Of a DNA stretch of 64,000 nucleotides, positions 1 to 64,000 are shown piece by piece. The position numbers and the translations under genes were made by a program. The stretch lies in assembly GCF_000711985.1 (NCBI RefSeq), contig NZ_JONU01000007.1, positions 62,001-126,000 of the forward strand. The letters run 5' to 3'. A model generated the notes under the pieces. That model did not search any database, was not told the DNA's origin, and was given only the letters and a program-made list of their open reading frames with translations. Every line of letters begins with the position of its first letter. Position 1 is the first letter of the stretch. Origin of the DNA: Rheinheimera texasensis DSM 17496. Lineage in GTDB: Bacteria > Pseudomonadota > Gammaproteobacteria > Enterobacterales > Alteromonadaceae.

Positions 1-1183
1 TCAGGCCGGTATTGGGGTCATTCTGGATTGGGTGCCGGCGCATTTTCCGGAAGATGGTCACGGCTTAGCCCGCTTTGACGGTGGCCATTTGTATGAGTAT
101 GCCGATCCGCGCCGCGGTTGGCATCCGGACTGGAATTCCTGCATTTATGACTTTGGCAAAGATTATGTCCGGCAGTTTTTAGTGGCCAGTGCTTTGTTTT
201 GGCTGGATAAATTCCATATTGATGGTCTGCGTGTCGATGCAGTCGCGTCGATGTTGTACCTCGATTATTCACGCGAACACGGTGAGTGGATCCCGAATAT
301 CGACGGTGGTAATCACAACTACGAAGCGATAAGCCTGCTGAAGTGGCTGAATCAGGAAGTCTACAGCAAGTATCCACATGCCATGACCATCGCTGAAGAA
401 TCCACATCTTTTGCCGGTGTCAGCCGTCCGGTGGACATGGGGGGGCTCGGCTTTGGCTTTAAGTGGAATATGGGCTGGATGAACGATACGCTGCGCTATA
501 TCAGCAAAGATCCGGCCTATCGCAAATACCACCACAGTGACCTGACCTTCTCGATGGTGTATGCCTATAACGAGAATTTTATTCTGCCGCTGTCACATGA
601 TGAAGTGGTACATGGCAAAGGCAGTATTCTGAATAAAATGCCCGGCGACGAGTGGCAACAGGCGGCGAATTTGCGCGCCTATTACGCCTTTATGTTTGCC
701 CATCCGGGCAAAAAACTGAATTTTATGGGTAACGAATTTGGTCAGGGCACCGAGTGGAATCACAATCTGGCGTTGCCGTGGTTTTTGCTGGATTTTGACA
801 AGCATCGCGGCATTTCGCAGTTATTCCGTGACCTGAACCATACGTACCGTCGCTGCAAGCCATTGTATGAACTGGATCATCAGGGCGCTGGCTTTGCCTG
901 GATAGACCATCAGGACGCCGATCACAGTACGGTGTCGTTCCGTCGTATCGACAGCGAAGGCGATGTGGTGTACGTCGTTAGCAATTTTACGCCGGTGCCC
1001 AGAACTACCTTTCGCCTGCCAGTGCTTACGGCAGGGCGGTATGAAGTGATCCTGAATTCGGATTCTGCCTATTATTGGGGCAGTAATTACCCGGTCGGGC
1101 CACAGTTGCAGGCTGGCGACGACTTGCAGCTGGCGCTGGAATTACCACCGTTATCGACCTTATACCTGCGCCAATGCCGTTAA
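1..1183 (+). CDS. glgB: 1,4-alpha-glucan branching enzyme GlgB (3' part only)
   Basis: The window opens inside this gene: the frame is already open at base 2, so only the C-terminal 393 residues are visible. It is a GH13 enzyme that cuts alpha-1,4 chains of glycogen and re-attaches them as alpha-1,6 branches in the cytoplasm. Visible are the GH13 regions: GLRVDAV with the nucleophile Asp at bases 236-238, the acid/base Glu of AEES at 395-397, and [11 protein letters not shown] of the third catalytic Asp. The C-terminal all-beta domain follows to the stop. glgX starts 12 bases downstream, so the two are surely co-transcribed. An in-frame GTG at 32 encodes a Val inside the LDWVPAHFP block and is not a start. 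Identification is secure; upstream domains cannot be judged. Confidence 0.97.
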
Positions 1184-1195
1184 AGCGAGACTGAT

Positions 1196-3262
1196 ATGCA
1201 AGTTGTGCTGAGTACTGAATTTGGCGCTGCGGCCCCGTTGGGGGCCAGTTGTCTGGGCAACGACTGTTGGAATTTCGCCGTTTATGCGCCTGATGCCACC
1301 GGCTTGTCGTTATGTTTATTTTGCGCCGATACCGAAGAGGCGCTGGCTGAACTGGCTTTTGTCGCCAGAACCGGCGATATCTGGCATCTGCAGGTGCAGG
1401 GCGTGCCGGCTGGCAGCCTGTACCTGTTGCGTGCCGACGGGCCAGCTTTACCGTCCCAGGGCCTGACATTTGAGCCGCGGCATCTGCTGATTGACCCATA
1501 TGCCCGCCAGCTCAATCGCGCTGTGGTCTTTAACGAACGGCTGTATCAAAGCGATAGCCATTATATGCTGGCTAAAGCGGTATTAACGGACACTGATTTT
1601 GACTGGCAGGGCAGCCAAAAGCCGAAAATCCCACGTGAAAAAACCATTATCTACGAGGCCCATGTCAAAGGCCTGACCATGCAGCACCCGCTGGTGCCGG
1701 CCGAGCTGCGCGGTACTTATGCAGCCTTGTATCACCCGGCAGTTATCGCCCATTTAAAACACCTCGGCATCACCACGCTGCAGTTGTTGCCGGTCGCGGC
1801 TTTTATGACGGAGCCGAGGCTGGAAAAGTTAAAACTGACCAATTACTGGGGTTACAACCCGGTGTGTTTTTTCGCGCCGGACCCGCGCTATCAACATTCT
1901 GATGCTGTGCAGGAAATCAAAACGCTGGTGCGGACTTACCATCAGCATGGCATTGAAGTGATTCTCGATGTGGTGTTTAACCATACCGCCGAGGCCGACT
2001 GCTATAACCTGAGTTTACGTGGTCTTGCCAATCGTCAGTATTATCTGTTTGAAAATCATGCAGATATTACAGACTACCAGCAATATTGTAATTACAGCGG
2101 CTGCGGTAATACGCTGAATATCGCCCATCCGGCTACGCAAAAGCTGGTGCTGGACGCGCTGCGTTACTGGCTGACAGAGATGCAGGTCGACGGTTTCCGC
2201 TTTGACCTGGCCGTCACATTAGCCCGCGAGCATAAACGCTTTACACCGGTGGCGACTTTTCTGCAAATTGTTGCGCAAGACCCGGTATTATCACAAGCCA
2301 AACTAATCGCTGAGCCCTGGGACGTTGGGCCTTATGGTTATCAGCTCGGGCAATTTCCGGCGCATTGGTCGGAACTCAACGATAAATTCCGCGATTCGAT
2401 GCGCTCGTTCTGGCGCGGTGACCACGGCAGTCTGAACGAATTCACTACCCGGTTATTGGGCTCTCGTGACATCTTCCAGAAACATCATAAACCTGCAGCT
2501 TGCTCGGTCAATTATCTGGCTTATCATGACGGCTTTACGCTGCACGATGTGGTTTGTTACCAGCATAAACATAACTGGCTGAATGCCGAGCAAAACCGCG
2601 ACGGTCATGACCATAACCTCAGTCTTAATTTTGGTGTGGAAGGGCCCAGCAGCGATGCTGATATTCTGCAGCGACGATACCAGCACAAACGCAATCTGGT
2701 TGCGAGCCTGATGCTGAGTCAGGGCATGATCCACTGGCTCGGCGGGGATGAGCTCAGTCACAGTCAGCAAGGCAACAACAATGCGTATTGTCAGGACAAC
2801 GAACTGAGCTGGCTGAACTGGCAGCTGGATTATCATGCCACGCAATTTCAGAGTTTTGTTCAGCAGATGATTGCGGTGCGCCAGCAATATCCCTGCTTGC
2901 AGCAACTATCATTGTTAGATGATCAGTATCAGCGCCATGGCAATAAACATCAGGTGCATTGGCTGAACGCAGATGGCAGCGAAAAAACCGAAGCGGACTG
3001 GCACTTGCCGGCAACTCAGTATTGTTATTTTGTCGTAACCACCGATGGTAATGACGCGGAAATACTGTTGATGATCAACGCCGGAGCGAGCGCTATCAGT
3101 CTGCAGCTGACCGACAAACCCTGGCATTGTGTCATGGATACGTCAGTCGAAATGGGGTTGGTATCGCCGGTGCAACTCGCTGGCTCTGCTTATGAGCAGC
3201 AGGCCCATTCGCTGTCGCTGTGGGTACATAACCCGACAGCCGCCGCCATCACCGCGGCCTAA
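1196..3262 (+). CDS. glgX: Glycogen debranching enzyme GlgX (isoamylase type)
   Basis: 688 residues, close to the usual GlgX length. It hydrolyses alpha-1,6 branches of phosphorylase-limit glycogen. There is an N-terminal CBM48-like beta domain (about residues 10-120), then a GH13 barrel. Region I is DVVFNHTAE, the nucleophile is in DGFRFDLA, the acid/base Glu is in LIAEPWDVG, and YLAYHDGFTL supplies the third acidic residue. Alternative names (TreX, isoamylase) describe the same family. It follows glgB by 12 bases. GlgX normally works after GlgP, whose gene lies about 34 kb away in this window, so the glycogen genes are split here. No terminator is obvious between this gene and gnd. Confidence 0.96.
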   Translation: MQVVLSTEFGAAAPLGASCLGNDCWNFAVYAPDATGLSLCLFCADTEEALAELAFVARTGDIWHLQVQGVPAGSLYLLRADGPALPSQGLTFEPRHLLIDPYARQLNRAVVFNERLYQSDSHYMLAKAVLTDTDFDWQGSQKPKIPREKTIIYEAHVKGLTMQHPLVPAELRGTYAALYHPAVIAHLKHLGITTLQLLPVAAFMTEPRLEKLKLTNYWGYNPVCFFAPDPRYQHSDAVQEIKTLVRTYHQHGIEVILDVVFNHTAEADCYNLSLRGLANRQYYLFENHADITDYQQYCNYSGCGNTLNIAHPATQKLVLDALRYWLTEMQVDGFRFDLAVTLAREHKRFTPVATFLQIVAQDPVLSQAKLIAEPWDVGPYGYQLGQFPAHWSELNDKFRDSMRSFWRGDHGSLNEFTTRLLGSRDIFQKHHKPAACSVNYLAYHDGFTLHDVVCYQHKHNWLNAEQNRDGHDHNLSLNFGVEGPSSDADILQRRYQHKRNLVASLMLSQGMIHWLGGDELSHSQQGNNNAYCQDNELSWLNWQLDYHATQFQSFVQQMIAVRQQYPCLQQLSLLDDQYQRHGNKHQVHWLNADGSEKTEADWHLPATQYCYFVVTTDGNDAEILLMINAGASAISLQLTDKPWHCVMDTSVEMGLVSPVQLAGSAYEQQAHSLSLWVHNPTAAAITAA

Positions 3263-3295
3263 TGGTCTGAACAGCATAAACTTTTCCATGCTGCA

Positions 3296-3324
3296 CTGCC
3301 GATTGAACGATTTTCCAGTATAAT
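3296..3324 (+). promoter_or_regulatory. Putative sigma-70 promoter of gnd
   Basis: A perfect TATAAT lies at 3319-3324, about 39 bases upstream of the gnd start. The best -35 match at 17-base spacing is weak (CTGCCG, 3296-3301). The -10 is convincing, the -35 is not. Confidence 0.45.
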
Positions 3325-3362
3325 CGCGCGCATTTTGCGACAGCTGCTATTGAGGAATGGGA

Positions 3363-4892
3363 ATGACAATGTCAAACCAACTGTGTGACATCGGTTTTGT
3401 CGGTGCCGGCGTGATGGGGAAAAATCTGATCCTGAACCTGGCGGATCATGGCTACCGGGTTGCGGCTTTTGACCTGGACCATAAAAAGCTTGAATCGGTG
3501 ATCACGCAGGATTTGCAGGAAACTAATGGCCTGGGTGGTCGGGTAGTGGCCTGCAGTTCCTACACAGAATTGTTATCCCGTTTGACGCAGCCGCATTTAG
3601 TCATTTTATCGGTACCGGCTGGCAAACCAGTCGACGATGTTTGCTGTAAGTTAATTGATGCCGGCATTGCCGCTGACGATATCGTCGTAGATACCGGCAA
3701 CAGCCTGTGGACTGATACAGTCCGCCGCGAAAAACACTACGAAGGTAAATTTATTTTCTTTTCAACCGCCGTATCAGGTGGTGAAGTCGGAGCCCGCTTT
3801 GGCCCGAGTCTGATGCCAAGCGGCGACCCATATGCCTGGACACGGATTGAGCCGGTCTGGCGTGCAATTGCCGCCAAAGTTGACCCAGCCACCGGTCGAG
3901 CCATTGAACGCTACGAGCCGGGTAATCCGGTGAGAGAAGGCGACGCTTGCGCTACTTATATTGGTCCTTCTGGTTCTGGCCATTACGTCAAAATGGTGCA
4001 TAACGGTATCGAATACGCTGATATGCAGCTGATTTGCGAAGTCTATCAGGTGATGCGCGATGCGCTCGGCATGTCCGCGCAGCAAGTGGCTGACGTGTTT
4101 AAAAGCTGGAATCAGGGCATCCTGAACAGCTATCTGATGGAGATCAGTGCCGAAGTCTTAGCCACTAAGGATTCTGAAACCGGTTTACCGCTGGTAGACG
4201 TCATTTTGGATAAAGCCGGACAAAAAGGCACTGGCCTCTGGACTGCAGTCAGTAGTCTGGAACTGGGCTGTGCCTCACCAACCATCGCCGAAGCAGTGTA
4301 TGCCCGTTCTATTTCGACCAACAAAGAACAACGCGTGGCCGCTTCAACTATTCTGGCCGGTTCCAGTCATGACAAACCACTGGAATCTCAGCGTGAAACC
4401 TTGATTAAACAGCTGCATGATGCACTGTACTGCGCCAAAATCTGTGTGTACGCGCAAGGTTTTGACCTGATGAAAACAGCCGGTCAGGAACACGGCTGGC
4501 AACTGAATTTCGCTGAAATTGCGAAGATCTGGCGCGCCGGTTGTATTATTCGTGCCGTGTTCCTGCAGTCGATCACTGATGCTTACGAACGCAACGACGA
4601 ATTAGCCAATCTGCTGGTAGACCCGTTTTTTGCCAAACAGATTTCAACCAACCAGATGAACTGGCGCCGGGCTGTGGCTGAAGCCACTATGGTTGGCGTG
4701 CCGGTGCCGGCGTTAAGCTCTGCGCTGAGTTATTATGACTCTTATCGCACTGCGGTATTGCCGGCGAACTTACTGCAAGGCCAACGCGATTACTTTGGTG
4801 CTCATACCTTTGAGCGTACCGACAAAGCCAAAGGCAAGTTTTTCCATGTCGACTGGAGCGTTTCCGGCCGGCCTATGGTCAAAGTGAAGTAA
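3363..4892 (+). CDS. gnd: 6-phosphogluconate dehydrogenase, decarboxylating
   Basis: 509 residues. Oxidises and decarboxylates 6-phosphogluconate to ribulose-5-P with NADP+ in the pentose phosphate pathway. The N-terminal Rossmann fold begins with GFVGAGVMGKNL. The substrate-binding segment SGSGHYVKMVHNGIEY (about residue 205-220) holds the catalytic Lys of the family. The all-alpha C-terminal domain follows with KAGQKGTGLWT. Three in-frame ATGs (3357, 3363, 3369) stand close together. GAGG at 3352-3355 is spaced 7 bases from 3363, while 3357 leaves almost no spacing, so 3363 is chosen and 3369 remains possible. It is longer than the 468-residue enterobacterial enzyme, as is common in related marine genera. 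msrB follows after 21 bases. Confidence 0.96.
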   Translation: MTMSNQLCDIGFVGAGVMGKNLILNLADHGYRVAAFDLDHKKLESVITQDLQETNGLGGRVVACSSYTELLSRLTQPHLVILSVPAGKPVDDVCCKLIDAGIAADDIVVDTGNSLWTDTVRREKHYEGKFIFFSTAVSGGEVGARFGPSLMPSGDPYAWTRIEPVWRAIAAKVDPATGRAIERYEPGNPVREGDACATYIGPSGSGHYVKMVHNGIEYADMQLICEVYQVMRDALGMSAQQVADVFKSWNQGILNSYLMEISAEVLATKDSETGLPLVDVILDKAGQKGTGLWTAVSSLELGCASPTIAEAVYARSISTNKEQRVAASTILAGSSHDKPLESQRETLIKQLHDALYCAKICVYAQGFDLMKTAGQEHGWQLNFAEIAKIWRAGCIIRAVFLQSITDAYERNDELANLLVDPFFAKQISTNQMNWRRAVAEATMVGVPVPALSSALSYYDSYRTAVLPANLLQGQRDYFGAHTFERTDKAKGKFFHVDWSVSGRPMVKVK

Positions 4893-4913
4893 CTGAACGG
4901 ACGGAGCGGCGTG

Positions 4914-5300
4914 ATGAAACTCAGTGATGCACAATGGCGCGAAAAACTCAGTGATGAGGAATTCCGCGTCACGCGGCAAAAAGGCACTGAGTATCCCTTT
5001 AGCGGCACTTTACTGTATAACGAAGCGACCGGTACTTATTGCTGTGTCTGTTGCCACCAGCCGTTATTCAGTTCCGCGACTAAGTTTGACGCAGGTTGCG
5101 GCTGGCCGTCGTTTTCTGCGGCGTTACCGGGACAAGTGCGTTATGCGCCTGACTTGTCGCATGGCATGCAGCGCACCGAGATCCTCTGCCAGCATTGCGA
5201 CGCCCATTTAGGCCATGTGTTTGACGATGGCCCGGCGCCAACCGGACAACGGTATTGTGTCAATTCGGTGTCGTTGATTTTTGATGGCACTAAAGACTAA
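4914..5300 (+). CDS. msrB: Peptide-methionine (R)-S-oxide reductase MsrB
   Basis: 128 residues, the full length of a single-domain MsrB. Reduces the R epimer of methionine sulfoxide in proteins, using thioredoxin. Two CxxC zinc pairs are visible (CCVCCHQ near residue 45; CQHCDAH near residue 94), as is the CGWPSF block. The catalytic Cys lies in RYCVNS near the C-terminus. GTG at 4911 is directly before ATG 4914; GGAG at 4903-4906 gives 7-base spacing to 4914, so that start is preferred. It sits 21 bases after gnd in an apparent operon. In E. coli msrB neighbours gapA and yeaC, and both are nearby here. Confidence 0.96.
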
Positions 5301-5304
5301 ACAT

Positions 5305-5334
5305 AAAAAACGCGGGAAGTACCCGCGTTTTTTG
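5305..5334. terminator. Bidirectional Rho-independent terminator
   Basis: CGCGGG / CCCGCG stem (5311-5316 and 5322-5327), loop AAGTA, flanked by A-rich and T-rich tracts. It lies between the convergent msrB and DUF2989 genes and can serve both. Confidence 0.9.
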
Positions 5335-5357
5335 TTTAATTTGAATAGAACCGGACT

Positions 5358-6158
5358 TTAAAACACCGGTGGTTTAAACTGGCCTGCTTCTAATCCGGCA
5401 ACAGTTTGGTCGGCCAGCGTTTCTATCTTATCTTTGTCCAGCGCGCTGCTGTCCTTGGCTGATTTTAAGATCAAATCAAATTCAATCCGTTCAACCCCGG
5501 ACTCCTGCGCAACTAAAGCCCAATGGTAAGATTCTGCCAGCTGGTTTTGTTTGAAATACAAAGTGGTCAGGCTGGTGTATATATCGGTGTCGACCACGTC
5601 GCCGGCTTTATACAGCTTTAATGCATCCAGCATGGTTTGTATCGCCAGCTTTTTGTCTTTTTCGATGTAATAACGAGCCAGGGCAAATTTCAGATCCGGC
5701 GTGTTCAACTCGCCGGCTTTGGCGGCGCGTTCAAACTTTTCCAGATGTTCCTGGCTTTGGTGCCGTGACCAATGATAATACAGCAACCCTGGATATTCGG
5801 AGGTCCTGGTTTCCTCGGTCAGACGCTTGATTTCATTTAACGACACCATATAACTGTTAACCCGCGCAGTGGTTTTTTCTTTGAGCTTGATGTGTTCAAT
5901 GCCTTTGGCCAGCTCCATACATTTGGAGTACTTTTCGAAATCGAGCAGCAGCCGGTATTTGTTGGCATCGGAGGGGAGTTTCTGTTCACCATAACGCGCC
6001 AGAATCGTTTCGGACCGTTCAATCCGGCAATGGCCATCTTCAACTAAATCAGTACAAAGGCCCGGTTTTTCCTGACAGACCTGGGTGATATTCAGTTCTT
6101 TCTCACCACAGGCACCCAACACGAACAATAAAGGCAATAGCGGCCAAGGTTTTTGCAT
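5358..6158 (-). CDS. DUF2989 family lipoprotein
   Basis: 266 residues. The N-terminus MQKPWPLLPLLFVLGAC is a lipoprotein signal with lipobox LGAC, so Cys17 should be lipidated and the protein anchored to a membrane. The mature part starts with a Cys-containing segment (CQEKPGLCTDL). It continues as helical, TPR-like sequence with repeated alanine/leucine pairs (PDLKFALARYYIEKDKK, TSLTTLYFKQNQLAESYHWALVA). This matches the DUF2989 proteins of Vibrio and Shewanella, which have no assigned function. It converges on msrB and diverges from the GAPDH gene. The family call is from memory of the pattern; the lipoprotein call is direct. Confidence 0.8.
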   Translation of the reverse strand: MQKPWPLLPLLFVLGACGEKELNITQVCQEKPGLCTDLVEDGHCRIERSETILARYGEQKLPSDANKYRLLLDFEKYSKCMELAKGIEHIKLKEKTTARVNSYMVSLNEIKRLTEETRTSEYPGLLYYHWSRHQSQEHLEKFERAAKAGELNTPDLKFALARYYIEKDKKLAIQTMLDALKLYKAGDVVDTDIYTSLTTLYFKQNQLAESYHWALVAQESGVERIEFDLILKSAKDSSALDKDKIETLADQTVAGLEAGQFKPPVF

Positions 6159-6211
6159 AATTCCTCCGAGCTCAGAATGACCAGCATACGCAAATGCGCA
6201 GAAAAAATCAT

Positions 6212-6249
6212 TTGTAATTGTTGTTGTAGGGTTACGAATTCAATTACAA
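6212..6249. promoter_or_regulatory. Inverted repeat upstream of GAPDH gene (possible HexR-type operator)
   Basis: TTGTAATTG (6212-6220) and CAATTACAA (6241-6249) form a 9-bp perfect inverted repeat separated by 20 bases in the DUF2989/GAPDH divergent region. The right half reads ACGAAT-TCA-ATTACA, 9 of 12 positions of the HexR pattern TGTAAT-N3-ATTACA. HexR controls central carbon genes in related genera. That the dyad is an operator is inference. Confidence 0.4.
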
Positions 6250-6312
6250 TGTGCCGCCCGCTGTGGCACCTGTCCCCGAACATTCGATAACTGAAGTAAA
6301 AGGCAAAACAGC

Positions 6313-7764
6313 ATGACCTTATCTCACGAAGAACAGTATCAACGCAGCTGGCAGGAACGCCAGGAATACGCCGAAAATATGCAGCCAATTATTGGCCGGC
6401 TGTATCGGAATAAAGGCATTGAGTTGGTGGTCTATGGCAAGCCGCTGGTGAATGCCACTACGATCGACGTCATCAAAGCCCACAAAACAGTGGAACGTTT
6501 TGAGCAACAAAAACTGCGTCTGCGTGAGAGTTTCCCGGTGCTGGAAGCCATCAGCAAATTAGATCTGGCACCAGGCCGGATCGACCTGGGTAAACTGGCA
6601 TTCGCTTACACTTACAAAAATGCTGCCGAAGGTTTAACACTTGAGCAGTACTTACAACGCGAACTGGCGGATTTACTCGGTCAGGATGACAAAATTAAAC
6701 CAACTGACGTGGTGTTATACGGTTTTGGCCGCATTGGCCGGCTGTTAGCACGTCTGATGATTGAACGCGCCGGCCCAAGCGCCAAATTGCGTTTACGCGC
6801 CATTGTTGTACGTGGCGGCCGCAAAGGCGATTTAGAAAAACGTGCCAGCTTATTACGTCGCGATTCGATCCACGGACCTTTTAACGGCAGCATCACTATC
6901 GATAACGAAAATGGCGGCATCAAAGCCAACGGCACTTTTATCAAAGTAATTTATGCCGACTCTCCTGAGCAAGTGGATTACACAGCTTACGATATCCATG
7001 ATGCCTTAGTCGTTGATAACACTGGTATTTGGAAAGATGACAAAGAACTGTCTATCCATTTCAAAGCCAAAGGCGCAGCTAAAGTACTACTGACTGCACC
7101 GGCCAAGGGTGAAGTGAAAAACGTGGTTTATGGCGTCAACCATAAAATGATCAGCGCAGATGACCGTATTGTATCTGCCGCCAGCTGCACCACCAATGCC
7201 ATCACGCCGGTGTTAAAAGCATTAAATGACGAATATGGCATTCGCAATGGCCACGTAGAAACTGTGCATTCGTACACCAACGACCAGAATCTGATTGATA
7301 ACTACCACAAAGCCGAGCGTCGTGGCCGTGCTGCGCCACTGAACATGGTCATTACCTCAACGGGTGCTGCTTCTGCGGTGGCCAAAGCACTGCCGGAATT
7401 AAAAGGCAAGCTGACCGGTAATGCGATCCGCGTACCAACGCCAAACGTGTCGATGGCAATTTTGTCACTGAACCTGAATAAGGCGACCGACCGCGATGCG
7501 CTGAATGCTTATTTGCAAAAAGTGTCGTTATTTTCAGATTTACAGGACCAGATCGATTTCACCAACTCCACTGAGATCGTTTCCAGCGATTTAGTCGGTT
7601 CACGTTACGCCGGTGTAGTTGATTCACAAGCAACTATCGTCGATGGCGACCGCTGTGTGTTGTACGTTTGGTACGATAACGAGTTTGGCTACAGCACGCA
7701 GGTTATCCGCGTGATGAACGAAATGGCCGGTGTGTTGTATCCAACCTTGCCGGTTGCGCTGTAA
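6313..7764 (+). CDS. Glyceraldehyde-3-phosphate dehydrogenase, long form with N-terminal extension
   Basis: 483 residues, about 150 longer than classical GapA. The first ~130 residues are a helical, charged extension (SHEEQYQRSWQERQEYAENM). The GAPDH proper starts at VVLYGFGRIGRLLARL (about residue 133). The catalytic Cys is Cys292 in SAASCTTNAITP, and the C-terminal WYDNEFGYSTQV block is intact, so it should be active with glyceraldehyde-3-P or a close substrate. After the second beta strand, where NAD-dependent GapA has an Asp (IND), this protein reads VVRGGRKGD, which is basic. NADP use or altered cofactor choice is possible but unproven. Such long GAPDHs occur in Shewanella and Vibrio alongside a classical one. 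Single gene with its own terminator. Confidence 0.9.
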   Translation: MTLSHEEQYQRSWQERQEYAENMQPIIGRLYRNKGIELVVYGKPLVNATTIDVIKAHKTVERFEQQKLRLRESFPVLEAISKLDLAPGRIDLGKLAFAYTYKNAAEGLTLEQYLQRELADLLGQDDKIKPTDVVLYGFGRIGRLLARLMIERAGPSAKLRLRAIVVRGGRKGDLEKRASLLRRDSIHGPFNGSITIDNENGGIKANGTFIKVIYADSPEQVDYTAYDIHDALVVDNTGIWKDDKELSIHFKAKGAAKVLLTAPAKGEVKNVVYGVNHKMISADDRIVSAASCTTNAITPVLKALNDEYGIRNGHVETVHSYTNDQNLIDNYHKAERRGRAAPLNMVITSTGAASAVAKALPELKGKLTGNAIRVPTPNVSMAILSLNLNKATDRDALNAYLQKVSLFSDLQDQIDFTNSTEIVSSDLVGSRYAGVVDSQATIVDGDRCVLYVWYDNEFGYSTQVIRVMNEMAGVLYPTLPVAL

Positions 7765-7785
7765 CTAAGCTGCGATTGGTTTTGC

Positions 7786-7809
7786 AAGCCGCCTGTGGGC
7801 GGCTTTTGT
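7786..7809 (+). terminator. Terminator of GAPDH gene
   Basis: AAGCCGCC / GGCGGCTT stem (7786-7793, 7798-7805), loop TGTG, followed by TTGTTTG. Confidence 0.85.
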
Positions 7810-7919
7810 TTGTCTGCAGCCCGGCTCAACATCCGCTTGTCAGTGCACATCGCGAGACAGGCGGGGCGCTGTTGTGATAGGCTGCGCCGGTCCTTTTTAC
7901 CCTGCGCGGAACTCTTATA

Positions 7920-9044
7920 ATGAAAATTACCTGTAATTTTGACAGTGGCAATATCGACGTGATTTCAGCCGAACGCATTGACGACATTCGTCTGGCGATC
8001 CGCAAAGACAATATGTCTGAATTTTATCAGTGGTTTCATTTCCGGCTGCACAGCGACAGCTTTGAACCTCACACCATTCGCCTGACCAACGTGAATACCT
8101 CCGCTTATCCAAAGGGCTGGGCCGACTACAAAGCCGTTGCCTCTTATGACCGCGAAACCTGGTTCCGGGTAGATACCGCTTATGACGGTGAACATCTGGT
8201 GATCACGCATTATCCGGAAGCTGAGTCCTGTTATTTCGCTTATTTTGCGCCATACAGCTACGAGCGGCATATGGATTTGCTCAGTCAGGCACAAGCGACA
8301 GGCCTGGCGCAATTGGTGGATTTAGGCAATACGCTGGATAACCGCGATATGAGTTTGCTGGTGATTGGCGAACCAGCCGATGGCAAGAAAAAAATCTGGG
8401 TAACCGCACGTCAGCACCCGGGTGAAACCATGGCGGAGTGGTTTGTCGAAGGACTGCTGGACCGCTTATTGGATCAAGATGACGGTGTCGCCCGTGAACT
8501 GCTGAATAAAGCGGTGTTTTATGTAGTGCCGAATATGAACCCGGACGGCAGCGTGCGTGGTCATCTGCGAACCAATGCCGCGGGTGTCAACCTGAACCGC
8601 GAATGGCAGACGCCTTCCATGGAAAAAAGCCCTGAAGTCTTTTTAGTCCGGCAAAAAATGCTCGAGACCGGCGTTGATATGTTCCTCGACATTCACGGCG
8701 ACGAAAACCTGCCATACAACTTTGTCGCCGGCGCTGAAGGCGTGCCGTCTTACAATGCCAAAATGGCACAGTTAGAAACAGTATTTAAACAAACATTGCT
8801 GGCAGTGACGCCGGAGTTCCAGACCGAATTCGGTTATGAGCTGGACGCGCCGGGCCAGGCTAATCTGACCATTGCTTCGACCTGGGTTGCTGAACAGTTT
8901 AAGTGTCTGGCTTACACCTTTGAGATGCCATTTAAAGACAACGCGAATTTGCCGGATGCGCAGTTTGGCTGGTCTGATGTGCGTTCGAAAAAACTTGGCA
9001 ATGATACGCTGATTGCGGTGCGGGCGGTCATTGATCTGTTGTGA
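7920..9044 (+). CDS. M14 family zinc carboxypeptidase (cytosolic type)
   Basis: 374 residues, no signal peptide. An N-terminal beta-rich domain typical of cytosolic M14 peptidases covers about residues 1-120. The metallopeptidase domain follows: HPGETMAEW supplies the first His and Glu zinc ligands, NPDGSVRGHLRTNAAGVNLNREW is the substrate-binding block, and DIHGDE carries the third ligand. YTFEMPFKD supplies the general-base Glu near the C-terminus. The bacterial group resembles eukaryotic CCP deglutamylases, but its bacterial substrate is not established. It stands alone between two terminators. Start ATG 7920 follows GCGGAACTCTTATA. Confidence 0.9.
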   Translation: MKITCNFDSGNIDVISAERIDDIRLAIRKDNMSEFYQWFHFRLHSDSFEPHTIRLTNVNTSAYPKGWADYKAVASYDRETWFRVDTAYDGEHLVITHYPEAESCYFAYFAPYSYERHMDLLSQAQATGLAQLVDLGNTLDNRDMSLLVIGEPADGKKKIWVTARQHPGETMAEWFVEGLLDRLLDQDDGVARELLNKAVFYVVPNMNPDGSVRGHLRTNAAGVNLNREWQTPSMEKSPEVFLVRQKMLETGVDMFLDIHGDENLPYNFVAGAEGVPSYNAKMAQLETVFKQTLLAVTPEFQTEFGYELDAPGQANLTIASTWVAEQFKCLAYTFEMPFKDNANLPDAQFGWSDVRSKKLGNDTLIAVRAVIDLL

Positions 9045-9068
9045 TCTGACGCGGGTATAATCACAGCG

Positions 9069-9094
9069 GGCCGGTTTGCAAAGCCGGCCTTTTG
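9069..9094 (+). terminator. Terminator of M14 peptidase gene
   Basis: GGCCGG / CCGGCC stem (9069-9074, 9084-9089) extended by U-A and G-U pairs, short loop, then TTTTGTTTT. Confidence 0.85.
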
Positions 9095-9129
9095 TTTTAT
9101 AGTGCCGTGGGTTTTTCAGGTAGGTAATT

Positions 9130-9453
9130 ATGGCGATAGTGGCGTGCCCGTTTTGTGGCAAAAAAATCTCCAGTAAGGCAGCCAGCTGCCAACATTGTGG
9201 CAACAGTCTTGCCGAAGTTTCCCCGGAACAAATTGAAAAAATTCAACGTGATAAACGCATGGCGTTAGCACAGAGCATCAACAATCATGCAATGTTGTCG
9301 GTGGTATTGCTGCTGGGCAGTTTTGTCTGGTGGTATTTCCGCGCACCGGAAGAAGGCAGCTGGCAGTCCTGGCTTACTTATGCGGTGATGGCCGTGGGGG
9401 CTGCCGGTTACATTATTTCCAAAGTCCGCATGGTGATGTTTAAGAGGACGTAA
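9130..9453 (+). CDS. Zinc-ribbon membrane protein, function unknown
   Basis: 107 residues. Starts with a zinc ribbon (CPFCGKK near residue 7 and CQHCGNS near residue 20), then a charged linker. Two hydrophobic segments follow (MLSVVLLLGSFVWWYF, about 55-70; WLTYAVMAVGAAGYIIS, about 80-96), and the protein ends in a basic tail (KVRMVMFKRT). The likely topology is a cytoplasmic zinc ribbon and two membrane passes. The next gene (yeaC) starts one base after the stop, so they are one operon. I do not recognise a named family beyond zinc-ribbon membrane proteins. Confidence 0.8.
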   Translation: MAIVACPFCGKKISSKAASCQHCGNSLAEVSPEQIEKIQRDKRMALAQSINNHAMLSVVLLLGSFVWWYFRAPEEGSWQSWLTYAVMAVGAAGYIISKVRMVMFKRT

Positions 9454-9454
9454 C

Positions 9455-9736
9455 GTGGATTTTATGGCGATGGTCAGCGCGATGTCGGCTGACACCTATC
9501 AAAAGCTGCTGGACGCAGTAGCGACTAGCCGTTGGGCAGACGGTACGCCTTTAACGTCGCAGCAGCAGGAGCAAAGCATGCAGCTGGTGATGGCTTATCA
9601 GGCGCGCGTGCTGAAGTCAGCAGAGCCTTTTACTGTCGGCGCCGATGGCCAGATGGTGATCAAATCAAAAACGGAAATGAAAGCACAATTCAGTGCTGAG
9701 CAGTCAATCGCAAGGTTTGCACACGATGATCTTTAA
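9455..9736 (+). CDS. yeaC: DUF1315 protein YeaC
   Basis: 93 residues with a GTG start preceded by AGAGGA at 9443-9448. The motif layout fits YeaC/DUF1315: MSADTYQKLLDAV, then WADGTPLTSQQ, LVMAYQAR and a final IKSKTEMKAQF. Function unknown in all species. The stop overlaps the start of the downstream DUF349 gene (ATG at 9726, 11 bases before the end), so translation is probably coupled. In E. coli yeaC also lies near msrB, gapA and ansA, which supports orthology. Confidence 0.87.
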   Translation: MDFMAMVSAMSADTYQKLLDAVATSRWADGTPLTSQQQEQSMQLVMAYQARVLKSAEPFTVGADGQMVIKSKTEMKAQFSAEQSIARFAHDDL

Positions 9737-12440
9737 GCGCTGGTTTAAGCCAAAATGGCAACACGAAAATCCTTCTGTCCGACAAGCTGCGATAGCGCAG
9801 CTCGACCAACAAACACCGCAGCAAAAAGAGATCCTGCACGAGCTGGCATTTAACGATGGCACTGAGGCGGTGCGCCGGGCAGCGCTGGAACGCCTGAACG
9901 AGTTTTCATTATGGTGGCAGGCCAGTAAACATGAGCCGGCTGAACGCCTACGCCAGTTTGCCGAGCAGCAACTGGTGCAGATGTTGTTGGATAACCGGGT
10001 TTCTGCACAATTAAAACAACAATTTATCGCTGAATGTCACCGCAGTAGTGTGTTGGAAAAGCTGGCGGTGCATGAAACTGATGCCGCATTAAAACTGCTG
10101 TTGTTGCAGCGCCTGCAACGCCAGGATTTGTACTTAGCCGCGCTGTCCGATGCAGTGTTGTCTTTTGAGCAAAAGCAGCAATTAGTCGGATTAATTAGCG
10201 ACGATAAAGCGCTGGAAAAAGCCAGCCGGCACTGCGAGCCTGAATTACAGACGGTACTACAGGCCGAACTCGCCAACCGGCTGGAGCAAAAACAGAAGCC
10301 GGAGCGGCTGCGAAAACAGCTGGTGCTGTTACTGGCTCGTCTCAATGCTGTGCGGGAGAAAACCGATATCGCGGTGGCGCAGCAACAATGGCAGGAACTG
10401 CAGCAGCAGTGGCAACAGCTGGAGCCTGAACTCAGTGTATTGCCATCTGAAGAAGCGAGCGAATGCGTTAGCAAATATCAGCGGATTGTACAGCTGACCG
10501 AGACGATGTTTGCGCCAAAACTGGCGGCTTTGGCAGCAGAGCAGGCGAGACAACTGCAGCAACAGCAACAGCAAAAGCTGTTGCAACAATTTAGTCTGCA
10601 ATTGCAGGTGCTGCAGCGCGATTTAGGTCAGTTGCTGGCGTCCGGCGACCTGGAGTCGGCCAGTGGCCTGCAACAGGCGCTAGATACGCTGCAGGCGCAA
10701 ATCCGTACTGAACAGCTGGATGGTCAGACGCAGCGTCAACTGGAACAAAATATTTCGCAGTTGCAACAGCAACTGGATCAAATCCCGCAGCTGGCCGAGT
10801 CATTAGCCCTCGCGGCGCGTTTGTTAGCAGAACTTTCCGCGCAGCCATTGCCGCAAGCGGATCAGGTCGAACAGGCATATCAGGGCTTTAAGGTCTGGCA
10901 AAAAAACTGGCAGCAGGTCAGTCGTAGCGCCGGTGCTTTACTGCCGGCGCAATTCTCCGATAGTTACACCGCGCTTGCCACACAATGGCGGGAACATTGT
11001 GAGCCCTTATTAGCCCAACAACAAAAACAGCTACGTCAGCTGCGTAGCAAAGTCGCGGAGTTTAAGCGTCTGCACGGCGAAGGTCGCTTTAAAGTGTTGT
11101 TTGGCTTATGGAAAGGTATTCAACAGGATCTGGTGCAGCTGAATGCGGCGCAACAGGCGCAGCTTGAAAAAGAAGTGCAGCTTTGTGCTGAACTCATTGC
11201 GGAACTGACAGACTTACAAGCCTATATCGCGACGCCCCGTAAACAGGCATTGATTGCGGAGCTGCAGGCGCTCATTGCTGATGAGACGATTTCTATCAGT
11301 GCCAGAGCCAATCAGATTAAACAAGCGCGGGCGCAGTGGAACACTTTAGGGCGTGCCGATGCTGATCTGGATGAAGCGCTGAATCAGCAGTTTAATCAAT
11401 TGTCTGAGCAGGCGTTTGCACCGTGCCGGGAATTTTATGCTGAACAAGATCAGCAAAGAGCTCAGGCAGCTATTAGTCGCCAGCTTGTCATCGATACCCT
11501 ATTAGCAGCACAGACCAATCCGCCGCAAGGCCGGGCTTTAGATACCCTGCTGCAACAGCAACAACAAGCCTGGCAACAAGCCGGCCCTGTGGGTCGCGAA
11601 CAATTTGGCGCTTTACAACAGGCTTATAAAGAGGCGTTGGCGCCGCTGAAACAGTTGCAACAACAGGCCTATCAGCAAGCCGCCACAGCAAAACAACAGT
11701 TGATTGCCCAGGCGACTGCGTTCGCCACCGAGGGCCTTGGCTCTCAGGTTGAGCAGGTGAAACAGTTACAACAGCATTGGAAGCAAATTGGTTTTGCCGG
11801 TAGCAAGCTGGACCAGCAGTTGTGGACCGAATTCCGCAGCGCCTGTGATGCATTTTTTGCCCGTCGTCAGCAGCAGCGCGATGCGGAATCGGCGCAGCTT
11901 GACGCCTGGCGGCAAGATATCACTGCGTTGTTGGCAGAAGTCAGTGCAGTGCCATTTGCCCAGTTAACAGAAGCGCAGTTGCGTGTGCAACTGCAGCAAC
12001 TCAACGAGGTGGACACCGGCGACGACAAAGATTTACGCCAGCAGCAGCAGCAGTTACGGCAGCAAATCAGTGAGCAGCTTATTGCGGTGCAGAAGCAGGC
12101 AGAGCAGGGGCAATTCCTGCAGTTGTTCAGTGCACTGGAAAACCCGCAGGTACAGCCGACAGAACTGCCAGCCTTGTATCGTCTGGTGTTTAATCAGCAG
12201 CAGGAAACTATGAGTCGTGCAGATCTGACACTGGCGCTGGAATGGGCTGCAGGCGTGCCATCGCCGGCAGTGTTGACGGCTGATCGGCAACGGGTACAGA
12301 TGCAGTTACTCAGTGACAAACATAACAGCGGCGATAACATCAGCCAGAATGAGCTACTTGGTCGCTGGCTACAGCATGGTCCTGTGCAGGCCGGTGAAGC
12401 GGAATTACTGGCGCGGGTACGGGCTTTATACCTGTCCTGA
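9726..12440 (+). CDS. Large glutamine-rich DUF349 repeat protein
   Basis: 904 residues, no signal or membrane segment. Begins MIFKRWFKPKWQ; the next ~100 residues resemble HEAT-like repeats (VRQAAIAQL, VRRAALERL). From about residue 330 to 760 there are repeated DUF349-like blocks with a W-x-G pattern (RAQWNTLGRADADLDEAL; LQQHWKQIGFAGSKLDQQLW followed by FRSACDAFFARR). The chain is extremely rich in Gln and Leu and should be largely alpha-helical coiled coil. Role unknown. ATG 9726 is chosen over an ORF extension at 9693 because it overlaps the yeaC stop in a typical coupled arrangement and starts with a conserved KRWFKP-like block. Confidence 0.85.
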   Translation: MIFKRWFKPKWQHENPSVRQAAIAQLDQQTPQQKEILHELAFNDGTEAVRRAALERLNEFSLWWQASKHEPAERLRQFAEQQLVQMLLDNRVSAQLKQQFIAECHRSSVLEKLAVHETDAALKLLLLQRLQRQDLYLAALSDAVLSFEQKQQLVGLISDDKALEKASRHCEPELQTVLQAELANRLEQKQKPERLRKQLVLLLARLNAVREKTDIAVAQQQWQELQQQWQQLEPELSVLPSEEASECVSKYQRIVQLTETMFAPKLAALAAEQARQLQQQQQQKLLQQFSLQLQVLQRDLGQLLASGDLESASGLQQALDTLQAQIRTEQLDGQTQRQLEQNISQLQQQLDQIPQLAESLALAARLLAELSAQPLPQADQVEQAYQGFKVWQKNWQQVSRSAGALLPAQFSDSYTALATQWREHCEPLLAQQQKQLRQLRSKVAEFKRLHGEGRFKVLFGLWKGIQQDLVQLNAAQQAQLEKEVQLCAELIAELTDLQAYIATPRKQALIAELQALIADETISISARANQIKQARAQWNTLGRADADLDEALNQQFNQLSEQAFAPCREFYAEQDQQRAQAAISRQLVIDTLLAAQTNPPQGRALDTLLQQQQQAWQQAGPVGREQFGALQQAYKEALAPLKQLQQQAYQQAATAKQQLIAQATAFATEGLGSQVEQVKQLQQHWKQIGFAGSKLDQQLWTEFRSACDAFFARRQQQRDAESAQLDAWRQDITALLAEVSAVPFAQLTEAQLRVQLQQLNEVDTGDDKDLRQQQQQLRQQISEQLIAVQKQAEQGQFLQLFSALENPQVQPTELPALYRLVFNQQQETMSRADLTLALEWAAGVPSPAVLTADRQRVQMQLLSDKHNSGDNISQNELLGRWLQHGPVQAGEAELLARVRALYLS

Positions 12441-12456
12441 CAGCTGTTGAGCGAAA

Positions 12457-12486
12457 TAAAAAAACCACCTGACGGTGGTTTTTTAT
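12457..12486 (+). terminator. Terminator 1 after DUF349 operon
   Basis: AAAACCACC / GGTGGTTTT stem (12461-12469, 12474-12482), loop TGAC, T-rich tail. Confidence 0.85.
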
Positions 12487-12535
12487 TCGCTGCCATCCAT
12501 GGCGCTCTCCTTTCAGGCCAACGCTTTGCGTCGTT

Positions 12536-12560
12536 AAAAACCACTCCCGGTGGTTTTTTT
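12536..12560. terminator. Terminator 2, shared with ansA
   Basis: AAAAACCAC / GTGGTTTTT stem (12536-12544, 12550-12558), loop TCCCG. It is near-identical in design to the hairpin 75 bases upstream and works on both strands, so it can end ansA as well. Confidence 0.85.
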
Positions 12561-12583
12561 ATGACTGAAATCTGGCAGCAAGA

Positions 12584-13606
12584 TTATACCGTCAGCTCAC
12601 CGCGTAAATTCAGCTGCATCTGGCGGCGGACTTCGTCTGCCGACAGCGGCTGGCTAAGCAGATAATGTAGTTTGGTCAGTGCGGCTTCCAGCGTCATATC
12701 AAAACCGCTGCTGACGCCGCTGCGTTGCAGCGCATTGCCGGTGGCGTAACCGCCCATATTCACTTTGCCTTTGAAACACTGGGTGCAATTGACAATCACA
12801 GTGCCGCGTTCAGCGGCTTGTTGCAGAACCTCAAGCAACTGGGGTTGCTGCGGCGCATTGCCGACACCATAGGATTTGATAATCAAAGCCCGCACCGGTG
12901 CTGCGGCCATATTGGCAATCACATCGGTGCTGATACCAGGATACAAAGTCACGACGCTAATCGGTTGTGGCGTAATTTCAGCTACTTTCAGGCTCTGCTT
13001 GACTGTGCCCTGAAACAACGCGCCGGCTTTGACTTCGATATGAATACCGGCCTGCAGCAGCGCAGGAAAATTCGGCGAGGCGAATGCGTTAAAGCCGTCG
13101 GCATCGGCTTTGGTGGCGCGGTTACCGCGAAACAGCTGGTTGTTAAAATACAGGCAAACTTCGGCGATTGGGTAATTGGCAGCCAGATACAACGAATTCA
13201 GCAGGTTGACCTGGCCGTCTGAGCGCAGCTGCGCAAGTGGGATTTGCGAGCCCGTGATGATGACGGGTTTGGTTAAATCTTCGAGCATAAAGGACAAGGC
13301 CGATGCGGTATACGCCATAGTGTCGGTGCCATGTAACACTACAAAACCATCATAATCGGCATAATGCTGCTGAATGTCATGGGCGATACTCAGCCAGTGC
13401 GCCGGCGTCATGTCTGAGGAATCAATCACCGGGTGATATTCGTGGATATCAAACTCCGGCATTTCCGCGCGGTAGAACTCCGGCATCTTGCGGACTGTGT
13501 CGCTGAGAAAACCCGGTACCGGTACAAAACCATTGGCTGAGTGTTGCATACCAATAGTACCGCCGGTGTAGGCGACGTAAATGCGTTTTTTCTTGCTGTT
13601 ATTCAT
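12584..13606 (-). CDS. ansA: Type I (cytoplasmic) L-asparaginase
   Basis: 340 residues, the length of E. coli AnsA. Hydrolyses asparagine to aspartate and ammonia. The first catalytic Thr is in YVAYTGGTIGMQ (about residue 15). The second site is in VVLHGTDTMAYTASALSF (about residue 95), where Thr and Asp of HGTDTM serve the acyl transfer. No signal peptide, which fits the type I cytosolic enzyme. Convergent with the DUF349 operon. In E. coli ansA lies close to yeaC and msrB, so the context supports this call over a type II enzyme. Confidence 0.95.
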   Translation of the reverse strand: MNNSKKKRIYVAYTGGTIGMQHSANGFVPVPGFLSDTVRKMPEFYRAEMPEFDIHEYHPVIDSSDMTPAHWLSIAHDIQQHYADYDGFVVLHGTDTMAYTASALSFMLEDLTKPVIITGSQIPLAQLRSDGQVNLLNSLYLAANYPIAEVCLYFNNQLFRGNRATKADADGFNAFASPNFPALLQAGIHIEVKAGALFQGTVKQSLKVAEITPQPISVVTLYPGISTDVIANMAAAPVRALIIKSYGVGNAPQQPQLLEVLQQAAERGTVIVNCTQCFKGKVNMGGYATGNALQRSGVSSGFDMTLEAALTKLHYLLSQPLSADEVRRQMQLNLRGELTV

Positions 13607-13745
13607 GGCAGGGTCTTTTGTTGATTTTTATCTATTGTACGCAAGCGCAGCCTCACTGTCAGGGTGGACCAGTAGTGACCAGCGTCAAAAATACCGCCGG
13701 TTGGACAAAAGCTGAGCAAACGCGCTGATGTAGCTAAAAAAGAAC

Positions 13746-13774
13746 TTTACAAGGCCGCAGTGGCTCCTTATTAT
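13746..13774 (+). promoter_or_regulatory. Sigma-70 promoter of tRNA-Ser
   Basis: TTTACA (13746-13751), 17-base spacer, TATTAT (13769-13774). The expected start point is only a few bases before the mature tRNA 5' end at 13787. Confidence 0.75.
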
Positions 13775-13786
13775 GCCGCCTATCGC

Positions 13787-13877
13787 GGAGAGATGGCAGA
13801 GTGGTTTAATGCACCGGTCTTGAAAACCGGCGAGGGTTAGTAGCCCTTCAAGAGTTCGAATCTCTTTCTCTCCGCCA
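13787..13877 (+). tRNA. tRNA-Ser (UGA anticodon)
   Basis: 91 bases including an encoded CCA. Acceptor GGAGAGA pairs with TCTCTCC, discriminator G. The anticodon loop CTTGAAA gives TGA. A long variable arm (GAGGGTTAGTAGCCCTTC region) is typical of class II tRNA-Ser, and GTTCGAATC is the T loop. Single gene with its own promoter and terminator. Confidence 0.97.
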
Positions 13878-13884
13878 CTAAATC

Positions 13885-13907
13885 AACCACCTTTCGGTGG
13901 TTTTTTT
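13885..13907 (+). terminator. Terminator of tRNA-Ser
   Basis: ACCACC / GGTGGT stem (13886-13891, 13896-13901), loop TTTC, then a T run. It begins 8 bases after the CCA end. Confidence 0.9.
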
Positions 13908-14067
13908 ATGCCTGCCGTTCACGAAAATATATTATCTTTCTGATTCTATTCATTTTAATAAATCATGGTTCGCCGCTTTTTTTTGCCATAGCAAAATCAA
14001 ATTCACTCGGCTATGCTAACGCAGTTTAAGCTGTTTCTTACTATTTTAGGATAATGAGGCGTCGCAA

Positions 14068-14721
14068 TTGATTAACGTTCTGATAGTGGATGATCATGAA
14101 TTGGTCCGGACTGGGATCAGCAGGATTTTGCAGGAAGAACGAGGGATCCGTGTAGTTGCCGATTTAAGCTCAGGCGAAGCCGCGGTGCAATATTGCCGCA
14201 ATGAAGCAGCAGGGCAGTTGCCACCAGACGTGGTACTGATGGACATGAATATGCCCGGCATTGGCGGCATGAACGCCACCAAACGTATTTTGCATTATTG
14301 CCCGGATATTCGCGTGCTGGCCTTGTCGGTATCGTGCGAAGAGCCGGTGCCGACTAAGGTGATGCAGATGGGCGCTTCGGGTTTTATCTCCAAAAATGCC
14401 GCACCTTCCGAAATGATCACTGCGATTAAACGGGTCGCTGATGGCCATCGTTATATTTCTGACGAAGTGGCGCAGAAAATGGCGTTCAGTAAAATCCAGT
14501 CCAACAGCAATAACCCCTTTGATGAACTGTCTGACCGTGAAATGCAGATCATGCTGATGATCACCCAGGGTGAGAAGGTCAATGATATTGCCGACAAGCT
14601 GAATGTCAGCGCCAAAACCGTCAATTCCTACCGTTATCGCATGTTTGAAAAGCTGGCGATCAGTGGTGATGTTGAATTAACTCATCTCGCTATTCGCCAT
14701 GGCATGATCAATATTGCCTGA
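14068..14721 (+). CDS. uvrY: Response regulator UvrY/GacA
   Basis: 217 residues. NarL/FixJ-type regulator of the BarA-UvrY (GacS-GacA) system that switches on Csr-antagonist small RNAs. The receiver domain has the acidic pair in VDDHE, the phospho-acceptor Asp in VVLMDMNMPG (about residue 58), and Lys in ISKNAAP. The LuxR-type HTH is SDREMQIMLMITQGEKVNDIADKLNVSAKTVNSYR. The start is a TTG (14068) giving MINVLIVDDHE, which aligns exactly with the family N-terminus. No ATG or GTG fits, so a rare start codon is real and probably limits translation. uvrC follows after 30 bases, the classic arrangement. Confidence 0.96.
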   Translation: MINVLIVDDHELVRTGISRILQEERGIRVVADLSSGEAAVQYCRNEAAGQLPPDVVLMDMNMPGIGGMNATKRILHYCPDIRVLALSVSCEEPVPTKVMQMGASGFISKNAAPSEMITAIKRVADGHRYISDEVAQKMAFSKIQSNSNNPFDELSDREMQIMLMITQGEKVNDIADKLNVSAKTVNSYRYRMFEKLAISGDVELTHLAIRHGMINIA

Positions 14722-14751
14722 TCCCCATTTTCCCTGGATTGCGAGACGCTG

Positions 14752-16572
14752 ATGCCGCCGTTTGACAGCAGTGCTTTTTTAAAAACTGTGCCGGGTGCGC
14801 CCGGCGTGTACCGCATGTATGGTGACAAATCTCAGGTCATCTACGTCGGTAAAGCCAAAGATCTAAAAAAACGCCTGGCCAGTTATTTCCGCAGTAATGT
14901 CGACAGCATTAAAACCCGCGCGTTGGTGGCAAACATTGCTTTTGTTGAGTTCACCGTCACCAACAGCGAAACCGAAGCGCTGATCCTGGAAAACAACCTG
15001 ATCAAGCAATACATGCCTAAATACAACGTATTGCTGCGCGACGACAAATCATTTCCTTATATTCTGCTGACTGATCATAAACATCCGCGCATTACAGCGC
15101 ACCGCGGACCGAAAAAAGTGCCTGGCCAGTATTTTGGCCCTTATCCTAGTGCTGGTGCAGTCTGGGAAAGCCTGAAACTATTACAGAAGGTCATTCCGGT
15201 GCGCCAGTGTGAAGACGGTTTTTATCGCGCCCGCACCCGGCCTTGTCTGCAATATCAGTTGAAGCTGTGTTCGGCACCTTGTGTTGGTAAAATTTCTGAT
15301 GAGGCTTATGCCGCGCAGGTGCGCTTGACCCGGTTGTTTCTGCAGGGCAAAAATCAGCAGGTCATCGACGACCTGGTGCAGCAAATGGAGGCCGCCAGCA
15401 ATCAGCTTGATTTTGAGCTGGCTGCGCAGCTGCGTGACCAGATCATCGCGCTGCGTAAAGTGCAGGAACAGCAGGCGGTCAGCGGTGACCATGAAGAAAT
15501 GGACATTCTTGGCTTTTGTTATCTGCATGGCGTGGCGGCTGTGCATGTGTTGTATGTACGCGACCAGAAAATCCTCGGCACTAAGACCTATTTCCCGAAA
15601 CTGCCGCAACAAACTGATGCTGAAGAAATATTTCCGGCGTTTTTACTGCAGTTTTATTTAAACAACATGGGTGGTCAGCAAATTCCGCGTGAAATTGTCA
15701 TTGGCGAGACGCTGGAAGATGCCGACAGCATTGCCGAAGCCATCAGTGCTGCCGCCGGCCGCAAGGTCGTGTTAAACGCGGCAAAACGTGGCGAAAAAGC
15801 GCGTTATCTCGATTTAGCCAATAAAAATGCCCGCACCGCCTGCGATACCAAAGTCAGTCAGGCTGCGCACATGGCTGCGCGTTATCGGGCGCTGAAGCAG
15901 GTGTTAAAACTTGAGCTGCTGCAGCGGATGGAGTGTTTTGATATCAGTCATACCATGGGCAATCAGACCATGGCATCTTGTGTGGTATTCAACGACAAAG
16001 GACCGGATAAAGCCGAATACCGGCGTTTTCACGTTGAAGGCGTCACGCCGGGCGATGATTATGCAGCGATGCGTTTTGCGTTGAAAAAACGCTACGGTAA
16101 GCTTAGTGATGAGGCGAGGGTGCCAGATATTGTCTTGATAGATGGTGGCGCCGGTCAGCTCAGTCAGGCGATTGAATTCTTCACTGACTGGCCCTTGGCG
16201 AAAATGCCGCTGTTACTCGGCGTTGCCAAAGGCACCAGCCGCAAACCTGGTTTGGAAACGCTGTTGATCAACTCAATTCATCACGCGATTAATTTACCCG
16301 CAGATGACCCCGCGCTGCATCTTATCCAGCATATCCGTGATGAGGCGCATCGGTTTGCTATCACCGGACACCGCCAGCAACGTGGTAAAAAGTTCACCCA
16401 AAGCCCGCTGGAAAATATTGCCGGAATAGGTGAGAAACGCCGGCAAGCTTTGTTACAATACCTCGGTGGTTTGCAAGGCGTGCTGAAAGCATCAGTCGCT
16501 GAGCTGGCGACAGTGCCGGGGATCTCCAAAGCGCAGGCTGAGTTGATTTATCAGGCTTGTCATAACAACTAA
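14752..16572 (+). CDS. uvrC: UvrABC excinuclease subunit C
   Basis: 606 residues. Makes the 3' and 5' incisions during nucleotide excision repair. The N-terminal GIY-YIG nuclease is seen as GVYRMYGDKSQVIYVGKAKDL (residues about 18-40). The UVR domain that binds UvrB is QQVIDDLVQQMEAASNQLDFELAAQLRDQI (about 200-235). The RNase H-like half with MECFDISHTMG and VLIDGGAGQ holds catalytic acids. The protein ends in a double HhH domain (IAGIGEKRRQALLQYLGG and VPGISKAQAELIY). Lies between uvrY and pgsA, as in E. coli. Confidence 0.97.
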   Translation: MPPFDSSAFLKTVPGAPGVYRMYGDKSQVIYVGKAKDLKKRLASYFRSNVDSIKTRALVANIAFVEFTVTNSETEALILENNLIKQYMPKYNVLLRDDKSFPYILLTDHKHPRITAHRGPKKVPGQYFGPYPSAGAVWESLKLLQKVIPVRQCEDGFYRARTRPCLQYQLKLCSAPCVGKISDEAYAAQVRLTRLFLQGKNQQVIDDLVQQMEAASNQLDFELAAQLRDQIIALRKVQEQQAVSGDHEEMDILGFCYLHGVAAVHVLYVRDQKILGTKTYFPKLPQQTDAEEIFPAFLLQFYLNNMGGQQIPREIVIGETLEDADSIAEAISAAAGRKVVLNAAKRGEKARYLDLANKNARTACDTKVSQAAHMAARYRALKQVLKLELLQRMECFDISHTMGNQTMASCVVFNDKGPDKAEYRRFHVEGVTPGDDYAAMRFALKKRYGKLSDEARVPDIVLIDGGAGQLSQAIEFFTDWPLAKMPLLLGVAKGTSRKPGLETLLINSIHHAINLPADDPALHLIQHIRDEAHRFAITGHRQQRGKKFTQSPLENIAGIGEKRRQALLQYLGGLQGVLKASVAELATVPGISKAQAELIYQACHNN

Positions 16573-16599
16573 AAAAATGCCCAGAATTGAGACTTATTG

Positions 16600-17145
16600 A
16601 TGTGGAATGTGCCTAACCTGTTAACTTTGTTCCGGATTTTTTTGATTCCTGTCTTCGTTTTCTGCTTTTATTCAACTCATGAACACGCCCGTTTCCTCGC
16701 TGCTTTTGTATTTTGGCTGGCAGCCATTACCGATGCATTAGACGGTTATCTGGCGCGTAAACTACAGCAATCAACCGCTTTTGGCGCTTTTCTCGACCCG
16801 GTCGCTGATAAAGCGATGGTCGCCGCAGCGCTGGTGCTGATAGCTGTCGATATGCAAACGCTGTGGGTGACGATTCCGGCATTTATTATGATCAGCCGGG
16901 AAATCATTATTTCCGGTCTGCGTGAATGGATGGCTGGTCTTGGCAAAAGCGCGCAGGTTAAAGTGTCTGAAATGGGCAAACTAAAAACCGCTGCCCAGAT
17001 GCTGGCCCTGATTGGTTTAATTTGGCAGCCTGTGCAGTGGATCACGGATTTAGGCATGCTTTTATTGTTTATTGCCACTGTGCTGACCGTCTGGTCTATG
17101 GTGGTTTATTTGCAAGCGGCCTGGAAATATCTGCAACAAAATTAA
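16600..17145 (+). CDS. pgsA: CDP-diacylglycerol-glycerol-3-phosphate 3-phosphatidyltransferase
   Basis: 181 residues. Integral membrane enzyme that makes phosphatidylglycerol-phosphate, the committed step to PG and cardiolipin. The CDP-alcohol phosphotransferase signature D-x2-DG-x2-AR-x8-G-x3-D-x3-D is complete in DALDGYLARK and GAFLDPVADK (about residues 46-75). Several hydrophobic helices follow. ATG 16600 follows an in-frame TTG; MWNVPNLLTLFRI matches the family start. Located 27 bases after uvrC and before the Gly-Cys-Leu tRNAs, as in E. coli. Confidence 0.95.
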   Translation: MWNVPNLLTLFRIFLIPVFVFCFYSTHEHARFLAAFVFWLAAITDALDGYLARKLQQSTAFGAFLDPVADKAMVAAALVLIAVDMQTLWVTIPAFIMISREIIISGLREWMAGLGKSAQVKVSEMGKLKTAAQMLALIGLIWQPVQWITDLGMLLLFIATVLTVWSMVVYLQAAWKYLQQN

Positions 17146-17215
17146 GCGCTTCGCATACAAAAGCTGCAGGTTTGCTAAAAATTGAGCAAACAGTTCAGCA
17201 GTGCCAAGTTTTGAG

Positions 17216-17243
17216 TTGACGGATTTATTAAACCCAGTAGAAT
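17216..17243 (+). promoter_or_regulatory. Sigma-70 promoter of the tRNA operon
   Basis: TTGACG (17216-17221), 16-base spacer, TAGAAT (17238-17243), followed by a GC-containing discriminator. It lies 36 bases before the first tRNA. Confidence 0.75.
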
Positions 17244-17279
17244 GCAGCTCGTGTTAAGGCAAACGCCTTTTCAGATGAA

Positions 17280-17355
17280 GCGGGCATAGCTCAGTTGGTA
17301 GAGCGCTACCTTGCCAAGGTCGAGGTCACGAGTTCGAGTCTCGTTGCCCGCTCCA
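17280..17355 (+). tRNA. tRNA-Gly (GCC), copy 1
   Basis: 76 bases including CCA. Acceptor GCGGGCA pairs with TGCCCGC, discriminator T. The anticodon loop contains TTGCCAA, giving GCC. First of four tRNAs; identical to the copy at 17606. Confidence 0.97.
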
Positions 17356-17378
17356 AATTAATCTGAAAAGTTGTTGAT

Positions 17379-17452
17379 GGCGGGTTGGCAGAGTGGCCAT
17401 GCAGCGGATTGCAAATCCGTCCACCTCGGTTCGACTCCGGGACCCGCCTCCA
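17379..17452 (+). tRNA. tRNA-Cys (GCA)
   Basis: 74 bases including CCA. Acceptor GGCGGGT pairs with ACCCGCC, discriminator T. Anticodon loop ATTGCAAAT gives GCA. Confidence 0.97.
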
Positions 17453-17482
17453 TTTAGCAAGTTAAAACACAAATCGTTGTCT

Positions 17483-17569
17483 GCCCGGGTGGTGAAATCG
17501 GTAGACACAAGGGATTTAAAATCCCTCGCTCGAAAGGGCGTGCCGGTTCAAGTCCGGCCCCGGGCACCA
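17483..17569 (+). tRNA. tRNA-Leu (UAA)
   Basis: 87 bases including CCA. Acceptor GCCCGGG pairs with CCCGGGC, discriminator A. The loop TTTAAAA gives anticodon TAA. The long variable arm fits tRNA-Leu. Confidence 0.97.
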
Positions 17570-17605
17570 CTTACTGTCAACACCATAGCAGTAAGAAACA
17601 AATAT

Positions 17606-17681
17606 GCGGGCATAGCTCAGTTGGTAGAGCGCTACCTTGCCAAGGTCGAGGTCACGAGTTCGAGTCTCGTTGCCCGCTCCA
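17606..17681 (+). tRNA. tRNA-Gly (GCC), copy 2
   Basis: Base-for-base duplicate of 17280-17355, including CCA and a few bases of 3' flank (AAATTA). E. coli has only Gly-Cys-Leu here, so the fourth gene looks like a local duplication. Confidence 0.97.
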
Positions 17682-17685
17682 AATT

Positions 17686-17726
17686 AAAGCAAAAAGGTCT
17701 TTGGAAACAAAGACCTTTTTGCTTTT
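17686..17726 (+). terminator. Strong terminator of tRNA operon
   Basis: An 18-bp perfect stem, AAAGCAAAAAGGTCTTTG (17686-17703) pairing with 17708-17725, capped by a GAAA tetraloop. It begins 4 bases after the last CCA. Confidence 0.85.
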
Positions 17727-17876
17727 GTGGGAAAGCTGTATTTGCTGATTAAAGCGCCAGCTGCTCCCGGCCAAGCTGTCTCACGGAAGCATCTTCAGAT
17801 GCCAGAGAATCGTCCTCCCCATGGAAAGGGCCAGCCTGTTTTGGACGAACTTCAGCTTGTTTGTGGAAACCTCAAT

Positions 17877-18137
17877 ATGGATCTGCTTGCAGACATTATC
17901 GGTATGGCCGGCACCTCGCTGGTGGTCGGTGCCTTTTTTCTGTTACAACTCAACAAAGTGTCACCTAGAGGTTTGACTTATAACCTGATGAATCTGGTGG
18001 GTGCATTGTTTTTGTTGTTCAGCCTTTGTATTAACTTCAATCTTGCCAGCTTTGTCATTGAAGTATTCTGGATAGCGGCGTCAGTGATTGGTCTGGTGCA
18101 GTACCGCCGGAGCAGTAAGACGCAAACAGCCGCATAG
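17877..18137 (+). CDS. Small membrane protein, CBU_0592-like
   Basis: 86 residues with three hydrophobic segments: IIGMAGTSLVVGAFFLL, LMNLVGALFLLFSLCI and FVIEVFWIAASVIGLVQYRR. Layout and motifs (IIGxxGT near the N-terminus, NLxGA in the middle, a basic tail) fit the CBU_0592 family of unknown function. The frame is open back to 17727, but the upstream 50 codons (rich in Pro/Gln/His) do not look coding. ATG 17877 begins the conserved part, so it is chosen. The 150 bases between the tRNA terminator and this start show no other feature. Confidence 0.75.
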   Translation: MDLLADIIGMAGTSLVVGAFFLLQLNKVSPRGLTYNLMNLVGALFLLFSLCINFNLASFVIEVFWIAASVIGLVQYRRSSKTQTAA

Positions 18138-18156
18138 ATCGCAGAGTCAAAATACA

Positions 18157-18182
18157 AACCGGGCAGCAGGCCCGGTTTTTTT
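18157..18182. terminator. Bidirectional terminator
   Basis: AACCGGGC / GCCCGGTT stem (18157-18164, 18170-18177), loop AGCAG, with T runs. Lies between the convergent small membrane protein and SLC13 genes. Confidence 0.88.
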
Positions 18183-18205
18183 ATGGTCTCGAACCAGCAG
18201 ACTGG

Positions 18206-19633
18206 TTATAACCAAAACGGCAGAATCAACTGGCAGAACAGCGTGATCAGCAAAACACCGAAAATATTCAGCACCACGCCGGCACGGATCATATCGCGGA
18301 TCTGCAGCTGGCCGCTGGCAAATACTATGGCATTGGGTGGTGTGCCGACCGGCATCATAAAGCCCAGACTGGCGGCCAGCGCCGCCGGTACTACTAAATA
18401 AAGTGGCGACAAATCCAGACTAAGCGCTACCGGCCCCAGGATTGGCAAAAACGCGGCCGCGACAGCGGTATTGCTGGTCAACTCGGTCAAAAATACGATA
18501 AGCAGCGCGACACCGGCAATGATAAACAGCGCCGGTACACCCTGTAAGCCCTGAAACAACTGCGCCAGCGCATCAGAAACGCCATGTTGCTGTAATTGAC
18601 CGGCGAGGCTCAGGCCGCCACCAAATAACAGCAGCACGCCCCAGGGTAACTTTTCGCTGTCTTGCCAATTCAGCACTGGCTGGGCAGCTGTCGGGCCTGG
18701 TGAAGCAGTAGTGTTGCGTGGCTGCGTCACTGGCAGTAAAAACAGCGCAAAAGCAGCGGTGAGCGCAATAATAGTGTCGCTCAAGCCAAGGCCACTCCAT
18801 TTGCTGAGTAACGGCTGGAAAATCCAGCACAGCGCTGTCAGCAGAAAAACCACTGCTACCTGACGCTGCGACGCAGACAGTGGCATTAATGTCTTTCCGG
18901 CCCGGTCGCAGGCCGCTGGCAGCAAATGCAGCCGGAAGTAGACGCGGCTCAGCCAAAACCAACACAGCACTAACATGGCCAGTGCCAGCGGCACGCCAAG
19001 CAGCATCCATTGACCAAAACCAAGTTTGATTTGATAAGTTTTTTCCAGAAAAGCCGCCAGTAGCGCATTTGGTGGCGTGCCAATCAAAGTTGCAATACCG
19101 CCGATACTGGCAGCATAAGCCACACCTAATAATAATGCCGGAGCCAATGCCGCTTGGTTGCTTTGCGGCGCTGCGGCGACAATCGACAAGGCAATCGGCA
19201 GCATCATCACGGCTGTGGCGGTATTGGACATCCACATCGATAAAAATGCAGTGATGGCCATCAGGGCCGCCAATTGCCGTGCAGGGGCACCGCCAACGTG
19301 GCGAAGTGCCCGTTCGGCAATTTGCTGGTGCAGGCCGGTTTTCTCTAATGCGATGGATAAACAAAAGCCGCCAAAAAACATAAATATCAGCGGATGTGCG
19401 TAGGGAGAGGTCGCGGCTTCCGCTGAGCTGATCCCCAAGAGCGGAAACAACAACATCGGCAACAACGACGTGACCGGAATGGGCGCTGCTTCGCTGATCC
19501 ACCAAATCACCATCCACAAGGTTACACCACAAAGCACACTGGCCTTGCTGCTAAGGCCAGGCACAGTCCAGAGACTGAATAAAAGCAGTGCTGCCGGCCC
19601 TGCCAACAACCACCATATTTGACGACGAGGCAT
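18206..19633 (-). CDS. SLC13/DASS-family sodium-coupled anion transporter
   Basis: 475 residues with about 11-12 hydrophobic segments. The SLC13 signature is at the C-terminal part: SNTAVAAAFLPI followed by LGFMMPVGTPPNAIVFASG. An inverted-repeat equivalent in the first half reads SNTATAVMMLPI and LIGTPPNALLAAF; the paired SNT motifs bind Na+ and substrate carboxylates. Likely imports di- or tricarboxylates such as succinate or citrate; sulfate is less likely. ATG 19633 is chosen (MPRRQIWWLL) with GGAG 4 bases upstream. An upstream ATG at 19666 would add 11 residues. Divergent from an aldo/keto reductase gene. Confidence 0.88.
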   Translation of the reverse strand: MPRRQIWWLLAGPAALLLFSLWTVPGLSSKASVLCGVTLWMVIWWISEAAPIPVTSLLPMLLFPLLGISSAEAATSPYAHPLIFMFFGGFCLSIALEKTGLHQQIAERALRHVGGAPARQLAALMAITAFLSMWMSNTATAVMMLPIALSIVAAAPQSNQAALAPALLLGVAYAASIGGIATLIGTPPNALLAAFLEKTYQIKLGFGQWMLLGVPLALAMLVLCWFWLSRVYFRLHLLPAACDRAGKTLMPLSASQRQVAVVFLLTALCWIFQPLLSKWSGLGLSDTIIALTAAFALFLLPVTQPRNTTASPGPTAAQPVLNWQDSEKLPWGVLLLFGGGLSLAGQLQQHGVSDALAQLFQGLQGVPALFIIAGVALLIVFLTELTSNTAVAAAFLPILGPVALSLDLSPLYLVVPAALAASLGFMMPVGTPPNAIVFASGQLQIRDMIRAGVVLNIFGVLLITLFCQLILPFWL

Positions 19634-19788
19634 AAGGCTCCGGTATGTCAGAAAAGGGTATTGCATCAGACTCTAACGGCTTTTATCGCCAGGGTCATCC
19701 ATTTGTTGCGTTGCTGGTAAGTGCACAGGCTTGGACACAGGGGCTGACTCAGTTAGACTCGATAGAATTTACAAAAAGGAGCAGTTAA

Positions 19789-20751
19789 ATGCTGGCTTTA
19801 CAACAATATTTTCCCGATGTGTCCCCGCTGGTGTTTGGCTGTATGGGGCTGGGTGGTGACTGGAATGCGTCACACACTACCGCAGAGCGACAGCAACAGG
19901 GTTTTGCTGCCATCGAAGCCGCGCTGGAGCTCGGCTTTAACTGTTTTGACCACGCCGATATTTACACCCGTGGTAAGGCCGAAGCGGTATTTGGTCAGTT
20001 TCTGGCGGCGCAGCCGCAGCTGCGCGAATGTCTGGTATTACAAAGTAAGTGCGCTATCCGTTTTGCAGACGAACATCATGTCGGGCGTTATGATTTCAGT
20101 GCCGGTTACATCTCTGACAGTGTTGACCAAAGTTTGCGGCGGCTGCAAACCGATTATCTGGATATCCTGCTGTTGCACCGGCCAGACCCTTTGATGCAAA
20201 TCGACGAAGTAGCAGAAGTGCTGCAGCGGCTGCAACAAAGTGGCAAGGTCCGCCAGTTTGGCGTGTCGAATTTTGGCGTGCCGCAACAACAGTTGCTGCA
20301 ATCAGCGCTGCAGCAGCCGCTGGTGGTGAATCAGCTGCAAATGAGTCTGGCCAATCTGGACTGGCTGGAAGCGAATGTACTGACTGGCATGCCGCAGGGC
20401 GCTGGTCACTATTTCGGTTATGGCACTGTGGAATATTGTCAGCTGAATAAAGTACAAATTCAGGCCTGGGGCAGTCTGGCGCAGGGGCGTTTTAGTGGGG
20501 CCGGTAAGGACTTATCTGCCAATGAGCAGCGTACTGCCGATTTGGTCGCGCAGCTTGCCGCAGACTATCAGGTCAGTGCTGAAGCCATAGTACTTGGCTG
20601 GTTGATGCGCCATCCGGCTGGCATCCAGCCGGTGATTGGTACTGTGAACCCTGAACGCATTCGTGCCTGCAGCCAGGCGGTGGATGTTCAGCTCAGTCGC
20701 GAACACTGGTATGCCCTTTATGTGGCAAGCCGGGGGCAGCCGTTGCCATAA
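19789..20751 (+). CDS. Aldo/keto reductase (YdhF-like)
   Basis: 320 residues, a (beta/alpha)8 NADPH-dependent oxidoreductase. The catalytic tetrad is visible: Asp of FDHADIY, Tyr in IYTRGKAE, Lys in LQSKCAI and His in LLLHRPDP. GVSNFG and the C-terminal IQPVIGTVNPERI are cofactor-side motifs. The order and length best match the YdhF branch of the superfamily. Substrate unknown. SD AAAAGGAG lies directly upstream of ATG 19789. Confidence 0.9.
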   Translation: MLALQQYFPDVSPLVFGCMGLGGDWNASHTTAERQQQGFAAIEAALELGFNCFDHADIYTRGKAEAVFGQFLAAQPQLRECLVLQSKCAIRFADEHHVGRYDFSAGYISDSVDQSLRRLQTDYLDILLLHRPDPLMQIDEVAEVLQRLQQSGKVRQFGVSNFGVPQQQLLQSALQQPLVVNQLQMSLANLDWLEANVLTGMPQGAGHYFGYGTVEYCQLNKVQIQAWGSLAQGRFSGAGKDLSANEQRTADLVAQLAADYQVSAEAIVLGWLMRHPAGIQPVIGTVNPERIRACSQAVDVQLSREHWYALYVASRGQPLP

Positions 20752-20800
20752 CAGCTGCAGCATGCAAAGAATGTAATTACAGTACAATCAAGGAAATCAG

Positions 20801-21181
20801 ATGGTTACGCAAAGTTTTACTCTCACCAGCGCCGGCAAAATTAAAATAGCGGCCGGTCAAAAAGCGATTTCAGCCAATAAAGGCGAAACAGTTCAGTTTA
20901 TGCTGAACAATGAAAGCGGTTTTACCTTGTTAGATTGGGGCCTGTATTTTAACAACCCTTTTGATGTGGCCAATGCCTTACGTTATTCCTTTGGTGCCAC
21001 ACCAACCCAAGGCAATGTTTATAGTGCTGAAAAAACCGTCAGTCAGGACACAGCGACGGCAAAAGTGGCGATGTATAACGCTTATGCGGTTTATGTCACA
21101 GTGCAAAACAGCAGTGGTACGCAGGTGATTTATCAGCGCGATCCGGAAATCATCGTCAATGGCGGTGATGTTGAAGATTAA
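20801..21181 (+). CDS. Orphan 126-residue beta-rich protein
   Basis: 126 residues, no signal peptide, no membrane segment and no Cys. Alternating hydrophobic/polar patterns (GKIKIAAGQK, ETVQFMLNNESGF, YAVYVTVQNSSGTQVIYQ) suggest a small all-beta fold. I recognise no family. AAGGA at 20788-20792 supports ATG 20801. Its last two stop-codon bases overlap the stop codon of the kinase gene on the other strand (21178), so the two genes converge with no terminator between them. TGTAATTACA, a 10-bp palindrome, lies in its upstream region at about 20771-20780. A link to the kinase module is only suggested by position. Confidence 0.65.
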   Translation: MVTQSFTLTSAGKIKIAAGQKAISANKGETVQFMLNNESGFTLLDWGLYFNNPFDVANALRYSFGATPTQGNVYSAEKTVSQDTATAKVAMYNAYAVYVTVQNSSGTQVIYQRDPEIIVNGGDVED

Positions 21182-23898
21182 AGTGTTTTAGCCGCAGGGC
21201 GCACCAGCACTTGCTGTTGCAATAGCTGTTTAAATTCGGGTTCTGTTTCCAGCGCGGCAAATTCATAGCCCAGCTGCAGCGCTTTTTGCAGCTGGCTGGT
21301 GGCGGCTTCGCGTTGCCCACTGATTTCGAGGATTTGGGCGGCATTGATCAATTGCTGTGGCTTGAGCAGTTCACCTGCCGCGGCCAGCTCCTGCAGTGCT
21401 TGCCGATGCTGGCCGGATTTTGCCAGATACAGACCAAGCCGCAGTCTGGCATTTTGTAACTTTGGTGATTTTTCCAGTAACAGACTCACCAGTCGGATGG
21501 CTTGCTGATAACTGTGCTGGGCTTTGTCTGGTTGTCCAGCCCAGCGATAGCTGTCGGCCAGATTGCCCCAAAGCTGGTAGTTGTCTGGTTTTAACTCTAC
21601 GGCCAGCGCAAAGTGTTGGCTGGCTTCAGGATACTGCTGCTGATAAAACAATAAAGTCCCGATATTGGAATGATTGACTGCATTGCCATCAATAGCAACC
21701 GCCTGCCGGAAAGTGGCCAGCGCGGCCTTGAAATCGCTGCGGCTGAACTGGATAGCGCCAAGCGTCTGTAAAACGGTCGCGTTGTTGGGCGCCAATCCGG
21801 CGAGCTCGCGATAACTGGCTTCTGCTTTGTCCAGCTGCTGATGTTGATAGTAAAAAACCGCCAGCGCATTGATAAAATACCAGCTGCGGCTGATCTGTAC
21901 AGCCTGCTGTAAATGTTGTTCGGCGGCAGCGGTTTGACCTGCCAGGTCATAGGTCCGCGCCAAACCAAAGTGCAGCATGGCGTTGTCTGGTTTCAGTTGC
22001 AGCGCTTGCATATACAAAACGACAGCTTCGTTATAATCGCTGCGCATTTTCGCAATATCAGCCTGCAATGTTAGTAACCTGGTGTTTTTGGTCAGTTGTT
22101 GCGCTAACTCATTGGTCAGTTGTTCGGCCTGTGGTAACCAGTGGTGGATATCGCGAACTCTGGCCATCTGTAAAATGGCTTCAATCAGCGCAAAACGCGC
22201 TTCGGTAAAATTGGCATCTGCGTTTACAGCCAGTTGTAATTGCTGCAGTGATTTTTCCAGATTATTTTTGTAATCATGGCGGTAGAGGTAACTCATGCCA
22301 GTCAGATAAGCCTTATAAGCAATGTCGTTGATGGCAGTGCCTTTTGATAAAGCCAGATCACCAGGAACCTGCCAATCCAGCAGGCTCAGCAGGGCGGTTC
22401 TGACTTGCTGCTGGGCTAAATCCCAGTTGTCCAACGCCAAATCGATCTCGGTTGAACTCAAAATGCGCCCGTCAGCACCATGTTGCAGATTAAGCGCCAG
22501 TCGCCGCGTGTTCCCCAGATGCTGCAAACTGCCAGTGATCACTAATTCTGTCTGAAATTGCTGAAAGACAGTTTTGGCACTGACTTTCTCAAGTTGACCG
22601 AGCTCAGCCGGCGGCAGGACCCAAATGTTGCCATTATGCTGACCAATTTGCGCCAGATCCTGGCTCAGACTGAGCGACATGCCGGTCAGAAATTGCTGTA
22701 CTGAAGGATCTGCGCCGATATTTTGCAGCGGCATCAGGGCCAGGGTTTTGCCCTGACTCAATAGTTTTTCCTTATCTACTGACTGTTGGCCAAGCCACAG
22801 GCTTACCAGCAAAATAACCGGCGCCAGACCTGCCCAGAATTGCCAGCGCACCAGAGGATACCAGCGACCGAAACGGACTCGCTGTAACAAATCCTGCTGC
22901 AATCTGGTGAGTGTTGCAGCCACGTGATGCAGGTCGGCAGGGCGTTGAGCCGGGTGGCGTGAAAGACATTGCTCAATCAGCTTTTTCAAGGCTGTCGGCA
23001 GGTTCGGCTGCGGGTTTGGCACGCGCCGGTTTTGTTGCACAATAGCCTGCATCGTCTCTTCAGCAGTGTCGCGCAGAAACGGATGCACGCCATAACAAAG
23101 CTCATACATCACGACGCCAAAGGCAAACACATCGCTGTGGATAGTGGCGTCGTCGTCGCTTTGCAGGAGTTCCGGCGCCATATACGGCAACGTGCCTTTG
23201 ATTTGGTGCGCGGTCGTGTGTGCTGACCACTGGGTATCTAATTGGCTGGATAACACCGGCGGCAGGGCCGCGCCCTGAAGGTCGGCTTGCTGCTGTAAAC
23301 GTCGTTGCCGGCTTGCCATGCCGAAATCGAGAATTTTGACTTGTTTTGCCGGCAGGCACACCATCAGATTGCTCGGTTTTAAGTCGCGATGTATCACACC
23401 GGCCTGATGGGCGCTTGCCAGACCGGCAGCAATCTGCGCCAGCAAATGCAATTTGTCCGGTAAACTCAACGAGCGTTTCTGGTATTGATCCAGCGTCTGA
23501 CCTTCCAGCCATTCCGTCACGATGTAGCTCTGTTGTTCGCTACGGGAAATATCATAGACGGTGACGATATTTGGATGCTGTAATGATGAAGCCAGGCGGG
23601 CTTCTTCCAGCAACTGCTGCCCGGCGGATTGCCCCTGGCGCTGCAACTGTAATACTTTGAGCGCCACCGGGCGTTGCAGCGTCACATCATAAGCCTGATA
23701 AACGACGCCCATACCACCTTGCCCGGCCTGACGCAGTAACTGGTAGTGCCCGAACCCGGCAGGCGGCTGTGGTGCAGCGACAGAAACCCCGCTGTCGCCC
23801 GGCATTTGTGTCTCAAGCTGTGATGGCAGATCGGATTGGCAGAAGTCGCAATGGCCGGCTGTCATTGGGTTGGACATCTCACACTGCGGACAAATCAC
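21178..23898 (-). CDS. Ser/Thr protein kinase with zinc ribbon, membrane anchor and TPR repeats
   Basis: 906 residues. A zinc ribbon opens the protein (CPQC at residue 3-6, CDFC at 17-20). A complete Hanks-type kinase follows (about 50-330): glycine loop GQGGMGVVY, VALK lysine, HRDLKPSNLMV, ILDFGMAS, GTLPYMAPEL and DVFAFGVVMYEL. All catalytic residues are present, so it should be active. One hydrophobic segment (FWAGLAPVILLVSLWLG) precedes a region with CadC/TolB-like features. Many TPRs (about 540-870; e.g. DNAMLHFGLARTYDLAGQTAAAEQHL) fill the C-terminal half, probably outside the cytoplasm. The start is GTG at 23898, inside the stop of the upstream FHA-GGDEF gene (GTGA overlap), so the two are translationally coupled. 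Confidence 0.9.
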   Translation of the reverse strand: MICPQCEMSNPMTAGHCDFCQSDLPSQLETQMPGDSGVSVAAPQPPAGFGHYQLLRQAGQGGMGVVYQAYDVTLQRPVALKVLQLQRQGQSAGQQLLEEARLASSLQHPNIVTVYDISRSEQQSYIVTEWLEGQTLDQYQKRSLSLPDKLHLLAQIAAGLASAHQAGVIHRDLKPSNLMVCLPAKQVKILDFGMASRQRRLQQQADLQGAALPPVLSSQLDTQWSAHTTAHQIKGTLPYMAPELLQSDDDATIHSDVFAFGVVMYELCYGVHPFLRDTAEETMQAIVQQNRRVPNPQPNLPTALKKLIEQCLSRHPAQRPADLHHVAATLTRLQQDLLQRVRFGRWYPLVRWQFWAGLAPVILLVSLWLGQQSVDKEKLLSQGKTLALMPLQNIGADPSVQQFLTGMSLSLSQDLAQIGQHNGNIWVLPPAELGQLEKVSAKTVFQQFQTELVITGSLQHLGNTRRLALNLQHGADGRILSSTEIDLALDNWDLAQQQVRTALLSLLDWQVPGDLALSKGTAINDIAYKAYLTGMSYLYRHDYKNNLEKSLQQLQLAVNADANFTEARFALIEAILQMARVRDIHHWLPQAEQLTNELAQQLTKNTRLLTLQADIAKMRSDYNEAVVLYMQALQLKPDNAMLHFGLARTYDLAGQTAAAEQHLQQAVQISRSWYFINALAVFYYQHQQLDKAEASYRELAGLAPNNATVLQTLGAIQFSRSDFKAALATFRQAVAIDGNAVNHSNIGTLLFYQQQYPEASQHFALAVELKPDNYQLWGNLADSYRWAGQPDKAQHSYQQAIRLVSLLLEKSPKLQNARLRLGLYLAKSGQHRQALQELAAAGELLKPQQLINAAQILEISGQREAATSQLQKALQLGYEFAALETEPEFKQLLQQQVLVRPAAKTL

Positions 23899-25439
23899 GC
23901 CTGCGAGCTCCGGTTGCCGGATTTGACTATTTCGCTGCCGGTATCAAGCAATTGTAATTTGGTCGGTTTGTGCGCACAAACCCGGTTCTTACCGCTGTGT
24001 TTGGCCTGATACATTGCCTGGTCGGCACAGTCGATAAAGCGGTACGCCAGATTATGCAGGGCGTGATGGAATCCGGCGACACCGATACTGGCGGTGATAT
24101 TCAGCGTCAGACCAGCAACCTGCGGCTGCAACGCAGCAATGTCGGCGCGAATGCGCTCGGCGTAAATCAATGCGCTATCAGCTTCTGTATTATTGACTAA
24201 CACCAGAAACTCTTCGCCACCCAGCCGGCCGACCCGATCGGCTTTACGCGCCAGCGTTTTTAGCAGGGCTGCGACTGCGCGCAGCACTTCATCTCCGGCG
24301 AAATGGCCATATTGATCGTTGATCTGCTTAAAATTATCTAAATCGATAAAAATCAGGCTGCACGGTTGACCGTACCTTTTCGCCTGTTCCATCGATAAGG
24401 TGATCTGCTCTTCAATCATACTGCGGCTGCATAAACCGGTCAGGTCGTCACACAGTGCGCGGCTGATAGTGATGGCATTTTTCAGCGCGAGGCCGAGCTG
24501 TGCCTGCAGCGTTTTGCAGAAGGTTTCCTGTAGCTGGTTAAAACCTTCAGGCCTGGTGCTGTCCAGATAAAGCACTGCCAAAGTCTCGCCGTCTGCCTGC
24601 AGCGGCATCGCCAGTTCACCTGTGACTGCAGGTTCGGCGGGTGACTTGCCGAAATGGTCCGGCAGCGGCGTGGTGAGTAGCCTGAGTTCCTGGCGCTCGA
24701 AACAATCCTGCGCCAGTGTTTCTGCCGGCTCTGGCTGGCCGTCTGCGCGTGCTGGCGTATAGTTCCAGCAGGCGTGGCGTTGAAATTGTTGACGGCGTTT
24801 GTCTGGCATTAAGACAAAACCGCGCCGTGCACCCAACACTTCGGCAATCATCGGCACTGCGTGCTCTAGCAAAACCTGATAGCCCTGGGTCTGGTTCACC
24901 AGTGTATTGAGGCGCTGTAACAGACTGTTTTGCGCAGACCACTGTTGAGCGGCCTGCTGCAACTGCAGGAATTGTCCACGCAGATATTGTTGCAGCTCCG
25001 GCAATGGTTGCGCCTGCTGGCTGAGCTGTAATAAAGCGCCCAGACTATGCTGCTGCATGTCGTCAATGCGTTGTTGTAAATCATGTAACGCCCAGACAGC
25101 AAAATCCTGCTCGTGATGCTGTTCTGCTTCATATCTGAGCGTGACTTTCTGGCGGCCAAAGCATAGTTCACATTGCGACGGCAGCGGGACTGGTTGCGAA
25201 GGTTGCAACAACAGCTGGTCGAGCTGAGTGCCGAATCGGGAACTTTTATCGCGCAGGACCGGCCCTTGTGGCGTCAGGCGGATCTCTGCATGCTGGCGTG
25301 ATACGCTGGGGTCATGCAGAACCAGCAGATTGACCGGGTCACGGCCAATAGAGATAGGAGTATCGTCCAGCGTCAGGCGGACTGCATGGTGCTTATCGCC
25401 CTGCAGCCATTCTAAATCGAGCACCATGGGGTCATTCAT
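23895..25439 (-). CDS. FHA-GAF-GGDEF diguanylate cyclase
   Basis: 514 residues. An FHA phosphothreonine-binding domain (about 15-95) is seen as PISIGRDPVNLLVLHDP with SRQHAEI; the later conserved S-x-N-G-T appears as SSRFGT. A coiled/GAF-like region follows (about 170-320). The GGDEF domain (about 350-500) has DLDNFKQINDQYGHFAGDEVLR, active-site GGEEF and an inhibitory-site RxxD (RKAD) five residues before it. An active, product-inhibited c-di-GMP synthase is predicted. ATG 25439 (MNDPMVLDLEW) has GGAG 8 bases upstream; the longer ORF start at 25520 lacks conserved sequence. The downstream kinase overlaps its stop by 4 bases, so FHA probably reads phosphates placed by that kinase. Confidence 0.9.
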   Translation of the reverse strand: MNDPMVLDLEWLQGDKHHAVRLTLDDTPISIGRDPVNLLVLHDPSVSRQHAEIRLTPQGPVLRDKSSRFGTQLDQLLLQPSQPVPLPSQCELCFGRQKVTLRYEAEQHHEQDFAVWALHDLQQRIDDMQQHSLGALLQLSQQAQPLPELQQYLRGQFLQLQQAAQQWSAQNSLLQRLNTLVNQTQGYQVLLEHAVPMIAEVLGARRGFVLMPDKRRQQFQRHACWNYTPARADGQPEPAETLAQDCFERQELRLLTTPLPDHFGKSPAEPAVTGELAMPLQADGETLAVLYLDSTRPEGFNQLQETFCKTLQAQLGLALKNAITISRALCDDLTGLCSRSMIEEQITLSMEQAKRYGQPCSLIFIDLDNFKQINDQYGHFAGDEVLRAVAALLKTLARKADRVGRLGGEEFLVLVNNTEADSALIYAERIRADIAALQPQVAGLTLNITASIGVAGFHHALHNLAYRFIDCADQAMYQAKHSGKNRVCAHKPTKLQLLDTGSEIVKSGNRSSQA

Positions 25440-25616
25440 GTTATGCACTCCACCTAACAACCGGTCTTGCCTGAATACAGTTGGTCCACGACGATTTTGG
25501 GGCGCCAAACCAGCAGTCAAACAAGTGCGTTCTGGTCATCACTTCTGCTTCTGTTACGTTTAAGCTTCGAGTTTATACCGGATCTATTCCTTTATCAGCA
25601 ACAAATCACAGGGCTG

Positions 25617-25643
25617 ACCCAGGCTCCCCCACAGAGCCTGGGT
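25617..25643. other. Hairpin in the gap between phosphatase and FHA-GGDEF genes
   Basis: ACCCAGGCT (25617-25625) pairs with AGCCTGGGT (25635-25643) around a 9-base loop. It lies downstream of the phosphatase stop on the minus strand, with no clear T run, so it may be a weak terminator or an RNA-processing hairpin. The rest of this 226-base gap shows nothing else. Confidence 0.5.
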
Positions 25644-25665
25644 GCAGACACCGGAAGTTGTCTGG

Positions 25666-26466
25666 TTAAAATCCTTGCAGATATTGCTGTTTCGGCTGCT
25701 GCAGAATCGTTTCCCAGGAGCCATAGGTTGGATTGGTCAGCATAAACCAGCGTGAGCCCCAATATTGCTGGTATCGGTCGACCAGTTCAAAGCGCTTAGC
25801 CGGGGTGATCTTGCTTTTCACCTGTGGCAGGAAATCACCAAAATCGTCGCCAACCAGCATGATGACGCGATATTGTTGTGCGGCTTTTAACCGGCGGCTT
25901 TCTTTTTCTGAAGTCCAGTCTTGCTGTTCGGATTTTAACCACAACTGGCTGGCGTCAACTTGTGTAATACCAGTGGCTTGCAGGTTTTTCAACGTATCAG
26001 CTTTTTGCGGGCAGACGTCTTTGCTATTGGCCCTTGGCGCACATTCACGGTTACTGATGTAAAGCACTGTCACGCCGTTTTTGCCGGCCAGATTGAGGAA
26101 GTCTACTGCGCCCGGTACGGCTTTAGCTTTCGCGGCTGCAACCCAGTTATCCCAACGCTTGCTGTTAAAACCAGTGTCTTGCTCCAGAATGGCTTGTGCT
26201 GCGGCAGGGGAGTTATCCAGAATAGTTTCGTCAATATCGACGATGATGGCTGGTGGCAGCTGTTGGAAATCGCTGGTTTGGGTCGGCAGTGCGGTCCAGT
26301 TTCTGTCAGTCAGTGCTTCTTTGATTGTCAGGCTGGCCATTTTATAAGTTTGCAGACTGTTGGCACGAAATTCTGCGGAGGTCTGATACCACAAGGTAGC
26401 ATTCATGTTGTCATGCGGGGCAGTCGCTGCAGCAGCTGCCAACAAAAAAACGGTGGAGAAGGCCAT
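25666..26466 (-). CDS. Secreted class C (e(P4)-type) HAD acid phosphatase / 5'-nucleotidase
   Basis: 266 residues. A signal peptide (MAFSTVFLLAAAAATA, cleavage near A-A-A-T-A) directs export; there is no lipobox Cys, unlike Haemophilus e(P4). The HAD motif I is IIVDIDETILDNS (both Asp present). Motif II lies in VTVLYISNRECAP, and motif IV is in IMLVGDDFGDFL. Family members dephosphorylate nucleotides and other small phosphates in the periplasm, for example NMN uptake in Haemophilus. ATG 26466 has AGGA 7 bases upstream; the frame extends to 26499 without support. Stands alone on the minus strand. Confidence 0.87.
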   Translation of the reverse strand: MAFSTVFLLAAAAATAPHDNMNATLWYQTSAEFRANSLQTYKMASLTIKEALTDRNWTALPTQTSDFQQLPPAIIVDIDETILDNSPAAAQAILEQDTGFNSKRWDNWVAAAKAKAVPGAVDFLNLAGKNGVTVLYISNRECAPRANSKDVCPQKADTLKNLQATGITQVDASQLWLKSEQQDWTSEKESRRLKAAQQYRVIMLVGDDFGDFLPQVKSKITPAKRFELVDRYQQYWGSRWFMLTNPTYGSWETILQQPKQQYLQGF

Positions 26467-26595
26467 AAACAAGTCCTGACAGAGAAAAACGCCGATCATA
26501 CTGAGTTCATGCTGAAATTCAACAGCAGCTGCGTTAAGCGGCGCTTTCCATGGCCAAACTGCGATGGAACAGACGGTATGTCTGTGAAACGCAAC

Positions 26596-26617
26596 AAAAA
26601 GGCAGCCTGAGCTGCCT
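26596..26617 (-). terminator. Terminator of ETF-QO gene
   Basis: Read on the minus strand, AGGCAGC / GCTGCCT stem (26617-26600) with loop TCAG followed by TTTTG. It starts 9 bases after the ETF-QO stop. Confidence 0.85.
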
Positions 26618-26625
26618 GTTTGTTA

Positions 26626-28275
26626 TTACATGTTCGGATAGTTCGGGCCGCCGCTACCTTCCGGCGTCACCCAGCGGATATTCTGCGACGGATCTTTAAT
26701 ATCACAGGTTTTACAGTGAATGCAGTTTTGCGCATTAATCTGTAAGCGCGGTTCACCTGACTCCTGACCGACAATTTCATAGACACCAGCCGGGCAATAC
26801 CGTTGCGCCGGTTCATCGTAAATCGCCAGATTCACTTTGATTGGAATAGTGCTGTCAATCAGCTGTAAATGACAAGGCTGTTCTTCTTCGTGATTGGTAT
26901 TGGACAAAAACACTGACGATAACTTATCAAAACTCAAGGTCTGGTCCGGTTTTGGATAAGCAATTTTGGCGCAGGCCGAAGCAGGTTTCAGGCAGGCATG
27001 GTCGACACTGTTGTCCTTCAGCGTAAACGGTAGTTTGCCGCCAAACCAGTTCTGGTCGATCATGTTAAAGGCGCCGCCGAGAATGGATCCAAATTTATGC
27101 ATGGCCGGGCCAAAATTGCGCGAACGGTACAGCTCATCAAACAACCAGCTTTGCTCAAACCGGCCTTTAAAGCTTTGCAGATCCTCGCCACCGCTATCAC
27201 CGCGGCTGAGTGCTTCAAACACAGTTTCAGCGGCCAGCATGCCTGATTTCATCGCGGTGTGATTGCCTTTAATTTTGGCAAAATTCAGCGTGCCGGCATC
27301 GCAGCCCAATAACATCCCGCCCGGAAAGGTCATTTTCGGCAAGCTGTTGAGACCGCCTTTGGCAATAGCCCGGGCACCATAGCAAACACGTTTGCCACCT
27401 TTGAGATACTGCGCAATCACCGGGTGGTGTTTATAACGCTGGAATTCATCAAACGGGCTTAAGTGCGGGTTGCTGTAATTGAGGTCGATGATAAGACCAA
27501 CCACTATCTGGTTATTCTCGGCGTGGTACAGGTAACCACCGCCGGATGTGCCTCGCTCCAGTGGCCAGCCGGCGGTATGCACTACCAGGCCTGACTGGTG
27601 TTTGTTTGGATCTATATCCCAAATTTCTTTAAAACCAATCGCATAGTGCTGTGGTGAGCAATCTTTATCGAGCTGGTAATGTTTAATCAGCTCTTTGCCC
27701 AAATGACCGCGGCAGCCTTCGGCAAACAAAGTGTATTTGGCGCGCAGTTCCATACCGGCGACAAAGCTGCTTTTTTGTTCGCCATGTTTATCCAGTCCCA
27801 TATCGCCTGTGATGATGCCTTTGACCACATTATTTTCAATGATCAGACTGGCTGCGCTGAAACCCGGAAAAATCTCGACGCCAAGCGCTTCGGCCTGACT
27901 GGCCAGCCAACGACAGACATTGCCCATCGATACAATGTAGTTGCCGGTGTTGTGCATGGTTTTTGGCACAGCGAAATGCGGGATTTGGCGTGCGTCGTCA
28001 GCGTTTTGTAGCAAGTAGATATCGTCATGACTGACCGCTGTGGTCAATGGCGCTGCTTTTTCCTGCCAATCCGGGATCAGTTCATTTAATGCCCGCGGTT
28101 CAAATACCGCGCCGGATAGGATATGCGCGCCGACTTCAGAGCCTTTTTCTACCACACAGACGCTGAGTTCAGAACCTGCGTTTTTTGCCTGTTGCATCAG
28201 TTTGATCGCCGCTGACAAGCCCGCCGGACCGGCACCGACTACGACTACATCAAACTCCATCGATTCCCGTTCCAT
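26626..28275 (-). CDS. etfQO: Electron transfer flavoprotein-ubiquinone oxidoreductase
   Basis: 549 residues. Passes electrons from reduced ETF (fatty-acid and branched-chain amino-acid oxidation) to ubiquinone at the inner membrane. The N-terminal FAD-binding motif is VVVVGAGPAGLSAAIKLM. The C-terminal 4Fe-4S ligands are in CPAGVYE and CIHCKTCDIKDP, followed by the family ending GSGGPNYPNM. ATG 28275 has GAGGTGG upstream; a second ATG at 28260 (MEFDVVVVG) is also plausible. Divergent from etfB and sharing a 200-base regulatory region with it. Confidence 0.96.
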   Translation of the reverse strand: MERESMEFDVVVVGAGPAGLSAAIKLMQQAKNAGSELSVCVVEKGSEVGAHILSGAVFEPRALNELIPDWQEKAAPLTTAVSHDDIYLLQNADDARQIPHFAVPKTMHNTGNYIVSMGNVCRWLASQAEALGVEIFPGFSAASLIIENNVVKGIITGDMGLDKHGEQKSSFVAGMELRAKYTLFAEGCRGHLGKELIKHYQLDKDCSPQHYAIGFKEIWDIDPNKHQSGLVVHTAGWPLERGTSGGGYLYHAENNQIVVGLIIDLNYSNPHLSPFDEFQRYKHHPVIAQYLKGGKRVCYGARAIAKGGLNSLPKMTFPGGMLLGCDAGTLNFAKIKGNHTAMKSGMLAAETVFEALSRGDSGGEDLQSFKGRFEQSWLFDELYRSRNFGPAMHKFGSILGGAFNMIDQNWFGGKLPFTLKDNSVDHACLKPASACAKIAYPKPDQTLSFDKLSSVFLSNTNHEEEQPCHLQLIDSTIPIKVNLAIYDEPAQRYCPAGVYEIVGQESGEPRLQINAQNCIHCKTCDIKDPSQNIRWVTPEGSGGPNYPNM

Positions 28276-28380
28276 TTGCCACCTCGCTGCTGTGATTTGC
28301 GCTGCATCAACAGTTTTTGCACTGTTAACTGCTATTCTTGTCTGGTTTTTTTAAAAGCGTTGCCGGCAAGGGTATTTCAG

Positions 28381-28410
28381 GTTGACGTTAACGTCAACAC
28401 TGGTTAGATT
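28381..28410 (+). promoter_or_regulatory. etfBA promoter with 18-bp perfect palindrome
   Basis: GTTGACGTTAACGTCAAC (28381-28398) is a perfect palindrome. It contains a -35 TTGACG (28382-28387), and 17 bases later there is TAGATT (28405-28410). Repressor binding would cover the -35 and spacer. The shape resembles LiuR-type (MerR-family) sites that control amino-acid and fatty-acid oxidation genes, including etf, in related genera. Identity of the regulator is inference. Confidence 0.6.
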
Positions 28411-28433
28411 GTCCGGCATTGAAATGGTCTGAA

Positions 28434-28451
28434 GTTTACCTTTACGTAAAC
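28434..28451. promoter_or_regulatory. Second palindrome before etfB
   Basis: GTTTAC-CTTTAC-GTAAAC, containing the perfect TTTACGTAAA (28441-28450). It is centred 53 bases (about five helical turns) from the upstream palindrome and shares the ACGT core, so it may be a second operator for the same protein. Confidence 0.45.
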
Positions 28452-28481
28452 TTGACCCGAAAACAGCAGGGGTGTGCATTG

Positions 28482-29231
28482 ATGAAAATTCTGGTGCCGG
28501 TCAAACGGGTGATTGATTACAACGTAAAAGTGCGGGTGAAAGCCGACCAGAGCGGCGTGGACCTGGCCAATGTCAAAATGGCGCTGAACCCTTTCTGTGA
28601 AATAGCAGTAGAAGAAGCGGTGCGGTTAAAAGAAGCTGGTGTCGCAACCGAAGTTGTGGTGGTGTCGATTGGACCTGCTCTGGCGCAAGAACAACTGCGT
28701 ACAGCACTGGCGTTGGGCGCTGACCGTGCCATTTTACTGGAAACCGAGCAAAGCCTTGAATCGCTGCAAGTGGCCAAACTGCTGGCCAAAGTCGTTGCGA
28801 CGGAGCAGCCACAGCTGGTGATCCTTGGTAAACAAGCCATTGATTCTGATAACAATCAGACAGCACAAATGCTGGCGGCTTTAACTGGCATGGGCCAGGG
28901 CACTTTTGCCTCAAAAGTGGTCGTAGCTGATGGCAAAGTCAATGTCACCCGCGAAATCGATGGCGGCCTGCAAACGGTGGCGCTGAATTTACCAGCGGTA
29001 GTTTCGACAGATCTGCGTTTAAACGAACCACGTTACGCATCGCTGCCAAACATTATGAAAGCGAAGAAAAAGCCATTGGATGTGATCGCAGCCGACTCGC
29101 TGGGCGTGTCACTGCATAGCCAAATCAAAGTGCTGAAAGTCACAGCGCCGGCGACTCGTCAGGCGGGTGTCAAAGTGGATTCTGTCGACACGCTGGTCGA
29201 CAAGTTAAAGCATGAAGCGAAGGTGATCTGA
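28482..29231 (+). CDS. etfB: Electron transfer flavoprotein beta subunit
   Basis: 249 residues. Forms the EtfAB heterodimer that collects electrons from acyl-CoA and related dehydrogenases and binds AMP in this subunit. Typical blocks are [16 protein letters not shown] at the N-terminus, [16 protein letters not shown] and LLGKQAIDxDN-like [15 protein letters not shown]. The ORF runs back to 28419, but ATG 28482 begins the conserved [10 protein letters not shown] and has AGGGG upstream. Its stop TGA overlaps the ATG of etfA by one base, giving coupled translation. Confidence 0.96.
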
Positions 29232-30157
29232 TGGCCATTTTAATCATTGCCGAACACAACAATGTTCAATTAAAAGCCGATACGGCAAAAACTTTGACTG
29301 CGGCGCTGGCTATTGGCGGCGATATTCACGTACTGGTTGCCGGCCACAGTTGCCAGAGCGTTGCCGCTGAAGCTGCTGCGCTGAAAGGCGTCAGTAAAGT
29401 ATTAGTCGCGGATGGCGCCGCTTACCAGCATCAGTTAGCCGAAGAAATCGCTGCATTGGTGCTGTCTGTTGCTAATGGCTACAGCCATATTCTGGCTTCC
29501 GCCACAACCAACGGGAAGAATTTCCTGCCACGCGTGGCTGCCATGCTGGATGTTGGCCAAATTTCCGACATTATCGCGGTAGAGAGCGCTGACACTTTTG
29601 TCCGTCCTATCTATGCCGGTAATGCCATTGCCACAGTGCAAAGTGCTGATGCGGTGAAAGTCATCACAGTACGCAGTTCCGCTTTCTCAGCAGCGCCAAA
29701 TGGTGGTTCAGCTGTGATCGAAACGTTGACAGCACCGTCTGCGGCGGGTTTATCGGTCTTTGTCGATGAGCAACTGACTAAATCTGAGCGTCCTGAGTTG
29801 ACTGCGGCTTCTGTGATTATCTCCGGTGGCCGTGGGATGCAAAACGGTGATAATTTCAAGCTACTTGAAGGCATTGCGGACAAACTCAATGCTGCTATTG
29901 GTGCCAGCCGTGCAGCAGTTGACGCCGGTTTTGTACCAAACGATATGCAGGTCGGTCAAACTGGCAAAATCGTGGCGCCGGATTTGTATATTGCGGTAGG
30001 TATCTCCGGTGCTATCCAGCACTTAGCCGGGATGAAAGACTCTAAAGTGATAGTCGCAATTAACAAAGACCCGGAAGCGCCGATTTTTCAGGTGGCAGAT
30101 TATGGTCTGGTCGGCGATTTGTTCGCAATTCTGCCAGAGCTTGAAGCCAAACTTTGA
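29231..30157 (+). CDS. etfA: Electron transfer flavoprotein alpha subunit
   Basis: 308 residues. The FAD-carrying subunit of ETF. The C-terminal FAD domain is intact: [47 protein letters not shown] and [21 protein letters not shown]. It delivers electrons to the ETF-QO encoded on the opposite strand. Follows etfB with a TGATG overlap and ends in a clear terminator. Confidence 0.97.
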
Positions 30158-30174
30158 AATCAGCTTTGAAGAAG

Positions 30175-30200
30175 AAGGTCGCTTATGCGGCCTTTTTTTT
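30175..30200 (+). terminator. Terminator of etfBA
   Basis: AAGGTCGC / GCGGCCTT stem (30175-30182, 30187-30194; one U-G pair), loop TTAT, then a run of T. Confidence 0.88.
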
Positions 30201-30268
30201 ATGTACAGGATGTACGGTACGCCGCAAATGCAGGAGCAATTTGTGGCGATGTACAGAATGTACGGTAC
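30201..30268. repeat. Direct repeat pair built on ATGTAC units
   Basis: ATGTACAGGATGTACGGTAC (30201-30220) recurs with one change at 30249-30268 (offset 48). Each copy itself holds two ATGTAC hexamers and ends in GGTAC. It lies directly after the etfA terminator. Confidence 0.75.
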
Positions 30269-30543
30269 AGTGAATCAGGGATTTCAGGATGCCAAGCTGT
30301 TGGCATCCTGCCTGATAAACGCTTTGAGCTCAGCGAAAAGCAACAATGCAGGCACGTGGTGCCCAGAGCTTGTCGGTGGCCAAAGCAGCATGGCTCTGAG
30401 TAATTTTTTTCTGTCATACTCGCTGACAATTTTTGTACAAGAGTTTGCGATAGTCATCTTGACTGGTGATACCGGCTTGTTACTCTATCCATCTTACATC
30501 ATTTTAACAATTTGCGGCATTGCGCTTGCTCTGGGAAGTTTGA
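30269..30543. other. Intergenic stretch with an 11-bp perfect hairpin
   Basis: CAGGATGCCAA (30285-30295) pairs with TTGGCATCCTG (30300-30310) around a GCTG loop. There is no T run, so it is not a standard terminator; it resembles a REP-type palindrome. The remainder up to 30543 shows no convincing gene. A 56-codon hydrophobic frame (30390-30560) exists but lacks support. Confidence 0.6.
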
Positions 30544-30966
30544 ATGTCATTGTTACGTAAATGTTCGTTGGTTTCACTGTTGTGGCTCGCTGGTTGTGCT
30601 CAGACTCCTCCGCAGAACCAGAATCTGCTGACTGAACTTGATGGCCCGCTGGCTCAGATGCAGGTTGATGGTCGCCAGTTGTATCAGCGTATGCAAAAGC
30701 TGACGGCAGATAAAAGTTGCAACACGGACCAGCAATGTCAGGTGATCGGTATTGGTTCGCGGCCCTGCGGTGGCCCAGAGCAGTTTTTGTTGTTCTCGAC
30801 GCAGCAAACTGACCAGAAAATGCTGACCATTACCAACGACCGTTACACCAGAACGCGGCAGGAACAGCAACAACGCTTAGGCTTACGAAGCACTTGTCAG
30901 CAATTGCTGGCCCCGGTACCGGCGTGCCGGCAACAGCAATGCATGTTGCTGGATGCGCAGAATTAA
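30544..30966 (+). CDS. Small Cys-containing lipoprotein, function unknown
   Basis: 140 residues. The signal MSLLRKCSLVSLLWLAGC has a clear lipobox (LAGC, Cys18). The mature part has four or more Cys in a pattern that could form two disulfides: SCNTDQQCQVIGIGSRPCGG, then STCQQLL and PACRQQQCML. Helical Q/R-rich segments lie between. I recall similar uncharacterised lipoproteins in gammaproteobacteria but no named domain. Probably periplasmic-side or outer-membrane anchored. Followed by a bidirectional terminator before fur. Confidence 0.75.
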   Translation: MSLLRKCSLVSLLWLAGCAQTPPQNQNLLTELDGPLAQMQVDGRQLYQRMQKLTADKSCNTDQQCQVIGIGSRPCGGPEQFLLFSTQQTDQKMLTITNDRYTRTRQEQQQRLGLRSTCQQLLAPVPACRQQQCMLLDAQN

Positions 30967-30987
30967 CGTTAGAATTTGAGAAGTAAT

Positions 30988-31016
30988 AAAAAAGCCGCAA
31001 TCAAGCGGCTTTTTTA
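30988..31016. terminator. Bidirectional terminator between lipoprotein gene and fur
   Basis: AAAAAGCCGC / GCGGCTTTTT stem around loop AATCAA. A run on one side and T run on the other, usable by both convergent genes. Confidence 0.9.
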
Positions 31017-31031
31017 TTACTCAGACAGAGC

Positions 31032-31478
31032 CTATTTATGCTGACTGTCTTTAAACTGTTCGCAGCTGACTTTATCTACGCATTCGCCGTATAAATACAG
31101 GCTATGGTGGGTCAGTTTGATGCCATTTTTATCGGCTATCGCCAGCTGTTTGCGTTCGATTTCATCATCTTCAAACTCGATGACTTTACCACAGTTCAGG
31201 CAGACCAGATGGTCGTGGTGATCAATACGGCTCAGTTCAAACACCGATTTGCCACCTTCAAAATGATGGCGGGTGACAATACCGGCATCGTCAAACTGGT
31301 TGAGTACCCGATAGACAGTAGCCAGACCTATATCTTCACCAATTTCCAGCAGGATTTTGTACACGTCTTCAGCACTGATGTGCTGATGCGCCGGGTCCTG
31401 CAGGATCTCCAGGATTTTTACGCGGGGCAGTGTGACTTTTAAACCTGCTTTTCGCAGCTCGCTGTTATGATCGGGCAT
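31032..31478 (-). CDS. fur: Ferric uptake regulator Fur
   Basis: 148 residues. Iron-responsive repressor. The N-terminal winged helix is AGLKVTLPRVKILEIL ... GLATVYRVLNQF. Metal sites are visible: HHFEGGKSVFEL, HHDHLVCLNCG with the structural CxxC, and a second Cys pair (GECVDKVSCEQF). The start aligns with E. coli Fur at the second or third residue. In E. coli fur is next to fldA. Here two unrelated small genes are inserted in between on the other strand. No strong Fur box is evident upstream. Confidence 0.97.
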   Translation of the reverse strand: MPDHNSELRKAGLKVTLPRVKILEILQDPAHQHISAEDVYKILLEIGEDIGLATVYRVLNQFDDAGIVTRHHFEGGKSVFELSRIDHHDHLVCLNCGKVIEFEDDEIERKQLAIADKNGIKLTHHSLYLYGECVDKVSCEQFKDSQHK

Positions 31479-31627
31479 GAGGGCATCACTTAAAAATAAG
31501 GGTTACCGGATTATAAGACTATTATTCGCTTGAGGAAAAGCGAAAATTGGCACGCCTGCCGGATCGCTGGCCAGACGCTATGAAAAGCGGCATAATCACA
31601 GGACTGACCAGTTGAGGGCGATTTGGA

Positions 31628-32097
31628 ATGAAATGGGCGTTTAACCCCGGAGTCATGCAGCATTTATTAAATTTTTGGCCACCATTCTGGTTTAATGGCA
31701 TCAAAGTCGCGGTGCTCTCGGCTGATTATCGTTATGCTAAAGTCGAATTGAGCGACAGGCCTTGGCGGCGCAATATTAACAGCAGCCAATTTGGCGGTTC
31801 AATGTTTGCGATGACTGATCCTATCTATCCGTTATTGCTGATGGGGGCTATGGGTAAAACCTATATGGTCTGGGATAAAAAAGCTGATATCGATTTTATC
31901 CGGCCAGGCCGCGGCAACCTGACTGCTGAATTCTGGTTGCATGATGCCACTATCGCTGAGATTAAAGCTGCCACCGACAACGGGCAAAAATATTTCCCGC
32001 AATTTTTGGTACTGGTAAAAACAAAGCTGGTGAGGTGGTTTGCGAAGTCAACCGCACTGTCTATATTCGGAAGAAACCACAACATAGAGAAAACTAA
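31628..32097 (+). pseudogene. DUF4442 thioesterase-fold protein, frameshifted
   Basis: About 155 residues if repaired. The first ~131 codons match DUF4442 (PaaI/hotdog-like): FWPPFWFNGIKV, SQFGGSMFAMTDPI, MVWDKKADIDFIRPGRG. After VLVK (bases 32009-32020) the frame is lost. Shifting by one base restores KAGEVVCEVNRTVYIRKK, a normal family ending, then a stop at 32095-32097. One base appears missing in GTAAAAACAAAG (32015-32026): GTAAAAGACAAAG would read VKDKAG. It may be a true mutation or a homopolymer sequencing error. Uncorrected, the frame runs on into the downstream VOC gene and yields a false 281-residue fusion. Confidence 0.85.
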
Positions 32098-32110
32098 AGG
32101 CAGGGCACTG

Positions 32111-32473
32111 ATGCTGGGACTTCGTACGGTGATTTATCCGGTCGCTGATTTGGCGGCAGCAACTGAATGGTATCAACAGGTTTTTCAGACAGAACCGTAT
32201 TTTAATCAACCTTTTTATGTCGGTTTTGCCATCGGTGGTTTTGAGCTTGGGCTGGTACCGGACGGACAACCCAGTCGGGACGGCCAGGTGGTGTATTGGG
32301 GTACTGCGGATATTGACACTGAGCTTGAACGTGTCAGAGCTCTGGGCGCCGAGGTGGTTGCGCCGGTAACGGATGTTGGTGACGGCATCAGAGTCGCAAG
32401 TCTGGGCGATCCTTTTGGTAATGTGTTGGGACTCATCCAGAATCCAATATTTGATCGGACTCAGGTGCGCTAA
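32111..32473 (+). CDS. VOC (glyoxalase/bleomycin-resistance) family protein
   Basis: 120 residues, one VOC module: LRTVIYPVADLAAATEWYQQVF at the N-terminus, and the closing VASLGDPFGNVLGLIQNP. The fold binds a metal in many members; the exact substrate is unknown. ATG 32111 with GGCAGGGC upstream is chosen. It lies 13 bases after the repaired DUF4442 stop, so the two are a two-gene operon and not a fusion. Confidence 0.85.
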   Translation: MLGLRTVIYPVADLAAATEWYQQVFQTEPYFNQPFYVGFAIGGFELGLVPDGQPSRDGQVVYWGTADIDTELERVRALGAEVVAPVTDVGDGIRVASLGDPFGNVLGLIQNPIFDRTQVR

Positions 32474-32497
32474 AACGGTGCAAAGCACAGAAACAAC

Positions 32498-32522
32498 AAA
32501 GCCACCAATCGGTGGCTTTATC
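32498..32522. terminator. Bidirectional terminator, VOC gene / fldA
   Basis: AAAGCCACC / GGTGGCTTT stem (32498-32506, 32511-32519), loop AATC. Lies between convergent genes. Confidence 0.88.
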
Positions 32523-32539
32523 GTCCAAAGATGCTGTGA

Positions 32540-33070
32540 TCAGAGACCTTCGAGGTCTTTAAGGCTCAGCTCATCATAAATCTGCTTACACCATTGTTTG
32601 ATCCGCGCTTCGCTCAGTTCTGGCTGGCGGTCTTCGTCTATACCCAAACCAACAAAATGGTCGTTATCAACCAGTGCTTTGGAGGCGACGAAATTGTAGC
32701 CCTTGGTAGGCCAGTGACCGACGATGATAGCGCCTTTAGGCTCAATGATATCGCGTAAGGTACCCATAGCATCAAGGAAATACTCAGCGTAATCTTCTTG
32801 ATCGCCGCAGCCGAAAATTGCGACTAACTTGTTATTAAAATCAATGTTTTCCAGCTCAGGGAAAAAGTCATCCCAGTCACATTGCGCTTCGCCATAGTAC
32901 CAGGTCGGGATCCCGAACAGCAGCAGGTCAAAAGCGGCGATGTCTTCTTTTGAGCTTTTGGCAATATCGTGAACATCAACCAGATTTTTACCCAGTTCTT
33001 TCTGGATTTGTTTCGCGACATGTTCGGTGTTACCGGTGTCGCTGCCAAAGAAAATACCAACAGTAGCCAT
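32540..33070 (-). CDS. fldA: Flavodoxin 1
   Basis: 176 residues, the length of long-chain flavodoxin. Low-potential FMN electron carrier. The phosphate loop is GIFFGSDTGNTEHVAKQIQ; FMN-stacking aromatics are in PTWYYGEAQCDWDDF and GCGDQEDYAEYFLD. Downstream of ybfE on the same strand (12 bases), as in E. coli, so probably co-transcribed with it. Confidence 0.97.
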   Translation of the reverse strand: MATVGIFFGSDTGNTEHVAKQIQKELGKNLVDVHDIAKSSKEDIAAFDLLLFGIPTWYYGEAQCDWDDFFPELENIDFNNKLVAIFGCGDQEDYAEYFLDAMGTLRDIIEPKGAIIVGHWPTKGYNFVASKALVDNDHFVGLGIDEDRQPELSEARIKQWCKQIYDELSLKDLEGL

Positions 33071-33082
33071 AATTCAGCCTTC

Positions 33083-33370
33083 TTACTTTGTCATCAACGG
33101 CTTTGCTAAAGCCTGAGTTAACAGTTGTTCGATCAACGCACTGCGGGTTGTCTGCAGTGCCTGTGCTCTTGCATCCAGTTTTTGATACAAATCTTCCGGT
33201 ATCTTTGACTCGATACGTTTTAATCCTTTACTGCGATCTCGCCGCACCTGATTGCGTTTATTCAGCTTCAGCTGTTCTTCACGCGGCAGAGGATTGGTTT
33301 TTGGTCGACCCGGCCGCTTTTCATGGGCGAACAGGTCAATGGTTGTTCTGTCACTGGTGATCTTTGCCAT
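33083..33370 (-). CDS. ybfE: YbfE family protein (LexA-regulated in E. coli)
   Basis: 95 residues. Strongly basic, with KRPGRPKTNPLPREEQLKLNKRNQVRRDR and a ribbon-helix-helix-like C-terminus (RIESKIPEDLYQKLDARAQALQTTRSALIEQLL), so DNA binding is plausible. ATG 33370 (MAKITSD) overlaps the DUF2788 stop by one base (TGATG). I do not see a CTGT-N8-ACAG LexA box in the upstream region, so SOS control is not supported here. Position next to fldA is conserved. Confidence 0.88.
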   Translation of the reverse strand: MAKITSDRTTIDLFAHEKRPGRPKTNPLPREEQLKLNKRNQVRRDRSKGLKRIESKIPEDLYQKLDARAQALQTTRSALIEQLLTQALAKPLMTK

Positions 33371-33591
33371 CAGCCCATGCCCTGTGACTCGTAAATGACC
33401 TGAATAATGCCTTTGGCAATAAAACCGAAGCATCCCAGAAACAATACCAGCCAGACAAAAATTCTGCCGAATTTTGGCACATCGCCTTTTTTTAACACGT
33501 CCTGAATTGCCATTCCGATCAGGAAAAACAATGCAGCAAGCGCAAACCAGGTGCCAAAGGTTTCAATTTGTTCCATGTACTGATTTAACAT
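33370..33591 (-). CDS. DUF2788 small membrane protein
   Basis: 73 residues with two hydrophobic segments (FGTWFALAALFFLIGMAI and FGRIFVWLVLFLGCFGFIAKGIIQVIY) and a short basic loop KKGDVPKFG between. This fits DUF2788, of unknown function. ATG 33591 begins MLNQYMEQIETFG; an upstream ATG at 33621 adds ten unsupported residues. First gene of a DUF2788-ybfE-fldA run. Confidence 0.82.
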   Translation of the reverse strand: MLNQYMEQIETFGTWFALAALFFLIGMAIQDVLKKGDVPKFGRIFVWLVLFLGCFGFIAKGIIQVIYESQGMG

Positions 33592-33652
33592 GACGGAGAC
33601 CTGCAAAAAAAACCCGCGCAATATAGCACAAAGCGCAACAGAAAAAATTGCG

Positions 33653-34414
33653 TCAACTCAATAAAAAGTCAGCAGTAATTTTGGCAAAAGCCGCCGGTTT
33701 TTCGGCATGCAGCCAATGGCCGGTGCCTTCAATGATTTTGGCGCGGGCCTTTGGAAACAGTTGTTGGATCAGCGGCTGGTGTTCCGCTAGCAAATAATCT
33801 GAATTGCCGCCTTTGATAAAGAGCACCGGGCCATCATAGGCTGACGTGGCTTGCGGCGCAGCCAGCACTTGCTGATATTGCGCTGTGAGCGCAGCCAGAT
33901 TAAAACGCCACTGAAAGCCGTGTTCGGTTTTCTGCAGGCTTTTAAGCAAAAAAGCGCGGGTGCCGGCGTCGCTGATCCCTTGTTGCAACTGACGGTCAGC
34001 GTCTTTGCGATCGTGAAGTGTCGTCAAATCAATGCTGTTTAACGCATCAAGAATTCCCAGGTGACGGGCCTGACTGACCACCGGCGAAATATCCGCCAAC
34101 ACCAACTTACTGACCCGCGTTGGGTATGACAATGCAAGTTGCATAGCCGCTTTGCCGCCCATTGAATGGCCCAGCACCGCCGCGTTCTCCAGCCCTAAAG
34201 CGTCCATGGTTTCGACCAGATCTGCAGCCATCAGTGAATAACTCACGTCGTCGCTGTGGCCGGAACGGCCATGGTTACGCAAATCAACATTGATCACCCG
34301 AAAACGGTCGGCTAATAACCGCGCTATCATGCCGAGATTCTCGCCACTGCCGAACAGTCCGTGAATTAATAACAACGGAGTCCCTTGGCCTGTGATGTCG
34401 GTATGTAATATCAT
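33653..34414 (-). CDS. ybfF: Alpha/beta-hydrolase YbfF
   Basis: 253 residues, E. coli YbfF length. A small esterase acting on acyl thioesters or esters in vitro. The oxyanion block is LLLIHGLFGSGENLG, the nucleophile Ser lies in LGHSMGGKAAM (about residue 86), the acid is in the GPVLFIKGGNSDY segment, and His is in GTGHWLHAEKP. Divergent from seqA, matching the E. coli order ybfE-ybfF-seqA-pgm. Confidence 0.93.
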   Translation of the reverse strand: MILHTDITGQGTPLLLIHGLFGSGENLGMIARLLADRFRVINVDLRNHGRSGHSDDVSYSLMAADLVETMDALGLENAAVLGHSMGGKAAMQLALSYPTRVSKLVLADISPVVSQARHLGILDALNSIDLTTLHDRKDADRQLQQGISDAGTRAFLLKSLQKTEHGFQWRFNLAALTAQYQQVLAAPQATSAYDGPVLFIKGGNSDYLLAEHQPLIQQLFPKARAKIIEGTGHWLHAEKPAAFAKITADFLLS

Positions 34415-34512
34415 GGATTTCCTCTTGATTCTGCCGCGGCTCTGTCTGCAGTGCCAATTGGCCTGGCCGGATACGCGGGCAATGTCATTTTGGGTCTTTT
34501 AAAGGTATTTAC

Positions 34513-35016
34513 ATGAACACAATCGAAATTGACGACGAGCTTTATCACTTTATCGCCGGACAGACCCAACGCATTGGCGAGAGTGCCAATGATATTTTGC
34601 GCCGTATTCTACTGAATAAGCAGCCAGTTGCCCAGCAAGCAACAGTTACAGCAGCTGTCGCAGAAAATTCAAACTCCGGCCAGAAAGTCTTTGATATTCT
34701 GAGCAAACAGGATTTACAGGCTGAGTTGTCTGTCGTTGGCCGTTTTTTGATTATCCTGTCGGCACTGGCCCGCGCCCACAAACAAGATTTTGCGCAGGTG
34801 CTGGATATTAAAGGTCGCAACCGGGTGTATTTTGGTCGCAGCGATACGGATTTATTGGAAGCAGGTAGCAGCACCAATCCGAAACAAATTCCCAACAGTG
34901 AGTTTTGGGTGATCACCAACTCCAACACCACGCGGAAAAAAATGATGCTGACAGAAGCGGCATTAAAACTTGGCTACAGCGCAGAAGAAGCAGAAACGAT
35001 CCGCGATTTTCTCTGA
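34513..35016 (+). CDS. seqA: Negative modulator of replication initiation SeqA
   Basis: 167 residues. Binds hemimethylated GATC clusters and sequesters new origins. The N-terminal oligomerisation segment is MNTIEIDDELYHFIAGQ with GESANDILRRIL. The C-terminal DNA-binding domain includes GRNRVYFGRSDTDLLEAGSSTNPKQIPNSEFW and NTRKKMML-like TTRKKMML. Its presence implies a Dam-methylating gammaproteobacterium. pgm follows after 76 bases. Confidence 0.96.
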   Translation: MNTIEIDDELYHFIAGQTQRIGESANDILRRILLNKQPVAQQATVTAAVAENSNSGQKVFDILSKQDLQAELSVVGRFLIILSALARAHKQDFAQVLDIKGRNRVYFGRSDTDLLEAGSSTNPKQIPNSEFWVITNSNTTRKKMMLTEAALKLGYSAEEAETIRDFL

Positions 35017-35092
35017 TCTGCGCCAGTGACAGTGCGTTGGTCTGATGTTGGACCGACCACTGTCCTGTATCACGATTTGAAAAGGAAGCTTT

Positions 35093-36742
35093 ATGTCGTT
35101 ACACCCATTGGCCGGCCAGCAGGTGCCCCGCGCGCTGCTGGAAAATATCCCCCGTCTTTGCAGTCACTATTACACCATCATGCCTGATCTAACTGATCCT
35201 GCGCAGCGGGTTGCCTTCGGCACTTCCGGTCATCGTGGGGTGGCAAGTGCAGGTTCTTTTAATGAGTCGCATATCCTGGCAGTTTGTCAGGCTGTTGCCG
35301 AATATCGCGCAACACAGGGGATTTCTGGGCCGATGTTTGTCGGCAAAGACACCCATGCCTTGTCCGAACCTGCGTTTCAGACAGCATTACAAGTGTTGAT
35401 AGCCAATGGTGTGACAGTAAAAGTTCAACAAGGTTTTGGTTACACACCGACGCCTGTGGTGTCGCATGCCATTCTGAATTTTAACCGCGGCCAAAGCGGC
35501 TCAAAGGCCGATGGATTAATTATTACGCCCTCGCACAATCCACCGTCTGATGGTGGTATCAAATACAACCCCCCACACGGCGGGCCGGCCGATACGGATG
35601 CCACCGGCTGGATTGAACAACGCGCCAATCAACTGATTGAACATCGTTTAGCCGGCGTGCAGCGCGTGAACCTGAACGAAGCACTGGCAAGCCCGTTATG
35701 CCAAAGCCATGACTATATCAGCGCTTATGTAGAAGATTTACAGCACGTCGTCGATATGGACGCTATCCGTGCTGCCGGCATCCGCATCGGTGTCGATCCG
35801 CTTGGTGGTTCTGGTTTGGAATACTGGCCGGTTATCGCTAAACGCTATGGTATTGATTTAACAGTGGTCAACGACCAGATTGATCCGAGTTTTGCATTCA
35901 TGCCGCTGGACAAAGACGGCAAAATCCGGATGGATTGCAGCTCGCCATGGTCGATGGCCAATCTGATTAAGCTTAAAGACGATTTTGATATCGGCATTGG
36001 CAACGATGCGGATTTTGACCGGCATGGCATCGTTACACGAAGCGGCGGCTTGCTCAACCCCAATCATTATTTGGCGGTCGCTATCGATTATCTGCTGGCA
36101 AATCGGCCACGTTGGCCGCAATCGATCAAAATCGGTAAAACGCTGGTGTCCAGTGCTTTGATTGACCGGGTTGTTGCAGGCCAGCAACGTCCACTCTACG
36201 AAGTGCCGGTCGGCTTTAAATGGTTTGTTCCCGGATTGTTCGACGGCAGCCTGGGTTTTGGCGGGGAAGAGAGTGCCGGTGCAAGTTTCCTGCGCTTCGA
36301 TGGCTCTGTCTGGTCGACGGATAAAGACGGTTTTATTCTCGGTCTATTGGCGGCAGAGATTTATGCCAAAACCGGAGTGGACCCGCATCAACGATACCTC
36401 GCATTGACTGAAAAATACGGTGCGCCTTTATATCGCCGCCTCGATGCACCAGCCTCTATGGCACAAAAAGCCGCGCTGAAAAAACTTGATGTATCCAGCG
36501 TCACGCAAACCACACTTGCTGGTGATGATATTCTCGCTGTCATGAATCAGGCGCCGGGTAACGGGGCTGACATTGGTGGTGTTAAAGTCGTCACAACCAA
36601 TGGTTGGTTCGCGGCGCGACCATCTGGCACCGAAAACAGCTATAAAATCTATCTGGAAAGTTTTGTCGGCCCGGCGCACCTCGACGCGCTGGAACTTGAT
36701 GCCAAAGCCTTTGTGGCAGAGGTATTCCGCCGCGCCGGCTGA
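35093..36742 (+). CDS. pgm: Phosphoglucomutase (alpha-D-glucose-1,6-bisphosphate dependent)
   Basis: 549 residues, matching E. coli Pgm. Interconverts glucose-1-P and glucose-6-P. The phospho-Ser is in [15 protein letters not shown] (about residue 148); the metal loop is [10 protein letters not shown]; the sugar-binding loop is GFGGEESAG; and the phosphate-binding end is [20 protein letters not shown] is 6-7 bases upstream. It links GlgP output to glycolysis and the glgP gene follows on the same strand. Confidence 0.97.
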
Positions 36743-36750
36743 TTGTCAAG

Positions 36751-36790
36751 GCTTTGCATTCGTATGTAATTGGATTACAGAATGCAAAGC
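36751..36790. promoter_or_regulatory. HexR-like box nested in a longer inverted repeat (pgm/glgP)
   Basis: GCTTTGCATTC (36751-36761) and GAATGCAAAGC (36780-36790) are an 11-bp perfect inverted repeat. Inside lies TGTAAT-TGG-ATTACA (36765-36779), an exact match to the HexR pattern TGTAAT-N3-ATTACA. The RNA could fold into a long hairpin, but no T run follows, so an operator is likelier than a terminator. Confidence 0.6.
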
Positions 36791-36868
36791 AATACCTTTA
36801 GTTTCTTGCATTATCACGGTCTATTCTGTAATTTTGTTACATGATTATTTTGATCTGGACTTTTGAGG

Positions 36869-36880
36869 TTAATCGATTAA
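36869..36880. promoter_or_regulatory. LacI-type palindrome before glgP
   Basis: TTAATCGATTAA is a perfect 12-bp palindrome with the central CG that LacI-family repressors prefer, 51 bases before the glgP start. It is flanked by ATCTGGA (36853-36859) and TCCAGAT (36882-36888), itself a 7-bp inverted repeat. Confidence 0.5.
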
Positions 36881-36930
36881 GATCCAGATGAAGTGACGGT
36901 CATCGGACCCTTAACAGCTGGAACCTTATT

Positions 36931-39429
36931 ATGAAAGCCAAAGTTACGACTGCTCCTGCCACGACTGCTGTCGGAGCGCGGCCAAACGCCGTGGAACTGA
37001 AAGAACGCATCGTCCGCCACCTGCACAGCACCCTCGGCACCGACGTCAATAAAGCCAGCCCGCAAGCCTGGTGGCGCGCCACCTGTGCCTCGGTCAACGA
37101 ATATGTGTTTGATGGCCTGCGTAACACGCAGCGTACCCACTATCAGCAAAATACCCGCGCCGTGCATTATTTCAGCCTCGAATACCTGATGGGGCGTTTA
37201 TTCAGTAACAACCTGCACAATCTGGGGTTTTACGAAGAAGCCAAACAGGCGCTGCTGGAACTTGGCATCAACATTGCCGATCTGGAAGAGCAGGAAGAAG
37301 ACATGGCACTGGGCAACGGCGGTCTGGGCCGTCTTGCTGCCTGCTTTATTGACTCCATGGCGACGCTGAATTATCCGGCCATTGGCTATGGCATTCATTA
37401 CGAGCATGGCCTGTTTAAACAGGAATTCCAGCACGGTATGCAAATCGAGCGGCCGGATTCGTGGCGTGAATATGGAAATCCGTGGGAGATTTGCCGGCCG
37501 GAATCGGCGCAGGAAATCTCAGTGTATGGTTATGTCGAAACGGTGTACGATCTGCAAGGCCGGATGAAAAAAGTCTGGCACCCTGGCCGCATCATTAAAG
37601 CAGTGCCCTGGGATATTCCGGTAGTGGGTTATAACGGCAGCTCGGTCAACGTACTGCGCCTGTGGGAAAGCCGCGCCAGTGACTTCTTTAACTGGGACGT
37701 GTTTAACTCCGGCGGTTATGTCGATGCGGCGCGCGAGAATATCGAAGCGGAAACCATCTCCAAAGTATTGTATCCAAATGATGAAACAGAAGCGGGCAAA
37801 GAGCTGCGGCTTATCCAGCAATATTTCTTCTGCTCCAGTTCACTCAAAGATATTATCCGCCGCTACAAACGCGCGCACGGTGATGACTGGTCGCAGTTTG
37901 CCAAACAAGTGGTTATTCAGTTAAACGACACACACCCAACAGTGGCTATTCCGGAACTGATGCGGATCTTAGTCGACCGTGCAGAGATGACCTGGGATGA
38001 CGCATGGAATATTTGTCAGCATGTGTTTGCGTACACCAACCATACATTGCTGCCAGAGGCGCTAGAGCGCTGGCCGGTGCGGTTGTTTGAAAAAGTGTTA
38101 CCGCGTCACCTGGAAATTATCTACGAAATCAACCGCCGGTTCCTGGTCGAACAGGTAGACGTACGCTGGCCGGGTGATGTCGAGAAAAAACGCAAGTTAT
38201 CGATCATCGAAGAAGGGCACGAGCCGATGGTTCGGATGGGCCATTTGTGTGTGGTCGGTTCGTTCCGTGTCAATGGCGTGGCAGAAATTCACTCGCAGCT
38301 GGTGAAATCAGACTTATTTCCAGAAATGGTTGCGCTGTGGCCGGATAAATTCACCAATATCACCAATGGTGTAACACCACGGCGCTGGTTAAAAGCTTGT
38401 AACCCACGCCTGGCGAAGTTATTGGACAACACAATCGGCACCACCTGGCCGACACAGTTAACTGAACTTGCCAAGTTAAAAGCATTTGCCGACGACCCGG
38501 CAATGCAGGATGCCTTTATGGCAATCAAACAGCAAAACAAAGCCGAACTGGCCACTGAAGTGAAAAAGCTGACCGGCGTGGACATTGACCCGCATGCGTT
38601 GTTTGACGTGCAAATTAAACGCCTGCACGAATACAAACGGCAGCACCTGAATCTGCTCCACATTCTGGCGTTGTACCGCCGGATTTTACAAAATCCGGAT
38701 TACGATATGGTGCCGCGTGTTTTCCTGTTTGGTGCCAAAGCAGCGCCCGGATATAAACTGGCGAAAGAAATTATCTACGCCATCAATAAAATTGCTGACA
38801 AGATTAACCACGATAAACGGGTGAAAAACCGGATTAAAGTGGTGTTTATGCCGAATTACCGCGTGAGCCTTGCCGAGAAAATGATCCCGGCAGCCGATGT
38901 GTCCGAGCAAATCTCTACAGCCGGTAAAGAGGCGTCAGGCACCGGCAATATGAAACTCGCACTCAATGGTGCAGTGACTGTTGGTACTTTGGACGGCGCC
39001 AATATCGAAATTGCAGAAGAAGTCGGTGCTGATAATATCGCGATCTTCGGTCTGACGGTGGACGAAGTCAAAGCGCTTTACCAGCAAGGTTACAATCCGC
39101 ATGATTATTACCTGAATAACCCGGAACTGAAGGCCATTCTGGACTGGCTGGAAACCGATTATTTCACGCCGGGTAAACCGGGTGAGCTGGCTGCAATCAA
39201 ACGCAGCCTGCTGGAAGGCGGTGATCATTATCTGGTGCTGGCGGACTTTGCTTCATATTGTGAAGCCCAGCAGCAAATCGATAGCTGGTACCGTGATCGC
39301 AGTGGCTGGGCACGTAAAGCCATGCTGAACACGGCGAGTGTCGCTAAATTTAACTCGGACCGGTCGATTGAAGACTACGTAGAGCGGGTTTGGCAGCTCG
39401 AGCGCTGTAACGTCACAGTAAAACCCTGA
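36931..39429 (+). CDS. glgP: Glycogen/alpha-glucan phosphorylase
   Basis: 832 residues, GT35 family. Releases glucose-1-P from glycogen chain ends with pyridoxal phosphate. The PLP-Lys lies in KEASGTGNMKLALNGAVT (about residue 670). Other family blocks are FSLEYLMGR, EEDMALGNGGLGRLAACF, YGIHYEHGLFKQ, QLNDTHPTVAIPELMR and QIKRLHEYKRQHLN. The N-terminal 25 residues are Ala/Thr-rich and variable. Preceded by two candidate operators and followed by a terminator. Confidence 0.97.
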   Translation: MKAKVTTAPATTAVGARPNAVELKERIVRHLHSTLGTDVNKASPQAWWRATCASVNEYVFDGLRNTQRTHYQQNTRAVHYFSLEYLMGRLFSNNLHNLGFYEEAKQALLELGINIADLEEQEEDMALGNGGLGRLAACFIDSMATLNYPAIGYGIHYEHGLFKQEFQHGMQIERPDSWREYGNPWEICRPESAQEISVYGYVETVYDLQGRMKKVWHPGRIIKAVPWDIPVVGYNGSSVNVLRLWESRASDFFNWDVFNSGGYVDAARENIEAETISKVLYPNDETEAGKELRLIQQYFFCSSSLKDIIRRYKRAHGDDWSQFAKQVVIQLNDTHPTVAIPELMRILVDRAEMTWDDAWNICQHVFAYTNHTLLPEALERWPVRLFEKVLPRHLEIIYEINRRFLVEQVDVRWPGDVEKKRKLSIIEEGHEPMVRMGHLCVVGSFRVNGVAEIHSQLVKSDLFPEMVALWPDKFTNITNGVTPRRWLKACNPRLAKLLDNTIGTTWPTQLTELAKLKAFADDPAMQDAFMAIKQQNKAELATEVKKLTGVDIDPHALFDVQIKRLHEYKRQHLNLLHILALYRRILQNPDYDMVPRVFLFGAKAAPGYKLAKEIIYAINKIADKINHDKRVKNRIKVVFMPNYRVSLAEKMIPAADVSEQISTAGKEASGTGNMKLALNGAVTVGTLDGANIEIAEEVGADNIAIFGLTVDEVKALYQQGYNPHDYYLNNPELKAILDWLETDYFTPGKPGELAAIKRSLLEGGDHYLVLADFASYCEAQQQIDSWYRDRSGWARKAMLNTASVAKFNSDRSIEDYVERVWQLERCNVTVKP

Positions 39430-39439
39430 GCGAAGTACA

Positions 39440-39465
39440 AAAAGCCGCTGCAAAGCGGCTTTTTA
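39440..39465. terminator. Bidirectional terminator after glgP
   Basis: AAAGCCGC / GCGGCTTT stem (39441-39448, 39455-39462), loop TGCAAA. Lies between glgP and the convergent solute-binding protein gene. Confidence 0.88.
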
Positions 39466-39511
39466 CCGGGTGTCACTGAGCAGAAAACAGCCCAGGGCCG
39501 GCTCTTTACAT

Positions 39512-40237
39512 TCATGGCGATCCGTTGAACCAGAGCCCGGCTTCATCGAGTTCGGCGATCGCTTGTTCTATTTCTTGCCGCTGGATGGCCAGCACAGAAT
39601 TCTTACTGAATCCGGCTGCAACTTTGGTTTGTGTCAGGCGCAGCGGTGTGATGTAAAGCTGCTGATACTCGGGAAAATTCGCTCTGGCGAACTGCAGATA
39701 ATCTAAATCTTCCACTAACCCCTGAGCACGGTCTTTCAGTACCAGCTCGTTTTTAATCCGACGTTCTGCAACCTCGATAGTTTTTTGCCGAAATTCCGGC
39801 TGTTGCAACATTTTTTGCATCTCGGCGCCCATAAAACTGCCTTGGGTAAGGGCTATAGTGCCGGGAAATTTGCTCAAAGCGTTAATGGTGCTGATTTGTT
39901 GCCACTGCGGATCGGGTAGTGTCGTTGCAAAGGCCAGGCGCTCCAGGTGATGCGGCCGGTTGAACCAGATGAAGTGTTGCCGGTCCGGGGTTGGCGTCAG
40001 GTTAAACATTAAATCGATGTCGCCTTGTTGCATTAGCAGCAAGGCCCGAGCCCATGGCACGTCTAAAAAGCGCACAGTACAGTTCAGTTTTTGCCCGAGG
40101 CGCTGTGACAACACCACCCGGCTACCTTGCCATTCACCATCTTTTTGATAGGAATAAGGCGGAAAGTCGCTGACCTGAACTTTGAGCTCACAGGCCCAGA
40201 GCGGAGCAATGAGAAAAAGCAACAAGAACCAGCGCAT
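39512..40237 (-). CDS. Periplasmic solute-binding protein, family 3 type
   Basis: 241 residues with signal peptide MRWFLLLFLIAPLWA. Mature sequence opens CELKVQVSDFPPYSYQKDGEW, the usual first strand of SBP_bac_3 domains, and continues with LSQRLGQKLNCTVRFLDVPWARAL and GDIDLMFNLTPTPDRQHF. Related to amino-acid binding proteins, but no transporter gene is nearby, so it could be a stand-alone sensor or scavenger. ATG 40237 has GGAG 6 bases upstream; the frame reaches 40375 without support. Confidence 0.85.
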   Translation of the reverse strand: MRWFLLLFLIAPLWACELKVQVSDFPPYSYQKDGEWQGSRVVLSQRLGQKLNCTVRFLDVPWARALLLMQQGDIDLMFNLTPTPDRQHFIWFNRPHHLERLAFATTLPDPQWQQISTINALSKFPGTIALTQGSFMGAEMQKMLQQPEFRQKTIEVAERRIKNELVLKDRAQGLVEDLDYLQFARANFPEYQQLYITPLRLTQTKVAAGFSKNSVLAIQRQEIEQAIAELDEAGLWFNGSP

Positions 40238-40429
40238 GATGGTCTCCGGCAGAGATATGCACTCAGTAAAGCAGAGCCTGGCGCGCGGTACAATCCTGGT
40301 ATGGCCTGCACCGCACAAGGTACGATGAGTAATACTGTCGCAAACATTTACAATTATGCAGTGGAGATTGCCCAATGCGTCCCCATATCGTTAGCAAGTA
40401 ATTCTTGTCAGCAAATTTCTGAGGTTGGT

Positions 40430-40789
40430 ATGCCAGGTTTTGGCCAAAAAGGTCCGGTATTTATTCAGTTTAAAAGTGGCCGGCCGGCCAGCTGGTTCAG
40501 TTTATTGTTACTCATTGCAGGCGCCTTGTTTTTATTCGTTTTTGGCGTCTGGCTGCTGATGATTGTTGCCACTTTGCTGGTATTGTTGCTGCCTTATCTA
40601 TGGTGGAAAAAACGCAAACTGATGCGGCAGATGCAAGCGCATATGCAGCAATTTCGTCAGCAGCAAGCGGGCGCCGAACCGGCCGACATTAATACGGCCG
40701 GACAAGGGCAATCTCCTGTTCAGCAACCCAAGGGGAATTCAGGTTTGGTAATTGAAGGTGAAGTGCTGCAAAAGCGGCAGGAAGATTAA
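40430..40789 (+). CDS. Small membrane protein, function unknown
   Basis: 119 residues. One long hydrophobic stretch or hairpin (WFSLLLLIAGALFLFVFGVWLLMIVATLLVLLLPYLWW, about residues 20-58) is followed by a basic turn (KKRKLMRQMQ) and a Q/A-rich cytoplasmic tail ending VIEGEVLQKRQED. ATG 40430 with GAGG upstream is chosen although the frame is open to 40127. No named family recognised with confidence. Lies 91 bases before ydiJ on the same strand. Confidence 0.75.
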   Translation: MPGFGQKGPVFIQFKSGRPASWFSLLLLIAGALFLFVFGVWLLMIVATLLVLLLPYLWWKKRKLMRQMQAHMQQFRQQQAGAEPADINTAGQGQSPVQQPKGNSGLVIEGEVLQKRQED

Positions 40790-40880
40790 GAAAACTGTGA
40801 TTGAAAAGCCGAAATCGGTCTTAATTGACTGATAGGCCGGTGATATACTCGGGGTCCCTTTGCCTTCAGTTTTCAGTGTT

Positions 40881-43800
40881 ATGATCCCGAAGTTAAGTCC
40901 TGAGCAGATGTTGGTCCCGGTTGTTGCAGAATTTTGTGATGCGCTGCAACAAGCTGGTTTTGCTGGTGAAATTGAAACCAGTTACGCGTCCCGTTTAGCT
41001 GTAGCAACTGACAACAGTGTCTACCAGGCACTGCCGCAGGCGGTGTTGTTGCCACGCCAGCAGCAGGATGTTGAATTGCTGACCCGGCTGGCGACTGAGC
41101 CACGTTTTTCTGCGCTGAAATTTGCACCACGTGGTGGCGGCACCGGCACCAACGGCCAGGCGCTGACTGAGCATATCGTTGTCGATTTATCCCGCCATAT
41201 GCGCGCTATCTTGCATTTTGACCCGGTAAAACGGCAGGTGCGGGGGCAGGCTGGGGGGATTAAAGACCAGCTTAATGCTTTCTTAGCACCCCATGGTTTC
41301 TTTTTTGCGCCGGACCTGTCCACTTCAAACCGCGCCACTATTGGCGGTATGGTCAACACCGACGCTTCAGGGCAGGGTTCACTGGTCTACGGTAAAACCA
41401 GCGACCATGTGTTGGCGCTGACCACAGTGCTGGCGGATGGCACTGTGCTGGAAACCGCACCGATGCCGATTGCCGCCGCTGCTGACAAAGCACAGCAGGA
41501 CACGCCGGAAGGCCGGATTTATCGTCAGGTGATGCAGACCTGCCGCGATTTTCGCACTGAAATTCTGGCAAAATTCCCGCGACTGAACCGTTTTTTAACC
41601 GGCTATGACCTCGAACATGTGTTTAATGCCGATTTAACTGAATTTGACCTTGGCCGCGTCATCACAGGCTCTGAAGGCTCGCTTGGTTTTGTCACCGAAG
41701 CGCTGCTCAATGTCACGCCGATAGCGCGGCATAAGTGCCTGGTGAACGTCAAATATGACAGTTTTGAAAGTGCGCTACGTAACGCGCCTTTTTTGGTGGC
41801 GGCTAATGCCACTTCGGTCGAAACCGTCGACAGCAAAGTGCTGGACCTGGCGCGGCAGGACATTATCTGGCACCAGGTGAAAGCCTATATTGAGGATGTG
41901 CCGGATAAAACCATGCTTGGCCTTAACATGGTTGAGTTTAATGACGAAGACGATGCCGGCATGGCACAAAAAGTTGTACAGCTTGAAGCACGGCTGCAGG
42001 AAGCGGTGGCGACCGGGCAAAGTGGCATTATCGGTTATCAGCTGACGTACGACCCGAAAGCCATTTTGCAGATTTATGCCATGCGCAAAAAAGCAGTGGG
42101 GCTTCTGGGCAATGCCAAAGGTGCGCAAAAGCCGCTGCCATTTACTGAAGATACCGCAGTACCGCCGGAAAATCTGGCTGATTTTATTATGGAGTTTCGT
42201 GCTTTGCTCGACAGCCATGGCCTGAGTTACGGCATGTTTGGCCACGTCGATGCCGGGGTGCTCCATGTGCGTCCTGCGCTGGATTTATGTGATCCGGCGC
42301 AGGAACAACTGCTGCGGACTATCTCCGACCAGGTGGTCGCGCTGACCGCTAAATACGGCGGCCTGATGTGGGGCGAGCACGGCAAAGGCTATCGCAGCGA
42401 ATATGGCCCGGCCTTTTTTGGTGAAACCCTCTTTGCAGAACTGCGCAAAATCAAAGGTGTCTTTGACCCGCTGAACCGGATGAACCCTGGCAAAATCTGT
42501 ACGCCGTGGCAAAGTCAGGATCAACTTGTCAGTGTAGATGGTCAAAAACGCGCTTATTTCGATCGGCAAATTCCAACCGCAGTACGGCAGAGCTTCGAAG
42601 CGGCTACCAGCTGTAATGGCAACGGTCTGTGTTTTAATTACGAAGAAAACTCGCCGATGTGCCCGTCCAGTAAAGTCAGCAAAGACCGCCGCCATAGCCC
42701 GAAAGGCCGGGCTGGCCTGATGCGTGAATGGCTGCGCCTGATGCAAAAGCAGGGCGTTGATGTGCTGGCACAAGAACAGCAGTTGCTGCAGGCAAGCAGT
42801 GGTCCGGCGGCGTTGGTACAAAAAGTACAAAATACTGTTGGCAAATGGCGCGGCGAAGCAGATTTTTCGCATGAAGTGATGGAGGCGATGGAAGGTTGTC
42901 TTGCCTGTAAAGCCTGTGCCGGCCAGTGCCCGATTAAAGTTGACGTGCCGTCTTTTCGCGCGCGATTTATCCAGCTGTATCACAGCCGCTATCTGCGGCC
43001 TTTGAAAGACTATATTGTCGGCAATATTGAGCGCTCAGCACCGTTATTGGCCAAAGCGCCGGGCTTGGTCAACGGCTTGGTCAAATTGGCGCCGGTGGCC
43101 TGGTTGCTGAAAAAAGTGGTGGGCTATGTCGATACGCCATTGCTCTCGACCCCTGTGTTATCGGAGCGCGTGCAGCAATATCGCTCATTTGATTTAGCGG
43201 CTTTGCAGGCGCTATCCGCCGCAGACAAAGCCAAATTAGTGTTGTTGGTGCAAGACCCATTTACCAGTTTCTACGAGGCGGATTTGGTCGCTGATGCGAT
43301 GGCCTTGCTGCGTAAACTCGGTTTCGATCCTGTGTTGCTGCCATTTTTACCAAACGGCAAACCGCAGCACGTCAAAGGTTTTTTACGCGAATTTGCCGCA
43401 ACGGCACATAACGCCAGCGAGTTTTTACAGCAGGTTAGCGGGCTTGGTGCGCCATTGCTGGGGCTGGATGCGTCTTTGGTGTTGGTGTACCGCGACGAAT
43501 ATGTCAAAGCACTTGGCAGCGCACGCGGCGATTATCAGGTCAGTTTATTGCATGAATGGCTGGTCGGGCAGCAGTTGCCAGTGCTGCAGAGCTCAGGCAG
43601 CTTTAAGCTGCTGGCACACTGCACCGAGAAAACCGCGCTGCCAGCAACGGAAAAAAGCTGGCAGCAGATTTTCCAGCAGGCCGGATTGTCTTTGCAGGTG
43701 GTTGCGACCGGATGTTGCGGCATGGCCGGAACTTACGGCCACGAAGCGCAAAATCAGACCAATAGCCGCGCTTTATATGATTTAAGCTGGGCGAGCCCGG

Positions 43801-43922
43801 TGCAACAGACGGCGCCGGACTTGTTGCTGGTTACCGGTTTTTCTTGCCGCAGTCAGGTTAAGCGTTATGAGGGGTTTAAGCCCAAACATCCATTACAAGC
43901 ACTGTTGCAGCTGATGCCATAA
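40881..43922 (+). CDS. ydiJ: FAD-linked oxidase / Fe-S protein YdiJ (D-2-hydroxyglutarate dehydrogenase type)
   Basis: 1013 residues, the E. coli YdiJ size. The N-terminal FAD-binding (PCMH) domain has FAPRGGGTGTNGQAL and TIGGMVNTDASGQGS. A FAD-oxidase C-terminal domain follows with GHVDAGVLHVRPALD and WGEHGKGYRSEYGP. Then comes a ferredoxin-like module: SCNGNGLCFNYEENSPMCPS and CLACKACAGQCPIKVD ligands (about residues 580-700). The last part is a CCG-like domain (VATGCCGMAGTYGHE). YdiJ oxidises D-2-hydroxy acids and hands electrons to an acceptor. ATG 40881 (MIPKLSPEQ) aligns with E. coli; an upstream TTG frame from 40860 is ignored. Confidence 0.94.
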   Translation: MIPKLSPEQMLVPVVAEFCDALQQAGFAGEIETSYASRLAVATDNSVYQALPQAVLLPRQQQDVELLTRLATEPRFSALKFAPRGGGTGTNGQALTEHIVVDLSRHMRAILHFDPVKRQVRGQAGGIKDQLNAFLAPHGFFFAPDLSTSNRATIGGMVNTDASGQGSLVYGKTSDHVLALTTVLADGTVLETAPMPIAAAADKAQQDTPEGRIYRQVMQTCRDFRTEILAKFPRLNRFLTGYDLEHVFNADLTEFDLGRVITGSEGSLGFVTEALLNVTPIARHKCLVNVKYDSFESALRNAPFLVAANATSVETVDSKVLDLARQDIIWHQVKAYIEDVPDKTMLGLNMVEFNDEDDAGMAQKVVQLEARLQEAVATGQSGIIGYQLTYDPKAILQIYAMRKKAVGLLGNAKGAQKPLPFTEDTAVPPENLADFIMEFRALLDSHGLSYGMFGHVDAGVLHVRPALDLCDPAQEQLLRTISDQVVALTAKYGGLMWGEHGKGYRSEYGPAFFGETLFAELRKIKGVFDPLNRMNPGKICTPWQSQDQLVSVDGQKRAYFDRQIPTAVRQSFEAATSCNGNGLCFNYEENSPMCPSSKVSKDRRHSPKGRAGLMREWLRLMQKQGVDVLAQEQQLLQASSGPAALVQKVQNTVGKWRGEADFSHEVMEAMEGCLACKACAGQCPIKVDVPSFRARFIQLYHSRYLRPLKDYIVGNIERSAPLLAKAPGLVNGLVKLAPVAWLLKKVVGYVDTPLLSTPVLSERVQQYRSFDLAALQALSAADKAKLVLLVQDPFTSFYEADLVADAMALLRKLGFDPVLLPFLPNGKPQHVKGFLREFAATAHNASEFLQQVSGLGAPLLGLDASLVLVYRDEYVKALGSARGDYQVSLLHEWLVGQQLPVLQSSGSFKLLAHCTEKTALPATEKSWQQIFQQAGLSLQVVATGCCGMAGTYGHEAQNQTNSRALYDLSWASPVQQTAPDLLLVTGFSCRSQVKRYEGFKPKHPLQALLQLMP

Positions 43923-44028
43923 ACCCGGTTTAATCTGGTTGGGTAAGCGGATGTGATAAACGCGTTTGCAGAAAAAGTCCCTGCTGCTACTGTTAGCTGC
44001 GGGACCCTTTCTGTCAGGAGCGTAAGAA

Positions 44029-44406
44029 ATGAGTGTTGAATACAACCCGGTGGGCTGGTTTGAGATCCCATCGCCTGATCTTGCAAAAAATCAGCAGTTT
44101 TTTCAGCAGGCTTTTGGTTTCGAATTCGAACGGCTGGAAATGCCACCTTATACCATGGCGATGTTTGCCGCCGATCATAGTAAACCCGGGTCGGCTGGTG
44201 CATTAGTGCAGGGCCCGGATGTGGAACCTGCCACCGTCGGCGTCACTATTTATTTTGGCTGTGCTGAAGTAGGGGCACAGTTAGAGAAGATTGCTGCGGC
44301 CGGTGGTACCGTGCTGATGGAAAAGATGTCGATTGGTGAACATGGGTTTATCGGTATGTTCCTCGACGTCGCCGGCAACAAGCTGGGTTTACACAGTATG
44401 AGTTAG
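44029..44406 (+). CDS. VOC family protein
   Basis: 125 residues, one VOC module: GWFEIPSPDLAKNQQFFQQAFGFEFE at the N-terminus, and HGFIGMFLDVAGNKLGLHSM at the end. It resembles small predicted lactoylglutathione-lyase-like proteins; the substrate is unknown. It is not closely similar to the VOC protein at 32111. SD CAGGAGCG upstream of ATG 44029. Own terminator. Confidence 0.85.
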   Translation: MSVEYNPVGWFEIPSPDLAKNQQFFQQAFGFEFERLEMPPYTMAMFAADHSKPGSAGALVQGPDVEPATVGVTIYFGCAEVGAQLEKIAAAGGTVLMEKMSIGEHGFIGMFLDVAGNKLGLHSMS

Positions 44407-44422
44407 GCCTAGCAAGGATAAA

Positions 44423-44449
44423 AAAACGGCAGCGATAGCTGCCGTTTTG
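44423..44449. terminator. Bidirectional terminator, VOC gene / TonB receptor
   Basis: AAAACGGCAGC / GCTGCCGTTTT perfect stem (44423-44433, 44438-44448), loop GATA. Confidence 0.9.
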
Positions 44450-44464
44450 CATCATGAAAACCTA

Positions 44465-46807
44465 TCAGAAGCGGGCAGTGAGGCCCAAAGCCAGCGAGCG
44501 GCCCGGTAAAGGCACGTCTTCTTTGACAAAAGAGCTATGCACAAAACCCAGCTTATCCGTCAGGTTGGTTGCTTTGAGGTAGGCGGTTAAGTCCAGCGCA
44601 GCCAGGTCAAAGTCGTAGCTGACATTGGCATCCACCAGCGTATAACCAGCCGTGACTGTCTCATCCACAGCGATTTTGTCTTGTTTGGCGTAATGTGTCA
44701 GGCCAAATTGCCCTGACCAGTTTTCGCCCTGATACTGATACGACACACCGGCTTTCATCGGCGGTGTCCGAGGCAGGTCGCCACCGGACTTGAGTTCTGC
44801 CCGCACGCTGTCGGCAAAGAACTCAAGCTGCTGGGCAGGCGCAAAACGCCAGTTCAGCGCAAATTCAACGCCATAGAGCCGCGCATCGGCTTGACGGTAT
44901 TGATAAACAGTGAAATCACCGTGATCGTGCTCATCTTCGGCTTCACCTTCATGCTCTTCATGGGCATGCAGCTGTGCCATCGTCAGGCCGGTATTGGCCT
45001 GATAGATAAAATCATCGACTTCATTGAGGAAGAAGTTATAACTGAAGGTCAGGTCACCTTTGGTTTTGGCAAAACCTAAGTCAATGTTGTTCGCTACTTC
45101 CTTCTCAACTGAGTCTGGATGGAAGTGGATATCGCCATCTTCTGTCAGTTCATAACCCAAACCGAGCTCATAGCCCTGAGTCGCGATATGCAGGCCATTG
45201 GCAAACAACTCACTGGCACCAGGCGCCCGTGCTGAGTGGCTGAGCTGCAGCGACCACTGATAACCCGGTACAAATTGCCAGACCAGGCCCGAGGATAAGC
45301 TGGATGCTGTTGCTGAATATTTCGTTAGCAGCAGTTCTTCGTGCTCTTCGTCATCATGCGAGGTGTCGTGCTCGCCGTTGACTGGCGTATGACGGACGCG
45401 CTCTAAGCGCGCGCCAAGCTGCCACTGCACATCGCCAAAGGATTTTTCTTCCAGGATAAACAAAGCATTGCTATGAGTATCTGTTGCCGGTGTAAACGCC
45501 TCTTCGCCGCTGGCGGCAAAATCACTTTGGTGCTGATGCAGGCCGACCAGACCATGCCAGCCCAAGAAATCGCTGTGTTCAATGCTGAGGCGATTTTCCA
45601 GACTGTCGTTTTCAAAACGGGTGCCAGGTACACCACCTTCTACTTCTGCGTGCTGATAGTCGGTGTAAGCGCTCTGTAGTGCAATAGTTTCAATGCCTTT
45701 CACCGGGGAATACCATTCGGCCGCCAGACCATAACGGTTTTGCGTCAAATCGGCATAAACGCCTTCGTCGGTGTGCTCGTCTGCTGACTCGGTTTCCTCT
45801 TCGCCATGATGGTGATGGCCCGGAATGCCGTATTGGCTGTTGATCCGGCCATAAGAGACCCCAATCAGGCCGTCAGTCGTGACCCAGCTGCCGCCAAGGT
45901 TCAGTCCTTGATTATCGAGTTGGCTATTTTCAATCTGATCCAGCGTTTCACCTTCATCATTGGTAAAGGTCGGCGTATCAAAGTTATCAGTCTGGCGATC
46001 GTAGCCATCGAAGTGCCAGGCAAATTCGCCTTGGCTACCGTCGTGCGCCAGCGCAGCAGTCCTTTCATTGGCAACGGTGTTGTATTTGGTATCAATGACG
46101 GTTTGCGGGCTGCGCATCTGGCGTGGAATGCGGTTGTCGACCAGATTGACCACACCACCGATAGCACCACTGCCATAGAGCAGCGTGGCTGGGCCGCGTA
46201 ACACTTCAATTTGCTCTGTAGTGATGGCGTCGGCGGAAATCGCATGGTCCGGGCCCACTCGTGACACGTCTGCGCTGTCGAGGCCATTACTCAGCACTTT
46301 CACCCGCGGTCCATCTAAACCGCGGATCACCGGTGCTGCCGCGACCGGGCCATAATAGTTGCTGTGCACGCCTGGGGTAAATTTTAGTGTCTCACCGATA
46401 GTGGGCTCTTGCCGGCGTTGTAAGGCTTCGCCACTTAATACCGAAGCCGGTTGCGCCATATCCAGATCATAATGATGTAAACCGGCTGCTGAGACGCGTA
46501 AATGCTCAATGCTGCCTTTGCTCAGCGCGACTTGTAACTGGGGCTGTTCTGCTTTAACAAACTGATCGTTAAAGCCTTTAGCGGCGATGTGGATTTCGGC
46601 GCCGGACTGCACAGTTAAACGAAATTCACCGGCAGCGTTGGTATACACATATTGCTGGCGACCATGCACGTGAACTTTGGCATTGCTGACCGGCTGGCCT
46701 TGTTCATTCAGAACTTTGCCTTGTAGCTGCAACTCGGCGCCTGTTGCTGTAGTAGAAACCAACGCCAGACCCAGCGCGAAATTCAGGGCGGATAAACGAA
46801 ACGTCAT
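44465..46807 (-). CDS. TonB-dependent outer-membrane receptor with His-rich loops (possible zinc receptor)
   Basis: 780 residues. A signal peptide is followed by a carboxypeptidase-regulatory-like domain (VLNEQGQPVSNAKVHVHGRQ, about 30-95). The plug domain (about 115-230) has IGETLKFTPGVHS and IEVLRGPATLLYGSGAIGGVVNLVDNRIP. A 22-strand barrel ends in aromatic Phe (LALGLTARF). Three loops are full of His and acidic residues: GHHHHGEEETESADEH (about 335), HDTSHDDEEHEE (about 480) and HAHEEHEGEAEDEHDHGD (about 635). This is the hallmark of ZnuD-type zinc receptors; copper or nickel are alternatives. A 10-bp dyad lies upstream. Confidence 0.88.
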   Translation of the reverse strand: MTFRLSALNFALGLALVSTTATGAELQLQGKVLNEQGQPVSNAKVHVHGRQQYVYTNAAGEFRLTVQSGAEIHIAAKGFNDQFVKAEQPQLQVALSKGSIEHLRVSAAGLHHYDLDMAQPASVLSGEALQRRQEPTIGETLKFTPGVHSNYYGPVAAAPVIRGLDGPRVKVLSNGLDSADVSRVGPDHAISADAITTEQIEVLRGPATLLYGSGAIGGVVNLVDNRIPRQMRSPQTVIDTKYNTVANERTAALAHDGSQGEFAWHFDGYDRQTDNFDTPTFTNDEGETLDQIENSQLDNQGLNLGGSWVTTDGLIGVSYGRINSQYGIPGHHHHGEEETESADEHTDEGVYADLTQNRYGLAAEWYSPVKGIETIALQSAYTDYQHAEVEGGVPGTRFENDSLENRLSIEHSDFLGWHGLVGLHQHQSDFAASGEEAFTPATDTHSNALFILEEKSFGDVQWQLGARLERVRHTPVNGEHDTSHDDEEHEELLLTKYSATASSLSSGLVWQFVPGYQWSLQLSHSARAPGASELFANGLHIATQGYELGLGYELTEDGDIHFHPDSVEKEVANNIDLGFAKTKGDLTFSYNFFLNEVDDFIYQANTGLTMAQLHAHEEHEGEAEDEHDHGDFTVYQYRQADARLYGVEFALNWRFAPAQQLEFFADSVRAELKSGGDLPRTPPMKAGVSYQYQGENWSGQFGLTHYAKQDKIAVDETVTAGYTLVDANVSYDFDLAALDLTAYLKATNLTDKLGFVHSSFVKEDVPLPGRSLALGLTARF

Positions 46808-46831
46808 AGCAAATTACCTGATTGAGGTGTG

Positions 46832-46868
46832 ATAACATTACATTTTAAAGGTAATGATATAAAGTAAC
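46832..46868 (-). promoter_or_regulatory. Dyad before TonB receptor (candidate metalloregulator site)
   Basis: ATAACATTAC (46832-46841) and GTAATGATAT (46851-46860) are inverted with 9 of 10 matches and a 9-base gap. GTAATGATATAAAGTAAC (46851-46868) forms a second, overlapping imperfect palindrome. The AT-rich TAAC/GTTA design resembles Zur sites. Inference. Confidence 0.4.
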
Positions 46869-47040
46869 AATACTCTTCATCGGCAGAATTTGGCAGTTGG
46901 CAGGCAGGAACCCTGGTTTCTTACGCTGTAAAACCTGCTGTGCAGTCAAGTTCCAGCCACTATGTGCATGGATTATGCAGGACAAAAAACGGGCTTCTAC
47001 ACTGTAATTGCAGCGGTTTGTCACCGAAAAAGGGGGCTGT

Positions 47041-47568
47041 ATGCAACTGGCAATGAAAGTCGTGCGGCTGGAGCTGTTTTATAACCATGCGGCCAGCCAG
47101 CGTTTTTTACACGAAATCCGTTATTTGTCGCCATTTTTTGCCGAAGAGGTCGAGCACTTTTGTTTGCGTCTGCTTTCTTTGCTGAGTCTCTATGAATTTG
47201 CACCGGCGCTGGCGCAGGCTGCTGGCAAAGGCCCTGATCTTTTTGTCAAAGACGAGCACAGCCATTACCGGCTCTGGTGTCAGGTAGCGGTGCCAAACGA
47301 CAAACAACTACAGCGTGCTTGCCATCAAAGCGATCAGGTGTTGTTAATGTTGCCGGAGTACGAGCAACAAAAATATTTGCAGGCGCATAAACAAAGCGCC
47401 AACCTGCAGATCTGTGGCGTCAGTGCTGACACCCTGAATGATTTTGCTCAGATGCTCAAAGCCAATATGCAGCTCAGTGTCTGGCGTGACGACGACGTGC
47501 TGCAAATCACCGACGGCCAGCAGCTGCTCGAACTCGCGGCGCCGCCGGTTAGCTCCACGCTGCACTGA
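47041..47568 (+). CDS. yaeQ: YaeQ family protein
   Basis: 175 residues. The order of segments fits YaeQ, a PD-(D/E)XK-fold protein of unknown role: YNHAASQRFLHEIRYLSPFFAEEVEHFCLRLLSLLSLYE, then GPDLFVKDEHSHYRLWCQVAVPNDKQLQRACHQSDQVLL. Similarity to E. coli YaeQ is modest but collinear. ATG 47041 follows AGGGGGC at the right distance; an upstream in-frame start at 47008 is not needed. Confidence 0.78.
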   Translation: MQLAMKVVRLELFYNHAASQRFLHEIRYLSPFFAEEVEHFCLRLLSLLSLYEFAPALAQAAGKGPDLFVKDEHSHYRLWCQVAVPNDKQLQRACHQSDQVLLMLPEYEQQKYLQAHKQSANLQICGVSADTLNDFAQMLKANMQLSVWRDDDVLQITDGQQLLELAAPPVSSTLH

Positions 47569-47654
47569 TTGCACTTTCAGCTGTCACAGGTATAATTCGC
47601 CGCTGTTTTTTTGCTCCGGATTTGCGATCCGGCTTATTGCATAAAAGGTGAAAT

Positions 47655-48572
47655 ATGTACGTTGTTGCTGCGCTCTATAAGTTTGTGAATTTGCCCGATT
47701 ATGTCGAACTGCGGGATAAGTTGTATCAGCATTTGGTGCTGAATAAAGTTAAAGGCACCTTGTTGCTGGCCGAAGAGGGCATCAACGGTACTATTTGCGG
47801 CACTCGCGAAGGCATCGACGCAGTCCGCCAGTGGCTCGATGCCGATGGCCGCTTTGAAGGCCTGTCATATAAAGAATCATTTGCCGATGAGCCGGCGTTT
47901 TACCGTACTAAAGTAAAACTAAAAACAGAGATCGTGACGATGGGTGTGCCGGGTGTTAACCCGCAACATATCGTCGGCACTTATGTCAAAGGCGAAGACT
48001 GGAACCGGCTTATTGAAGACCCTGACACCATTCTGATCGATACCCGTAACGACTATGAAGTGGCTATCGGCACCTTTAAAAACGCCGTTAATCCTAATAC
48101 CACCAGCTTTCGCGAGTTCCCGCAATGGGCCGCCGAGAATCTGGACAAAACCAAACATAAAAAAGTCGCGATGTTTTGCACCGGCGGTATTCGCTGCGAA
48201 AAATCCACTGCCTACTTAAAAGAGCAGGGCTTTGACGAGGTGTATCACCTTGACGGCGGCATCCTGAAATATTTGGAAGAGATGCCGGAGCAAAACAGTT
48301 TGTGGCAAGGCGAGTGTTTTGTGTTTGACCAGCGCGTTGCCGTCAAACACGGCTTAGAGCAAGGCAGTTATGACCAATGTTATGCGTGTCGCATGCCATT
48401 GTCGCCAGCGGATATGCAATCTGAGAAATACATTAAAGGCATGAGTTGCCCGCATTGCCATGACCAGCTGTCTGAGGAACAAAAAGCGTCGTTTGCTGAA
48501 CGGCAGAAACAAATTGAACTGGCCAAACAACGCGGTGAACAACATATCCGTGACGGTAAAGTCGATTTCTGA
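47655..48572 (+). CDS. trhO: tRNA uridine-34 hydroxylase TrhO (rhodanese family)
   Basis: 305 residues. Oxygen-dependent hydroxylation of U34 in tRNAs on the way to 5-methoxyuridine/cmo5U. An N-terminal acylphosphatase-like domain ([23 protein letters not shown] ... [16 protein letters not shown]) is followed by the rhodanese domain with active Cys in [16 protein letters not shown] (about residue 178). The C-terminal zinc-like Cys set is CYACRMPL and CPHCHDQL. Formerly YceA. Confidence 0.95.
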
Positions 48573-48592
48573 ACAGAGACTTAGAAGTAAAC

Positions 48593-48619
48593 AAGGGCAC
48601 CTGCGGGTGCCCTTGGTTT
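48593..48619. terminator. Bidirectional terminator after trhO
   Basis: AAGGGCACC / GGTGCCCTT stem (48593-48601, 48606-48614), loop TGCG, then GGTTTTT. Also close to the serine-hydrolase stop on the other strand. Confidence 0.85.
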
Positions 48620-48629
48620 TTGCTGAAGA

Positions 48630-49868
48630 CTAAAATAGCGATGGGTCAATTTGTTGCAAAAATGGACGCAGGATCCCGGCGGCCTGTAAGGCAAAATCAC
48701 AAAAATCCTCTTTGACAATATTGGTGTTCATAGCGAGCACTAACTGATAATCCGGATAAATCACCAACCAGCTCTGTGCACCATCTGAAACACCGCCGTG
48801 ATGCACGTAGCGGATGGTTTTTTTCAGCGGATTGTCTTTATCACAATACAAATTGCCATGTTCAGTTCGGCGAAATCCAAGGGCGTAGTTTTGTGGATTA
48901 ACACTACCATCCTGAAGACGTTGTGGTGTCCAGAATTCCTGTTGTAACTGGGGTGGAATAAAAGCAACATCAAACCATGCCGAGCCTATGGTGACTAAAT
49001 CGATAGAACTGGCCGCCAGACCGCCGCCGGCCAGTTTTTGACTTAAGTCCACCGGCCAATGTGGTTTCACCTGATTGGCTTTAGACTGGTAAAAGGTCAC
49101 CTGCTCTTTGTGCGGGTGGTGCGCCGCCCCAAGACTTTTCAGCTGGAGCGGTTTGTAGAGCTGCTCAGTCAGATAAGCTAAAAAAGGCGTCTTGCTGGCA
49201 CTTTGCAGCACACTGCTGGCAAGATTGACGTCAAATGAACTGTATAAAAAGCCGTGCCCTGGCTGATATTGCAAAGTGGCATGATCAAAAATCTGCAGTC
49301 CGTCATCAACGTTTGGAAAATGCCGTTGTTTCAGCAGGCTTTGTACAACGCCGCGCCAGTCGTCATTTTGTTCATAACCAGGCAAACCCGCAGTGTGGGA
49401 CATTAACTGGCGCAGTGTAAGAACCTGCCACTGTGGATTCGGCAGAGAGGCTTTATAGCTGGCAATAGGGACATCCAATTGCAAGGTTCCGGCTGCGACT
49501 GCGCGTGCTATAGCAGTTGCAGTTACCGCTTTAGATGTGCTGCCAATGCGGAACTGGCTCTGAAGGCTGGCGGCCCGCTTGCTACTGACGTCGGCATATC
49601 CGGCCGCGCCAGCCCAAATCAGCTTGCCCTGCCAGGCAACAGCTGCCGTGAGTGCTGGCATTTGTTGCTGTGCTCTGGATTGTTGCAGTGACAGGAAAGC
49701 GCTCTGCGCAGCACTCGAGAATTCATCCTGATAAATCTGTTGTATCGCCGGTACCTGGTCAGGGAGCTGTTGCCAGCCAGTAGTCAGATACCACAGAGCC
49801 GGCACAACAATGATCATAACGGGTAACAGCACTAATATTTTCCATATTTTTACGTTCATCTTCAGCAT
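48630..49868 (-). CDS. Beta-lactamase-fold serine hydrolase
   Basis: 412 residues. An N-terminal hydrophobic segment (KILVLLPVMIIVVPALWYL) is a signal anchor or signal peptide, so the enzyme acts in the periplasm. Class C-like motifs: S110-T-S-K113 in FRIGSTSKAVTAT (SxxK), Y-S-S in LYSSFDVNLASS (YxN position), and HHGGVSDGAQ (the KTG-like HxG position). Family members are esterases, D-amino peptidases or PBP4*-like; true beta-lactamase activity is not assumed. It lies 97 bases downstream of the M56/ankyrin gene on the same strand and may belong to its operon. ATG 49868 has AGGA 8 bases upstream. Confidence 0.87.
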   Translation of the reverse strand: MLKMNVKIWKILVLLPVMIIVVPALWYLTTGWQQLPDQVPAIQQIYQDEFSSAAQSAFLSLQQSRAQQQMPALTAAVAWQGKLIWAGAAGYADVSSKRAASLQSQFRIGSTSKAVTATAIARAVAAGTLQLDVPIASYKASLPNPQWQVLTLRQLMSHTAGLPGYEQNDDWRGVVQSLLKQRHFPNVDDGLQIFDHATLQYQPGHGFLYSSFDVNLASSVLQSASKTPFLAYLTEQLYKPLQLKSLGAAHHPHKEQVTFYQSKANQVKPHWPVDLSQKLAGGGLAASSIDLVTIGSAWFDVAFIPPQLQQEFWTPQRLQDGSVNPQNYALGFRRTEHGNLYCDKDNPLKKTIRYVHHGGVSDGAQSWLVIYPDYQLVLAMNTNIVKEDFCDFALQAAGILRPFLQQIDPSLF

Positions 49869-49965
49869 CCTCGAGTTCCTTTTGGCAAAAGCGGGCCTGA
49901 CAGCACCGGAATGGCGCTGCTGGCTATTGAGTTGTATAGCGGTGAAGGGTTAGATCAGGGCGACA

Positions 49966-51504
49966 TCAGCGGGCGCCCCGCGCCAGCAAAAATTGCCGGG
50001 TTTGTTCATTGGCTGCTCGATTTAATGCTGAGCGCATTTGCGGGCCATCCGACAACGGCGTTTCGACCTGCAGGTTGATGAAGGCGCCGCTGGACAACAA
50101 CAATTGCAGCATGGCAAGGTCGCCGCGACTACTTGCGTTAATCAGTGCACTTTCGTCGGCAAGTACCACAGCGTTAACATCGGCTCCTGCGGCAATCAGC
50201 TGTCTTGCCAATGCCAGGTCGCCAAGCTGGCTGGCGATAATCAGCGCATTGCCGTCGCCGCGGCTACTGACATTTGGATCTGCACCATAAGCTAACAGCA
50301 GGTTGACCATCTCTGGCAGTTGCTGGCGGACGGCAATCATCAATGCATTGCCATCGCCGGGCATCGGTAAGTCCAGTGGCGCGCCTTGCTGCAGCAGTTT
50401 CACCACTTGCGTCGTATCGTTCGCTTGCACCGCCTGGAGCAATTCGGCCAAAGGCTTTAACTGACTGAGCCGCACCTGAGCGTGCCGGGCCGGTAGTTCG
50501 GCCAATTGCCATTGCTGCACCAGCAACAATGATGCGACCAACCACAGCATGAATGCAGAAAAAACGCCAGCGGACAGCCAGACGGTGCCGGGAGCTTTGG
50601 GCTGCAGTACCGCATCAATCCGCCTGGTCAGGACGGCCTGACGTAGAAAATGCTGCGCGAAAAAGGCGCCGGCGTTTTTTTGCGGCGGTGTACAGGCGGC
50701 ACAATCAAGCAATGTTTGGGCATAGAGGATTTGGTCGCCTTGTTTGGTGACGGCTTCATGGTCGCAACGCAGTTCGCGCCAAAGATTCAATTGATTGGCA
50801 GCTAAGCGCCAGGCCGGGCTCCACCAGAACAGGCAGCTAACCATTTGTTGCAGCAGATACGCGCGCAGATCCTGATGTTGCAGGTGACAAAGTTCATGAT
50901 TGAGGACGCATTCGAGTTGCGCTGGTGATAATTCAGTGAGGTAACGCTCAGGCAGCAGGATCTGCGGCCGGCGCAGACCAACCAGCATTGCACTGTGGAT
51001 TGCCGGATGCTGCAAGACCGGGACAGGCGATGTGAATGATTTCAACGGGGCCTGGCAGGCCTCCTGTCGCAAGCGACGTGCTTGATAGTATCCGCCAAAT
51101 AATTTCCCGACGCGGACCAAAGCACCCAACGGCAAAATCAGCCAGAGCCAAAAAGCCGGTGCCAGCAGATAGATAAGCTGCGAGGTGAGTGGCCAGCGCA
51201 CTTGCTGTATTGTCTGCCCGGAGGCGGGAATATCGGCGGCGGCTGTTATCGCTGTGCTTTGCTCCAGCACTGGGCTGATTGTCGCCTGAAACCATGGCAT
51301 CAGTTGTTGGTCCAGTGCCCAGGGTTGTAACAGCAGCATCGGCATGATGATGAGTAACAGGGCGGCGCTGTACCAGAGTTTGAGCATAATGGCGGGTTGA
51401 TGCTTCAGGCGGCTGCCGCCGGCGACTAACAATACTGGTACTAGCATGGTTGCCAGCAGCAGATGCAGGAGCAGATAAAAGGCCAGCCAGCTGACTTCGA
51501 CCAT
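49966..51504 (-). CDS. M56 (BlaR1/MecR1-type) membrane metallopeptidase with C-terminal ankyrin repeats
   Basis: 512 residues. Four hydrophobic segments (about 5-28, 42-62, 108-131, 308-330). Between the third and fourth lies the M56 zinc protease: HELCH (203-207) and ELRCDHEAV (244-252). After the fourth segment, where BlaR1 carries a penicillin-binding sensor, there are three to four ankyrin repeats instead (about 355-490): ALMIAVRQQLPEMVNLLLAYGADPN, ALIIASQLGDLALARQLIAAGADVN, ALINASSRGDLAMLQLLLSSGA. By BlaR1 topology these would face the periplasm. ATG 51504 is chosen; the ORF reaches 51609 but that part is low-complexity and overlaps the repressor. The start is 4 bases after the blaI-like stop. 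Confidence 0.9.
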   Translation of the reverse strand: MVEVSWLAFYLLLHLLLATMLVPVLLVAGGSRLKHQPAIMLKLWYSAALLLIIMPMLLLQPWALDQQLMPWFQATISPVLEQSTAITAAADIPASGQTIQQVRWPLTSQLIYLLAPAFWLWLILPLGALVRVGKLFGGYYQARRLRQEACQAPLKSFTSPVPVLQHPAIHSAMLVGLRRPQILLPERYLTELSPAQLECVLNHELCHLQHQDLRAYLLQQMVSCLFWWSPAWRLAANQLNLWRELRCDHEAVTKQGDQILYAQTLLDCAACTPPQKNAGAFFAQHFLRQAVLTRRIDAVLQPKAPGTVWLSAGVFSAFMLWLVASLLLVQQWQLAELPARHAQVRLSQLKPLAELLQAVQANDTTQVVKLLQQGAPLDLPMPGDGNALMIAVRQQLPEMVNLLLAYGADPNVSSRGDGNALIIASQLGDLALARQLIAAGADVNAVVLADESALINASSRGDLAMLQLLLSSGAFINLQVETPLSDGPQMRSALNRAANEQTRQFLLARGAR

Positions 51505-51508
51505 GATG

Positions 51509-51946
51509 TTACTCTTTGCCGGACATGTCGTTGGACGATGACCGCGTGGTGTTGGTCTGCTGGGTTGTCGCCGCGGCCTGATCGATCTTTTGTTGCAGTT
51601 GCGCGGCAAGATCAGCGGACAGCGCTGTTTCAGTGATCAGATGTTGCGCCAACAATGTAGGGGAGCCGCCAAAAAATTTCTTCACCAATGCCAGCAACGC
51701 CTGACTGCGGGCTTCCTGTTGGACTGTTGTCGCCTGATACAAAAAGGCTTTGCCTTGCTTTTCGCAGCTGACGTGGCCTTTATCCAACAAAATGCGACAG
51801 AGAGTTTGGATAGTGGTGTAGGCGACCGGCTGGTCTTGACTGAGTTCTGCTGCGATTTCGCGCACAGTCATAGGCCCGTGTTGCCACAGCACCTGCATAA
51901 TTTTTTGCTCGGCAGCGGTCAGTTCATTGGATTTTGGCCTCGCCAT
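51509..51946 (-). CDS. BlaI/MecI/CopY-family repressor
   Basis: 145 residues. The winged helix is LTAAEQKIMQVLWQHGPMTVREIAAEL ... VAYTTIQTLCRILLDKGHVSCEKQGKAFLYQ. The C-terminal dimerisation half (SQALLALVKKFFGGSPTLLAQHL) contains the region that BlaR1/MecR1-type proteases cut. The M56 protease gene follows after 4 bases, so repressor and protease are one operon. Two palindromic operators lie just upstream of its start. What it senses is unknown. Confidence 0.92.
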   Translation of the reverse strand: MARPKSNELTAAEQKIMQVLWQHGPMTVREIAAELSQDQPVAYTTIQTLCRILLDKGHVSCEKQGKAFLYQATTVQQEARSQALLALVKKFFGGSPTLLAQHLITETALSADLAAQLQQKIDQAAATTQQTNTTRSSSNDMSGKE

Positions 51947-51961
51947 GGCAGTGCTCCGGTT

Positions 51962-52025
51962 AAAACTAATTGTTTAGTTTTAACTCTACCCGAGCCTCTG
52001 TTGATTATCAACTAATTATTTAGTT
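51962..52025 (-). promoter_or_regulatory. Twin palindromic operators of the BlaI-type repressor
   Basis: Copy 1: AAAACTAA-TTGT-TTAGTTTT (51962-51981), a perfect 8-bp dyad. Copy 2: AACTAA-TTAT-TTAGTT (52010-52025). Both share AACTAATTnTTTAGTT and their centres are 46 bases apart. They lie 15-79 bases upstream of the repressor start, as expected for autoregulation. Confidence 0.75.
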
Positions 52026-52162
52026 TTTAGAAAAAGGCCTGCCAAAGCTGAACAGCAGAGGAGCGATGGCAATCCCTGAGTTGGTAAACTGTCAGGCTGA
52101 TCAGCTTTTAATCCGTTGTCGCCACAAGGCAGACTGCCGCAAAGACGTCATAATCTTTTTAT

Positions 52163-52187
52163 AAATTAGAATAATTAAGCCTAATTT
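52163..52187. promoter_or_regulatory. Inverted repeat before cytochrome b561
   Basis: AAATTAG (52163-52169) and CTAATTT (52181-52187), 7-bp perfect arms with 11 bases between, 53 bases before the cytochrome gene. The remaining part of the 290-base gap carries the twin operators described separately. Confidence 0.35.
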
Positions 52188-52239
52188 TGCCACTATTATT
52201 CGATAGCTGATTCAGCCAGAATGCTTTCAGGAGGGCTTT

Positions 52240-52812
52240 ATGACCACAAAAACGCAACATTATCATCCGCTGCATATTGCATTACATTGGCTGATGGCAC
52301 TGATGATCCCGGCACTGTTTGGCGTCGGACTGTGGATGACCGGCCTGGATTATTACAGCAGCTGGTATAAAACTGCGCCGGACCTGCATAAAAGTTTCGG
52401 CATTTTGTTGGCTTTGTTGTTGCTGTTTCGCCTGGTGGCGATCCGACTTTTTGGTAAACCGGCAGCCAGCGGCGCCGGTGTGTTGCAAAAAGCCGCTGTG
52501 GTGGCACACGCACTGATGTATGGGTTGCTGGTGGCAATTATGCTGTCCGGGTATCTGATTTCAACGGCTGATAACCGTGGTATCCCGGTATTTGGTTTGT
52601 TTGAAGTGCCTGGTTTTGGTGAGTTTTTCCCGGATCAGGCTGATATTGCCGGTGCAGCCCATTTGTATCTGGCCTGGACACTGATTGCACTGGTTGTTTT
52701 ACACGCCGGTGCTGCGTTGAAACATCATTTTGTAGATAAAGATAACACCCTGACACGGATGCTCGGTCGTCGTAACGCCGCTGCGTCTTCCCCTGATAAC
52801 CCGGAGATCTAA
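52240..52812 (+). CDS. Cytochrome b561-family protein
   Basis: 190 residues with four hydrophobic helices. Heme-ligand His residues sit in the expected places: HPLHIALHWLMALM in helix 1, LHKSFGILLALLLLFRL in helix 2, VVAHALMYGLLVAIMLSGY in helix 3 and AAHLYLAWTLIALVVLHAGAALKHHF in helix 4. Acts in electron transfer at the inner membrane. AGGAGGGC supports ATG 52240. The stop directly touches the ATG of yceI, so the pair is coupled, a common arrangement. Confidence 0.93.
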   Translation: MTTKTQHYHPLHIALHWLMALMIPALFGVGLWMTGLDYYSSWYKTAPDLHKSFGILLALLLLFRLVAIRLFGKPAASGAGVLQKAAVVAHALMYGLLVAIMLSGYLISTADNRGIPVFGLFEVPGFGEFFPDQADIAGAAHLYLAWTLIALVVLHAGAALKHHFVDKDNTLTRMLGRRNAAASSPDNPEI

Positions 52813-53382
52813 ATGAAAAAATTATTGTTAGCTGCTGCTTTTGCCGCATCCTTTACGTCTGTTGCCAACGCAGCAGATTACGTCATCGACACACAAGGCG
52901 CTCACGCTTTTATCCAGTTTAAAGTCAGTCACTTAGGCTACAGCTGGTTACACGGTCGTTTTAACACTTTCAGTGGCGATTTCAGCTATGACAGCGCCAA
53001 TCTGGCTGCTGCCAAAATAAAGCTGGATATCGATACGAAGTCAGTGGATTCAAACCACGCTGAGCGTGATAAACACCTGCGTAGCGGTGATTTCCTGAAT
53101 GTGGACAAACACCCGAAAGCCAGCTTTGTCAGCACCAAAGTGGTGCCGGGCGCTGATGGCAAATTTGACCTGGTCGGTAACTTCACCTTAAATGGCGTGA
53201 CTAAAGAAGTAACCATTGCTGCGACCAAGACCGGTGAAGGCAAAGACCCGTGGGGCGGTTACCGCGCGGGTTTCCACGGTACGACCAGCATTAAACTGAG
53301 TGATTTCGCTATCAAAAACATCCTCGGCCCGGCATCAGAAACCGTGTATCTGGATCTGGTTGTTGAAGGTGTGCGTAAATAA
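52813..53382 (+). CDS. yceI: YceI family periplasmic protein
   Basis: 189 residues. A signal peptide ends near SVANA-ADYV. The mature lipocalin-like barrel contains [28 protein letters not shown] and [16 protein letters not shown], the usual YceI blocks. Homologues bind polyisoprenoid lipids such as octaprenyl derivatives. Starts with no gap after the b561 gene, which suggests the two work with the same quinone-like lipid or redox step. Confidence 0.93.
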
Positions 53383-53396
53383 GTTCGAGCTTAAGG

Positions 53397-53422
53397 AAAA
53401 GCCTGCTGTTGCAGGCTTTTTT
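53397..53422 (+). terminator. Terminator of b561-yceI operon
   Basis: AAAAGCCTGC / GCAGGCTTTT perfect stem (53397-53406, 53411-53420), loop TGTT, T run. Confidence 0.9.
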
Positions 53423-53454
53423 GTGCGTTAAAAGAGCCACGCGATTTAAGTGAA

Positions 53455-53583
53455 CTTGCAGAAGCGAGCTGTGGTAGCGAAATAAGCAGACCGTCAACCG
53501 CAGGGACAGCGGATGATGAGCCTACACGGCTGTGGGCCCCTGGAGTGTTCACGGCGTGTCTGCGTTTTGCTAGCTCAGCCGCT
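53455..53583. repeat. Intergenic segment, possible dispersed repeat
   Basis: The stretch between the yceI terminator and yfaE is GC-rich and has no convincing gene. It contains CCGCAGGGACAGCGG and CACGGCGTGTCTGCG, which look like the dispersed intergenic elements I remember from related genomes. That identity is a memory-based guess that a genome-wide search must confirm. Confidence 0.3.
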
Positions 53584-53838
53584 CTACGGAATTTCAATAT
53601 CTAAATCCGAAGCTGGCACACTACAGCAGGGCAAAAACTCGCCTTTACGGACAAAAGCCAGTGGCTCTTCCAGGTAGCTGATTTGACCAGAAAGTAGTTT
53701 GCAGCGGCAGGCGCCGCAAAAGCCGGCACGGCAGTGGAAATTGACCTGGTATTTTTGTTGCTCCAGACTGGTCAGCAAGTTCGGACTTTGCGGGTCAAAA
53801 TCAAAACTGCTGCCATCCTGTAGCCGGATCCGATGCAT
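53584..53838 (-). CDS. yfaE: 2Fe-2S ferredoxin YfaE (ribonucleotide reductase maintenance)
   Basis: 84 residues. Plant-type 2Fe-2S fold: the four ligands are in CRAGFCGACRCKL (three Cys) and FLPCCSVPA (fourth). In E. coli YfaE reduces the diferric centre of NrdB to restore the tyrosyl radical. It follows nrdB with a one-base overlap, which supports the same job. No terminator is obvious after it. Confidence 0.95.
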   Translation of the reverse strand: MHRIRLQDGSSFDFDPQSPNLLTSLEQQKYQVNFHCRAGFCGACRCKLLSGQISYLEEPLAFVRKGEFLPCCSVPASDLDIEIP

Positions 53839-54968
53839 CAGAGATCAAAGTCGCCAAAGTCAGCGCCGTCGACTTCATTATCAATCTGACCAACCAGATA
53901 AGAGCTGATCTCAGATTCCTGTGGCGCGACCTGCACGTTGTCTGACACCAGCCAGGCATTAATCCATGGAATAGGGTTTTGTGTGGTGCTGAAAATCGGC
54001 TTCAGGCCAATGGCAGCCATACGGATATTGGTAATGTATTCAACGTACTGACAAAGAATGTCTTTGTTCAGACCAATCATCGAGCCGTCTTTAAATAAAA
54101 ACTCAGCCCATTCTTTTTCCTGCTCCGCAGCGCGACGGAAAATGGCATAAGCCTGTTCCTCACATTCCTTCGCGATTTCACCCATTTCCGGGTCATCCTC
54201 GCCGGCGGCCATAATGTTCAGCATGTGCTGAGTACCAGTGAGATGCAGGGCTTCGTCACGGGCGATCAGTTTGATGATTTTCGCGTTGCCTTCCATCAGT
54301 TCGCGCTCGGCGAAGGCAAAACTACAGGCAAAGCTGACATAAAAACGGATGGCTTCTAATACATTCACCGACATGATGCATAGGTACAGCTGTCGTTTCA
54401 GTTCACGCAGCGACACCGAGCGGCGCTCGCCGTTAACTTGATGCGTGCCTTCACCACACAGGTGATACAGGTTAATCGACGCAATCAGTTCGTCATAATA
54501 CCGCGTCACTTCATCTGCGCGTTCGATGATTTTTTCGTTCAGCAGAATGTCGTCGAAAATTTTGTGCGGCTCAGTGGTGATATTACGCACAATGTGGGTG
54601 TAGCTACGGCTGTGAATGGTTTCACTGAAGGCCCAGGTTTCGATCCAGGTTTCCAGTTCCGGCAAGGACACAATCGGTAGTAACGCCACGTTGGGCGAGC
54701 GGCCTTGTACTGAGTCGAGTAAGGTCTGGTACTTCAGGTTGCTGATAAAAATATGTTTTTCATGATCCGGCAAATGCTGGAAATCGATCCGGTCTTTACT
54801 GACATCCACTTCCTCCGGCCGCCAGAAGAAACTCAGCTGCTTTTCGATTAATTTTTCGAAAATGCCGTATTTCTGTTGGTCGTAGCGCGACACGTTTACC
54901 GAGTTGCCAAAAAACATCGGCTCTTTCAGCTGATCATTGTTGGTCCGGTTAAAAGTGGTATAGGTCAT
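53838..54968 (-). CDS. nrdB: Class Ia ribonucleotide reductase beta subunit
   Basis: 376 residues. Houses the diiron-tyrosyl radical cofactor. Radical Tyr is in [16 protein letters not shown], with Glu/His metal ligands in the same helix; second-half ligands are in [32 protein letters not shown] and [16 protein letters not shown] match E. coli NrdB closely. Between nrdA and nrdB there is a 103-base gap with a hairpin. Confidence 0.97.
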
Positions 54969-55031
54969 GGATTCTCTCGTTTTTATACTTTTAGAAATAC
55001 AGGATCAGCAATGCGGTTGCTGACACAACAA

Positions 55032-55052
55032 AGCGGAGCACCGGGCTCCGCT
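55032..55052 (-). other. Hairpin between nrdA and nrdB
   Basis: AGCGGAGC / GCTCCGCT perfect 8-bp stem (55032-55039, 55045-55052), loop ACCGG. On the minus strand only a broken T tract (TTGTTGT) follows, so it may be an attenuator or stabilising hairpin that sets the nrdA:nrdB ratio. Confidence 0.6.
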
Positions 55053-55070
55053 CTTGCAATCAATTTTTTA

Positions 55071-57359
55071 TCAGATCTTACAGGCGCCGCCGGCGCAGCC
55101 ATCATCTTCAGCGGCTGCAGGCTTGATATCTTCCTGCACATCTGATGCGCCGTCACGGGTGTTGTGATAGTACATCGTCTTCACGCCGAGTTTGTAGGCT
55201 GTCAGTAAGTCTTTCAGCAACACCTTCATCGGCACTTTGCCACCGTCGAACTTGGCCGGATCATAGTTAGTGTTGGCAGAAATTGTCTGGTCGACGAACT
55301 TCTGCATAATGGCCACCAGGCTGATGTAACCATCATTGCTTGGCATATCCCACAGCAATTCATATTGGTTTTTCAGTCGTTCATACTCTGGTACCACTTG
55401 CTTCAGAATGCCATCTTTACTGGCTTTGATACTGATATGGCCACGTGGCGGTTCAATACCGTTCGTCGCATTACTGATTTGCGACGAGGTTTCTGACGGC
55501 ATCAGCGCTGACAGGGTTGAGTTGCGCAGACCATGTTTGACCACGTCTTTACGCAGTTGCTCCCAGTCCAGCTGCAGCGCTTCGTTACAGACTTTATCCA
55601 GATCTTTTTTGTAGGTATCAATCGGCATGATACCTTCAGAATAAGTGGTTTCATTAAACAGCGGGCAAGGGCCAAATTCCTGCGCCAGCTTGTTTGAGGC
55701 TTTCATCAGATAATACTGAATGGCTTCAAAAGTGCGGTGCGTCAGTGCATTGGCAGAACCATCTGAGTATTTGACACCATTTTTTGCCAGATAATAGGCG
55801 TAGTTAATAACACCAACGCCCAAAGTACGGCGGTTCATCGACGCCTGGAACGCCGCAGGGATTGGGTAATCCTGATAATCCAGCAGGCTGTCCAGTGCGC
55901 GCACCGCCAGTTCTGCCAGCTCTTCCAGCTCACCTAAATGCTCAATCGCGCCGAGGTTAAAAGCAGACAGCGTACACAACGCAATTTCACCGTTTGGATC
56001 GTTGACGTCATTTAATGGCTTGGTCGGCAGCGCGATTTCCAGACAGAGGTTACTCTGGCGCACCGGGGCGAACTTCGGATTAAACGGGCTGTGCGTGTTG
56101 CAGTGGTCAACGTTCTGCAGATAAATGCGGCCGGTCGACGCGCGCTCCTGCATAAACAACGTGAACAGCTCCAGCGCTTTCATACGTTTTTTGCGGATAG
56201 AACCGTCGTTTTCGTATTTGACATACAGCTGCTCGAACAGGTCCTGATCTTCAAAAAACGCATCGTACAGGCCTGGCACGTCAGATGGGCTGAACAGCGT
56301 GATCATTTCGTCTTTAATCAGACGCTGATACATCAGGCGATTAAACTGCACGCCGTAGTCGAGATGACGTACGCGGTTTTCTTCGACACCGCGGTTGTTT
56401 TTCAGTACCAGCAAACTTTCTACTTCTAAATGCCACAGTGGGTAAAACAGGGTGGCAGCGCCACCACGTACGCCGCCTTGTGAGCAGCTCTTCACGGCAG
56501 TCTGGAAGTGTTTGTAAAACGGAATACAGCCGGTGTGGAAGGCTTCGCCATTGCGAATTGGGCTACCCAGTGCACGGATGCGACCAGCGTTGATGCCGAT
56601 GCCGGCGCGCTGGCTGACGTATTTGACGATAGCGCTTGAGGTGGCGTTAATAGAATCCAGGCTGTCACCACATTCAATCAGCACACAAGAGCTGAATTGG
56701 CGGGTTGGCGTGCGTACGCCCGACATAATAGGTGTTGGCAGCGATATCTTAAACAGCGACACCGCATCGTAAAAACGGCGCAGGTAATCCAAACGGGTGG
56801 CTTTTGGATAATTGGCAAACAGGCAGGCAGCGACCAGGATATAGAGGAACTGCGCGCTTTCATAAATCTGACCTGTGACGCGGTTTTGCACCAGGTACTT
56901 ACCTTCGAGCTGTTTGACGGCTGCGTAGCTGAAGTTCATGTCACGGTTGTGGTCAATAAAACTGTCAATCTGGTCAATTTCTTCTTTGCTGTAATCGGCC
57001 AGAATATGGGCGTCATAGCGCTTGGTTTCCACCATCTGCACGACATGGTCGTACAGCTTTGGCGGTTCAAACTGGCCATAGGCTTTTTTGCGCAGGTGAA
57101 ACACTGCAAGGCGGGCGGCCATGTACTGATAGTCCGGCGTTTCTTTAGAGATCAGATCGGCGGCAGCTTTAATAATAGTTTCGTGGATATCCGCAGTTTT
57201 GATGCCATCGTAAAACTGAATGTGAGATTTCAGTTCAACCTGAGAGACAGATACATTTTGCAGACCTTCGGCCGCCCAGTCGATGACGCGGTGAATTTTA
57301 TCAAGGTCCAGAGGCTCGCGGGTACCGTCTCTTTTGGTTACGTATAATGGCTGATTCAT
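55071..57359 (-). CDS. nrdA: Class Ia ribonucleoside-diphosphate reductase alpha subunit
   Basis: 762 residues. Reduces ribonucleoside diphosphates to deoxy forms. An N-terminal ATP-cone (YVTKRDGTREPLDLDKIHRVIDW, about 5-95) is present, so activity should be dATP-regulated. Active-site Cys pairs: QFSSCVLIECGD, and the NLCLEIALPT ... CTLSAFNL region with N-x-C-x-E. The C-terminal redox tail DDGCAGGACKI ends like E. coli NrdA. A pair of NrdR-like boxes lies upstream. nrdB and yfaE follow. Confidence 0.97.
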   Translation of the reverse strand: MNQPLYVTKRDGTREPLDLDKIHRVIDWAAEGLQNVSVSQVELKSHIQFYDGIKTADIHETIIKAAADLISKETPDYQYMAARLAVFHLRKKAYGQFEPPKLYDHVVQMVETKRYDAHILADYSKEEIDQIDSFIDHNRDMNFSYAAVKQLEGKYLVQNRVTGQIYESAQFLYILVAACLFANYPKATRLDYLRRFYDAVSLFKISLPTPIMSGVRTPTRQFSSCVLIECGDSLDSINATSSAIVKYVSQRAGIGINAGRIRALGSPIRNGEAFHTGCIPFYKHFQTAVKSCSQGGVRGGAATLFYPLWHLEVESLLVLKNNRGVEENRVRHLDYGVQFNRLMYQRLIKDEMITLFSPSDVPGLYDAFFEDQDLFEQLYVKYENDGSIRKKRMKALELFTLFMQERASTGRIYLQNVDHCNTHSPFNPKFAPVRQSNLCLEIALPTKPLNDVNDPNGEIALCTLSAFNLGAIEHLGELEELAELAVRALDSLLDYQDYPIPAAFQASMNRRTLGVGVINYAYYLAKNGVKYSDGSANALTHRTFEAIQYYLMKASNKLAQEFGPCPLFNETTYSEGIMPIDTYKKDLDKVCNEALQLDWEQLRKDVVKHGLRNSTLSALMPSETSSQISNATNGIEPPRGHISIKASKDGILKQVVPEYERLKNQYELLWDMPSNDGYISLVAIMQKFVDQTISANTNYDPAKFDGGKVPMKVLLKDLLTAYKLGVKTMYYHNTRDGASDVQEDIKPAAAEDDGCAGGACKI

Positions 57360-57473
57360 TGCGAAAGAGTTCCGTCTTAGTTGTAATTTTTAGGGTTGTC
57401 GCTGACTGCTGTCAGGCTGCCTGCCCGCAAGAGAAGGGCTGTCCGGCGCCTTGGGGGGCGATAAAACCGGAAG

Positions 57474-57518
57474 CACTAGATATAGGGCTAAAAGCATAAC
57501 GAATCACAAGATAAGGTG
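57474..57518 (-). promoter_or_regulatory. Paired NrdR boxes of nrdA promoter
   Basis: Read on the minus strand, CACCTTATCTTGTG (57518-57505) and CCCTATATCTAGTG (57487-57474). Both follow the NrdR consensus acaCwATATaTwGtgt and start exactly 31 bases (three turns) apart. TTGTGA and TATATC within them could be the -35 and -10, so binding would block RNA polymerase. Confidence 0.75.
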
Positions 57519-57790
57519 GATCAAATTCGAATGCAACCCTAAAAATTTTGTGAAAATGGGCTTGATTTTTGCTATGTCAGTGGTCACTAACTTGTCAGCT
57601 TCGGGTGGTTGAACGGATCGCAGGAAGCAAGCGATCCGCACAAAAAAAACAGAATTAAATTGATCGGTTAAAAAGTAAAAAGCACTGACTGAAAAGCAAA
57701 CAGCATGCGGCCAGACGTCTGCTGAAAAGCTGAGCGGTGCTGCAAACAAAGGGTAAATACCCGGTAAGTAAAAAGCGATGTACCACACAG

Positions 57791-57820
57791 AAATAAACCG
57801 CCAGAGTGGCGGTTTATTTC
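57791..57820 (-). terminator. Terminator of ubiG-gph
   Basis: AAATAAACCGCCA / TGGCGGTTTATTT perfect 13-bp stem (57791-57803, 57807-57819) with a three-base loop. It begins 16 bases after the gph stop. Confidence 0.85.
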
Positions 57821-57835
57821 CTCAAGTCTGACAAA

Positions 57836-58519
57836 CTACAAAGCCGGCTTCAGTGCCAGTAAGTGGTCGACCCGGCAATCGGCTCCCCACAGCTCTGGGG
57901 TATCTGTAGTGGCGATAAAACCATAGTCGGCAATGATGGATGTCATGCCAGCGCGGTTCGCAGCTTCGATATCGCGCTCGGCATCGCCGATATACCAGCA
58001 ATCTGCGGCTGCCACACCCATTTTATGCGCCGCCACCCACAGTGGCACCGGACTGGGTTTACGCTGATGTAAACTGTCGCCACCGAGCAGGATTTGGCAT
58101 TGTTCCATACCGCGCATTTGCCTGAGCATTGCTGCAGCCAGCTTATAAGGCTTATTGGTCACAATGCCCCAGGGAATTTGGCTTTCGCTCAGTAGCGGCA
58201 GAAATTGATCCGCACCGCCAAACAGCTTGCTGTGCACTGTTAAATGCTGCTGATAATAATCCAGTAACTCATTGCGCAACGTGGTAAAGGGGAACTCGCG
58301 TAGTGAATGACCAAAACCCAGCTCTAATAAACCTTTTGCGCCATGCGACGCCACAGGCCGATATCGCTCGGCGGTCACAGGCGCAAAGCCGTATTTGACC
58401 AACACATGATTGAGCGCTGCGCCTAAATCATCCGCGGTGTCGACTAAGGTCCCGTCTAAATCAAATAACACGGCCTTGGCCGGCCGCAGTGGCTGACCGG
58501 TTTTTACTGAGATCAGCAT
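57836..58519 (-). CDS. gph: HAD phosphatase, phosphoglycolate phosphatase/MupP type
   Basis: 227 residues. HAD motif I is [21 protein letters not shown]. Motif II lies in [14 protein letters not shown], the Lys is in RKPSPVP, and motif IV is [18 protein letters not shown]. This is the Gph branch: phosphoglycolate phosphatase or, as for the ubiG-adjacent gene of Pseudomonas, MurNAc-6-P phosphatase MupP. Which substrate applies here cannot be told from sequence. Its start overlaps the ubiG stop by 7 bases. Confidence 0.9.
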
Positions 58520-59238
58520 GGTTTGTGCGCCACCACGAAATAATTCACGTCGACGCCATCACCAATTCGGAAGCTTTGATTGAGCGGGTTATAGTGCAGT
58601 CCGGTGCAATCAACCAGCTCCAGGCCGGCCGCTTCAATAAACCGCATCAGTTCAGACGGGCGGATAAATTTCTGGAAATCGTGTGTGCCTTTGGGCACCA
58701 ATTTCAGCAGATGCTCAGCGCCGAGAATGGCAAACAAATAACTTTTGGCGGTTTTATTGAGGGTGGAAAACACCAGCGTAGCGCCCGGCGCGGCTAAATC
58801 TGCACAGGCCTGCACGACAGAGGCCGGCGCCGGCACGTGCTCGAGCATTTCCATGCAGGTGACCAGTTCAAATTGTGCCGGATGTGCAGCTGCGAACTGC
58901 TCAGCAGTACTTTGCTGATAACTGACACTGACGCCGGCTTCCAATGCGTGCAACTTAGCGACGGCTAATGATTCCGGTGCCATATCGATGCCAGTCACCA
59001 CAGCGCCGGCTTTGGCCATACTTTCTGCCAGAATACCGCCGCCACAGCCCACATCGACTACCTGCTTGCCGAATAAACCCTGCACCTGATCACTGATATA
59101 ACTGAGCCGGGTCGGGTTTAACTGGTGTAGCGGTTTAAATTCACCGGCCGGGTCCCACCAACGGGAAGCCAGCTCATTAAACTTATTAATTTCAGCCTGA
59201 TCGACATTGGCAGGCGCGGGGGAAGTGAACTCAGTCAT
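58513..59238 (-). CDS. ubiG: Ubiquinone biosynthesis O-methyltransferase UbiG
   Basis: 241 residues. SAM-dependent methylation of both hydroxyls in ubiquinone synthesis. The N-terminal [27 protein letters not shown] is typical. The SAM motif is [20 protein letters not shown] (about 60), with [13 protein letters not shown] following. ATG 59238 (MTEFTS) is chosen; the frame extends to 59337 without homology. Divergent from gyrA, as in E. coli. Confidence 0.96.
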
Positions 59239-59439
59239 AAGGCAGTCCGGGAGAAATTTGCGGCCATTATAAAGGCTTAGTCTGAACACGCAATGCACAC
59301 GCCAAAGCGGTGCTAAAAAGTTGCCACACATGATCATGGCAACATGGCGCTATTGTGTTAGAATCCCCTGTTCGTGGTTTGCCGAGATAACAACTATACG
59401 CAAGCCAACCCACTGATTTTAAGGGATATAACGCTTTTT

Positions 59440-62076
59440 ATGACAAATCTGGCCAAAGAAATTGTTCCCATCAATATTGAAGAAGAATTAAAGAACTCTT
59501 ATCTGGATTACGCGATGAGCGTAATCGTCGGCCGGGCGTTGCCGGATGTGCGCGACGGTTTGAAGCCAGTGCACCGCCGTGTTTTATTCGCAATGAAAGA
59601 ACTCGGTAACGACTGGAATAAAGCCTACAAAAAATCTGCCCGTGTGGTCGGTGACGTCATCGGTAAATACCACCCGCATGGTGACAGTGCTGTGTACGAC
59701 ACCATAGTCCGGATGGCCCAGCCGTTTTCTTTGCGTTATATGCTGGTTGATGGCCAGGGTAACTTCGGTTCTGTTGACGGCGACTCTGCCGCAGCCATGC
59801 GTTATACCGAAGTGCGGATGGCCAAAATCACCCAGGAATTGCTGGCTGATTTAGACAAAGAAACGGTTGATTTTGTGCCGAACTACGACGGCACTGAACA
59901 AATCCCGGCTGTATTGCCGACCAAAATCCCTAACTTACTGATCAATGGTTCCAGCGGTATCGCGGTCGGTATGGCGACCAACATTCCGCCACACAACATC
60001 ACTGAAGTGATTAATGCCTGTCTGGCTATTATCGCTAATCCGGACATCACTATTCCGGAGCTGATGGAACATATCCCGGGCCCGGATTTCCCGACTGCCG
60101 CTATTATTAACGGCCGCCGTGGTATCGAAGAGGCTTACCGCACTGGCCGCGGCAAAGTCTATATCCGCGCTAAAACCCACATCGAAACGGATGACAAATC
60201 AGGCCGTGAGTCGATTGTCGTCACTGAAATTCCGTATCAGGTCAACAAAGCGCGTCTGATTGAAAAAATCGCCGAACTGGTCAAAGAAAAACGCATTGAA
60301 GGCATCAGTGCGCTGCGCGACGAGTCTGACAAAGACGGTATGCGCATTGTTATTGAAGTCAAACGCGGCGAATCGAGTGATGTGCTGCTGAACCATTTAT
60401 ATGCCAATACTCAGATGCAAACTGTGTTTGGTATCAACATGGTGGCACTGGATCAGGGCCAGCCGAAGTTACTGGGCCTGAAAGAAATTCTTGAGTGTTT
60501 TGTGCTGCACCGCCGCGAAGTGGTGACACGCCGTACCGTCTACGACCTGAAAAAAGCCCGTGACCGCGCGCATATCTTAGAAGGTCTGGCGATTGCGCTG
60601 ACCAATATCGATGAAATCATCGAACTGATTAAAACGTCGAACAGCCCGTCAGATGCCAAATCTGGTTTAGTCTCACGCGGCTGGAAACTGGGTAACGTGC
60701 AGGAAATGCTGGAGCGTGCCGGTGAAAGTGCTGCCCGTCCGGAATGGCTGGAAGCGCATTTCGGTATCCGTGATGGCTATTATTACCTGACTGAACAACA
60801 AGCTCAGGCCATCCTGGATTTACGTCTGCATAAATTAACCGGCCTTGAACACGAAAAAATCCTCGGCGAATACAAAGAACTGCTGGATTTAATCGCTGAA
60901 TTGCTGCATATCCTTGCCAGTTCAGTCCGGTTGATGGAAGTGATTTGTGAAGAATTAGAGGCCGCGAAACTGCAATATGGCGATGCCCGCCGTACTGAGA
61001 TCCAGGACAATGCGCTGGATATCAATATGGAAGATTTGATTGCCGAAGAAGATGTCGTTGTGACCTTGTCGCACTTGGGTTACGCCAAATATCAGGCGCT
61101 GACCGATTATGAAGCACAGCGTCGCGGTGGCCGTGGTAAAGCGGCAACGACTGTCAAAGACGAAGACTTCGTCGACCAGTTACTGATTGCCTCCACGCAC
61201 GACACTATTTTGTGTTTCTCTGACAGTGGTCGCCTCTATTGGCTCAAGGTGTATCAACTGCCGCTGGCATCGCGTCAGGCGCGCGGTAAACCTATCGTCA
61301 ACCTGTTGCCGCTGGAAGAAAACGAGCGCATCACCGCCATTCTGCCGGTACGCGAATACGAAGAAGGCAAGTTTGTCTTTATGGCGACTGCCAACGGCAC
61401 AGTGAAGAAAACTGCGCTGACCGAATACTCACGGCCACGTTCGAACGGCATTATCGCCGTGAATCTGAACGAAGGTGACCAGTTGATTGGCGTGGATATC
61501 ACGGACGGCAACAGCCAAATCATGCTGTTCTCTGACGACGGTAAAGTGGTGCGTTTCCACGAAGAACAAGTGCGTGGCATGGGCCGCACCGCGACCGGCG
61601 TTCGCGGTATCAAACTGCGTGAAAACGGCTCTGTGGTGTCATTAATTGTGCCGAAGTCGGATGGCGCTATTCTGACTGTCACTGAAAACGGTTATGGCAA
61701 ACGCACACCGTTAGACCAGTATCCAGAGAAGAGCCGTGCAACGCAGGGTGTGGTGTCGATCAAAGTGTCAGAGCGTAATGGTCTGGTGGTAGGCGCTGTG
61801 CAGGTTAACGCGCTCGATGAAATCATGCTGATCTCGAACAAAGGCACACTGGTGCGGACCCGCGTGAAAGAAGTGTCACAAGTCGGTCGTAATACCGCTG
61901 GCGTCATTCTGATCCGTACCCAGGAAAATGAAAAAGTCGTAGGCGTACAGCGTATCGACGAAATTCAGGATGCTGAGGAGCTGGCTGCGGCAGAAGCAGA
62001 AGTGCAGCAGCTGGATGCGCAGAACCGGGTCGATGTTGAAGTCGAAGCGGATACCGCGGACGACTCAGAAGAGTAA
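59440..62076 (+). CDS. gyrA: DNA gyrase subunit A
   Basis: 878 residues. Breakage-reunion subunit that introduces negative supercoils. The catalytic Tyr is in [10 protein letters not shown] (about residue 122). The quinolone region [18 protein letters not shown] keeps Ser at E. coli position 83 and Asp at 87, so no classic resistance change is seen. The GyrA box QRRGGRGK opens the C-terminal beta-pinwheel. The tail is strongly acidic ([14 protein letters not shown]), as in enterobacteria. ATG 59440 aligns with the family; the frame reaches 59374. Confidence 0.97.
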
Positions 62077-62081
62077 ATTCG

Positions 62082-62107
62082 AAAAGGCACCTGCGGGTGC
62101 CTTTTTT
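62082..62107 (+). terminator. Terminator of gyrA
   Basis: AAAAGGCACC / GGTGCCTTTT stem (62082-62091, 62096-62105), loop TGCG, T run. Loop and upper stem match the trhO terminator. Confidence 0.9.
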
Positions 62108-62289
62108 CTGTCTGCGGGTTTCTGCCGGTCGTAAAATGCGATACAGTGAGCCTCATAAATTGAGCCATCCAGATGGCGAAAATTGCTGCAGTGCCGGTAC
62201 TTCGATAATAACAAAACCGTCAAAGTCTGCCGCCAGGTCCCAAGCCCGTTTTAATCCGCGAATATTATGTTTGACGCAATGAGGTAAAA

Positions 62290-63372
62290 ATGACGACCTA
62301 TAACTTTTGTGCCGGTCCGGCAATGTTGCCGGTGGAAGTGATGCAGCAAGCGCAGGAAGAGCTGATCAACTGGCATGGCCGGGGTTGTTCCATTATGGAA
62401 ATGAGCCATCGTGGCAAAGACTTTATTAAAGTCGCGGCACAGGCAGAGCAAGACTTACGCGATTTATTACAGGTGCCGGCCAATTATAAAGTGCTGTTTA
62501 TGCACGGTGGTGGCCGCGGCCAGTTTTCTGCGGTGCCGCTGAATTTACTCAAAGCCGGCCAAAGCGCTGACTACATCGTTTCCGGCGCCTGGTCGAAAGC
62601 TGCCGCTGAAGAAGCGCACAAATTTGGCACTATTGCCGTTCAGGGTATTGCGCAGAAAACCGAAGATGGCCTGCGTAGCCTCAAAGCTGCAGCCGACTGG
62701 CATCTGGATGCAAAATCGGCTTTTGTGCATTTTTGTCCGAACGAAACCGTCGACGGCCTCGAATTTACTGATTTGCCGCAAACACAGGTGCCACTGGTAG
62801 CCGACTTATCTTCAACGATTTTATCGCGGCCTATCGATGTTAGCCGTTATGGCGTCATTTATGCCGGCGCGCAGAAAAATATCGGCCCTTCAGGCCTGAC
62901 GTTGGCGCTGGTGCGCGAAGATTTGTTACCGCCAGCCGGAGCGGCAATTCCGGCCGTGCTGGATTATCGTCTGGCGGCCGAAAACGACTCAATGTTTAAC
63001 ACACCGCCGACTTATGCCTGGTATCTGGCCGGGCTGGTCTTCCAGTGGCTAAAGCGTCAGGGCGGCGTCGAAGCAATGGGCAAGCTGAATCAGCTGAAGG
63101 CGCAAACGCTATACAACTATGTCGACCAAAGCGATTTTTATCGCAATGACGTGGATACGCGTTACCGTTCCTGGATGAATGTGCCGTTTTTGCTGGCCGA
63201 TGAGCGCCTCAATGACAAGTTCGTTGCTGAGGCTGAAGCCAACGGTTTATTGGCCTTGAAAGGCCACCGAATGGTGGGGGGCATGCGCGCCAGCATTTAC
63301 AATGCTATGCCGCTGGAAGGCGTGCAGACGCTTGTCACTTTTATGCGTGAATTTGAGCGGGTGAACGGCTGA
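62290..63372 (+). CDS. serC: Phosphoserine aminotransferase
   Basis: 360 residues. PLP enzyme making phosphoserine (and the analogous step for pyridoxal phosphate) from glutamate. The PLP-Lys is in [16 protein letters not shown] (about residue 197). Others: [10 protein letters not shown] at the start, SHRGKDF, and [17 protein letters not shown]. The start ATG 62290 follows GAGGTAAAA. Its stop overlaps the aroA ATG (TGATG), the usual serC-aroA operon. Confidence 0.97.
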
Positions 63373-64000
63373 TGAAGACCTTAACCCTGCAGAAAATCAA
63401 CGGCGTACAAGGCACAGTACATTTACCGGGTTCAAAAAGTATCTCTAACCGGGTGTTGCTGCTGGCCGCACTGGCAAAGGGCGAAACTCGGATCAGCAAT
63501 CTGCTGCACAGCGACGATATCGAACATATGCTCAATGCACTGACGGCGTTGGGTGTGTCCTATCAGCTGTCTGATTGTAAAAGTAAATGTGTGGTTCAGG
63601 GCCTCGGTGGGTTATTCCATCATCCGGCGCCACTGGAGCTTTTTCTCGGTAATGCCGGCACAGCGATGCGGCCATTAACGGCTGCGCTGGCAGCGTCAAA
63701 TGTGGATGTCACTTTGACTGGCGAGCCACGGATGTACGAGCGGCCTATTGGGCACTTGGTTGACGCGCTGCGCCAGCTTGGCGCCGATATCAGCTATTTG
63801 CAGCAAGACGGTTTCCCGCCGCTGCAGATCCGTGGCAAAGCCTTAAGCGGTGGCACTGTAAAAATTGATGGTAGTATTTCCAGCCAGTTTTTAACTGCTG
63901 TGCTGATGGTTGCACCTTTATTAGCAGATGACAGTGAAATCGAGATCGTGGGTGACTTGGTATCTAAACCCTATATCGATATCACACTGGCACTGATGAG
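63372..64000 (+). CDS. aroA: 3-phosphoshikimate 1-carboxyvinyltransferase (5' part only)
   Basis: First 209 residues; the window ends inside the gene. EPSP synthase of the shikimate pathway. Visible blocks: [20 protein letters not shown] with the substrate-binding Lys near residue 22, [36 protein letters not shown] and [14 protein letters not shown]. Class I type, as in E. coli. Starts in the serC stop. Confidence 0.97.

Follow-up and report, generated by a model that had tools for sequence, protein, structure and literature searches.

Rheinheimera texasensis DSM 17496 carries two overlapping genes in the window (the whole stretch of DNA that was analysed, 64,000 nucleotides), one encoding a diguanylate cyclase with an FHA domain and the other a Ser/Thr protein kinase. 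The two genes may form a phosphothreonine-based sensor-to-second-messenger module in which the kinase provides a docking site in trans for the FHA domain, docking activates the cyclase and an RxxD site provides feedback, a reading in which we have moderate confidence. Its basis is observed gene pairing, intact catalytic motifs, conservation, co-occurrence of the two genes, the missing N-terminal tail of the cyclase and recurrence of the pairing in another phylum.

The gene pair and its products

The features of the locus are as follows (residues are those of the protein concerned):
20801..21181, plus strand: small gene, 126 aa, converging on the kinase gene; no Pfam or NCBIfam match, homologue in two Rheinheimera at another genomic site
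21178..23898, minus strand: Ser/Thr protein kinase gene, 906 aa, GTG start, second of the pair (ORF and Pfam)
21385..22041, minus strand: TPR region of the kinase, residues 620-838 (Pfam); predicted outside the cytoplasm from the K/R balance
22798..22854, minus strand: probable single transmembrane segment, residues 349-367 (hydropathy, borderline; similar segment in three relatives)
22936..23745, minus strand: protein kinase catalytic domain, residues 52-321 (Pfam Pkinase, E 8e-53)
23839..23892, minus strand: zinc-ribbon-like cysteines CPQC...CDFC, residues 3-20 (four Cys invariant in four aligned kinases)
23895..23898, minus strand: GTGA, 4-nt overlap of cyclase stop and kinase start
23895..25439, minus strand: cyclase gene (FHA-GAF-GGDEF diguanylate cyclase), 514 aa, ATG start, first of the pair (ORF and Pfam)
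23982..24458, minus strand: GGDEF domain, residues 328-486 (Pfam, E 6e-45)
24207..24221, minus strand: GGEEF active-site motif, residues 407-411 (invariant in seven aligned members)
24237..24248, minus strand: RxxD inhibitory-site motif (RKAD at 398; R398 and D401, both invariant in seven aligned members)
24483..24872, minus strand: GAF domain (Pfam GAF_2), residues 190-319 (E 1.5e-12)
25155..25355, minus strand: FHA domain, residues 29-95 (Pfam, E 7e-15); R33, S47, R48 and H50 kept, F69 in place of the usual NG asparagine

The first-pass annotation had described a four-base GTGA overlap between two genes, which is confirmed; it named the kinase ahead of its partner, but the cyclase is the first gene and the kinase the second. 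AGGTGGAG lies upstream of the cyclase ATG (gene 25439..23895, minus strand), and CCGGAG precedes the GTG start of the kinase (23898..21178, minus strand). The annotation was also right in giving the kinase all catalytic motifs, a zinc ribbon and a long TPR half, and the cyclase a GGEEF motif with an RxxD site. Its single membrane segment in the kinase is borderline by hydropathy and gains from similar segments in three relatives, while its FHA domain at the start of the cyclase has a clear Pfam match yet lacks the usual NG asparagine.

The kinase has the sequence hallmarks of the Hanks type, namely the G-loop GQGGMG (residue 59), VALK, HRDLKPSN (170), DFG (191) and APE (241). It falls outside the PknB/Stk1 PASTA class, as it scores 207 bits against NCBIfam NF033483 (cut-off 450) and its list of Pfam matches is without PASTA. 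The membrane segment has a borderline hydropathy of 1.57 over 19 residues, and values of 1.54-1.68 are found at the corresponding place in the three relatives. The kinase region past the membrane segment has no Pfam match even at E 10. Because lysine and arginine are richer before the segment, on the kinase side, than after it in all four kinases, the TPR half is predicted to be extracytoplasmic.

The cyclase has a full-length GGDEF domain (153 bits against a cut-off of 23.8) with GGEEF at residue 407, which are the sequence features of a diguanylate cyclase. Its FHA domain scores 55.7 bits (Pfam cut-off 20.7) and contains the GR and SxxH motifs. The closest named match of the FHA-GAF part is in Rheinheimera sp. 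Bin_57_1 (99% identical). The window genome has 64 GGDEF matches and 2 FHA matches; the second FHA protein, encoded behind a protease-like gene, contains hydrophobic segments but no GGDEF (by eye) and was rejected as part of the module on account of that position and those segments.

Distribution and conservation of the pair

A genome search for the adjacent pair and its conservation, which the first-pass annotation had proposed, finds the pair to be rare but present beyond the strain and the genus. A profile of the FHA-linker-GAF part (E 1e-20) detects the cyclase in 8 of 395 family genomes, five of the genus and three of Colwellia. The kinase gene adjoins it, downstream, in seven of these eight; in the eighth (G205), the contig breaks off within the cyclase gene. 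The operon class proposed here, defined by same-strand adjacency of a kinase gene and an FHA-GGDEF gene, holds the window and six other family genomes. Of the 22 genus genomes searched, five have the cyclase (E 1e-6) and four the kinase (E 1e-30), these four being among the five. An earlier profile gave, in 369 genomes of the class, the window's own match and one partial FHA match and nothing else. The order of cyclase followed by kinase is the same in the other members, and the spacing ranges from the 4-nt overlap (window and strain SA_1) up to a gap of 324 nt (Colwellia 12G3).

The pairing is not a product of chance, because the kinase adjoins the cyclase in every family genome with the cyclase whose contig is long enough, because dN/dS is 0.03-0.12 in the domains for which dS is estimable, and because the window genome has no more than the two FHA matches and six kinase matches (five over the cut-off). 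One Colwellia kinase has HRD altered to HSD, and a stop interrupts the frame at codon 83 in one metagenome-assembled Rheinheimera kinase copy; intact copies exist. Near the Colwellia pairs are a PP2C phosphatase (one of three loci) and a second FHA protein (two of three).

Comparison of strain SA_1 with R. riviphila suggests, in this one case, joint exchange or joint divergence of the kinase domain and the cyclase. Identity is lower over a single block made up of the N-terminal part of the kinase (78.6%) and the cyclase (81.0%); it reaches 96.2% in the sensor half of the kinase and 88.8 and 89.5% in the flanks. The step in identity lies near kinase codon 376, just past the transmembrane segment.

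The small gene and the surroundings of the pair

The end of the kinase gene is overlapped by 4 nt by the small gene, which faces it and is absent from the first-pass annotation. Neither Pfam nor NCBIfam gives a match for the 126-aa product at E 10. In R. riviphila and strain SA_1, a 59% identical homologue follows the kinase in the corresponding position, and another in genome G200 is 98% identical. The gene is present in all four genus genomes in which the kinase end is assembled, and it is under purifying selection (dN 0.37 and dS 1.5 against SA_1). It is regarded as part of the Rheinheimera module. Genes for proteins of 111-124 aa occupy the same place and orientation after the kinase at three Colwellia loci; homology with the Rheinheimera proteins was dropped since the similarity is not significant.

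The pair is near electron-transfer flavoprotein genes in the window and near panBC in R. riviphila and SA_1 (names by eye). A tRNA-Gly/Cys/Leu/Gly cluster after pgsA is near the window pair and similar clusters are near the pair in two Colwellia, but a shared site is not claimed, as flanks and orientation differ and the two other Rheinheimera pairs are near panBC. A mobile-element reading was likewise dropped, as neither the FHA-GAF part (E 1e-5) nor the small protein (E 0.01) has a match in the plasmid collection. As regards a possible defence system, PADLOC matches to the kinase are matches to the kinase domain, and the small protein has none.

FHA-GGDEF genes and kinases in other phyla

The scan of named genomes, in which 80 of 92 relatives were retained, shows further linkage beyond the seven members. 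Short FHA-GGDEF genes lie head-to-head with kinase genes at loci L050 and L043 (at L043 the FHA-GGDEF gene is a neighbour of the locus's match, not the match itself). The L050 kinase has a PDC/Cache-type sensor match (PF22673 over the cut-off, dCache_1 below it). These two pairs could be due to chance, since the genomes hold 140 and 67 kinase matches, respectively. A Bdellovibrionales locus has a short FHA-GGDEF gene without a kinase, and L228, a tail-less FHA-GAF-GGDEF relative, has no kinase within its 9.8 kb.

A profile made from these three short FHA-GGDEF genes matches 183 of 297 genomes of the phylum of L043 (Acidobacteriota) at 1e-48, GGDEF-only matches included. From the matches listed, 85 Acidobacteriota loci that span the FHA domain, mostly the best-scoring, were taken; two are from one genome, one is a seed of the profile and several are on short contigs. 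A kinase gene is adjacent on the same strand in 21 of these 85 loci and absent from that position in 64, some of them on short contigs. None of 61 Acidobacteriota control genes (GGDEF without FHA) has a same-strand adjacent kinase. For the subset of 42 control genes at 40 loci (the first 40 non-FHA matches, in 19 of the 21 operon-bearing genomes), the contrast of 21/85 with 0/42 gives a Fisher p of 1.8e-4, kinship among loci being ignored. Counting kinases on the opposite strand within 600 nt brings in three more FHA loci, the seed among them, compared with 1 of 19 controls so scored; for the 40 control loci added later and for those of the L050 phylum (40), scoring was confined to the same strand.

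In the paired Acidobacteriota loci, the kinase gene is downstream of the cyclase gene in 20 of 21, as in the window, and 11 of 21 pairs overlap by exactly 4 nt (with the longest-ORF start). Two cyclase genes precede the kinase gene in 13 of the 21 operons; the second cyclase of L208 has no GGDEF motif by pattern. The six kinases of the 21 that were scanned with Pfam all have HEAT-repeat matches, three of them below the cut-off, and none has TPR. By eye, the kinases at L151 and L165 appear different. In a tree of 123 sequences, which was made by a quick method, has several long branches and includes 10 of the 40 L050-phylum loci, 7 changes of the kinase label are needed, and starred branches carry at least 5 of them.

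In the phylum of L050 (Myxococcota-like), 195 of 282 genomes match at 1e-60, and none of 40 FHA-GGDEF loci has a same-strand adjacent kinase. FHA-GGDEF proteins can therefore work without a linked kinase. The pairing is thus recurrent (21/85 in Acidobacteriota) but not universal (0/40 in the L050 phylum).

Comparison with known systems

The closest studied protein is DgcB (Bd0742) of Bdellovibrio bacteriovorus, which resembles the window cyclase in having an FHA domain ahead of a GGEEF domain with RxxD. According to the part of PMC6733907 available, the FHA domain of DgcB binds the protein's own phosphorylated N-terminal tail (31 residues, with T14), this binding is tied to activation of the GGDEF domain, N97 hydrogen-bonds the peptide and the kinase is unidentified. 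The FHA profile of the window family matches the DgcB FHA structures 6hbz, 6hc0 and 6hc1 (E 1e-7 to 1e-8). The window cyclase, in contrast, is encoded with a kinase, has a GAF domain between FHA and GGDEF where DgcB has none, and thus departs from the direct FHA-GGDEF order of DgcB. It also lacks a tail with a conserved Thr, as the FHA domain is at its N-terminus.

The two proteins differ as well in the FHA peptide cleft. R33, S47, R48 and H50 are invariant in seven aligned cyclases (one sequence cut off at the C-terminus; G200, 99% identical, left out), yet all seven have Phe in place of the NG asparagine, the window reading S-R-F-G-T at F69. The residue that corresponds to it by motif in DgcB is N97, the contact to the peptide (PMC6733907). 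L228 has Cys at this position. Since the peptide-contact Asn of DgcB is Phe in the window family, phospho-binding by this FHA domain may be weak or altered. NBS1-type FHA domains have an aromatic residue at the NG position and still bind phosphothreonine; the Phe is therefore a caution and no refutation.

Other systems share parts of the design. As described in the text of PMC6733907 available, Sorangium cellulosum BE21_29150 (974 aa) links a kinase to FHA-GGDEF, as the window does, but as one fused kinase-tail-FHA-GGDEF protein, which sets it apart from the two genes, membrane kinase and GAF domain of the window. In Clostridium thermocellum (PMC1262709), kinase, TPR and GGDEF are likewise together, but in a single fusion protein for which the accessible text mentions no FHA. 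CdgSH of Anabaena (FHA-PAS-GAF-GGDEF-EAL) has FHA and GAF upstream of GGDEF like the window cyclase, but it is bifunctional with EAL, has a PAS domain in addition and is described without mention of a kinase partner in the available part of PMC8682488. GarA and OdhI are FHA proteins under Ser/Thr kinase control, and the FHA profile matches both; unlike the window cyclase, they bind their own phosphorylated tails (PMC6733907, in part) and act on metabolic enzymes rather than c-di-GMP. The literature search, which covered mainly titles and the openings of abstracts and left subscription papers and preprints outside, found no description of a two-gene kinase/FHA-GGDEF pair. The window pair appears to be DgcB-like in principle, but it departs from DgcB in two features, the tail and the direct FHA-GGDEF order.

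The type VI secretion switch PpkA-PppA-Fha combines a membrane kinase, a PP2C phosphatase and an FHA reader. The Colwellia DT_126 locus is similar in bringing together a kinase, FHA proteins and PP2C, but the output of window-type loci is a GGDEF enzyme and no secretion genes were recognised at the pair loci (by eye).

Proposed pathway and alternatives

In the proposed pathway, an envelope signal would be sensed by the TPR half of the kinase, probably outside the cytoplasm. The kinase would autophosphorylate on threonine, the candidate being the activation-loop pair T228/T229; no activation-loop Thr is column-conserved between Rheinheimera and the one aligned Colwellia kinase, except in the GT before APE. 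The FHA domain of the co-made cyclase would dock on the phosphorylated kinase, and docking may concentrate and dimerise or reorient the cyclase at the membrane such that GGDEF sites meet and produce c-di-GMP. We infer activation over inhibition at this step. The GAF domain would be a second input, and the RxxD site would limit the output of the cyclase by product feedback. As the first-pass annotation had suggested, phosphorylation by the kinase that recruits or switches the cyclase seems the simplest reading, because the pair is conserved beyond the genus, kinase and cyclase co-occur and the pairing recurs in another phylum.

The ligand of the FHA domain is the point on which the main alternative turns. 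The kinase may phosphorylate the cyclase internally (on a Thr of the linker, GAF or GGDEF), with the mark read by FHA in the same subunit or in its partner; this would resemble DgcB, GarA and OdhI except that the site is internal. Such a self-peptide mode is established for DgcB (PMC6733907, in the part available), and the kinase-paired short FHA-GGDEF proteins of Acidobacteriota have an N-terminal extension before FHA, in several of which a Thr recurs (by eye). The window family, however, begins at the FHA domain (the GR arginine is residue 33, compared with R61 in DgcB). Its invariant Thr in the four-cyclase alignment (T71, T310, T334, T418 and T449) are all inside FHA, GAF or GGDEF, and T71, T310 and T334 are still invariant in the seven-cyclase alignment (one sequence C-terminally cut). 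We regard an internal mark as unlikely. FHA at the N-terminus and the absence of invariant Thr outside the domains make a self-tail mechanism improbable and favour a ligand in trans; judged from these sequences, the phospho-ligand of the window cyclase is most likely another protein, and most likely the kinase.

GAF-GGDEF proteins are commonly gated by GAF. In the window cyclase, the FHA domain could accordingly be a tether to the phosphorylated kinase or to the small protein, with GAF setting activity and phosphorylation deciding the site but not the amount of c-di-GMP synthesis. The GAF domain has been kept, though its identity to SA_1 (48%) is below that of FHA (57%) and GGDEF (67%), which makes it the least conserved of the three. 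A role confined to tethering is at odds with DgcB, where the state of FHA controls GGDEF (PMC6733907, in part), and is given a slim chance.

The least probable alternative, in our view a poor one, is that the genes are co-expressed but biochemically independent, with an FHA domain that has lost phospho-binding (F for N) or reads one of the other kinases of the window genome; the Phe in 7/7 aligned members and the 40 of 40 L050-phylum loci without a same-strand adjacent kinase are in its favour, but co-occurrence in the genus, recurrence in Acidobacteriota, retention of R33, S47 and R48 in the seven aligned members and the phosphothreonine binding of NBS1-type domains with an aromatic residue all speak against it.

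More broadly, and as a plausible but tentative extension of the kinase-to-FHA docking pathway, bacteria may repeatedly have assembled a phosphothreonine equivalent of the histidine kinase-response regulator-GGDEF pathway from operons that pair a dedicated Ser/Thr kinase with an FHA-GGDEF cyclase, in cis and trans designs, with the DgcB kinase belonging to the same class. The cis design (Acidobacteriota) would have an N-terminal tail, mostly a HEAT-repeat kinase without an obvious membrane segment and often tandem cyclases. The trans design (Rheinheimera and probably Colwellia) would combine a tail-less cyclase that has a GAF domain with a membrane TPR kinase and an additional small protein.

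Significance

In the literature found, mainly as titles and abstract openings, phosphothreonine gating of a diguanylate cyclase is represented by one studied protein, DgcB. Named strains of Rheinheimera and Colwellia, together with many Acidobacteriota genomes, now provide natural co-encoded kinase-cyclase pairs. Transferred to E. coli as two genes, such pairs would allow a direct test of which kinase drives an FHA-GGDEF cyclase, and how. The pairs can also be compared as natural examples of designs with and without a tail, the tail-less one coming in Rheinheimera with a small uncharacterised protein. The recurrent pairing in distant bacteria suggests a protein-phosphorylation route to c-di-GMP.

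Genomic surroundings of the kinase-cyclase pair

Two features flank the pair on its kinase side in Rheinheimera texasensis:

17280-17681, tRNA cluster that follows pgsA, with four genes (Gly, Cys, Leu, Gly)
20801-21181, + strand, small gene (126 aa), convergent on the kinase gene

The tRNA cluster lies approximately 4 kb from the pair, and comparable pgsA-tRNA clusters occur near the kinase-cyclase pair in two Colwellia. The product of the small gene has no match in Pfam or NCBIfam. In Rheinheimera the pair occupies two different genomic sites, and the small gene is conserved beside it at both. At the corresponding position, the Colwellia loci carry small genes that are dissimilar to the Rheinheimera gene.

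The locus of Colwellia DT_126 (L025, 2902-10613) encodes, in addition to the kinase and cyclase, a phosphatase of the PP2C type and an FHA protein of 310 aa that is divergent. An FHA protein that by eye resembles the latter is encoded in Colwellia psychrerythraea GAB14E (L034, 6814-7746), and none like it is found within the locus of a third Colwellia, 12G3.

Acidobacteriota operons

In Acidobacteriota, two FHA-GGDEF genes in tandem form an operon with a kinase gene at L173, L184-186, L188, L189, L192, L194, L195, L198, L199, L202, and L208, and 4-nt overlaps are frequent in these operons. Their cyclases, two per operon, are placed in two neighbouring clades. Nested within this group is a clade (L210, L212, L213, L214, L217, L220, and L221) with a single FHA-GGDEF gene and no kinase in the fetched loci (tblastn negative); here the kinase has apparently been lost or relocated. 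Tandem FHA-GGDEF pairs at L155, L164, L170, L203, L205, and L222 have no kinase within the fetched stretch.

A tail-less FHA-GAF-GGDEF gene of this phylum (L228, 3225-4766) has no kinase nearby; it shares a 4-nt overlap with a gene that, judged by eye, probably encodes a membrane protein, and next to that gene comes a GTPase-like one.

Variation within the kinase gene

The GAB14E kinase (L034, 9560-13102) has HSD in place of HRD. In the metagenome-assembled Rheinheimera genome G200, the kinase copy (L026, 5142-6347) has an in-frame stop at codon 83, which may reflect decay or an assembly error, and stands beside an intact cyclase gene.

Between the loci of two Rheinheimera, strain SA_1 and R. 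riviphila (together L023 and L024), DNA identity changes abruptly near kinase codon 376, just past the transmembrane segment: it is 96% in the sensor half, 79-81% in the kinase domain and cyclase, and approximately 89% in the flanks. The step looks like the product of recombination at the boundary between sensor and kinase domain.
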